DNA of 36,570 nucleotides from the NCBI GenBank assembly GCA_030427595.1, contig JAUIBX010000010.1, forward strand, positions 1-36,570, given 5' to 3'. Origin of the DNA: Bacteriovoracia bacterium. GTDB lineage: Bacteria; Bdellovibrionota; Bacteriovoracia; Bacteriovoracales; Bacteriovoracaceae. Below, piece by piece: positions 1 through 36,570 of the stretch. The notes beneath the pieces were generated by a model, which was not told where the DNA came from, did not search any database, and saw nothing but the letters and a program-made list of their open reading frames with translations. Every line of letters starts with the position of its first letter. Positions within the stretch are counted from its first letter, which is position 1. The position numbers were made by a program, and so were the translations under genes.

Positions 1-67
1 TCATAGGGTCGCAACCACATTGTTTGAGAGGGTTTCCGAGGACATTCTTTGCTTGGGTATGTGCCAT
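1..67 (-). CDS. DUF2237 family protein, N-terminal fragment (runs off the window)
   Basis: Only the first 22 codons are present; the gene continues beyond base 1. The N-terminus reads MAHTQAKNVLGNPLKQCGCD, which matches the conserved opening of DUF2237 proteins (NVLG-x-PL-x-x-C followed by a D-P). These are small cytoplasmic proteins of about 120 residues with no known function. The start is well supported: AAGGAG lies seven bases before the ATG. It is the last gene on the minus strand after the secreted protein 156-2129, about 90 bases downstream of it, so the two could share a transcript. Confidence 0.8.
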   Translation of the reverse strand, partial: MAHTQAKNVLGNPLKQCGCDPM

Positions 68-155
68 GGTGAACTCCTTATTTATTCAAATAAGAAGATA
101 ATCGAAAGTGATAAGAGAGAATAGCAAAACAAACTAGATATAGCTGCGCAGATTA

Positions 156-2129
156 CTATGGGTCTTGCCCCTCCTTACCTAAACCAAATTGGAGCTGATC
201 CACCTTACCTGCATCCAACGTAGCCCCACTATTATCTCCCGTAGAGTTAGAGCCTTCATCAGCGAATTGCTGAAGAGCACTCGGATCAGTCGTAAATGAC
301 GGTCCAGAGGAAGCCGTTCCTCTGCCACTTCCCGTTCCAACATTGGCGGGATCAAAATGATTGTTTTGTAATTCAGCAGAAAGAGCGGCCGTATTGCGAC
401 CAGAGCTGCCATCAGCTCCGGTTACCGCGATAAAGGAAGAAACGATATTGGAATAATGATAGAGAGTCGCCAGTTCTTCTGGGGAACTTTTCAATCTTCT
501 TCCCATGTCTCCGACTGTGTCTCTATTGCTTTGATCAGGATCGAGAACAGAGGGATCGTTAGGATCGGCCCTTTCCGTATCCCCTAATCTTCGTTTCAGA
601 GACTCTTGTAACGCTTCTCTTTCATTTTCATAGTACTCGCTAATGAGCTCTTTGATTAATTCAACCTCACCCAAAGGCGCTCTTGATTCGGCAGCTGCGC
701 GAGCTGCTTCTTCTTCTTTCTTGGTTTCAAGTAAGCGAGCGAAGTTTTCTTCACTCATACCCTTATCTAAGAAGTATTGCTTGAGCTGGTCCATTTCTGC
801 AGGAGCAGAAGCACCTGTGAGATTATTTTCAAGCTTCTTTTTTAAAGCAAGACCACGAATAAAGAACTCATCTTTAATCTTCTTATTCTCTTCAATTTCT
901 GAAAGGTAATTTTCACACTCTGGATTCATGCCATTCGATTCACATTCTTCAAGCTTAGCTGCCTCTTCCGCTACGGCTTCTTTGTATTCTTCACTTCCTA
1001 GAATCTCACCGGATGAAACATTCACAACATCATCTGTATTTAAAGTCTCTCTTTGCTGAATATTGGTGACCTGCAATCCTGCTTCTCTCGGTCTCTCTCT
1101 GAATTCATTGACCATGAACTCAGCTTCGCTAAGAGCTTTCTTCACCCCAGTCATATAGCGATTCACTTCACAGGGGTGGGGGATGGCATTACTTTCACCA
1201 CCTGTTGTGGTGACCTCGCCCATCTCGCTATAGAGCTCATCGGTGGTGGCATGCTTTGCCAACTTTTCATATCTATTTACAGTATAAAGAGACTTTCTTT
1301 CAGAGTTATAAGCTTGGAAATTCGTAGCATTATTCCCCTCTCGGCAGTCTTGAGCAATCAGTCCAATACATTTCTCAAAGCCGTTATAGGCCTGACTCAC
1401 TTGTCCTGTTCCCACATTGTTGGCACCAACTTGTGAGAGATTCTTTAAGTTCTGTTCTCTGTAATATACAGCAGCTTGATCAACCGTCGGTGTAGGGGCA
1501 GGAGTGGTTCCAGCCGCAGGTGACGCTGAAGATGCAGGAGGAGATGCAACTCCTCGATGGGGTACAAGACCAGAAACTGGGTTTGAGTACATGCAATAAC
1601 TTGAGAGATGAACGATGAGGTTCTTACCCAACTGAGATTGCCATAAACGATAAAAGTCCGTGTGGTCTTGAGCGACTTTAAGTTTATCAGAAGGTAGGTC
1701 TTCTCCATGAAGGGCCTTCTCAAGACGACCCTTTAGATACTCTTCAAGTTTTTTTACCGATTCAGATTCCTTAATCTTAAAGTTATCAAGATTATAACTA
1801 TAGCTCTCTCCCTCTCTATCAGAGGCAGGGTTTCGCGAATCACTTGAATATTCTTCCAAAGCCGCGATGACCTGATCTTCTAATCCTTGACTTTGAACAG
1901 CAGTCCATACGCACTGATCCCTATTAATAGAGGGATCCGCTTCGATTTGCTGATCACATTCATTAATGATGTCCTGTACCCCATCTACGTTCTCAGTAAT
2001 TTTTTGAAGCACGTCACCCTGATTATTGACGATGACCCCGCGCTTATCTTCGTTGGGATCAGTGCCTGTGGCCCAGCTGGAGGACAAGGCTAAGATCGTA
2101 AACAGCAAAAAAAGATGTGATCTTCTCAT
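156..2129 (-). CDS. Large secreted protein of unknown function
   Basis: A 657-residue protein with a clear Sec signal peptide (MRRSHLFLLFTILALSSSWA, cleavage likely after the Ala), so it acts in the periplasm, outer membrane or outside. The mature part is very rich in Glu, Lys, Asn and Ser, with several long charged helical stretches (about residues 375-520) and a Pro/Ala/Thr/Ser linker near residues 195-218. About ten Cys residues occur in pairs (for example C-x16-C and C-x7-C), which suggests disulfides. The C-terminal 60 residues are Gly/Ser/Asn-rich and probably disordered. I do not recognise a family. The ATG has GGAG four bases upstream. It is the gene downstream of the replication initiator, but a strong terminator at 2274-2306 separates them, so it probably has its own promoter. 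Confidence 0.75.
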   Translation of the reverse strand: MRRSHLFLLFTILALSSSWATGTDPNEDKRGVIVNNQGDVLQKITENVDGVQDIINECDQQIEADPSINRDQCVWTAVQSQGLEDQVIAALEEYSSDSRNPASDREGESYSYNLDNFKIKESESVKKLEEYLKGRLEKALHGEDLPSDKLKVAQDHTDFYRLWQSQLGKNLIVHLSSYCMYSNPVSGLVPHRGVASPPASSASPAAGTTPAPTPTVDQAAVYYREQNLKNLSQVGANNVGTGQVSQAYNGFEKCIGLIAQDCREGNNATNFQAYNSERKSLYTVNRYEKLAKHATTDELYSEMGEVTTTGGESNAIPHPCEVNRYMTGVKKALSEAEFMVNEFRERPREAGLQVTNIQQRETLNTDDVVNVSSGEILGSEEYKEAVAEEAAKLEECESNGMNPECENYLSEIEENKKIKDEFFIRGLALKKKLENNLTGASAPAEMDQLKQYFLDKGMSEENFARLLETKKEEEAARAAAESRAPLGEVELIKELISEYYENEREALQESLKRRLGDTERADPNDPSVLDPDQSNRDTVGDMGRRLKSSPEELATLYHYSNIVSSFIAVTGADGSSGRNTAALSAELQNNHFDPANVGTGSGRGTASSGPSFTTDPSALQQFADEGSNSTGDNSGATLDAGKVDQLQFGLGKEGQDP

Positions 2130-2273
2130 AAGCTCCAGTATGAAAGAGGTCGCAGAAATTCTGCGTCAAAGTACTATCTTTTTCGGTAGTTTCGGGGGGT
2201 TATCTTAAGGACTTTCTAGGATTTTCACGTATTAAGCTGCCGAAATTACGTGGCAATGAGGGTAAAATGGGCA

Positions 2274-2306
2274 TAAAAAAGGGGGGATCACGGCAATTCT
2301 CCCCCC
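2274..2306 (-). terminator. Rho-independent terminator after the replication initiator gene
   Basis: Read on the minus strand, GGGGGG and CCCCCC form a six-pair G:C stem with a 14-base loop, followed directly by TTTTTT. It lies 110 bases after the stop of the initiator gene (2419). It separates the replication gene from the secreted-protein gene. The remainder of the stretch 2130-2418 shows nothing else I can name. Confidence 0.85.
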
Positions 2307-2418
2307 ATTCATTATAGCTAGAGATCAATCCTCGATCTCGCCTAACTGAGATTAATCATTTAAATACGAATTCTTTATAACCACCATTTTTACTAAGGTA
2401 TTATTCTTTGGCAAATCA

Positions 2419-4068
2419 TTATTGCGTTAAGGTTTCCCTCGGACTTGGTTTGATGTCTTTGTAATTTAAAATATTGCCACTAAGGAAATCAACTTTCGCC
2501 AAGTCACGCATGCGATGTTCCAACGATAGTTTGTACATCATGTCCTCTGGTCCAACGCCTTCATCTTCAAGTGACTTCATGGCCTTACTCTCAAGGGCCT
2601 TTTTGAAGCTCTTATTTTTAGAAATCATATCGGCGTACATTTTATCGAAGGACTTCTCTAACCTCTCCCCTTCAATGCGCTTGGCCTCTTCTTTCTTTGC
2701 CAGTTCCGTTTGAATTTTATCTGTCACTTCCCTCTTTCTTTTGGTCTCAGCACGCTTTGAAACAAAATGGCGGTACTTCTCAGGAAGTTCGAGGCCACCG
2801 TTAATCATGCTCGTTAAAATAACTTTAGCAAGTGCCTTGAAGGATTTGGTGATCTTGTAATTACAACGAAGAACTTGAAAGAGAGTGATATCAATACAAA
2901 ATTCTCCAGGGATAAGTTCTTCTTTGCCATACATGAAGCGATCCTTCCCTGCCTCTTTTTCAAAGCGAAAATTAAATTCTCGTCTCATATTGACGATATC
3001 GATCTCGGTAAGGTCGAGCTCTTTAAGAGCAGACATTCTATAATCGTCCACCAAATCTTGGTAAAAGGGATCGCGTTCTTCCTTGGCCTCAATAAGATTT
3101 CTCTCTTGGAAAGTGACAAAGATATCCCAGTCTTGAATGCCACGTTTCTTTTTAATATTGAATTCAAAGTTCTTTAGGCTCTCTTGAATACGGCCTAGGT
3201 ATTCACCAATTTGGCGGCGGCGCTTTTTAGAACCGGCAAGGCCAATAACTTGAGCAAGCTCTTCTAAACTGAAGAGGAATTGATCCCCAAATTTCTTTCT
3301 CTTGGAGTAGAGAAAAATCAAAACTCGTCTCTGAGGACCTGATTTAAGGGCGAGGTAGGCATCAGATGAAATCACCGAGACATACTCGTCGTAGAGGTTT
3401 TTAACGATATAACTATCAAACTCCACAAAGAAGACATCTTGGTAATTAGCAAAGTCAACATCCGTGGCGCCAACACGAACACGACCAGACTTCAAAATAA
3501 TCTTGGTGTCTTCATTAACCAAACCAATCTGACCGGTGTGAGCATTGTAAGCAAAGTTCTTTGTTTGCATACTTTGCGATTTAATTTTACGAATGGCACG
3601 TGCCACTTTATTTCTTGAGTTCTCAGAAAGACCGAGACGACGACAAACCTCAGCGAGAGTGTAGTAAACGCGAAAGCCATTCATTTTGTCGCGAGAGTTA
3701 TGATTGCGGTTTCTTTGTTCCCACGCCATGGTTAAAAGAACCAACAGCACATCATTTTCAAAGGCCTGCAAAGGCCCTTCATTAGACTGGGTGGTCACTT
3801 CGAGCATGTAAACACTGCCACTATCATCCACACTGCGAACGATGGCCTTATGTTCTTCAGTCTTATCGTAATCATCCGTGAGGTAATATTTAAAAGGGAG
3901 TGCGAGACCCAAGTTGATTTCAACTTTAAAGCGGTCATCAGCAACACTCTTACCTGAATCACCTTCACCAGAGTCGGTGGGAGCAAACTCTAAATCGTGA
4001 TCGACTTTAATAACTGAATCAACTAAGGATTGGTTGAGATCAGTATCTTCAATGATAGTTCCCTTCAT
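2419..4068 (-). CDS. Plasmid-type replication initiator protein (RPA-like)
   Basis: 549 residues, soluble, no signal peptide. Residues about 50-180 resemble the RPA family of plasmid replication initiators: a beta-rich opening (LPFKYYLTDDY), then a segment with GPLQAFENDVLLVLL and a following helix-turn-helix-like stretch (YYTLAEVCRRLGLS). A second winged-helix-like part follows around residues 250-320 (LEELAQVIGL and a basic KKRRRQ). The C-terminal third is a highly charged, probably coiled-coil region. The N-terminus is acidic. The context is decisive: an array of 14-bp iterons lies directly upstream, and parA with a partner gene lies beyond. It would bind the iterons, open the origin and possibly repress itself. 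The start has AGGGAAGAG just before the ATG. The family name is less certain than the role. Confidence 0.75.
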   Translation of the reverse strand: MKGTIIEDTDLNQSLVDSVIKVDHDLEFAPTDSGEGDSGKSVADDRFKVEINLGLALPFKYYLTDDYDKTEEHKAIVRSVDDSGSVYMLEVTTQSNEGPLQAFENDVLLVLLTMAWEQRNRNHNSRDKMNGFRVYYTLAEVCRRLGLSENSRNKVARAIRKIKSQSMQTKNFAYNAHTGQIGLVNEDTKIILKSGRVRVGATDVDFANYQDVFFVEFDSYIVKNLYDEYVSVISSDAYLALKSGPQRRVLIFLYSKRKKFGDQFLFSLEELAQVIGLAGSKKRRRQIGEYLGRIQESLKNFEFNIKKKRGIQDWDIFVTFQERNLIEAKEERDPFYQDLVDDYRMSALKELDLTEIDIVNMRREFNFRFEKEAGKDRFMYGKEELIPGEFCIDITLFQVLRCNYKITKSFKALAKVILTSMINGGLELPEKYRHFVSKRAETKRKREVTDKIQTELAKKEEAKRIEGERLEKSFDKMYADMISKNKSFKKALESKAMKSLEDEGVGPEDMMYKLSLEHRMRDLAKVDFLSGNILNYKDIKPSPRETLTQ

Positions 4069-4155
4069 AGCTCTTCCCTGCTAGAGGATGTGGAAATTTA
4101 TTCCGGCGTATATATATAAATTATTAACGACAAATGCGCACTTGGCCACACTTTT

Positions 4156-4372
4156 GTCCCTAAAAGTACCGCCGGCCCCGAGTCATCCCTACTAGTATCG
4201 CTCTTCGTTATTCTCCCTAGAAAAACAGGCCTTTGTCATTTTGAAAATCAATTGTGTCCCTACGAGTACAGGGCTAAAGTTTCTCATTTTCCTCAAGTGT
4301 CAAAAAAGTCCCTATTAGTACCGGTATAAAATGAATATCAGAAGCTATCTTTTAAAAAGTCCCTAATCGTAC
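4156..4372 (-). repeat. Origin iterons, left block (minus orientation)
   Basis: Five clear copies of the 14-mer GTCCCTANNAGTAC start at 4156, 4185, 4256, 4308 and 4359, and a degenerate copy lies at 4213-4226. The 4185 copy reads ATCCCTACTAGTAT. Spacings between starts are 29, 28, 43, 52 and 51 bases. They lie between the initiator gene and its likely promoter side, so initiator binding here could control both replication and its own expression. All copies in this block point opposite to those at 4415-4608. Confidence 0.9.
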
Positions 4373-4414
4373 AGGCTGGTTTCCGATTTATGGTGGTTTG
4401 AGGCATTTAGGCCT

Positions 4415-4608
4415 GTACTAATAGGGAGAAGAATTGCTCCCCTGTACTTCTAGGGCCCAAAGGCCGTACTAGAAGGGACTTTCACGAGTTTTGACCTGTA
4501 TCAATAGGGAGAATTGGAAGAGAGGGGTGTACTCCTAGGGACAAAGGGGTGTACTAGTACGGACTTTTGCCTGTACTAAAAGGGATAATAGGCTGTACTT
4601 GTGGGGAC
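4415..4608 (+). repeat. Origin iterons, right block (plus orientation)
   Basis: Eight copies of GTACTNNTAGGGAC (one or two mismatches allowed) start at 4415, 4444, 4466, 4498, 4529, 4551, 4573 and 4595. Five of the seven start-to-start spacings are 22 (four times) or 29 bases; the others are 32 and 31. A 22-base spacing is close to two helical turns, which would place bound proteins on one face of the DNA. The block mirrors the left block about an axis near 4393, where ACAGGC (4371-4376) faces GCCTGT (4411-4416). Confidence 0.92.
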
Positions 4609-4643
4609 CAAGATCTTCGTAAAGACCTGAAATTGTGTTTAAT

Positions 4644-4720
4644 ATCCCTATGAGTACAGTCTATAAATAAGTAAGTAAGTTTAATTATATTTATAATTAC
4701 TAAGGTGTACTCGTAGGGAC
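4644..4720. repeat. Two outlying iterons flanking an AT-rich stretch
   Basis: A minus-oriented copy (ATCCCTATGAGTAC, 4644-4657) and a perfect plus-oriented copy (GTACTCGTAGGGAC, 4707-4720) enclose about 49 bases (4658-4706) that are nearly all A and T and include the short tandem AAGTAAGTAAGT. Such an AT-rich stretch next to iterons is where origin melting usually happens. A second AT-rich stretch lies at 4093-4135 near the initiator start. I could not find a convincing DnaA box. Confidence 0.7.
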
Positions 4721-4768
4721 TCAAACTTCATAACAAGATTGTGTGTGTAGAAGCTGGGTCCATCACGC

Positions 4769-5245
4769 TTAAAACTTCATAGTTTCTTCAATAAATTTCT
4801 TTAGCTCTCCTTCAGTCTGAATGCCTTTAAAGTCAATAACATCCAGGCGATCCTCAATACGCTCACAAAAGCTTTGGACCAACATTCGCAAAACGGTGTT
4901 ATCCGTAATCCTTTTATTAGACCTGTACTCGTAGGGCACTTCTCTCTTAGCGCGAGTAATCTCTGAACAGAATATCTTTAAGAGATCAATATCTTCTGCC
5001 CTCAAACGTGCGCCTTTTTGGACATAACGGTCAAATGTACGCTCTGGATATCTTTTGCGGTCGAATGACTCTGCTATTTCCTCAGATCTCTCTTCTCTTT
5101 TTGGGGGTGTACTAATAGGGACATCTTTTGATTTCGCCTGATAGTCTTCCCTCTTACTTTGCTTTTGAGGAGGTAACCCTTGAGGTTCCCTTTGAGATTT
5201 TTTGATTCTTCTTCCTGAAGTAAAAAAGTCTTCCATTCCAGACAT
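4769..5245 (-). CDS. Small ParB-like partition partner (putative DNA-binding protein)
   Basis: 158 residues. The first 80 are charged and probably disordered (many Lys, Arg, Glu, Pro, Gln). The last 75 look like a compact helical domain with a ribbon-helix-helix-like signature (RITDNTVLRMLVQSFCERI). It has no ParB nuclease motifs, so it would be a small centromere-binding partner rather than a canonical ParB. It is translationally coupled to parA: the parA stop and this ATG overlap as TAATG, with GGGAGG just upstream inside parA. Two origin iterons (4925-4938 and 5109-5122) lie inside the coding sequence, which links the gene physically to the origin. The function is inferred from position, size and the likely fold; I do not recognise a named family. 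Confidence 0.7.
   Translation of the reverse strand: MSGMEDFFTSGRRIKKSQREPQGLPPQKQSKREDYQAKSKDVPISTPPKREERSEEIAESFDRKRYPERTFDRYVQKGARLRAEDIDLLKIFCSEITRAKREVPYEYRSNKRITDNTVLRMLVQSFCERIEDRLDVIDFKGIQTEGELKKFIEETMKF
4925..5122 (+). repeat. Two iterons inside the ParB-like gene
   Basis: GTACTCGTAGGGCA at 4925-4938 (one end base off) and a perfect GTACTAATAGGGAC at 5109-5122. On the coding (minus) strand they are read as the peptides VPYEY and VPIST, in different codon phases, so they are conserved as DNA and not as a repeated peptide. Confidence 0.8.
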
Positions 5246-6126
5246 TAGACCTCCCTTCTGGCCGTCTTATGATTGTGCCCTTGAGACTCATTCTGAGTTT
5301 CATTTGTTTCGATTTCTTTGATCTGTTCTAGGATCTCGTCTACGAGGGCCAAATACTCTCTGTGGCCTCTCTCTGAAGTTTTTGTGATATCGTATATGGT
5401 TTTCTTATCTCGTGGTAAGAAACCGAATTTGGAGGAGATGGGGATCATCGTTTCAAAAAAATGGATTCCCGTTTTTTCACTTAACTCCCCTAGTTCAACC
5501 ACGGCCTTTTTGGCCATTTTAGGTCTCTTATCCATACTCGCCACAAAGAAACCTAGTGGTTCAAGATAAGGGTTCTGCATTTTTTTGACTTTGAGACCCG
5601 CCGTAATGGTGTCGCCAATTGATTCCATGGAGAGGTCACTGGTTTGAACGGGGATGATAAAGTAATCTGCCGCCAAAAGTGAACTTACAGTTGTGATCCC
5701 TAATGAAGGGGCATTGTCGATGAGAACAAAGTGACAGCTGGATAACTCTTGAGATTCTTCAATAAGCTCTTTAAGGAGATTAAACCCTTCAAGTCCTAGT
5801 TGATTGAGAAGGGCCTCTATATTGTAGTTGGCTCCCCTAGCGTCTTTCTTTTCAGAGGGAATAATGAAAAGGTTTTCTCTGTGAGTAGCATAGAAAACTT
5901 CGTCTAAGCTGCCTCCATTTGCCATGACATCACAAATTCCCCTCACCTTTTCTGGGCCTTCCCAAATGGGGCCAATTACTGACCTAGTCGCATTACTTTG
6001 AGTGGTGTCAAAATCGATAATACAGGTTTTAAAACCCATATCGGCTAGACGGCTTGCAATGTGGACTGTTGAGGTCGTTTTACCGATCCCACCTTTTTGT
6101 CCAGTAACTGAAATCACTCTTGGCAT
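5245..6126 (-). CDS. parA: ParA-type partition ATPase
   Basis: 293 residues. The deviant Walker A box is GQKGGIGKTT at residues 9-18, with the signature Lys11 that acts across the ParA dimer. The Walker A' stretch is CIIDFDTTQSN (about 38-48) and the Walker B stretch is HFVLIDNAPSLG (about 138-149). This is the MinD/ParA family; it binds DNA non-specifically with ATP and moves plasmid or chromosome copies. It lacks a long N-terminal helix-turn-helix extension, so self-repression, if any, would need its partner, as in type Ib systems. The start has GGAG four bases before the ATG. It is the first gene of parA-partner, next to the iteron origin and behind a palindrome-rich region. Confidence 0.93.
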   Translation of the reverse strand: MPRVISVTGQKGGIGKTTSTVHIASRLADMGFKTCIIDFDTTQSNATRSVIGPIWEGPEKVRGICDVMANGGSLDEVFYATHRENLFIIPSEKKDARGANYNIEALLNQLGLEGFNLLKELIEESQELSSCHFVLIDNAPSLGITTVSSLLAADYFIIPVQTSDLSMESIGDTITAGLKVKKMQNPYLEPLGFFVASMDKRPKMAKKAVVELGELSEKTGIHFFETMIPISSKFGFLPRDKKTIYDITKTSERGHREYLALVDEILEQIKEIETNETQNESQGHNHKTARREV

Positions 6127-6144
6127 ACTCTCTCCTCTCTTCCC

Positions 6145-6400
6145 TAAGAGTTTTAAACTTTAGAGTTTTAAAGTACCAAGTTTAACACTAGCAAGTTTTA
6201 GACTGGTCACTTTAAAATTTTAAAGTTCATTCTTTAAAAGATTATAACTTAAAACTTTGTTGTTTCACACTTGATAGCTTTTAACTTTAAAAGTTATGAC
6301 TATTCACTTTTATAGTTCATAGTTTTTAAGTTAAAAGCTTGTAAGTTTAAAGGTGAAGACTTGAGAGTTTTAAAGTTTAAAACTCTCAACTTTAAAACTT
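6145..6400. repeat. Palindrome-rich AT stretch upstream of parA (candidate centromere/operator)
   Basis: This stretch is built from variants of ACTTTAAA and TTTAAAGT. Clear palindromes: ACTTTAAAATTTTAAAGT (6209-6226, perfect); TAACTTT-A-AAAGTTA (6282-6296); TTTTAA-G-TTAAAA (6324-6336); and a 29-base one at 6361-6389 with 14-base arms (TTGAGAGTTTTAAA and its exact complement) around a single G. Further half-sites fill the gaps, and another pair (AAAACTT-AA-AAGTTTT) lies at 6601-6616. Position directly before parA fits a partition site that also covers the parA promoter. The role is inferred; the repeats are plain in the sequence. Confidence 0.7.
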
Positions 6401-6827
6401 TTTGAAAAGTCGATGAGTAGGGGAGTTCAGAGATTTACCGTTAATTTTTCATTGTAATGAGGGAAGGGGAGGGGTTTTGCATTCGCGTTCTTCAAAAACC
6501 GCTTGTCTTCTCTGGCGTCCAAAATCGCGGCTATTAACCATTTGAGTTTTGCTAGGGGGTAGGTAGGGGGCAAAATAATCTGAGCAAAGTTTAAAACTAT
6601 AAAACTTAAAAGTTTTAAACTTGAACGGCACATGGCCTTTTTGTCAATTGTCTGTGAAAGGGAAGGCAAACAATTGACTTGGAAGCTAAAGTTCGAAATT
6701 CGGCCAATACTGGCCAATTAAAGGACTTTTTTTTGATTTTTTACTTGCAAAACGCCGTTAGCTTCGGTCAAACTTACCTATACCGTATTTTGCGTATTAG
6801 CTAATCAATCAAATTATGGAGGAATTC
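6401..6827. other. Gene-free stretch between the par region and the histone gene
   Basis: No convincing gene. It holds three short runs of Gs (6461-6474 and 6554-6570), an extra ACTTTAAA-type palindrome (6601-6616), a perfect 9-base inverted repeat GTCAATTGT/ACAATTGAC with an 18-base spacer (6643-6651 and 6670-6678), and a tandem GGCCAATA/GGCCAATT (6702-6718). The histone promoter should lie in the last 100 bases; I cannot pick a clear -35/-10 pair. Confidence 0.5.
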
Positions 6828-7070
6828 ATGGCTAAGAAAAAAGCTACTAAGAAGAAAGCAACTGCAAGAAAAGCTACTAGAAAAGAAGTTCTAGTTGTTG
6901 GTTCTAAAACTAAGACTGCTCTTAAGGGTTCAGGGAAGAATACTTTCAATGTATCTTCTGATACTCTTGATGCAATCAATGAACTTGTTTACCAAGCTGT
7001 TGAGCAAGCTCAAAAAAGATGTGCTGCTAACGGACGTAAAACAATTCGTCCTTACGACATCCTTGCTTAA
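6828..7070 (+). CDS. Bacterial single-fold histone with lysine/alanine-rich N-terminal tail
   Basis: 80 residues. Residues 1-20 form a basic tail of KAT-type repeats (AKKKATKKKATARKATRK). Residues about 21-80 fit one histone fold: a short first helix (VVGSKTKTALKG), a loop (KNTFNVSS), a long central helix (DTLDAINELVYQAVEQAQKRCAANG) and the typical ending RKTIRPYDIL, which matches the L2-alpha3 region of archaeal and Bdellovibrio histones. Bdellovibrio histones of this size are known to be abundant and to bind DNA. The tail is an addition to the bare fold and recalls H1-like or Hc1-like basic tails. I start at 6828 because GGAGG lies six bases before it; the upstream in-frame ATG (6816) overlaps that ribosome site. 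A terminator follows at once, so the gene is monocistronic. Confidence 0.88.
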   Translation: MAKKKATKKKATARKATRKEVLVVGSKTKTALKGSGKNTFNVSSDTLDAINELVYQAVEQAQKRCAANGRKTIRPYDILA

Positions 7071-7096
7071 TTAGCTTTTTATAAAGTTGATTAAAG

Positions 7097-7123
7097 AAGC
7101 CGGACTTCGTTTCGGCTTTTTTT
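7097..7123 (+). terminator. Rho-independent terminator of the histone gene
   Basis: AAGCCG and CGGCTT form a six-pair stem with a ten-base loop, followed by a T run, 27 bases after the histone stop codon. Confidence 0.88.
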
Positions 7124-7273
7124 GTGCCCTTTTTGTCTTTAAGAGAATTGGCGGCAAAATTTAAACTTGTGGTGCTCCTTCTAGACTCTGATACAATAGA
7201 AATAGCTCAAAAGCCTTTCTAGATGGGGTTTTTAAATAGCAAACTCTATCAGTCATCTAAATCTGAAATGAAT

Positions 7274-7299
7274 AAAAAAGGGCCGCTTAAAAACGACCC
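7274..7299 (-). terminator. Rho-independent terminator of the minus-strand secreted protein gene
   Basis: Read on the minus strand, GGGTCG and CGGCCC pair (one G:T) around an eight-base loop and are followed by TTTTTT. It lies 54 bases after the stop of the gene at 7353-7982 and faces the histone terminator. Confidence 0.75.
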
Positions 7300-7352
7300 A
7301 ATAAAAGTATGACCAATAAGACCTGTGGGTAATACCCAGTTTTCCGAACAAC

Positions 7353-7982
7353 TTACTTGAGCTTAACAGTGCCCTTTTCTAAATCCAGATCCATATGGAT
7401 GCGGTAGGAGCCATAAGCGATGTCCTCTAGAAAATTGATGGCACCATCTGGACTTGTGTACCTTAGAGTTTTAGTTATATAGACATCTACACTCGCGTCG
7501 TAATTTGGTCTATTCTGTGAGCCGTCATTTATAATCGTCTCAACCGGGAAGGCGAGGGTGATCTGTTGGCGTCCTCTGTTTTCCTTGATGGTATGCTTGG
7601 CAAGATCTATGATGCGATAAACTCCATCCTTGTAGGCGTTGACTTCTATTCTTTCTGCTTGAACTCCAATGATGAGGTCATTCGAGGTTTTAAAGTAGCT
7701 CTTTGGGGCCAGGGGTCCCACTTCTCTAAAAGTGAATTGTTTCGATCTCTTGGTGCACTTGAGAAAGCTAATATCTACCTTCACTTCCACAACATCATTT
7801 CCTACCATTTTCGCCTTTTTCGCTTTGATGCGATAAAAGCCTTTGGCATTAGCGCGGGATTCGGTGTCTTTCTTAGTAGTGCAGTAAGCCGATGTGCCAT
7901 CTGCGACTTTGACAGTCGATGGCTGGCCTGCGAATGCAGCAAAGGAGGCCATCATTGAGAGGGCAAGAAGGGTTGATTTCAC
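7353..7982 (-). CDS. Small secreted protein of unknown function
   Basis: 209 residues with a signal peptide (MKSTLLALSMMASFAAFAG, cleavage after AFA). The mature part is basic and mainly beta-strand by its pattern of alternating residues, with two Cys residues that could form a disulfide. Hypothetical proteins of this shape are common in Bacteriovorax-type genomes, but I do not recognise the family. It is a single gene with its own terminator, divergent from the copper receptor. Confidence 0.7.
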   Translation of the reverse strand: MKSTLLALSMMASFAAFAGQPSTVKVADGTSAYCTTKKDTESRANAKGFYRIKAKKAKMVGNDVVEVKVDISFLKCTKRSKQFTFREVGPLAPKSYFKTSNDLIIGVQAERIEVNAYKDGVYRIIDLAKHTIKENRGRQQITLAFPVETIINDGSQNRPNYDASVDVYITKTLRYTSPDGAINFLEDIAYGSYRIHMDLDLEKGTVKLK

Positions 7983-8178
7983 TTTTTACTCGCGGTTTGG
8001 GTTGTGCCTTCTTATACCTCATGGCCGAGGTGAGATGGCGAAGTGTTGTAAAAAATACTCTAGCGTCAAAAAGGTAATCACTTAAAATCATCATCAAAAT
8101 GAGTCCTATTTATCAGTTTAAAGTTTAGCTTCTCAAACAAAGATTTACCCAGAAAGACTATCAAATGGTCTCTAAAGC

Positions 8179-8192
8179 GTGATTTGGATCAA
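8179..8192 (+). promoter_or_regulatory. FNR/CRP-type box before the copper receptor gene
   Basis: GTGAT-TTGG-ATCAA matches the FNR consensus TTGAT-N4-ATCAA in nine of ten positions. A possible -10 element (TAATAC, 8212-8217) places the box centre about 40 bases before the start of transcription, the classic activating position. The box centre lies 63 bases before the start codon. Oxygen-controlled copper uptake is known for NosA in denitrifiers. Confidence 0.5.
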
Positions 8193-8248
8193 GGACATAT
8201 TCTTTGGCCTTTAATACTTTGCCCTATTCTTCTTTTAAAGGTGTGGGC

Positions 8249-10312
8249 ATGAAAGCTAATGTACTCATTATTTCCCTCTTTGTTATCTCTAGCATTCTTG
8301 CACAGGAAAGTGCTGATAAGGCTCCAATTATTGTGCAGGAAAAGCGGCTCATGAGCCCCGCTGAAAGTATGGCCTTTCCTGAAAAGGCCCAAGGGAAAAA
8401 CTATAGTGATGGAGGGGACTTCTTAAGAAGTTTACCTGGTGTGACAGGCTCACGCTTTGGTGGTCATGGTGTTGAGCCGGTTATTCGCGGTCAGTCGCAA
8501 GATCAGCTCAATGTTACCTTAGATGATGCCTTTATTTTTGGTGGATGCCCAAATCGCATGGATCCGCCATCTGCCTATGCAAATGTGAGTCGCTTTGATG
8601 AAGTTATCATTACCAAAGGTTATCAAAGCGTTCTCAATGGACCGGGGGCCTCAGGTGGGTCGGTAAAATTTAAGAAAAGTCCACCACGTTTAGAGGGAAA
8701 GAAGGTCAAGGGTCTATTTGAGACCCAGTATGATAGTAATAGTAACCAGTCCGATATTAAAGGTCATCTCACTACTGGAAGTTCCCAGTACTACCTTTCT
8801 GCAAACGGTTCTCATCGCTATGCCAATAATTATGATGATGGTGATGGTTTAGAGGTGCGATCCTCATTTGAGGAAAATAGCTATGGTCTCACAGTAGGGG
8901 CCACTCCAAATAACGGTGATCACTATAAGCTTTCTGTGCAAAAGCATGAGGTCCTCAATGCGCTCTTTCCTGGAGCGGGGATGGACAGTCCCTTTTCTGA
9001 GACGACTAATATCTCCCTTCATGGGAGCCATAGGTGGAGTGGGGGAGCTCTTAAAAAAACAGTGGTCAATGTCTACAGCGCTCAGGTTGATCATCAGATG
9101 GATAATTATTCCTTGAGACCTCCAGGTACTTCTTTGAGAAGAGTTGACAGCACTTCTGATACCGTAGGCTTTAAAGTTAAGAATGACCTTAGTCTTGGAG
9201 GGCTAGTTTTAGAAAATACTCTCGAATATAGAGAGAATGAAAGGGATGCTGCCCGCTACCAGGGAAGTAACGCGACAAATGTCTCAACTCTTCAGTCTTC
9301 AATGTGGCCGGGTATAACTATCGCTCAATACGGAGTCGCCTTTGAAGGAACCAAGAAGGGAGATAAGACGAAGTTTGTGACTGGAATTCGCGCAGACTTT
9401 TATGAGATTGATTATGCCAAAGCCGATATCACCTCAACTCTAACAAACCGTAGCGCTAATGATTTATACCGCCAATTCTATGGTTATGGTTCTCAGTCAA
9501 AGGATGAAACAAATATCGGTGGTCTTTTAAGAATAGAACAAAAGGTGGGTGAGTCAGTTATCTTGAAAGCGGGCATAAGTCGTTCTGTCAGAAGTGCAGA
9601 TGCAACAGAGAGAGGATTGGCCAATGATATGGTGATGATGGGGAATAACCGTTCATGGGTGGGCAACCCCAATATTGAACCTGAAAAGCATCATCAACTT
9701 GATATTGCGGCGACTTATCAAAAGAGTCATTTTGATATGGGGCTTTCTCTCTATTACAACAAGGTTTCAGACTATATCTTAAGAGATTCAGCAAGAGGCC
9801 AGGCGGGGATTCTCATTAATTCAAATGCAGCGGATGTCTATACCAATATTGATGCTTACCTCGCAGGGGCTGAATTTGAGTCGCGCTATGTGGCTTCAAG
9901 TTGGGCACAGCTATACTTTAATTTCTTCTATACTTACGGAAAGAATGAAACTTACGATATGCCACTCGCACAAATACCAGCACTCCAAGGAACATTAAGT
10001 GGGGATTTGAACTATGCGGATGTTGTAACCCTTACTCCGGAACTGGAATGGGCCTTCAAGCAAACTCGAGTTGATTCTAATGCTGCTCTTGGTAGTGGGC
10101 GAGATGTCAGGGCAACTCCTGGTTACTCAATCTTTAATCTGAAGGTAGCTTATGAAGTAATGAAGAAATTGAAGCTAACATTAGCGGCCAATAATATTTT
10201 TGATCGTAAATACGCCAACCACCTTAATCGCTCAAATATTTCAGACGCAACAGAAGTGCAAGTCTTTGAGCCAGGCCGCTTTTTTGTGGCCGGTCTCAAC
10301 TACCAATTATAG
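8249..10312 (+). CDS. TonB-dependent copper receptor (OprC/NosA type)
   Basis: 687 residues from the chosen start. A signal peptide (MKANVLIISLFVISSILA) is followed by a plug domain (about residues 45-150) and a 22-strand-type outer-membrane barrel that ends in a typical aromatic C-terminal strand (FFVAGLNYQL). The plug carries CPNRMDPPSAY, which is the hallmark of copper receptors of the OprC/NosA family (NRMDPPT-x-Y), then the usual ITKGYQSVLNGPGASGGSV. It would import copper with energy from TonB-ExbBD, none of which is encoded here. The start at 8249 has AAAGGTG before it and begins the signal peptide; an upstream in-frame ATG (8204) would add 15 residues ahead of it. It ends convergently with the DUF4266/DUF3570 operon. 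Confidence 0.9.
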   Translation: MKANVLIISLFVISSILAQESADKAPIIVQEKRLMSPAESMAFPEKAQGKNYSDGGDFLRSLPGVTGSRFGGHGVEPVIRGQSQDQLNVTLDDAFIFGGCPNRMDPPSAYANVSRFDEVIITKGYQSVLNGPGASGGSVKFKKSPPRLEGKKVKGLFETQYDSNSNQSDIKGHLTTGSSQYYLSANGSHRYANNYDDGDGLEVRSSFEENSYGLTVGATPNNGDHYKLSVQKHEVLNALFPGAGMDSPFSETTNISLHGSHRWSGGALKKTVVNVYSAQVDHQMDNYSLRPPGTSLRRVDSTSDTVGFKVKNDLSLGGLVLENTLEYRENERDAARYQGSNATNVSTLQSSMWPGITIAQYGVAFEGTKKGDKTKFVTGIRADFYEIDYAKADITSTLTNRSANDLYRQFYGYGSQSKDETNIGGLLRIEQKVGESVILKAGISRSVRSADATERGLANDMVMMGNNRSWVGNPNIEPEKHHQLDIAATYQKSHFDMGLSLYYNKVSDYILRDSARGQAGILINSNAADVYTNIDAYLAGAEFESRYVASSWAQLYFNFFYTYGKNETYDMPLAQIPALQGTLSGDLNYADVVTLTPELEWAFKQTRVDSNAALGSGRDVRATPGYSIFNLKVAYEVMKKLKLTLAANNIFDRKYANHLNRSNISDATEVQVFEPGRFFVAGLNYQL

Positions 10313-10320
10313 ATTATTCT

Positions 10321-10350
10321 GGTCCCTTAACGTTTCCACTTGAAGGGACC
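10321..10350 (+). terminator. Terminator hairpin after the copper receptor gene
   Basis: GGTCCCTT and AAGGGACC form a perfect eight-pair stem with a 14-base loop, followed by GGTTTTCTTC on the plus strand. It overlaps the end of the convergent lipoprotein gene. The T run is weak on the plus strand and absent on the minus strand. Confidence 0.55.
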
Positions 10351-11091
10351 GGTTTTCTTCAGCTTGCCATCCCCCTGGTACATCTCACAGCCAGGAACAG
10401 TGACTTTTTCTTCGGCATCAACGGTGATTTTCTGGGGGTACTCATAGAATGAGGAGCGCAAACGTGATTCACTCTTATTATAGAAAGCAAACCTAAAGGT
10501 ATATTCGCCTTTAAGATATTTTCCTGCGGTAAAGGTTTGGTTTTGGAACATAAAGGGAAGAATGACGTCCTTATAGGATTTATACTCATAAGCTGAGATC
10601 CTCATATTTTCTTTGCGAGTGGGGTTCTTACGAATGTTGATATCATTAATCCTATAAGACATATTAAAGGGGACGCATTCGTACTGAGTGAATTTCGGTC
10701 TGATGCTTGCTGAGTAGTAAACCACATTAAAGTAAAGCTCTTTGGCCTTGCCCTTTTTAAGATAATTGAGAGGAATAATCATTGAGCCCACAGGAATAAC
10801 TGTGCCTCGAATTTCCCGCCTTATCTGAATGAGCCCGCTATCAATTTGGTAATCTTTTTCAAGTCGCTTGATATCCTTTGAAGAAATAATGGGAATACTT
10901 AGACCAACTTTAAATCCGCGTGAAATCTTGAAGGCCTTCTTCCCAACCGTCCAATCGACGATATCGACGTCTTCAACTTCTGCACTATTTGCATTGAGGT
11001 TGTGACCAGTTGAAACCTTGGTTAGCTTACTTGTGGAAAGGCAGCCAAAGAGTAAAAAAGAAAGAGTGATGAGGAGAGGGAGTGATTTCAT
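10327..11091 (-). CDS. Lipoprotein of unknown function
   Basis: 254 residues. The N-terminus is a lipoprotein signal (MKSLPLLITLSFLLFGC with lipobox LFGC). The rest is mainly beta-strand, basic, with two further Cys residues near the C-terminus and one near the middle. No family recognised. It is the last gene of a six-gene minus-strand operon that starts at 14797 and lies 15 bases after the preceding gene, so it may serve the same envelope process as the DUF3570/ApbE genes. Confidence 0.7.
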   Translation of the reverse strand: MKSLPLLITLSFLLFGCLSTSKLTKVSTGHNLNANSAEVEDVDIVDWTVGKKAFKISRGFKVGLSIPIISSKDIKRLEKDYQIDSGLIQIRREIRGTVIPVGSMIIPLNYLKKGKAKELYFNVVYYSASIRPKFTQYECVPFNMSYRINDINIRKNPTRKENMRISAYEYKSYKDVILPFMFQNQTFTAGKYLKGEYTFRFAFYNKSESRLRSSFYEYPQKITVDAEEKVTVPGCEMYQGDGKLKKTGPFKWKR

Positions 11092-11106
11092 AGGGAACCT
11101 TTTAAA

Positions 11107-12011
11107 TTACCAAGTATAACTAGTATAAAAATAGATATTATAATTTAGGCTGGCAGCATTGTTACTGTCGGCTACCTGATAGATATTAGAAAAGAGAAAT
11201 CCTTTAATCCCGATATTGAGACCTGGACCGTGGGTGGCAATCATTGTTTTCACAGACCAGTGAGTGCCAAAAGCCTGATCATTGGTGCGGATGCCATTGA
11301 GGTCTTCTCTTCTATTGTCTTGGTAGCCACCACCAACGAGGCCACCTAGGCCGAAGTAGAGGGGACCAAGGGGAACGAGCCAACCGTAGCCAATCCCAAT
11401 ACCTCCTTGGCGCATCTCTAGACTTGTGAGGTTGGCAAAGAAAGAAAACTCCGTATTGGAGTTGCCCTGCAAAAGACCGCCATAGTCACGAAACTTTAGC
11501 CTATTAAAGAAGAGGGTCATTAAGAAGGATGAGCTGTACTTTATGCCCATGGAGCCGTTTGAGTTGAGGGCCTTCATACTAAAAGAAGGGTCAAAGGCAT
11601 AGAGAAAGTGAGCGCTTCGTTCACGACTAGAAAGGTTCGGTCTTTCTAAGCAATAATCACAGCCACTATCTTGATTCTCATCGGAGCTAAAGCCAATCCA
11701 CTCCTGATAATAGAGTTCAGTGTAGGTGTTGGCGATGGGAACCCCGATTCGATAACTCTTGTAACTATTATTTCCAACTTCAGAATTACCGTAGTTGGTG
11801 TCTTTGATCTTGCCACCGTATTCGATATAGAATGCATCACCAGAGAGCTTCACCCCCCAGTGGAGACTGGCGTTTGGGCGAAACTCAAGAAAGTTCTTCT
11901 TCGTTCTCAAGAGAATAGAGTGATTGGGTCTTTTCACTTGAGCCGTAAATGTCGTTGAACTATGAGAGGAGAGACTATGGAGAAGGATTAGTCCAAAGAA
12001 AAAAAGTCTTA
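11107..12011 (-). CDS. Outer-membrane beta-barrel-type protein (DUF4421-like), unusual start
   Basis: About 300 residues in all. The pattern is that of an outer-membrane barrel: alternating hydrophobic residues, many Gly/Asn/Tyr turns and a closing strand YNIYFYTSYTW with C-terminal Trp. The segment around LEFRPNASLHWGVKLSG resembles DUF4421 proteins. The first ordinary start codon in frame is a GTG at 11937, but it would begin inside the mature protein. The frame is open upstream and reads RLFFFGLILLHSLSSHSS..TFTA, a good signal peptide, with no ATG, GTG or TTG. An ATA (12011-12009) overlapping the TAA stop of apbE would start it exactly. I give that extended form; the start is uncertain. 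It belongs to the apbE operon. Confidence 0.6.
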
Positions 12012-12974
12012 TTGGAAATGTTGGAGTGCTCGTGGGCTTAATAGGGTTTTTCCTTCTTTATCAATAATGATTCCATAGAGGTTATTTTCAACCATCAATT
12101 GGTAGGCCTTAGGCATATCAACGGCTAGGCCGATGGTGGCCCAGACATCGCTTTCCATGGAGGATTCCCCTACTATGGTAACAGAAACAGGGGGAGCTTC
12201 GCTGTCATCTTCATAAAAATTAAGGACGTGATGGTCACGACCACTTTCATCTGACTGATTAAGTTGGATATAAGAGCCGGAAGTCGAGACGCCTCCATTT
12301 TTCACTTGAATAAGGCCTGCGGATTGTTGGGGGTCTTTGGCAAAGGGATTTCTGATACCAATGCGCCAAGGACGTGGAGCATCTTTAGTTGCGTGGACCC
12401 GCATATCACCAGATCCATTAACACAGAAATTAACCATTCCTTTCTCTTTTAATAAGTTAAAGGCACAATCAACTGCATAGCCTTTTCCCATGCCACCGAA
12501 ACTTATCTGAGTGGTCTTTTCCTTAAAAAATACAGTTTGTCTTTCTTTATTGAGGGTAATGTTTTTAAAATTTACCGTCTCTCTGAGCTTGGCCTTCTCC
12601 TCATCACTTAAGCTTAGACCTTCCTTTAGCGCCTGGCGCCATCTCTTGCCGTAACCAGCAAAGGTGATATCAAAGACACCTTGGCTCTTTTTATAAAAAT
12701 CCCGTGCTTGCATGAGAAGATACCAAGTTTCTTCATCAACAAGCACTTCTTCATAGACGGCCCTTTTATTAATATCTGTAAGAACACTTTCTTCAAACTC
12801 TGTGTATTTTCTCTGGATGCGCAAGACTTCTTCATGGGCCTCTTTAAAAAGCTCTTTCACTTTTTCTGGACTCATGTAGGGCTGGGGATAGGCCCTATAA
12901 ATAAAGAGACCACCCATGGCCTTTAAAGAGACCTCTACAACTTTAGGGGAATGGGAAGAAGTGCTCTCTTGCAT
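12009..12974 (-). CDS. apbE: ApbE-family FAD:protein FMN transferase
   Basis: 321 residues. ApbE proteins move FMN from FAD onto a Thr or Ser of a target protein. The FAD-binding core SFGGMGKGYAVD (residues 158-169), the NGSGDMRV segment (about 187-194), VSTSGSY (about 229-235) and the late metal-site Asp in ESDVWATIG are all in place. The odd point is the N-terminus: it opens MQESTSSHSPKVVEVSLKAM, with no signal peptide or lipobox, although most ApbE proteins are exported. The ATG lies two bases after the stop of the thioredoxin gene, so the two are coupled. Its likely partner is the DUF3570 protein two genes upstream. Confidence 0.92.
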   Translation of the reverse strand: MQESTSSHSPKVVEVSLKAMGGLFIYRAYPQPYMSPEKVKELFKEAHEEVLRIQRKYTEFEESVLTDINKRAVYEEVLVDEETWYLLMQARDFYKKSQGVFDITFAGYGKRWRQALKEGLSLSDEEKAKLRETVNFKNITLNKERQTVFFKEKTTQISFGGMGKGYAVDCAFNLLKEKGMVNFCVNGSGDMRVHATKDAPRPWRIGIRNPFAKDPQQSAGLIQVKNGGVSTSGSYIQLNQSDESGRDHHVLNFYEDDSEAPPVSVTIVGESSMESDVWATIGLAVDMPKAYQLMVENNLYGIIIDKEGKTLLSPRALQHFQ

Positions 12975-12976
12975 CT

Positions 12977-13408
12977 TTAGAGTTGAGTGGGCGGGACTTC
13001 TTTGTGGTAAATCACTTTCCCGTCTTTATCGACAACGAGAGTCTGGGGTAGGCTTAAAATTCCTAGGCCCTTTGAAAACTCCTTATTACGATCCATGAGG
13101 ACTTTATAGGAGAAGCCGTGCTTTTTAAGAAACTTCTTAATCTTTCTGGGAGAATCTCCTGCATTAACGGCCAAAAACTCTACGTCAGGGTTTTGCTTTT
13201 TTAGTTTCTCTAAAATAGGGATTTCTTGAATACAGCTAGTGCACCAGGTCGCCCAGAAATTAATGAGAACTTTTTTCTTGTGAGGGAGCTGATAACTGTA
13301 AGTTGTCTTTTCTTTATAAATTGGTAGTTCAAAAGAAGAGAGGCTTTCAGCTCCCATAGTATGGAGTGAAAAAGAAAGTGCTAAGAGGAGGGAGAGATAT
13401 TTCGTCAT
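12977..13408 (-). CDS. Exported TlpA/ResA-like thioredoxin
   Basis: 143 residues with a signal peptide (MTKYLSLLLALSFSLHTMGA). The thioredoxin active site is WCTSC (in INFWATWCTSCIQEIPIL, residues about 49-66) and the cis-Pro lies in LSLPQTLVVD. It would act as a thiol-disulfide oxidoreductase in the periplasm, in the manner of TlpA or ResA. The C-terminus is short, ending soon after the last strand. It lies between the DUF3570 gene (8 bases upstream) and apbE (2 bases downstream). The paired Cys residues at the end of the DUF4266 protein (GGGCGCN) in the same operon are a possible substrate. Confidence 0.9.
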   Translation of the reverse strand: MTKYLSLLLALSFSLHTMGAESLSSFELPIYKEKTTYSYQLPHKKKVLINFWATWCTSCIQEIPILEKLKKQNPDVEFLAVNAGDSPRKIKKFLKKHGFSYKVLMDRNKEFSKGLGILSLPQTLVVDKDGKVIYHKEVPPTQL

Positions 13409-13416
13409 AAATTTTC

Positions 13417-14595
13417 CTAGAACTTAAAGCCGAAACCTGTCTGATAGTAGCCATAACGCATGCCATTTGTTCGCGTGCTGTAAACAAAGCTATGACTCCA
13501 AGTTACATCTTCAAACTCAATACCGTACAGCTTAAAGTCATCTTGAAAGGCTTCATAGTATACCCCTCCTTCATAAGAAGTGAACTCATCCATATCTGAG
13601 TCACTGGTCATAAAAGTCTGGGCACTTGTAAAACTTGGTTGAAAATACTTATTTTGGTCTTGTTGGTGAACTCTTATAAAAAGCTCCATAAAGCTTTCAT
13701 CTTCTTCAATATCAAAGAGGTAAGCTGTTCTTATGGTATGGGCCTTGGTATCCCAATCATCCCAGTAATAGCGATAGCTCAAGTTAAGAGCGCTTGTTTG
13801 CCCGAGTCCATGGACCCACTTTGCCGAAAGGGCATATCGGGTACGCTCATCAGGTAATTCTTCTACTTGGCGTGTTCCTGCAACATTGACCGTATTGGCA
13901 GTGGACTCTAGGTAACCTGTTGAGCGGGCGTAAGTGGCATCAAATTGAATGATGTCTTTTACCGTTAGGATCTGACTAGCGGTAAGTGAAGCGGCCAAGA
14001 TTTTTCTTTCTAGGCCAGTGGTGATTGTCGCAGCACTGGGGTTAGTGATGTCACGAAAGAGGTCAACCTCATCCATGTAGTACTGAAGTCCTGCTCCTAA
14101 GGTGAAATTATCCTTGGCAAAGGAGCGCGAAGCATTGAGGCTACCATTAAAAGAGCGGTAGTCATATTCAGAGCTAAAACCTACGTCAGCACCTAAATTC
14201 CAGCGGTTCTTTTCAACCTTTTTTTCTTTTCTGACACCTAGGTTGGCCGCAACTCGGTTTTGACCCATAATCGGACTGCCACTTGCCCCAGTGTAATTAT
14301 CAAGTTTGGTGTCACTGGCAGCTGTCCAGGCATCAAAAACGATTCTGCCATTGATGGCCGTATCCTCAGTAATTTGATGTTCGATAAAGACCATGGGCTC
14401 GATGACATTGGTTTCTTCGCGACCTGAGTTGTCGACGACTTGGTTACCGTCATTGCTATTTTGATGATAGATATTGAAAACAGTTTTGAGCTTGGTTTTT
14501 CCTTTTTCCATCATCTCAGCAAAGGTTCCTTGAATACTGACAATGCTGAGAGTAAGGGTCGTCCAAAAGCGCGGTGAATTCTTAGTTACAGCCAC
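13417..14595 (-). CDS. DUF3570 outer-membrane-type protein, possible ApbE target
   Basis: 392 residues with a signal peptide (cleavage near GTFA, residue 26). The rest has the repeated amphipathic strands of an outer-membrane barrel and ends in a closing strand GYYQTGFGFKF. Length, layout and neighbours fit DUF3570. As far as I recall, this family occurs in sets with DUF4266, a thioredoxin and ApbE, as here. Two segments near the N-terminus, DAWTAAS (88-94) and DNYTGAS (99-105), fit the loose FMN-attachment pattern D-x-x-[ST]-[GA]-A-[ST]. That suggests that this protein is the flavinylated partner of the operon's ApbE, with Ser94 and/or Ser105 modified. This is inference. The start overlaps the end of the DUF4266 gene by 14 bases. 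Confidence 0.8.
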   Translation of the reverse strand: MAVTKNSPRFWTTLTLSIVSIQGTFAEMMEKGKTKLKTVFNIYHQNSNDGNQVVDNSGREETNVIEPMVFIEHQITEDTAINGRIVFDAWTAASDTKLDNYTGASGSPIMGQNRVAANLGVRKEKKVEKNRWNLGADVGFSSEYDYRSFNGSLNASRSFAKDNFTLGAGLQYYMDEVDLFRDITNPSAATITTGLERKILAASLTASQILTVKDIIQFDATYARSTGYLESTANTVNVAGTRQVEELPDERTRYALSAKWVHGLGQTSALNLSYRYYWDDWDTKAHTIRTAYLFDIEEDESFMELFIRVHQQDQNKYFQPSFTSAQTFMTSDSDMDEFTSYEGGVYYEAFQDDFKLYGIEFEDVTWSHSFVYSTRTNGMRYGYYQTGFGFKF

Positions 14596-14797
14596 ATCCG
14601 CCCCCTACTGCAGAAGTACCACCGATGGCACTTTCTCTAAAGGATCGGACCTCATTTCTGAAGGCCGACTCCTCTGGGTGAGGGTCAAGCTGCATAATCT
14701 TTTTTGCGAGGTGACCACGATCAATTTGGTCCACATTGGCACAAGAAGTGAAAAGAGTAATAAAAAACATGAAGAGGAAATAGTGAGGCTTTATCAT
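14582..14797 (-). CDS. DUF4266 small lipoprotein
   Basis: 71 residues: a lipoprotein signal with lipobox (FTSC, Cys19), a short charged middle, and the ending VGGGCGCN. The Gly-rich Cys-x-Cys-Asn tail is characteristic of DUF4266 proteins, whose function is unknown. It is the first gene of the operon and overlaps the DUF3570 start. The tail Cys pair could bind metal or exchange disulfides with the operon's thioredoxin; the sequence does not decide. GAAGG precedes the ATG. Confidence 0.85.
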   Translation of the reverse strand: MIKPHYFLFMFFITLFTSCANVDQIDRGHLAKKIMQLDPHPEESAFRNEVRSFRESAIGGTSAVGGGCGCN

Positions 14798-14838
14798 AGT
14801 AGGTATCCTTCCCTAGGTTTTGCATATGATTCTTTCAA

Positions 14839-14874
14839 AGTATACGCTAAAAAAGTATGACGACTGTCATACTT
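14839..14874 (-). promoter_or_regulatory. Promoter and palindromic operator of the DUF4266-DUF3570-apbE operon
   Basis: A perfect inverted repeat AAGTATGAC-N4-GTCATACTT spans 14853-14874. Just downstream on the minus strand is TATACT (14844-14839), a good -10 element, so the repeat covers the -35 region. That layout suggests a repressor or a MerR-like activator. The operon starts 42 bases further on. Half-sites GTATGA/TCATAC equal those of NikR, but the spacing is 6 and not 16, so NikR is not supported. Confidence 0.6.
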
Positions 14875-14906
14875 CATTAAATTAAATAGTTGAGCTTAAG
14901 AATCGG

Positions 14907-15416
14907 CTATTTGTGTGATGATAGAGCTTGGATGACTTTCCTTGTCTCTTCTTCAATTTGCTCTTTATCCATGCCAGTCTCTTTGGCCTTAGCGATGGCC
15001 TCATCTTCAGTGAAGTTATGTTCAAGGTAAAGGTGAACAGCAAGCCATGCACTGGCACGATTTCCCGAACGGCAATAAATAAGCGTGGGTGAACTTTCAT
15101 CATTATGATCAACCAATTGATTGACTTGGCGAACTTTATCTAGAGTGAGAGCGTGACAACCCTCAACAGGAACTTGGTGGTATTCAAGACCATTGGTTTG
15201 GGCGTGATCCTTCTCATGACTATCAGGGTTTTCTTCATCGGGTTTTAGATCAATAACCTTTTTCACCCCTAATTTTTTGAGTTCTTGAATGCCTGCCTGA
15301 GTGGGGGCTCCTGAGAAGTAGAGGTGGCGAAACTTGCGTAATTTGGCGAAATCACCCTGTTGATCGAGGTTTTCTGCTTTAAGGTTTAATAGTTCATTCT
15401 TTGTTAAGTTTGTCAT
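14907..15416 (-). CDS. DUF442 (BLH-type) phosphatase/sulfur-transferase-fold protein
   Basis: 169 residues, cytoplasmic. The fold is the Cys-based protein-tyrosine-phosphatase type: the opening FRHLYFSGAPTQAGIQELKKLGVKKVIDL is typical of DUF442, and the active loop is YCRSGNRAS (C-x5-R). In many bacteria DUF442 proteins go with sulfide-detoxification genes and are called sulfur transferases, although the motif is phosphatase-like. A strong GGAGG precedes the ATG. It is divergent from a DUF2892 gene, another common partner in sulfide/rhodanese operons, which supports a sulfur role. Confidence 0.85.
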   Translation of the reverse strand: MTNLTKNELLNLKAENLDQQGDFAKLRKFRHLYFSGAPTQAGIQELKKLGVKKVIDLKPDEENPDSHEKDHAQTNGLEYHQVPVEGCHALTLDKVRQVNQLVDHNDESSPTLIYCRSGNRASAWLAVHLYLEHNFTEDEAIAKAKETGMDKEQIEEETRKVIQALSSHK

Positions 15417-15453
15417 GGAGACCTCCGCCTGTAATTCTTAGGGTTTAGGTAAT

Positions 15454-15469
15454 TAACATCTCCATGTTA
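15454..15469. promoter_or_regulatory. Inverted repeat in the DUF442/DUF2892 divergent promoter region
   Basis: TAACAT-CTCC-ATGTTA is a perfect six-base palindrome with a four-base spacer, 38 bases before the DUF442 start codon. It lies between two divergent genes and is a likely operator; I cannot name the regulator. Confidence 0.4.
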
Positions 15470-15491
15470 CAGGCTCTCCATCCTATAGACC

Positions 15492-15505
15492 TTGATCTTG
15501 GTCAA
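15492..15505 (+). promoter_or_regulatory. FNR/CRP-type box before the DUF2892 gene
   Basis: TTGAT-CTTG-GTCAA matches TTGAT-N4-ATCAA in nine of ten positions. The box centre lies 57 bases before the DUF2892 start codon, close to the 63 bases seen at the copper receptor. A weak AT-rich -10 (TTTAAA, 15526-15531) sits at a spacing that fits activation. Confidence 0.5.
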
Positions 15506-15555
15506 AGCGTCTTATTTTGATTCCTTTTAAAGTAAAGGTTAGTAAGGAGGAATTT

Positions 15556-15771
15556 ATGACTATTGAAAGACTTATCAGGGCCATTGCCGGATTCTTCATT
15601 ATGGCGTCAGTGGCTTTGGGAACTTTTCATTCACCTAACTGGTACTACTTTACTGCCTTTGTTGGTTTAAATTTGTTTCAATCAGCTTTTACCAACTGGT
15701 GCCCTATGGTTTTCTTTCTTAAAACACTTGGCTTTAAGAGTTGTGAAGAGGCAAGTCAGGTCACTTCCTAA
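15556..15771 (+). CDS. DUF2892 small membrane protein
   Basis: 71 residues from the chosen start. Two hydrophobic segments (about residues 7-25 and 30-48) and the signature AFVGLNLFQSAFTNWCPM, followed by LKTLGFKSC, fit DUF2892, the membrane anchor found alone or fused to rhodanese domains as in YgaP. The start at 15556 has AAGGAGG six bases upstream; the longer in-frame start at 15517 would add a basic stretch that overlaps this ribosome site. Function unknown; the divergent DUF442 gene points to sulfur metabolism. Confidence 0.88.
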   Translation: MTIERLIRAIAGFFIMASVALGTFHSPNWYYFTAFVGLNLFQSAFTNWCPMVFFLKTLGFKSCEEASQVTS

Positions 15772-15843
15772 GAGACAATAAACGGTAGGGATTTCCTTCA
15801 TAAATTTCCTTGATTTAGTTGATAAATCTTCGAAAATATCTTT

Positions 15844-18345
15844 ATGCCTAATAGAGAGAGACACGCGGAATTTTATCAAAAACTGATGACCAGTATTCAG
15901 GATGGGTTCGTGATCCAAGCTGAAAATGGTCAAGTTCTAGAATTTAATCAAGCAGCTTGTGACATTCTTATGCTTACTAGTGATCAGCTTTTAGGAAAAA
16001 GTTCTCATGATGAGCAATGGGCAGCTATCGATCTCGAAGGGAAGCCCATGCAAGGTCAAGATCACCCTGCGATGGTTGCACTGAGAAATAACTGCAACGT
16101 CAAAAAAAGCTTCTTTGTTCGTGGTGGTAACGGTCTTTATCGTCTTATCGATGTTCGCTCTAGTGTTATCAATGAACTCATAGAAGGTGGTAAAGAAGCT
16201 CGATATGCTCTCACTATCTTTAGAAACATCACCCATGAATATCTAAGAAGAGAAGCGGATATTGCTACCAGTGCTATTCTAAGTGATTACCTTGATCAAA
16301 GAAATAATATCAAGGCTTTCTTTTCTTTCCTTCTTGATCGGATTATTAAAATCACAAATTCAAATTATGGCTTTATTGGTGAAATTAAGGAAAAGGAAGG
16401 TAAGCCTTACCTTAAAACCTATGCGATTACTGACGTTTCTTGGGATGAGGAAACAAAGAAGTTTTATCGGGAGAATGAAGAGGCTGGTCTAGAGTTTTAT
16501 AATCTTGAGACTCTATTTGGTGAAGTCTTAACGAGTCAAAGACCTCTTTGGACTAATGATGCTAAAAATCACCCCAAGGCTTCAGGCATCCCCAAAGGAC
16601 ATCCACCTCTTGAGAGATTTATGGGGGTTCCGCTCTTTTACAATAATAAGATGATCGCCATGATTGGTGTCGCCAATAGTGGCTATGGTTACGACGAAGA
16701 AATTTATGATAGTTATCACGCGCTATTTATTGTCGTTGGTGAGGTTGTTGGTAAGTGGAGGCTTGAAGAAAGTCTCCAAGAGCAAAACCTTGAGTACGAG
16801 CTGCAACAGCAAAAAACTAAACATATAAATAAAGTTGCAGATATTGCCTTATGGGAGTGGAATCTCCAAGATAATTCTCTTTTTACCAACGACACCTGGT
16901 GGAGTCGTTTAGGTTATTCGAGACCAGAGAGAACTGGCGAGCTTTTCGATTGGGAGAGCCGTGTTCATCACGAAGATATTGAACGAGCAATGAGGGAAGT
17001 TCAAGCTGTTGTGGATGGTTCCAAATCCTCATTTGATATGACTTATCGCTTTAAGATGGCTGATGGTCGTGATCAATGGGTCTTGGATCGTGGAGCCATT
17101 ACTAAGCGAGATGAAGAGGGAAAGCCTCTACAGATCACGGGAATGCATGTCGATATCACTGAATTAATATTAGCAAAAGAGGAGCTTGAGAATCAGCGCT
17201 CTCTTGCCGAAAAGGCCAGTCTTATCAAAACGGAGTTCTTGGCCAATATGAGTCATGAAATTCGTACACCAATGAATGCCATCATTGGCTTTACCGAACT
17301 GGTTCTCGGCAGTGAGCTCGATGAAGAGCAAAGAGCGATGGTTGAAAATATTGGTAACTCAGGCAAAGCACTTTTAACAATTATTAATGACATTCTCGAT
17401 TTTTCTAAAATTGAAACGGGAAATCTTCAGGTTGAAAAAATTCCCTTCAAGCCCTTTGAGGTTATTCAAAGCTCCTATGACCTCTTTTCTGAGATTGCTA
17501 AAGAAAAAGGTGTAGACTTTAAACTTGAATTTAAAGGGGATCGTAATGGAGCCCTTATCGGAGACCCGACCCGTATCGGTCAGATTCTCAATAACTTTCT
17601 CTCCAATGCTATAAAGTTTTCCCAGTCTAAACCTGTTTCCTTAGTTCTAGAGCAACATAACCTTGAAGATTCATGTGATCTCATTTTTTCTATCATGGAT
17701 AATGGCATTGGCCTCACCGAAGAGGAGCAAGAGAAGGTTTTTAATTACTTTACCCAGGCAGATAGTTCCATTACCCGCAATTATGGCGGAACTGGTTTGG
17801 GTCTTTCTATTTGTCAAAAACTTGCTGAATTGATGAATGGTCAAGTTAAAGTGGAAAGCAGCCCTGGTAGGGGCTCAACTTTTTCTTTCAGGGCAAATTT
17901 TCTTAAGGCCGATGCAGTCAGCGAAAAAGCTAAGAAAGTAAGCCAGCATGAGACCTCTTTAAAATTTATTCCTAAAACTCTTGTTGTGGAAGATCACGAT
18001 ATCAATCTTAATCTAGCGGTTAAATTTCTCTCTAAGTTCGGAATCACTCCTGATATTGCCCGAAATGGTCAAGAGGCCGTGGAGATGGTGAAGAATGGTG
18101 CTTACGAACTTATTCTTATGGACCTCCAAATGCCAGTCATGGGTGGCCTTGAGGCTTCTGAAAAAATTCGTAATATGAATTTAAAGAAGAGCCCCTATAT
18201 TGTGGCGATGACGGCCAATGCCTTTGAAGAAGATCGTCAGGCATGCTTTAATGCAGGTATGGATAATTTCATTAGCAAGCCTATTCGTAAACAGCGTTTG
18301 CAAGAGGTTATAAAAGAAGTCGCGGCGAAGGTCCATTCTTCTTAA
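15844..18345 (+). CDS. Soluble hybrid sensor histidine kinase (PAS-GAF-PAS-HisKA-HATPase-REC)
   Basis: 833 residues, no membrane segment, so it senses inside the cell. Domains in order: PAS (about 10-130), GAF (about 155-310), a short coiled coil, PAS with PAC (about 330-440), HisKA with phospho-His471 in MSHEIRTPMN, HATPase with N box (NNFLSNAIKFS), DNGIGL and GGTGLGLSI, and a C-terminal receiver with phospho-acceptor Asp760 in LILMDLQMPVMGG. The receiver would take the phosphate from His471 and pass it on through a phosphotransfer protein not in this window. No clear ribosome site precedes the ATG at 15844, so the exact start is unsure. A lipoprotein gene follows after 10 bases. Confidence 0.93.
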   Translation: MPNRERHAEFYQKLMTSIQDGFVIQAENGQVLEFNQAACDILMLTSDQLLGKSSHDEQWAAIDLEGKPMQGQDHPAMVALRNNCNVKKSFFVRGGNGLYRLIDVRSSVINELIEGGKEARYALTIFRNITHEYLRREADIATSAILSDYLDQRNNIKAFFSFLLDRIIKITNSNYGFIGEIKEKEGKPYLKTYAITDVSWDEETKKFYRENEEAGLEFYNLETLFGEVLTSQRPLWTNDAKNHPKASGIPKGHPPLERFMGVPLFYNNKMIAMIGVANSGYGYDEEIYDSYHALFIVVGEVVGKWRLEESLQEQNLEYELQQQKTKHINKVADIALWEWNLQDNSLFTNDTWWSRLGYSRPERTGELFDWESRVHHEDIERAMREVQAVVDGSKSSFDMTYRFKMADGRDQWVLDRGAITKRDEEGKPLQITGMHVDITELILAKEELENQRSLAEKASLIKTEFLANMSHEIRTPMNAIIGFTELVLGSELDEEQRAMVENIGNSGKALLTIINDILDFSKIETGNLQVEKIPFKPFEVIQSSYDLFSEIAKEKGVDFKLEFKGDRNGALIGDPTRIGQILNNFLSNAIKFSQSKPVSLVLEQHNLEDSCDLIFSIMDNGIGLTEEEQEKVFNYFTQADSSITRNYGGTGLGLSICQKLAELMNGQVKVESSPGRGSTFSFRANFLKADAVSEKAKKVSQHETSLKFIPKTLVVEDHDINLNLAVKFLSKFGITPDIARNGQEAVEMVKNGAYELILMDLQMPVMGGLEASEKIRNMNLKKSPYIVAMTANAFEEDRQACFNAGMDNFISKPIRKQRLQEVIKEVAAKVHSS

Positions 18346-18355
18346 AGGAAATGAG

Positions 18356-19198
18356 TTGAATTCTTTATTGAAAGCCTTTTTGATACTTCTCATTTTTTCT
18401 AGCTGTGCCACTAAGAAATTGGATATTGATTATGACAATCTTGGTGCTCAGTATTCCATCATTCCTGAGACAAAGAATAAATTGGGGGCTCCTGAAATTG
18501 GTATTCGTGGTCATGTGGGCCATGGACATGAACTTGGAGGTACCACCCAGAGTGAGGATATTTTTTCCAGTGACCCAGGCTCTATCCGTATTCGGCAAGA
18601 TAACCCTGAAAGTACCGCTAATATTGGTGTCGGTTTCTTTGGTAGCCTTGGTCTTTTTTCCTATGTTGATCTTATTGCCCAAAAATCTACTCAAGGACTT
18701 TTACAAACAGGTCTCAATATTTGTCTCATTAAAAACTGCTCCCAAGAGGACGACGGATATAAGGCCTCTCTCTACTTTGCTGGTGGCTACCAAAAAGAAG
18801 ATGAAACCACGACCAATGAGTTCTTCTTTGAAGATGACCTCGCTAATGAGGACAAGTATCAGAATGTTGAGGGAACTGTTGAATTATCTGGTCGTAGTGC
18901 AGGACTCACTTTTGGTAAGCGTCAATCTGATAAGCTCTACTATTTAAATCTTTCCTATTCCTATGTTGAAGCAGAGTCTCAAATCCTTATTGCGACGCAA
19001 TCACCCATAATGATTAATGCCAAATCTGAGAGTTATGGCGCTCTTTTTGGCTTTAGAAACTATGGAAAACTCAAGGGGAGCTCGCGCAGCTTTTTCTATT
19101 CCGAAATTGGTTATAGTATGGAGAGCAATCGTGGCAATAAGCGCTTTGATAGTGAGCGCATTATTGGTTCGCTGGGTCTTGGTCTCGCCTTTAAATAG
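18356..19198 (+). CDS. Outer-membrane-type lipoprotein of unknown function
   Basis: 280 residues. It begins with TTG, 10 bases after the kinase stop, with AAAGGAAATGAG just upstream; an ATG four bases earlier is followed by a stop. The N-terminus (MNSLLKAFLILLIFSSC) is a lipoprotein signal with lipobox FSSC. The rest has alternating strands and Gly/Tyr/Phe-rich turns, and ends SLGLGLAFK, as in outer-membrane barrels. Co-transcription with the kinase is likely. No family recognised. Confidence 0.75.
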   Translation: MNSLLKAFLILLIFSSCATKKLDIDYDNLGAQYSIIPETKNKLGAPEIGIRGHVGHGHELGGTTQSEDIFSSDPGSIRIRQDNPESTANIGVGFFGSLGLFSYVDLIAQKSTQGLLQTGLNICLIKNCSQEDDGYKASLYFAGGYQKEDETTTNEFFFEDDLANEDKYQNVEGTVELSGRSAGLTFGKRQSDKLYYLNLSYSYVEAESQILIATQSPIMINAKSESYGALFGFRNYGKLKGSSRSFFYSEIGYSMESNRGNKRFDSERIIGSLGLGLAFK

Positions 19199-19241
19199 GC
19201 CTTTCATCATGTCGAGTTAATTTCGAAATAAGGGAGTGCAA

Positions 19242-20240
19242 ATGTATCCTGAAAAGAGCCTCTACGAAATGGTTATTGTAGGTGCAGGTCCTGCTGGTAT
19301 TAGTATGGCGGTTGAAGCTGTTGATAAGGGCATTGCTGCTGAAGATGTGATCCTTCTTGAAAAGTCTGAGGATCATTCCTTTTCCATTCGAAAATTCTAT
19401 CCTGACAGCAAGCTTGTGACTTCAAACTATAAAGGCCACGATGTGACCTGTATTGGAAAGCTCTGTATCGGAGACAGTTCAAAGCAAGAAACCTTAGATT
19501 ACCTCGACAAATTTATTGAAGATTACAAGCTTCAAGTTAAATACAACTATGGGGTTGAGGAAATACAAAAACTTAAAAACGGTCAGTATGTGGTCTGTGC
19601 TGGAAATGAGTGTTTTGTTTCCAAAACCGTATGCATTGCTATTGGTGTGCTAGGAAGACCCAATAAGCCAAGTTACCCCATTCCTTCTGCCATTTCTTCT
19701 CAAGTTTTCTTCGATGTTACGAGTAAGATTGTTGAAAAGAAGAATGTCCTTGTTGTAGGTGGAGGAGATTCGGCCAGTGAATACGCTCAGTATTTACATG
19801 CTAACGGCAATAAGGTTTCTTTTAGCTACAGGCGAGAAAAGATAAGCCGAATGAATGATCAGAATAAGAAGCTCTTAGAAGAAATGGTGTCAAAGGGTCA
19901 GTGCCAATTGATGCTAGGCACAGACATTGAAAAACTTGAAGCCGAAGAGGGAACGAAGAAGATAATCGTTCACTTTAAAGGTGGCGATGTGAAAAAGTTT
20001 GATCATATTTTCTATGCTCTTGGTGGAACGACTCCTGAGAATTTTCTTAAAGGTATCGGCATTAAGATGACAAAGGAAGGTCCTGAGGTTTCAGACTTTT
20101 TTGAGTCAGGCCAAGAGGGGCTCTTTATTTTAGGTGACCTCACAGCGGGTAAAGGAGGAGGGAGTATTAACCTTGCCTTCAACAATTCTCACCGTGCTAT
20201 GGGGGAGATCTGTGATATGTACCTTGATTGCAAGAAGTAA
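19242..20240 (+). CDS. TrxR2-like FAD/NAD(P)-dependent oxidoreductase without CxxC
   Basis: 332 residues of the thioredoxin-reductase fold: FAD-binding GAGPAGIS (residues 13-20), NAD(P)-binding VVGGGDSASEYA (about 169-180) and a late FAD motif LFILGDLTAGKGG. The redox Cys pair of ordinary thioredoxin reductase is absent. The segment EKSEDHSFSIRKFYPDSK and the linker GVLGRPNKPSYPIP resemble Helicobacter TrxR2 (HP1164) and, more distantly, YpdA-type bacillithiol disulfide reductases, both of which also lack CxxC. The electron acceptor is therefore unknown; it could be a thiol or a ferredoxin. I start at the ATG with AGGGAG five bases before it; a GTG at 19236 overlaps that site. Confidence 0.85.
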   Translation: MYPEKSLYEMVIVGAGPAGISMAVEAVDKGIAAEDVILLEKSEDHSFSIRKFYPDSKLVTSNYKGHDVTCIGKLCIGDSSKQETLDYLDKFIEDYKLQVKYNYGVEEIQKLKNGQYVVCAGNECFVSKTVCIAIGVLGRPNKPSYPIPSAISSQVFFDVTSKIVEKKNVLVVGGGDSASEYAQYLHANGNKVSFSYRREKISRMNDQNKKLLEEMVSKGQCQLMLGTDIEKLEAEEGTKKIIVHFKGGDVKKFDHIFYALGGTTPENFLKGIGIKMTKEGPEVSDFFESGQEGLFILGDLTAGKGGGSINLAFNNSHRAMGEICDMYLDCKK

Positions 20241-20241
20241 G

Positions 20242-21182
20242 CTAAAGGGCCGCACTAATAGCAAAGATAACGATGCCCCAGCCTGCTAGGATATAGTAGT
20301 ACTTCTTCCAGTCTATTTTGAAGTTCTCTGCTGAACTCTGTTTGAAAGATTCATAGGTGAGCCAAGTCATATCTCCTTGTTCTTTCTTAACAATCAAAGA
20401 AAATCCTAGGCCACCAATGAAACAAATGACACAGCCAATGGCATTCCACCATGGCCAGCTAATTTGAGGTACGTACAACCAACATATTGCATTAATGGCA
20501 AAGCCCACAACCAGACCAAAGATAGCACCCGGGCCATGGGCCTTGGTGGTAAGGATGCCAAGAAGGAAAACCCCTAGAATGGGACCATTGGCAAGGGAGC
20601 CAATCTTATTCATGGAAACGATAATTGAGTCTGAGATATTACCAACAAAGAACGCAAAAATAGTACAGACAGTTCCCCAGAAAATCGTGAGAATTTTTGA
20701 AAGATAGAGTTCTTGCTTTTCGCTGTAATTCTTATTGAGAAAGCTTTTAAAAATATCTTGCATCGTCGTTGCTGACAGGGAATTAATAGTTGAGTCTAAG
20801 CTGGACATGGCGGCAGAAAAGAGGCCTACCATAACAAGGCCTACTGCACCAATGGGAAAGTATTTAATAACAAAGACTGGGACGGAAAGATTGTAATTGG
20901 GAGAACCATTTTCAATAGGAAGAAGATTGACGAACTCAGGGTGTTTAGCCACAACATTCCTCCTCCGACAGAAAAGGCAACGAAAGCAGCAGCACTCAGA
21001 ATAGAGTTTGTGGAGCACTGGGTGGCCATCGTTGAAACAGCAATAGGCCACGCACCAGTATCATTTCCTCCGAGGTAATAATCGCTTTGGTTTTTTTGTC
21101 CTCGAGAAAGATATATACTTAAGCCAATCATACCAATGAGATAAAGAATAATGATAAGCCAATCAACCTGGTGCAATTGCAT
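20242..21182 (-). pseudogene. Sodium/solute symporter (SSS family), internally deleted and frameshifted
   Basis: Two pieces of one transporter lie in different frames. The N-terminal piece (from 21182) has the family opening DWLIIILYLIGMIGLSIYLS..SDYYLGG and breaks off after AFSVGGGMLWL, at the end of the second helix. The C-terminal piece picks up near 20950 in another frame (KHPEFVNLLP) and runs through the family motif GLFSAAMSSLDSTINS to the last helix. About five helices in between are gone; a normal member has some 500 residues, and here about 330 remain. The gene cannot make a working transporter. It shares the CATATG junction with the glycerate kinase gene, start codon to start codon, and may once have imported the substrate of that operon. 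Confidence 0.85.
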
Positions 21183-22352
21183 ATGAAGCGACCTCTTCTA
21201 ATAGATGAAATAGCGCAAGAAGTGATTCAACTTCTGGATCCTTATAAATCTATTCAGCGTAAGTTAGAAGTTTACCATAGAGAAATTAGAGCAGGTGATT
21301 TTTCATTAAAGGCTGACCAAAAGATTCACTTATTTGCGGTTGGAAAGGCTGCAAGCTTTCAACTGGAGGCCTTGATAAAATTTTTCAAGGATACTGTCCT
21401 TAGTGAGAGGCTGGGCAGATGTGTGAGTTACACTAAGAGGGGCCACACCGTTGCCGGGCGGAACTTTATCCAGTTGGAGGGAGATCATCCCCTCATTAGC
21501 TCAGATAATTTGCGCCAGACTCAAGTCTTCTTGAACTACCTAAGTGAGATTGAAAAAGGGGACACTGTACTTTTTTTAATCTCAGGGGGAACGAGTGCTC
21601 TCTTAGAGCAGCCTTCTGGTGAGTTGAATTTTGAAAGTTTGCAAAAGGCCCATGAAGAAATTTTAAATAGTGGTCTTGGAATTAATGAGATGAACGCCAA
21701 GAGACGTCAGCTATCTCTCATCAAAGGAGGTGGCCTTAAGAAATTTATTAAAACACCTCATGTCTTGCAAATGCTCACAAGTGATATTCCTAATAATAAA
21801 CTTTCTGATATTGGCTCAGGGCCTCTCTTTGGTGAAGGTGGTGAGGACCCTCATGCTGTGGTTCTCCAGTCTGCCGATCTGTTAATGGAGGGTCTTGTAA
21901 GGAAATTTCCTTTTTGTGAAGTTGGTAAAATTTATGACTGTCAATTTCCTGAAATGGAAGACGATCTCTTAGAGATCTTAAAGCAAAAAAATAAATCTGA
22001 CTTTTTTCATCTCTCTGGAGGTGAGGCAACTATTCAAGTCCCAGCTAATGCTATTGCCGGTGGTAGGAATACCCATTTTGTCTTGAGTATGGGTCAAAAG
22101 ATTTATGGCGATGAAAGTTATAAAGACCTTTGGGATGTTCAGATTATGAGTCTCGGTACGGATGGATCGGATGGTAATACCCCATGTGCAGGAGCTTTCC
22201 TTAATTATGACCTTTGGTCTAAAAAGGAAGCTCAAACCTATCTCGATTCCTTTAATTCTTATGGTTATTTTAAAGAGCTCGATACCCTCATTGATACTGG
22301 GCCAACAAAAACTAATGTGATGGACTTGCGCTTGCTATGGAGACTGTCATGA
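21183..22352 (+). CDS. D-glycerate 2-kinase (DUF4147/MOFRL family)
   Basis: 389 residues. It phosphorylates D-glycerate to 2-phosphoglycerate with ATP. Family motifs in order: HLFAVGKAAS (about 46-55), GDHPLIS (about 99-105), FLISGGTSALLEQP (about 129-142), NEMNAKRRQLSLIKGGGL (about 169-186), TSDIPNNKLSDIGSGP (about 199-214) and, in the C-terminal MOFRL domain, SLGTDGSDGNTPCAGAF and TGPTKTNVMDL. I start at 21183; a longer in-frame start (21171) overlaps the symporter gene. No good ribosome site is visible, and the start abuts the start of the minus-strand symporter remnant. The stop overlaps the next start as ATGA, so phosphorylase and kinase are coupled. Confidence 0.9.
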   Translation: MKRPLLIDEIAQEVIQLLDPYKSIQRKLEVYHREIRAGDFSLKADQKIHLFAVGKAASFQLEALIKFFKDTVLSERLGRCVSYTKRGHTVAGRNFIQLEGDHPLISSDNLRQTQVFLNYLSEIEKGDTVLFLISGGTSALLEQPSGELNFESLQKAHEEILNSGLGINEMNAKRRQLSLIKGGGLKKFIKTPHVLQMLTSDIPNNKLSDIGSGPLFGEGGEDPHAVVLQSADLLMEGLVRKFPFCEVGKIYDCQFPEMEDDLLEILKQKNKSDFFHLSGGEATIQVPANAIAGGRNTHFVLSMGQKIYGDESYKDLWDVQIMSLGTDGSDGNTPCAGAFLNYDLWSKKEAQTYLDSFNSYGYFKELDTLIDTGPTKTNVMDLRLLWRLS

Positions 22353-23974
22353 ATAAAAAAATTCAAGATCAACTAAGAGAGTTGGCACCCCAGTTAGAAG
22401 AGCTCGTACCTTATCTTCAAGAGCGTTTAGAGGAACTCAATAAGACGCTGACTCGTGATCCCTTGTATGGTCAAAAGGAAAGGCTCTTTAGTGAAAAGCA
22501 AACACTTCTCATCACTTATGCTGATCAATTTCAAAATCAGGGTGAGAATGTATTCGACTCTCTCAAATCTTTTATGGAAAATGACCTCCATGGAAGTTGC
22601 AGTTATGTGCATTTATTGCCTTTTAATCCATGGACCTCAGATGATGGCTTTTCGCCCATCGACTATCAAAAAGTTGATCCTGATTTAGGAACATGGGATG
22701 ACGTTGAAAGAATCCCCTTTCCTAAAATGTATGATTGTGTGTTTAACCATATTTCTCAAAAGAGTGAATTCTTTCAAAGAGCACTCACTGGAGACATTGA
22801 GGCACAAAAGCTGTTTCATATTTTCTCTGAAGAGGAGTACGGTCAGCCAGACTTTCAAGAAAATATCAAAAAAGTCGTACGCCCTAGGACAACACCTCTT
22901 ATGAGCCCATACAAAATGGGAGAGGTCGATAAGTATGCATGGACGACCTTTAGTAGTGATCAGATAGATACCAACTTAACCCATCCAGAAATGGTTCGTT
23001 ATATTTTTGAATCCTTCTTTCTCTATATTGAAAAAAGCGCACGAATGTTACGAGTGGATGCTGTTCCTTTTATGTGGAAAGAGCTAGGAACCAATTGCAC
23101 TCATCATCCTAAAACTCACCTCTTCGTAAAGCTTTTAAGAAGCCTTATTGATGAAATTAAGGTGCCTATATTGCTTATAACTGACAGCAATGTTCCCCAC
23201 CAAGAGAATATTACCTACTGGGGCAGTGGGGAGGATGAGGCCCATGTTATTTATAACTTCTCCTTAGCGCCTCTGGTCTTACATGGCTTAGAATTTGGTA
23301 CTGCTCATTTTTTAAAGAAATGGGCGCAAGATGTTTTTAATATCCCAAAAGGTGTGACTTTCTTGAATTTTACCGCAACCCATGACGGGATAGGCATGAG
23401 GGGGCTAGAGGGAATTGTGGATGACGAGGATATTGATAAGCTTTGCCGAGCTGCTTTAGAAAGAGGGGGACAGGTTGGCAAGAAGACCTCTCGAGACGGT
23501 AGCTTTCGACCCTACGAACTTAATATCACCTGGTCATCCATGATGAAGTCTCCTGATTTATCTCAAGAGGATTGGCTGAGAAAAGTCATTCACTCTCATG
23601 CTCTTGTGATGTTCTTACCGGGAATCGGTGCTCATTATGTTCATAACTTTCTTGGGACATTGAATTGGCAAGAAGGCCTAAAAGAGAGCGGTATTGCGCG
23701 TAGGCTTAATAGAAAGAAAGTGGCTTACCCCTTGGAGTTAAAGGATGAGCAGTGGCAGGTATTAGAGAGGCTCGTTGAATGGACGCAGTTTAAAAATTCT
23801 CACAAGGCCTTTCATCCCAAGGCAAGTTTTGAGTTGATATCCTGCCCTGAACAAGTCTTTGCCTTTTCGCGAGAATTTGAGGGACAGGTGAAGAGGGTCT
23901 ACTTTAACCTCTCTTGTGAATTAGTGAAGTTTGATGATGTAGAGCTCCTTCCCTATGATTTAAAAGTCCTTTAA
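22349..23974 (+). CDS. GH13_18 phosphorylase, glucosylglycerate/sucrose phosphorylase type
   Basis: 541 residues. The layout is that of GH13 subfamily 18: substrate-side segment HLLPFNPWTSDDGFSPIDY, nucleophile Asp237 in RVDAVPFMWKELGT, then LLITDSNVPHQENITYWGSG, and the transition-state Asp346 in ATHDGIGMRGLEGI. In this family the Glu of TETNVPH is the acid/base; here it is Asp279. The coupled glycerate kinase points to glucosylglycerate phosphorylase, which splits glucosylglycerate with phosphate into glucose-1-phosphate and D-glycerate. The start at 22349 is the ATG of the ATGA overlap, with GGAG upstream. The enzyme is cytoplasmic. Sucrose phosphorylase remains possible from the fold alone. 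Confidence 0.85.
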   Translation: MNKKIQDQLRELAPQLEELVPYLQERLEELNKTLTRDPLYGQKERLFSEKQTLLITYADQFQNQGENVFDSLKSFMENDLHGSCSYVHLLPFNPWTSDDGFSPIDYQKVDPDLGTWDDVERIPFPKMYDCVFNHISQKSEFFQRALTGDIEAQKLFHIFSEEEYGQPDFQENIKKVVRPRTTPLMSPYKMGEVDKYAWTTFSSDQIDTNLTHPEMVRYIFESFFLYIEKSARMLRVDAVPFMWKELGTNCTHHPKTHLFVKLLRSLIDEIKVPILLITDSNVPHQENITYWGSGEDEAHVIYNFSLAPLVLHGLEFGTAHFLKKWAQDVFNIPKGVTFLNFTATHDGIGMRGLEGIVDDEDIDKLCRAALERGGQVGKKTSRDGSFRPYELNITWSSMMKSPDLSQEDWLRKVIHSHALVMFLPGIGAHYVHNFLGTLNWQEGLKESGIARRLNRKKVAYPLELKDEQWQVLERLVEWTQFKNSHKAFHPKASFELISCPEQVFAFSREFEGQVKRVYFNLSCELVKFDDVELLPYDLKVL

Positions 23975-23995
23975 AATAGGGTTCAAGGAGTTTTC

Positions 23996-25183
23996 ATGTT
24001 TAAGGTAGGAAAAGAGGAAGTCAAAGCGATAGAAGAGGTTGTTCTGTCCCAAAAATACTTTCGCTTTCAAGGTGAAAATGTTCCAACAAATACCAGTCAA
24101 TGTGAAGATGAGTGGCGTGAATACTTAAGGGCAAGTTATTGTCTGTTAACAACTTCTGGAACGAATTCTCTCGTGGTTGGAATGGCCGCTTTTGGGATTG
24201 GTACGGGAGATGAAGTAATCATTCCCTCTTATACTTTTGTGGCAACAGCAAGTGCCATTATGCAAGTAGGGGCCATTCCCATTATTGCCAATATCGATCA
24301 CACTCTCACCTTAGACCCTAATGAAGTACGCTCCAAAATAAGCCCAAGAACTAAAGCGGTCGTCGCTGTTCATATGGATGGCCTTATTTGTGATTTAGAT
24401 TCACTAGCAAAAATTTGTGATGAACATAATATTCTTCTTGTAGAAGATGCAGCCCAAGCTTGTGGGGGTGAATACTGTGGTCAGGCCGTGGGGACAATTG
24501 GTGCCTTCGGAGGTTTCAGTTTTAATGTCGATAAGGTCATTAGCTGTGGGGAAGGTGGCCTTCTTGTTGTCAAAGATGAGAAATTTCACGAACAATATTT
24601 AAAGTCTCTTGTCACCCACGATACTGCTTGCCAGTTTGGTCGTACCTTAAAAAATAAAATTTCCTCTTTACCTAAATTCTTTGGTCTCTCAACCAGACTT
24701 AATGAAATCAACTCTGCCATGCTGCGAGTTCAACTGCAGCGATTGCCAGAAATTTTGAATGAATTACGCAACCTAAAGAGTGATCTTATGAGCTATAGTG
24801 AGTCCATAGGTCTTACTGTGATGAAAGGTCATGATGATCAGGGAGACATTGGCAGCGTTCTTCATGTTCGATGCCAAGACCCCGTCGATACCATGGAAAA
24901 GAGTAAGGTTCTTTTGGCAGAAGGTTTTAAAGCAGGTCCTCCCTATCTGAGGCCGGCCCATGCTTGTTGGCAATGGTTTGAGGCAATGAAAGAGGGCGCA
25001 TACTTCGTTGAAGGACTTAATCCTTATAACTTAAGTGATCAGACTTACTCATATACCAAGCAAGACTTTCTTTCTACTCTTGAAATCCTTGGGGGTTGCC
25101 TGCGCTTAGAACTTAATTTCCTTGGAGATCAAGAGCGAGTGGAGCTTTGCAAAGAGCTTCTTAAGAAAATAGCTGCGAAATAA
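23996..25183 (+). CDS. DegT/DnrJ/EryC1-type PLP aminotransferase
   Basis: 395 residues. Fold-type I aminotransferase acting on keto-sugars or related keto compounds. The family features are the TTSGTNSL loop (about 52-60), the VIIPSYTFVATASAI segment, the cofactor Asp in LLVEDAAQACGG (about 149-160) and the PLP lysine Lys180 in NVDKVISCGEGG. It starts 22 bases after the phosphorylase gene, with AAGGAG before the ATG, so it belongs to the same operon. Its substrate is not evident; sugar-nucleotide aminotransferases are the usual members. The 3' end overlaps that of the convergent glycosyltransferase gene by 23 bases. Confidence 0.88.
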   Translation: MFKVGKEEVKAIEEVVLSQKYFRFQGENVPTNTSQCEDEWREYLRASYCLLTTSGTNSLVVGMAAFGIGTGDEVIIPSYTFVATASAIMQVGAIPIIANIDHTLTLDPNEVRSKISPRTKAVVAVHMDGLICDLDSLAKICDEHNILLVEDAAQACGGEYCGQAVGTIGAFGGFSFNVDKVISCGEGGLLVVKDEKFHEQYLKSLVTHDTACQFGRTLKNKISSLPKFFGLSTRLNEINSAMLRVQLQRLPEILNELRNLKSDLMSYSESIGLTVMKGHDDQGDIGSVLHVRCQDPVDTMEKSKVLLAEGFKAGPPYLRPAHACWQWFEAMKEGAYFVEGLNPYNLSDQTYSYTKQDFLSTLEILGGCLRLELNFLGDQERVELCKELLKKIAAK

Positions 25184-26501
25184 AATCTTTAACTTTGCTT
25201 TCTACATTAGGTAGGCAGTGAACCTGTCTGGCCCTCTTTAAAAGAATAATATTATTCTTGAAATTTAATTCATGGCCATTAATGAGGCGCACTTTTTGAG
25301 AGTCTGTGCCTCTTAAAATTTCACTAAGAGCATCTTGATCCTCTTTTTTGAGGTCTTTAAGAGAATGGGGAAGAATAATAAGACTTTCCTCTTTACTGGG
25401 GCTTTCTAAAATATCGCGACACTTAAGAAGATGAAGTGAGCCCTTGTTAGAGTCGGCAAATTGATCTAATGACTCTGTATTAAGCCAAAAGGCAGATGTT
25501 CCCAAGTCTTTAATGAGTCTTTGATGGCACTCTATGATCTGTTTATAGTTAATAGGACTACGGGCATGTTCCTTTGGTAATGGAGAAGGGCATTGAGCAC
25601 TAAAGCCTTCTTTGAGCACTAAAGATGATGCCCTCTTTGCCAGTTCAATAATGGCCATATCTGGGTAGCTAAAGGGAGCGCACAGCCAACTAGGAATTTT
25701 GATAAGGGACTCACCGTATATATCTTTATGACCCCCAAAGTTGCTGCATATGATAGGCCAGCCTTGGGCCTGAGCTTGGGCCAATGAGACACCAAAGTCT
25801 TCACCAATAAAAGTACTCAGGCTTATGGCCACGGGATTTTTAAAATCATATTTAGGCCAAGCCTCTCTTTCTACTTGGCCGTGGAAGGTTGGAGTCCAGG
25901 ACCCCTCTAAACTTTCAATAAAGTCTTGCAGCTCATTTTTAAAAGAAGATACCTGCCATCTTCCAAGTTCTTCGTGATAGCGCTCATCGAAACTTCCAAA
26001 GAGATGAAGACGATTTTCAACACCCGCTTGATGGAGAGCATGGGAGAAGGCAATAAGTGATTTGATATTTTTTTGGCGGGATAGGCGTCCCGCATAAACA
26101 AGATCAATCCCCTGATTAAGCTCCGGTTGGGAAGCGGGTTGGGTCTGAAAAAGGTCTTCCCTTTTGATGAGCTCTACTTGATGATCGCCTTTGAAATAAA
26201 GTTCTTCTTGAATTCTCTTAAAGTCATTTGCTAAACACCAAAATTTATATTCATGACCTGACAGGTTTGGCCATTGGGCCATCTTTCTGATGATGTCACC
26301 AAATGTAATGATATGGATGAGTTGGTCGGACGAAAATCTTTGTTCTATGGATTTCCCATAGTCGCAGTAAAATCTTGCCTGTGAGGGAATTTCAACCCCA
26401 TTGGGGTGGGTATTAAAGAAGGTCTCTATCCTTTCAACGAGAGTTTCAATACTACTTTGACATTGGTCCCAAATAGGGAAGTGGCGGGGAATTCGCTTCA
26501 T
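25161..26501 (-). CDS. GT4-type glycosyltransferase
   Basis: 446 residues, soluble. The GT-B fold is seen from LVYAGRLSRQKNIKSLIAF (donor-domain start, about residue 133), LHLFGSFDE (about 168) and the donor-binding stretch GEDFGVSLAQAQAQGWPIICSNFGG (about 238-262), in which the E-x7-E-type motif is altered (ED..AQAQ). The first 125 residues are a diverged acceptor domain, and the last 130 are an extension with no known domain. It would transfer a sugar from a nucleotide donor, substrate unknown. A link to glucosylglycerate made or used by the neighbouring operon is possible but not shown. Confidence 0.82.
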   Translation of the reverse strand: MKRIPRHFPIWDQCQSSIETLVERIETFFNTHPNGVEIPSQARFYCDYGKSIEQRFSSDQLIHIITFGDIIRKMAQWPNLSGHEYKFWCLANDFKRIQEELYFKGDHQVELIKREDLFQTQPASQPELNQGIDLVYAGRLSRQKNIKSLIAFSHALHQAGVENRLHLFGSFDERYHEELGRWQVSSFKNELQDFIESLEGSWTPTFHGQVEREAWPKYDFKNPVAISLSTFIGEDFGVSLAQAQAQGWPIICSNFGGHKDIYGESLIKIPSWLCAPFSYPDMAIIELAKRASSLVLKEGFSAQCPSPLPKEHARSPINYKQIIECHQRLIKDLGTSAFWLNTESLDQFADSNKGSLHLLKCRDILESPSKEESLIILPHSLKDLKKEDQDALSEILRGTDSQKVRLINGHELNFKNNIILLKRARQVHCLPNVESKVKDFISQLFS

Positions 26502-26593
26502 GAGTCAAGTGTATTACGTTTTCAAGGTGAGCACTAGCTACGAAAGAACGAAAAACCGATAAAATTTATCGCATTTTTGATTATGAAGCGAAA

Positions 26594-28030
26594 TTGAATG
26601 AAAATAGGAGGGTGAAAATCATCCAAGGCCTGACTTCCCTATTTTTTCTTTCTCTGCTCGTCTTAAGTGCATCGGCCTTGGCCTCTGAAAGTGAATTAAA
26701 GCTTCTCAATCGCTGTTACTCACAATTAGTTAACAAAAGAATACCGAGAAATCATGAGTTGGTGACGAAGGTAAAGGCCGGGTCTTTCAGTGGAGGCCAA
26801 GCGTGCTATGAACTTCTTAAGACCATAAGTTTAAATGATAAGGGAGTTCTTTCTTCATTAAATGAAGAAAGTGAAGAAATTCTAAGAACCCTTCAGCGTT
26901 TACATGACTCGTGGTTTCCTCGCTACAATTTTAACGTCAGCACTCAAGACTACCCCAATACTGATCTTTATGATGCCAATGAAATGGGTTACCACTTCAC
27001 TTATGTTCTTTTAAAAAACGAACCTGTTTCTCATGTTTTGACTCAGAAGCGAAGCTTCAAAGGAGTGCGCAGGAGTGAAAAAGAACATCTCTACTTTATT
27101 GATCGCTCCATCAAGGGCTATCGTCACCTGCGCTTAAAAGACGAACTGAATCGCTGGAAGGTTGGTGGTGTTGAAGATAAGAATGATGAGGAATACCAGG
27201 GACCGATCCAGTTTTGGGAGCCTGAGCTTGTTACCTTTGGTAGGCTTATTGGATTAAGGCCTTATAAAGAATCAAAAAACCGTATAAGGAAGTGGGATGG
27301 ACATAAGCTTTCTGCTCCCTTTGATACTCATGCGCCTCAGGGGGGAGGGATTATTGGCTCAGTTCCATATCTTCTCCTCAATGCAGGTCAAAATGAAAGA
27401 ACTATTGATGGAGGAGCCGCTCTTCATCGCCGTTGGTCGACTGCGATTTTAAAAGATTTACTATGTCGTAACTTGCCTGTTCTTTCTCAAGAGGATGCCT
27501 CAAGTTTTGTCAGGTCTAATTCAAAGATATCTTTTAGAAGAAAGGAAAATTGCATGAGCTGCCATGCAACTATCGATCCCATGGCCGCGGTGATCCGCAA
27601 TATGGAAAATTACAATAGTGGCAATGTGGACTTTCACTACACCACGAGAAATGTCTATTGGCATCAGACTCACTCTATCCACAAGGGCGATTTGCCCGAC
27701 AAGGACCTGGACTTTCGTAAAACTCGTCCTGATGGACGAATTACGATGCGTGATTTTCATGGAAAACTTATCGATAAGAAAGTAACCGGCTTAGCTGAAC
27801 TTGGCAAAGAGTTGTCACAAATCGATGATTTCTATGCTTGTACGGCAAAGAGGTACTTAGAGTTTTTCACCGGCCGACAAATAACTCTTGAAAGCTATCA
27901 AGACCTTAATGAAAGGGAGAAGTTCGCGTTTGATAAACTTATATTGAATCTTAAAAAGCATCAGAGTCTTAAGATCCTTATAAGAGATATTTTTCAGTCT
28001 GATTTTTTTCTGGGAGACTTGAATGGATAG
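26594..28030 (+). CDS. Secreted DUF1588-type protein with one haem c motif
   Basis: 478 residues. A signal peptide (hydrophobic stretch about 12-31 ending ALASE) is followed by a long domain. Near residue 320 is CMSCHATIDPMAAVIRNMEN, which fits the C-x-x-CH..iDP-x-G...E pattern of DUF1588 proteins, the cytochrome-like partners of DUF1501/DUF1552 proteins in Planctomycetes, Myxococcota and Bdellovibrionota. One c-type haem would bind at Cys320, Cys323 and His324. The annotated start is TTG; a GTG at 26612 directly after AGGAGG is too close to it to be convincing. The gene overlaps the next one by eight bases, a sign of coupling. Role unknown, probably envelope-bound. Confidence 0.8.
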   Translation: MNENRRVKIIQGLTSLFFLSLLVLSASALASESELKLLNRCYSQLVNKRIPRNHELVTKVKAGSFSGGQACYELLKTISLNDKGVLSSLNEESEEILRTLQRLHDSWFPRYNFNVSTQDYPNTDLYDANEMGYHFTYVLLKNEPVSHVLTQKRSFKGVRRSEKEHLYFIDRSIKGYRHLRLKDELNRWKVGGVEDKNDEEYQGPIQFWEPELVTFGRLIGLRPYKESKNRIRKWDGHKLSAPFDTHAPQGGGIIGSVPYLLLNAGQNERTIDGGAALHRRWSTAILKDLLCRNLPVLSQEDASSFVRSNSKISFRRKENCMSCHATIDPMAAVIRNMENYNSGNVDFHYTTRNVYWHQTHSIHKGDLPDKDLDFRKTRPDGRITMRDFHGKLIDKKVTGLAELGKELSQIDDFYACTAKRYLEFFTGRQITLESYQDLNEREKFAFDKLILNLKKHQSLKILIRDIFQSDFFLGDLNG

Positions 28031-29672
28031 GAGAGATTTTCTCGCTCAATCATTTAAGTCTATGGTTCTTTCTGCCCTCGCTCCGAGTTTAGGAGGATGC
28101 TTCAGAGAGGAGAATAATCTCAACTTTCTTGCCCAATCTTCGCAGCAGATGAATTATGTTCAGCTCAACCTCTATGGTGGACCTGTGAGATGGGGCTTTG
28201 ATAACTTTTTAAAGCCTCTTGAAGATCAAGGTTTCATAAAGACCCCTATGGTTGGCTCGCGCTTTAGTGATAGTGAGGGGGATGTAGAGTTAGCGCATAT
28301 AAAAAGGCAAGGATATGAAGTTCCTCATTTTTGGGGCTTGAAACTAAAAAATGGCAAAGAGCATTCCTTTCTCCTAAAAAATATGATGACCATAAGAGGG
28401 GTTGATATCGATGTTCTTGGTCATCCTCTTGGAATTATCAAGACTGTTAGACCAGAGTCTGAACATCCAAGTATTCATGGTCTAATTTCTGATCACCATC
28501 AAACTCCACTACCTGCCGTTATCTTTGGAAGTAACCCCGCAACTTGAAGCTTTTATGCTCACCAAAAAAGTGGACTAAAAATTGATCTACGACAAGGCCA
28601 ACTTCTTGAGAAAATTCTCAGTCCATTTTCCATGGAGGCACCAAAGAGGCTTTTTGGTGGGAATCACAAGAAGGAACTTTTAAAAAGGGTCTTAACAAAT
28701 CTCAGTGAGGCGAAGCCTAGCAATGAGCGCTACTTAAAAGAATTTAAAGGAGCGCTAGATATCTTTGTGGATAATATAGAACCCTTCTTAAAAGAGTATG
28801 AAGAGCTGGTGTCTTCTTATGAAGACCTCATTCAAGTGAATATAAGAAATTACCAGGGTCTCGGTCTTGAAAAACTCAAGCTAAGAGAAGTCAAACCTCA
28901 CCATTCCCATGAGTGGGGTCGCTATAAAGTTGATTACCAAACTTATCTTGGTGGAAATTCTTTAGAGGAAATGTTGGCCAGTGCCCATCTAGGCCCTTTG
29001 CCCCAACAATTTGCTTGTAGTGAGTTTCTTATCAAGAGGGGCTTAAGCTCGAGTATTATGATGTCTACACCCAACGAAATGGGCTGCTTTCTCTATAACT
29101 GCAACAATAAGGGAAATATTTTGGATAGTAGTTTTGAGCGTGGCAAGAGAGTTGCTACTCAGAGCCCTCATTGTGTAATTCAGATGGATTCCCATGATAC
29201 GGGAACCATCTTAACTATGGCTTCATCTTTTATCTTCTTTAGAGGTCTTACGGCCTGTTTGGATCGCTTTACTCATCAGCTTAAAAAGGTGCCGGTAGGC
29301 TCAGATAAAACACTCTTTGATAAAACTCTTATTCATTTGAGTTCTGAGTTTGAAAGAGTCCCCACATTGGAGGAGTCAGGAAGTGATCACAACGATCACT
29401 CCCATACCAGTAGCTTCATTAGTGGGTCCATTGAAGGCCTACAAATTATCGGCAATATTAAGCTCAATCAGGGAAAAATGGGGACAATTGGTACCGCTGC
29501 CCATGTTTCTTTTCTTAAAAGGCCAATTCAGGCCCGCGATATTTACCACACCATTTGTGAGGCCTTGGGGGTGACCTGTCCGCTGGCCCGCTCTCAATCA
29601 TTAGTAACGTGGAATAAGGAGAAGCTTGTCCTTAAATTTAATGAACTTAAAAAGGTAGCGGAGGTGGGATGA
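28023..29672 (+). pseudogene. Tat-exported DUF1501-type protein interrupted by one in-frame TGA
   Basis: One open frame of 549 codons with a single stop, TGA at 28545-28547. Upstream, residues 1-174 start MDRRDFLAQSF (Tat motif) and run into a lipobox-like LGGC. Downstream, the frame goes on without break (SFYAHQKSGLKIDL..), includes MDSHDTGTIL and SEFERVPTLEESGSDHNDHSH, which resembles the metal-site region of DUF1501, and ends at 29672. A second start at 28632 would give 346 residues without an export signal. A nonsense change, read-through or a base-call error could explain this; nothing else in the frame has decayed. It is the expected partner of the DUF1588-type gene. Confidence 0.75.
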
Positions 29673-30235
29673 AAGTATTTCTCACACTTCTTCTTTTTGG
29701 TTTTGTGGTGGGCGTATGGTCTCAAAGTGATCCTTATAAGAGAAAGGTCGAGGGCAGTGGAGCTCCTCGTATGGGAAATCGTTTCTTTGTTAAAAATACC
29801 CTCTTGGAAGTTTTTGGGAATAATGAACATCACCGCAAAATTATTGATAAGAACTTCTTTAAAGCAGGCGAATCAGTTGGGGGACCATGTGATATCTGCG
29901 AGCAGGTCTACCATCAACCAGAGGAAGTCTTTGAGCCTGAAAGTGAGTGTGTTGGGGGAAAAGGGGTAAGCAAGGTGGCACACTTTCCCAAAACAAATAT
30001 TTTAAGAACAACTCACCTTATAAAAACATACACAGGGTTGGTCTTAGGCCTCCCGGAAGACCAAGAAATTTTTAAGGGGAATATTTTAGAAAAGAGCTCT
30101 TATGCTTTCTATCCCTATGGTGGAGATATCGAGATAAGAAAATCTCTACAAAAGAAAGCTCCTTTTAATTCTCTAGAGTTAAAGAAAGAGGTTCTTCTTA
30201 CCTATTGCTTAAGTCCTCAATGGCAAAGTCTTTGA
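29669..30235 (+). CDS. Small secreted protein, third gene of the DUF1588/DUF1501 operon
   Basis: 188 residues with a signal peptide (MKVFLTLLLFGFVVGVWS). One C-x-x-C pair lies in GGPCDICEQVYH (about residue 74), without the His of a haem motif, plus two more Cys residues. The start overlaps the stop of the preceding gene as ATGA, so it is coupled to it. I do not recognise the family. Its place suggests a helper of the haem protein or DUF1501 protein. Its 3' end overlaps that of the convergent radical SAM gene by 38 bases. Confidence 0.7.
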   Translation: MKVFLTLLLFGFVVGVWSQSDPYKRKVEGSGAPRMGNRFFVKNTLLEVFGNNEHHRKIIDKNFFKAGESVGGPCDICEQVYHQPEEVFEPESECVGGKGVSKVAHFPKTNILRTTHLIKTYTGLVLGLPEDQEIFKGNILEKSSYAFYPYGGDIEIRKSLQKKAPFNSLELKKEVLLTYCLSPQWQSL

Positions 30236-31865
30236 CCTTGCCCTGGTAGTGAAAGTGTAAGGCGATAATTGGTAGGAAGGGGACGATAAAAATGGATACA
30301 AATTTCTTAAAAATAGTCGGGATTGTAACTTTAGAAAGAAGAAAGTAAGTAGGATTAATAAGAGTAAACTGGCCCTTGTGGTTCCTTAGCAAGTGGTAGG
30401 GATCATACTTATCACTTTTTGCATTGGATAATAATCTGTTAAGAAAGCTTGGGTAACTTCCAATAAGGTGAAAGACGGACTCCTCTCCAAAGGCAAAGCG
30501 ATGAAATTCCAACTCCTCTTCTATGGTGGAAAGATCTTCATGAAGAAGGATAAGGCCTCTTAGATCTAGCGAGGAGATGTAGTTTGGCCAATAATGATTT
30601 TCTTGATTTTGAGGATAGCTTCTTTGAAAACCAGGGGGGAATGTCTCCACAAACCACCCTTTCAGGTCTTCACTCTTTTGGTAGTAGCTTAAAAAGGACG
30701 GGCGCTTTAGCTTATAGTCGACTTTTAGTGTCTCAAGGGCGATTTCTTGCAGCTCTTGAATTGAGTGGCATGGCCGCTCTCTCTCTTGAAGCTTTTGAAT
30801 AAAGGTGATGGCCCCCCTTTTTTTATGATGAGGGATTTGATCTAGACCTTCAATCTGTTGAGAAGTTTTTTCAATGATTTGTTTTAAGAGTTCTTTGGGT
30901 AAAAGATCAGGGGACTGCATGATGCTTAAACGATCTGTGAAGCAGTATGAAAGCATAAAGGGGAGGTTCTCATCTTCAATAAAGTTAATGAGGTCCCTAA
31001 AGTTAAGAAGTGTCGCCAAGGTTAGAGTAATATTGACCTGATTAATCTCAATCGTAGGTACAAGAGATTTGAGATGGTGGAGATTGGTTACAAAGTGGTC
31101 CCATTTGAGGCCATCACGGATAAATTCAGCATCAGCTCCAACGCCGTCAATGCTTAGGGTAAAGCGAACTTCTTTAAAGGCATTGAAAGTCTCTTGCATG
31201 CGTGGCCATTGTTGCAAGGGAAAGGCGAGATTTGTATGGAATTGAAGGGTGACTTCTTTGGCCTTCTCTTCACTGATGAGATTTTCTAAAAGTTGCCAAG
31301 TCTCTTTTTGCAACAGAGCTTCCCCTGAAGCGAAATAGAGTTGCTTAATATCATGGTGGCAGCGTTCATAGAGTTCTGGAATAATCCAAGTCGAATTCAG
31401 TTTCTTCTTCTTAAGAGTGTTATCAACAAGATGGGGGCTTGTTTCTCTAAAGGCCTGTTCAATTTTTGAGGAGCTTTCGGGTGAGCACATTCGACAACTG
31501 AGGTTGCATATATTTGAGTAACGGTAATCTAAAAATATGGGGTCTCCCTTAAAGGTGCCATCTTCTTGGGTGTTTGAAAGGAGGAGCGAACTTTCTTCAT
31601 TAAAGTCATCAAACCTAAGGGTGGGAGGCTCGGTGGCCTGTGGTTTTAGGCACGCCTGGCAATATTGGGGTGGAGGGGTTCCTGCCAACATCGCCTTTCG
31701 GGTATCTTTGAGAAGGGGGGAGTTCCAATAATCTTCAAAGCTATCGAAATCCTCTTCAAAGGGAGTTGCCACGCAACATAGAGCACGCTTGCCACTCATG
31801 GTGACATGGGAGTGGACCCAAGGAGCAAGGCAGAATGTTTTTTTTGAATTATCAGAGCTCGTCAT
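30198..31865 (-). CDS. Twitch-domain radical SAM protein (1)
   Basis: 555 residues. The radical SAM cluster motif is CNLSCRMC (C120, C124, C127), in the family pattern C-x3-C-x2-C. Before it is an N-terminal Cys set: C12 in CLAPW, CC at 30-31 with Gly25 between, and CQAC at 69-72. That is the C-x12-G-x4-C layout of a SPASM/twitch auxiliary cluster, moved to the front as in twitch radical SAM proteins. ASGEALL replaces the usual GGEP-type SAM contact. The C-terminal 150 residues are an addition not seen in the two paralogues and include a hydrophobic segment near residues 505-540. The substrate is unknown. The message has ten As directly before the ATG and no ribosome site. Confidence 0.88.
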   Translation of the reverse strand: MTSSDNSKKTFCLAPWVHSHVTMSGKRALCCVATPFEEDFDSFEDYWNSPLLKDTRKAMLAGTPPPQYCQACLKPQATEPPTLRFDDFNEESSLLLSNTQEDGTFKGDPIFLDYRYSNICNLSCRMCSPESSSKIEQAFRETSPHLVDNTLKKKKLNSTWIIPELYERCHHDIKQLYFASGEALLQKETWQLLENLISEEKAKEVTLQFHTNLAFPLQQWPRMQETFNAFKEVRFTLSIDGVGADAEFIRDGLKWDHFVTNLHHLKSLVPTIEINQVNITLTLATLLNFRDLINFIEDENLPFMLSYCFTDRLSIMQSPDLLPKELLKQIIEKTSQQIEGLDQIPHHKKRGAITFIQKLQERERPCHSIQELQEIALETLKVDYKLKRPSFLSYYQKSEDLKGWFVETFPPGFQRSYPQNQENHYWPNYISSLDLRGLILLHEDLSTIEEELEFHRFAFGEESVFHLIGSYPSFLNRLLSNAKSDKYDPYHLLRNHKGQFTLINPTYFLLSKVTIPTIFKKFVSIFIVPFLPIIALHFHYQGKVKDFAIEDLSNR

Positions 31866-31939
31866 TTTTTTTTTAAGTTTTCTATCCTAGGAATCATTAT
31901 TGACTCTTAGGATAAAAAACTCAAAGGATTTTATGAAAG

Positions 31940-33493
31940 TTACTGATAGAGCACATTAAAGTCCATTTCGTGACCATCTGTGCGAAGCTGATAATCTTTG
32001 ATTTTGATTGAAAAGCTTAGTGCAGGGATAACTTCATCAATGATAATTTTCTCGGCGAGGGAGTCTCTAAGTTCCACCAGGAGTTCTTCCTCAATTTTCT
32101 TCTTAATGAATTTAAATGGTACCCTGATTTTAGGGATGAACTTTTTGGCCTTGTAATAAACTTTGCCATCAATGTCATTTAAGGCAAAGCTTAGAGGTAT
32201 GGCCTGAAGTCCCTTGCCAGGTACCACAGCTAATTGGAACTCAATGGTCGCCTTAGCTGAAATGGTATCATTTTTAAATAATACCTTAGGATAGCCATAG
32301 GTATTACCAAATTTGACCTTGGCGCGCATGGTGGCAATGATTTTGTGATGGGCCTCACCCTCAGCGCCTTCTTTCTCAATTTTATAGTTATAGGTCGGTC
32401 TTTCGAGGGGATAGGCCCAAAACTTAACATTTAGTTTCTTAGTCTTTCCTAGGATATCAAACTCCACCTCCTCAATTTTTCCTGAGTGGTCGGGGTCATC
32501 ATAGCCAAAGCAAAAGAGGGGCTCATCGGGATAACCATCATTATCTTCATCGGTTTCATAGATGGCCATATTATCAACAATACTTTCGACAAAACTATAA
32601 GAGACTTTAACAGTACCGGGGTTGCGATTCTCAAGAAGAATACTTTGATTTTCTTTATTGAGGCTTTTTTGATTGCCCGCAATTCCCATAGAGCGTGCGA
32701 GTTCTCTGGCGCAGACATGAACTTTGCTTTGAGGTTCAAGAAATTGAGTGTCGAGTTTAAACTCAACTCCCTTGTCGTCTAAGGCAAAGTGATTGAATCG
32801 TGCTTGCAGCTTGGTCGCATAGTCGCTTACGTGAATCTTGAGTTTCTCCAAGCTGGCCAAGTCTTCTTCAACCATTTCTTGAAACTTCGCTGAAAACTTT
32901 GGGCCGGCAAAATAGTCTTGAATTTCTTCGTTAAGAACATCTCTGACTCTTGAATCTATTCTCTCTAGAATCCAGGTAACAATATCATCATCTGCAGATT
33001 GCACAGAAATGTGATTAAAGGCAAAACCTCTATTTTCCACAAGTTTAAGTTTGAATTTACCGTCTTCAAATTGTACCTGAAAAACACTTTCCCCTTGTGG
33101 GATATCACGAGCTGATATATGGAAGACTTCATGCTTTCTAATGATGACCCCGAAAATATCCACTTTCCAATCCGCGCGAACATTGAATTGTCCCGTTACA
33201 GCTTTGAAGTTCCAACGAATTCGCACTTGATTTTTGGGTAAAGGCTCCACACTAAAGAGATTGGGCTTAATGGCAGCTAAGTTGATATGACCATCAAGAA
33301 GTTTAAGATGAAGGTCCCCTTCATCATCGATTTGAATATTGGAGAAGGGGATGTGATCAGGCATTTCATCTCTTAAATCCACTGTAAGCTGGTCAAAGAA
33401 CTGAGCCTCTGGTTTGAAATTAAAATCAACACCATCGACTTCATAAGCAGCGATTGAGAGGGAGAGGAGAAAGAGAATTGTGATGAGCTTCAC
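31940..33493 (-). CDS. Secreted protein, possibly TULIP-like lipid-binding
   Basis: 517 residues from the GTG at 33493, which begins a tidy signal peptide (VKLITILFLLSLSIAA) and has AAGGA seven bases upstream. An ATG at 33535 would add a 14-residue basic leader and has no ribosome site. The mature part is beta-rich, with long stretches of alternating hydrophobic residues and amphipathic helices, about in the manner of BPI/TULIP lipid-binding proteins. This assignment rests on pattern only. An Asp-rich loop (YETDEDNDGYPDEP and DDPDHSGKIEE) looks like a calcium-binding EF-hand-like site. Two Cys residues are seen. It lies alone between two radical SAM genes. Confidence 0.65.
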   Translation of the reverse strand: MKLITILFLLSLSIAAYEVDGVDFNFKPEAQFFDQLTVDLRDEMPDHIPFSNIQIDDEGDLHLKLLDGHINLAAIKPNLFSVEPLPKNQVRIRWNFKAVTGQFNVRADWKVDIFGVIIRKHEVFHISARDIPQGESVFQVQFEDGKFKLKLVENRGFAFNHISVQSADDDIVTWILERIDSRVRDVLNEEIQDYFAGPKFSAKFQEMVEEDLASLEKLKIHVSDYATKLQARFNHFALDDKGVEFKLDTQFLEPQSKVHVCARELARSMGIAGNQKSLNKENQSILLENRNPGTVKVSYSFVESIVDNMAIYETDEDNDGYPDEPLFCFGYDDPDHSGKIEEVEFDILGKTKKLNVKFWAYPLERPTYNYKIEKEGAEGEAHHKIIATMRAKVKFGNTYGYPKVLFKNDTISAKATIEFQLAVVPGKGLQAIPLSFALNDIDGKVYYKAKKFIPKIRVPFKFIKKKIEEELLVELRDSLAEKIIIDEVIPALSFSIKIKDYQLRTDGHEMDFNVLYQ

Positions 33494-33750
33494 TATTTTT
33501 TCCTTGTTATGTTTGATTTTAAAATAGGTCTTCATGTCATAGGCTGCAACTTACCATGTATTTGGGTAAGGCTCATTGGCCAGAAATAGCGTTTATGAAA
33601 TGATAATGAAAAAAAATACGACACTTCAGGTTTAAAATAAACTCTTGTCTTGACCAGTTTCAGGTGGTCTCCGCATGGTTTTTTCGTGTTTTTAGTAATT
33701 TAAGCTAATTTGGTGTCTTTTTTCTTTTGAGTTGTGGCAAAATGCTTGTG

Positions 33751-34986
33751 ATGACTACAGATTCTAAAATTCTTTGTGCAGCCCCTTGGACTCACCTTAG
33801 TGTAGAGCCAAATGGTGCGGTTTTTACTTGTTGCATGGCCACTTCTTCAAAGGCCTTGGGTCTAATAAAAAGCAATAAAGAAGGCCAATTGCAAGAGTTA
33901 TGGAATGGAGAATTGATGAAGTCTATCAGGCTGGAGATGATGAAGGGAAGAGCTCCTCATCAATGTCGGCCTTGTTATGAATTAGAGGAAGATGGTAGCT
34001 TCAGCCAGAGAGTCTTTATTAATGAACGATTTAAAAGGGTGCTACCTCAATTAATCGAGGAAACTCACCAAGATGGTAAGCTTAATGCTCAACCTCAATA
34101 CCTAGGGCTTCGATTTAGTAATATATGTAATTTTGCGTGTCGAATTTGTGACGGTCAACTGAGTACAGGCTGGTATAAAGATGAAGAAAGGCTAGGGCGA
34201 GAACATCCCGATGGTCCTCTCAAGGTTTTTGAAAATATTGAGACTCTCGAGAATTTCTTTGCGCCCCTTTGGCCTCACCTCTCTTGGGTTTACTTTGCGG
34301 GTGGGGAGCCTTTCTTAAGTGTAGAACACCATTCCTTTCTCCATCTCCTAAGGCGAAATCAAAGACTTGATGTTGATCTCCTTTATAATACGAATCTATC
34401 GACGTTGAAGTCTTTTGGTGAAGATCTTTTGGAGCTGTGGGATGGTTTTCATTCCGTGACCCTTAATGTGAGTTTGGATGCCATCTATGCAAGAGCGGAA
34501 TATCTTCGCTATGGCCAAAACTGGCAAGAGACAGAAGACCTACTAAAGCTCTTAAGAAATCACCAAGATCGAATAAATGTGACCTTTACCCCCGTTATTT
34601 CGATTCATAATATCTTTCACCTTAAAGATTACCTCTTCTATTTCTTTGATAATTTTAGTGTGAGACCTGATCAGTTTGTCCTTGATCCTTTAAAGAGTCC
34701 CTCCCATAGCTCCATTAATGTCTTACCTCAAGGGGCGAAAGAGAAGGCGAAATCTGTTTTAAAGCTTCTTCAAAAAGAACTCCTAAGTCACTTTGATCTT
34801 AATGACTGCGGAATCCTAGTTAAGCAGATAGCAGGGCTTATGACCTTTATGGAAGCTGAAGATTGCTCCTCTCTATGGCCTAACTTCTGTGATGATATTC
34901 AAAAAGTGGATGAAATACGCGAACAAGATTTCTTAGATGTCTTTCCAGAGTTTAAAGAATATTTCATTGAGCGTGACCAAGCTTAA
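33751..34986 (+). CDS. Twitch-domain radical SAM protein (2)
   Basis: 411 residues from the ATG at 33751, chosen because it lines up with the paralogues (MTTDSKILCAAPW against MKTLCPLPW); longer starts at 33727 (TTG) and 33742 (ATG) are possible. The core cluster is CNFACRIC (C126, C130, C133), then a GGEP motif (YFAGGEPFLS). The N-terminal auxiliary set is C9 in CAAPW, Gly22, CC at 27-28, and C-x-x-C in QCRPCYELEE. It is the best-preserved of the three paralogues. Substrate unknown. The 3' end overlaps that of the third paralogue by 23 bases. Confidence 0.9.
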   Translation: MTTDSKILCAAPWTHLSVEPNGAVFTCCMATSSKALGLIKSNKEGQLQELWNGELMKSIRLEMMKGRAPHQCRPCYELEEDGSFSQRVFINERFKRVLPQLIEETHQDGKLNAQPQYLGLRFSNICNFACRICDGQLSTGWYKDEERLGREHPDGPLKVFENIETLENFFAPLWPHLSWVYFAGGEPFLSVEHHSFLHLLRRNQRLDVDLLYNTNLSTLKSFGEDLLELWDGFHSVTLNVSLDAIYARAEYLRYGQNWQETEDLLKLLRNHQDRINVTFTPVISIHNIFHLKDYLFYFFDNFSVRPDQFVLDPLKSPSHSSINVLPQGAKEKAKSVLKLLQKELLSHFDLNDCGILVKQIAGLMTFMEAEDCSSLWPNFCDDIQKVDEIREQDFLDVFPEFKEYFIERDQA

Positions 34987-36202
34987 ATTCCGGATAGGCC
35001 TGTTCAAGAGATTGTCCTCTTAGTTTATCAAGCTTCTTTGCATAGATGACAAAATCTAAGAATTCTTGATGGCGGTTATAAGTTAGGGTGTCTGTTAAAA
35101 GGGCTTTATAGTTTTTGATCTCTCTTTCATGAAATTCACGATGACTACTTTGAAGTAGGTCTTGGTTTTTTTCGATAAAGTGAACAAAGTCCTTTTGAGC
35201 TTTTTTGAGTAATTGAGGTTGAATTAAAGCTGGATCCAATGGCAGGGATGAGTCCACACGGGTAAAACTTGGAAGTATCGGAACCTTGCCTTGGAATTGG
35301 GCCAGGTATTTAAAGAGGTCAATAAGCTGAGTGATATTGAAGGCTTGAACAACCGTGTGCAAATCTAACGTGAAGTTAGGGTACTCCTCTTTTAGTTTCA
35401 ATAGTTCTCTATAGGTGCGATCAATAGTGGCCCACTTAGAGGGATAGCGAATATAATCTGATGTCTTACCGTAACCATCAATACTGCAAAAGAGGTGAGT
35501 CTCTTTAAAGCTTTTTAAATAACTTTCAAGCTCTCTCGGTATTAAGGTTGTGTTAGTGAAAAAACGTAGGGAAATATTTGGGGCATGTCCACTTTCAATG
35601 ACTCTATTGAGGAGGGTGTGAACAGCTGGAGAAAGAAAGGGCTCTCCCCCTGTACATGTGATCATTCTTAAGTGAGAAAAGCTTTCTTCTAATAGGGGGG
35701 AGTGTTGATAAATGTCTTGGCTTTTTTGAATGTCGATACCACGGACTTCTTTTTCTCCAGGGTCCCAGCCTAAACTCTTCCAGTCCTCCATGATTTTATG
35801 AGAGTAGCGCGGCCGGCACATACGACATTTGAGGTTGCAGTGGTTGTCGGTGGTGACATCGAGATAGGCGAGTCTTGCCTCTTTAAGAGTGCCATCTTCC
35901 TTTGTTAATTTAAGCATTTCTTGAAATTCTTCACAAAAGCGTGTGTTGTATTCAAGGCGAGGGGAGTGACCGGTCTTCTCTTCAAGCCTAAAGCAACCGC
36001 GACAGGCCTGAGGGTATTCACCTTTAAGCATTTTTTGGCGGGCCTTTAAGAAGAGGTCGCTATTGAAGGCATCTATAGCACTTGAAAAGTCTTCCAAGAA
36101 AACCCCAGAAGTTTCCTCGCGGGTTTCATGACAGCATAAACGCAGTTCACGTTGGCTTTCTGTACTCAAGCTTAACCATGGGAGGGGGCAAAGGGTTTTC
36201 AT
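34964..36202 (-). CDS. Twitch-domain radical SAM protein (3)
   Basis: 412 residues. The core cluster is CNLKCRMC (C122, C126, C129), followed by TCTGGEPFLS. The N-terminal auxiliary set is C5 in CPLPW, CC at 23-24 (same 18-residue distance as in the other two, but Gly replaced by Arg18) and CRGC at 67-70. It begins 32 bases after the amidinotransferase-fold gene on the same strand, so the two may be one operon. TATAAT lies at 36208-36213, six bases before the start codon, which would make a leaderless message if used. Confidence 0.9.
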   Translation of the reverse strand: MKTLCPLPWLSLSTESQRELRLCCHETREETSGVFLEDFSSAIDAFNSDLFLKARQKMLKGEYPQACRGCFRLEEKTGHSPRLEYNTRFCEEFQEMLKLTKEDGTLKEARLAYLDVTTDNHCNLKCRMCRPRYSHKIMEDWKSLGWDPGEKEVRGIDIQKSQDIYQHSPLLEESFSHLRMITCTGGEPFLSPAVHTLLNRVIESGHAPNISLRFFTNTTLIPRELESYLKSFKETHLFCSIDGYGKTSDYIRYPSKWATIDRTYRELLKLKEEYPNFTLDLHTVVQAFNITQLIDLFKYLAQFQGKVPILPSFTRVDSSLPLDPALIQPQLLKKAQKDFVHFIEKNQDLLQSSHREFHEREIKNYKALLTDTLTYNRHQEFLDFVIYAKKLDKLRGQSLEQAYPEFKLGHAQ

Positions 36203-36234
36203 TAGCTTATTATAACGTGAAATCGGGACTTTTG

Positions 36235-36570
36235 TTAAAAGGAGCTTTCTGGGCCGTCATCTCGTACAGTATCGAGAGTGACACAATGAGCGCCGCCTCC
36301 AAAGAGACGAGAGTGGCGTAATCTGGTGGTAAGGACCTCAAGACCTTTTTTCTCGAGGGCCTCTGCCAGGGGCTCTACTTCCTTTGGCTCATGAGCAAAA
36401 ATAAGAACTTTCTCTGGAGAGAGGGGGAGGACATTGGTGTAAATATTGGCACTGGCCAGATAAATATCCTCTTTCTCTTTTGGGGTTTGATCAAGAACGG
36501 GAACTTGAAGAGTGTCCCACTTTTGAAGCTTTTCTGGAAGCTGGCTTAGCTTACCTTTCATCGTCGTGGG
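36235..36570 (-). CDS. Amidinotransferase/arginine-deiminase-fold enzyme, C-terminal part
   Basis: The frame is open past base 36570; only about the last 112 residues are here. The end RLRHSRLFGGGAHCVTLDTVRDDG carries the G-G-G-x-H-C motif with the catalytic Cys of amidinotransferases, agmatine deiminases and arginine deiminases. Preceding it is the usual ANIYTNVLPLSPEKVLIF beta segment. Full-length members have about 300-400 residues. It could be a glycine amidinotransferase, a dimethylaminohydrolase or a deiminase; this part does not decide. It lies upstream of radical SAM protein 3. Confidence 0.82.
   Translation of the reverse strand, partial: PTTMKGKLSQLPEKLQKWDTLQVPVLDQTPKEKEDIYLASANIYTNVLPLSPEKVLIFAHEPKEVEPLAEALEKKGLEVLTTRLRHSRLFGGGAHCVTLDTVRDDGPESSF

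Follow-up and report, generated by a model that had tools for sequence, protein, structure and literature searches.

Here we describe a bona fide bacterial histone whose N-terminal tail is basic, encoded in a 36,570-base window of DNA that is an entire contig (C29) of a Bacteriovoracia assembly of 3.82 Mb in 360 contigs. The protein is a well-supported member of the already described tailed face-to-face (FtF) histones, not a new system. In the reading that we consider quite probable, it acts as an abundant general chromatin protein, with ring-shaped tetramers that would wrap DNA and tails that would tune compaction. The features on which this reading draws, together with the neighboring genes, are collected in Table 1.

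Table 1. Positions of the tailed histone gene, its parts and signals, and the adjacent replication and partition features in the window.
Feature	Position	Strand	Evidence
Tailed histone gene, 80 aa, MAKKKATKKKATARKATRKEVLVVGSKTKTALKGSGKNTFNVSSDTLDAINELVYQAVEQAQKRCAANGRKTIRPYDILA	6828..7070	+	ORF, phmmer, AF2, Foldseek
Basic tail, predicted to be disordered, residues 1-19, MAKKKATKKKATARKATRK, net +10	6828..6884	+	AF2, charge, kept in 7/7 congeners
Histone fold, residues 20-80; helix 1 25-33, helix 2 44-67, one-turn helix 3 75-79	6885..7067	+	AF2, phmmer to HLp, Foldseek
R64, N68, R70, T72, D77: FtF tetramer residues and RD clamp / RxTxxxxD loop	7017..7058	+	HLp alignment, conservation
Candidate promoter, a bipartite element kept upstream of the gene, ATTTTTTACTTGCAAAA ... 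TCAAACTT	6736..6775	+	7-way upstream alignment
Ribosome binding site GGAGGA	6818..6823	+	Sequence; GGAGG kept in 7/7 congeners
Intrinsic terminator, hairpin and U run	7093..7122	+	Folding and 7-way alignment
549-aa putative replication initiator	2419..4068	-	Adjoins iteron-like repeats; same 5/7 genus genomes
Iteron-like repeats (TGTACTNNTAGGG and longer forms), both orientations, 13-20 bp, many	4132..5123	.	Repeat search
158-aa ORF overlapping parA, possible partition partner	4769..5245	-	Only with rep/par block, 5/7 genus genomes
ParA-family partition ATPase, neighbor outside the histone unit	5245..6126	-	Pfam AAA_31 3.5e-29; PHROG ParA-like 3.7e-47
Candidate partition site: densely spaced AT-rich TTTAAA repeats, direct and inverted, in the gap separating parA from the histone	6142..6624	.	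Repeat search

The original prediction had placed a histone in the reading frame that starts at 6828 and ends with the stop codon at 7068-7070, and phmmer, AF2, and Foldseek agree on a histone fold there, beyond chance. In phmmer searches of the PDB, the best match was HLp of Leptospira perolatii (E 2.5e-8), with further matches to HBb of Bdellovibrio (E 2.3e-5) and HTkC of Thermococcus (E 0.017). The AF2 model, a monomer computed with 46 relatives in the alignment, has three helices, the fold scoring pLDDT 86-95, and its top nine Foldseek matches in the PDB are all bacterial or archaeal histones (HBb, HLp, and HTkC). It superimposes on HLp with a TM-score of 0.91 (rmsd 1.3 Å), on the archaeal FtF histone HTkC with 0.88 (rmsd 1.7), and on the dimer HBb with 0.82-0.87 (rmsd 1.8-1.9 Å). 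AF2 and the Foldseek matches to HLp and HTkC concur on a single histone fold with a short helix 3, as in FtF histones. The monomer prediction bears out the expected fold. Its description as 'helix-strand-helix' needs correcting, the histone fold being helix-loop-helix-loop-helix. Homology to proteins of HU/IHF type only would have counted against a histone; the PDB matches are histones, and there is no Pfam match to the HU/IHF domain PF00216. The N-terminus of the tailed histone has no ZZ-type zinc domain. The Pfam family CBFD_NFYB_HMF scores 15.7 bits, under its cut-off of 21.4 bits, and Pfam, NCBIfam, and PHROGs yield no family above threshold; with its Pfam family below threshold, the tailed histone could therefore be missed by automatic annotation. 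Comparison across the genus puts core dN far under dS (e.g. 0.033 versus 0.56), and the core is under purifying selection.

FtF histones are defined by a predicted tetramer with conserved residues (Schwab et al. 2024, PMC11390915). These residues, R48, N52, R54, T56, and D61 in HMM numbering, are present here as R64, N68, R70, T72, and D77; the last four are invariant among 46 relatives, and at the R64 position R or K predominates. The tetramer of HLp, which wraps about 60 bp of DNA (Hu et al., PMC12701072), is formed via R49, N53, and R55, and its loop 2 is clamped by R55-D62 (PMC12701072). In our alignment R49, N53, and R55 correspond to R64, N68, and R70, and the clamp is R70-D77. Most likely, then, the tailed histone is an FtF histone that would wrap DNA as a tetramer.

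The histone gene is monocistronic, as the genes flanking it on both sides run on the opposite strand. The start position at 6828 is conserved in 7/7 congeners by alignment, and an alternative in-frame ATG at 6816 overlaps the gene's ribosome site. Downstream, the region 7071-7135 folds at -18.1 kcal/mol (z -4.1), and a similar hairpin and T run lies 3' of the gene in all seven orthologues; the histone's terminator escaped the consensus scan but is seen by folding and alignment. Single-gene organization, ribosome site, and terminator had all been predicted, and the opposite-strand neighbors, the conservation in 7/7 genomes, and the folding bear them out. The bipartite upstream element, given also as TTTTTACTTGCAAAA then TCAAACTT, has small departures in some genus members and may act as the promoter; a sigma-70 consensus scan found no site, and the element is unlike that consensus.

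Codon usage, scored against the ribosomal protein genes of the same genome, sets the tailed histone apart. Its codon adaptation of 0.83 exceeds that of each ribosomal-operon gene sampled (0.59-0.77) and of all 97 background ORFs. Synonymous shuffles that follow background usage give 0.56 +/- 0.04, which places the histone 6.4 sd higher. Such a value points to a very abundant protein, codon usage in an 80-codon gene being only an indicator. Values are ordinary for parA (0.52) and rep (0.57), and the genome's ZZ-type histone does not stand out (0.47). Three HU/IHF genes are present elsewhere in the genome, so the histone is not its sole architectural protein.

The tail is composed of Lys, Ala, Thr, and Arg, and carries a net charge of +10, versus +3 for the other 61 residues. 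AF2 gives it low confidence (pLDDT about 55 over residues 1-20), and it is predicted to be disordered. The basic KAT-type tail of about 20 residues named in the original prediction is real, and it recurs with the histone in 7/7 genus genomes, where tails of 19-29 residues all start MAKKKATKKKA, with synonymous codon differences between members. A search of relatives found tails, counted as stretches of no fewer than ten residues of which five or more are K/R, in 11 of the 16 family orthologues whose C-terminus reads IRPYDILA or nearly so; because the other five have none, the tail can be judged dispensable over evolutionary time. A genome under the name Halobacteriovorax marinus has one of the tailed orthologues (L084). 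Within a single orthologous group with a well-conserved core, tail length varies between about 4 and 42 residues. Tails of KAT/KKA type also occur in a further family of this phylum (L025), in Acidobacteriota (L086-L088), and in Planctomycetes-type records (L089, L091, L092). A basic tail had been thought unusual in bacteria, a view that does not hold: tails are common, and mostly positively charged, on bacterial FtF histones, with no sequence conserved across bacteria (Schwab et al. 2024, PMC11390915), and 31 of the 62 histones gathered here are tailed, a frequency that is not a census, as the wider set came partly from a search whose seeds included MAKKKATK. A fewest-changes count on a core-only tree (57 columns, partly resolved) gives at least 10 changes of tail state. 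Basic histone tails seem to come and go easily; the present one is probably functional, and it is not unprecedented.

The ZZ-type histone was considered as a possible reader of the tail and rejected. Full-length ZZ histones are found, by hand count, in 8/11 family genomes with a tailed orthologue, in 2/5 with an untailed one, and in 9/21 of the remainder, with no clear link to the tail once relatedness is considered; Schwab et al. (PMC11390915) doubted such a role as well. The ZZ-histone locus of the present genome is separate (C7), and its gene (L003, C7:4409-4846) is broken by an in-frame TAA that falls after the zinc domain and ahead of the histone fold. The copies in the six congeners have no stop, and the TAA reflects either a pseudogene or an assembly error. 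In seven family genomes (G010, G015, G017, G024, G027, G030, and G034), two adjacent ZZ-histone matches about 200 bp apart share one ORF and are apparent histone doublets. A viral scan also returned three distant histones on IMG/VR contigs (L147, L148, and L149), with L148 a tandem doublet in one ORF.

How might such a protein organize DNA? The fold, the conservation of the tetramer residues, the low-confidence charged tail, the selection on the core, and the high-expression codons are established; from these, and from a structure prediction that is of a monomer, we infer tetramerization, wrapping, and tail action. Two histone-fold dimers would join in a ring-shaped tetramer held by R64, N68, and R70, with about 60 bp of DNA wrapped along the basic rim of the ring. 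The four lysine-rich tails, disordered and each of about +10, would project from the N-terminal (helix 1) side, where they may raise DNA affinity and neutralize or bridge adjacent DNA, tail length tuning the compaction. Lysine acetylation might conceivably regulate the tail, as suggested by HupS of Streptomyces, which has a lysine-rich tail and DNA binding controlled by acetylation (PMC11229371). The genome has one Sir2-family gene, of a kind common in bacteria and by itself no evidence of tail modification.

An extension of this general chromatin-protein reading, compatible with it and in our estimate rather doubtful, is that the tailed histone combines with an untailed paralogue in mixed tetramers, the ratio of the two setting compaction, for instance in attack versus growth phases. 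Indeed, 6/7 genus genomes encode an untailed FtF-type paralogue that shares the R/N/R residues, and the copy in the present genome (C360) is also codon-adapted (0.73); many relatives, however, carry only one of the two histones. It is tempting to speculate more broadly, if only tentatively, that the FtF tail of this family is a fast-evolving tuning device, repeatedly gained and lost, and that co-expressed tailed and untailed paralogues in mixed tetramers, perhaps with tail acetylation, set the compaction of the predator nucleoid.

A different proposal is that the protein is an HBb-like dimer histone, bending DNA as a dimer, to which a basic tail has been added. The homology to HBb is clear (E 2.3e-5), and the fold and short helix 3 are similar; we nonetheless regard this proposal as unlikely. 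HBb-type dimers are without the first two tetramer residues, the R48/N52 equivalents (PMC11390915), whereas R64 and N68 are both present here, with N68 invariant in 46/46 relatives, and HLp is nearer in both sequence and structure. The literature, moreover, assigns the class Bdellovibrionia to dimers and reports FtF histones in the class Bacteriovoracia (PMC11390915). Because the FtF residues are kept, unlike in HBb-type dimers, we file the tailed histone with the FtF group, and the comparison with Bdellovibrio histones from which the original prediction set out gives way to one with tetrameric FtF histones.

The histone does lie beside replication and partition genes, as had been predicted, with a ParA, iteron-like repeats, and AT-rich repeats all present. 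The 549-aa ORF has no Pfam or NCBIfam match and is putatively assigned as Rep from its position; together with the iteron-like repeats it is a candidate for an undescribed replication initiator and origin. The 158-aa ORF likewise has no family match in Pfam or NCBIfam. Rep, this ORF, parA, and the two sets of repeats plausibly form a replication/partition block. A second ParA, of chromosomal type and with parS-like sites, is encoded on C48 of the genome, and a plasmid search gave only distant matches (<60% identity), those listed being haloarchaeal. The original prediction went on to suggest that the histone compacts or marks this replicon. Such a replicon-specific or centromere-associated role would suit a gene that lies 0.7 kb from parA, next to AT-rich and iteron-like repeats, in an order (rep - ORF - parA - histone) kept in 5/7 genus genomes, but it is very improbable and was rejected on synteny: two congeners keep the tailed histone without the block, one with the flanking gene and the histone adjacent (G003) and one in which the histone sits some 23-28 kb from the flanking genes, all on a 232-kb contig that also bears tRNA genes (G006); and no linkage of histone to this rep or par is found outside the genus. 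Codon usage also speaks against it, that of the histone being of the very highly expressed type, whereas that of parA and rep is average. The histone is independent of the rep/par block, whether the block was inserted or lost. Farther along the window, 30198-36202 encodes three close-set paralogous proteins (one similarity cluster) with cysteine motifs resembling those of radical SAM/SPASM enzymes.

Tailed bacterial FtF histones are known from sequence lists, and the structurally studied HLp is nearly tailless (PMC11390915, PMC12701072). The lineage described here has the same core with and without a basic tail, plus an untailed paralogue, and thereby provides a natural comparison for the role of the tail, one that could address what a histone gains from a tail where the machinery serving eukaryotic tails is missing. 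A possible over-reading is corrected as well: basic histone tails are not limited to eukaryotes and Asgard archaea.

Disordered Lys/Ala-rich segments that likely bind DNA are also found in the HupB tail, AlgP, and Hc1-like H1 proteins; HupB has an HU fold with a C-terminal tail, and AlgP and the Hc1-like proteins are without a histone fold. HupS has a segment of the same kind, a resemblance confined to the tail, since its HU fold and C-terminal tail are unlike the N-terminally tailed histone. HBb (Bd0055 of Bdellovibrio bacteriovorus) is a phylum-level relative with the bacterial singlet histone fold, but it is a dimer without the FtF tetramer residues, and a long basic tail is missing from the sequence in the PDB. 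HLp (PDB 9QT0-9QT2, PMC12701072) is the closest PDB relative by sequence, with about 40% core identity and the best TM-score, and shares the single fold, the one-turn helix 3, the tetramer residues, and the R-D clamp. As studied, however, HLp is a short form with only six to seven disordered N-terminal residues, against a basic tail of 19 residues here, and the loop after helix 1 is 3 residues longer in the tailed histone. The closest likeness is to the tailed bacterial FtF histones already described (PMC11390915), which share the group, the host class, and a positively charged N-terminal tail. Nothing categorical separates the present histone from them; what marks it is a KAT-type tail kept throughout the genus, along with the untailed paralogue that its own genome encodes.
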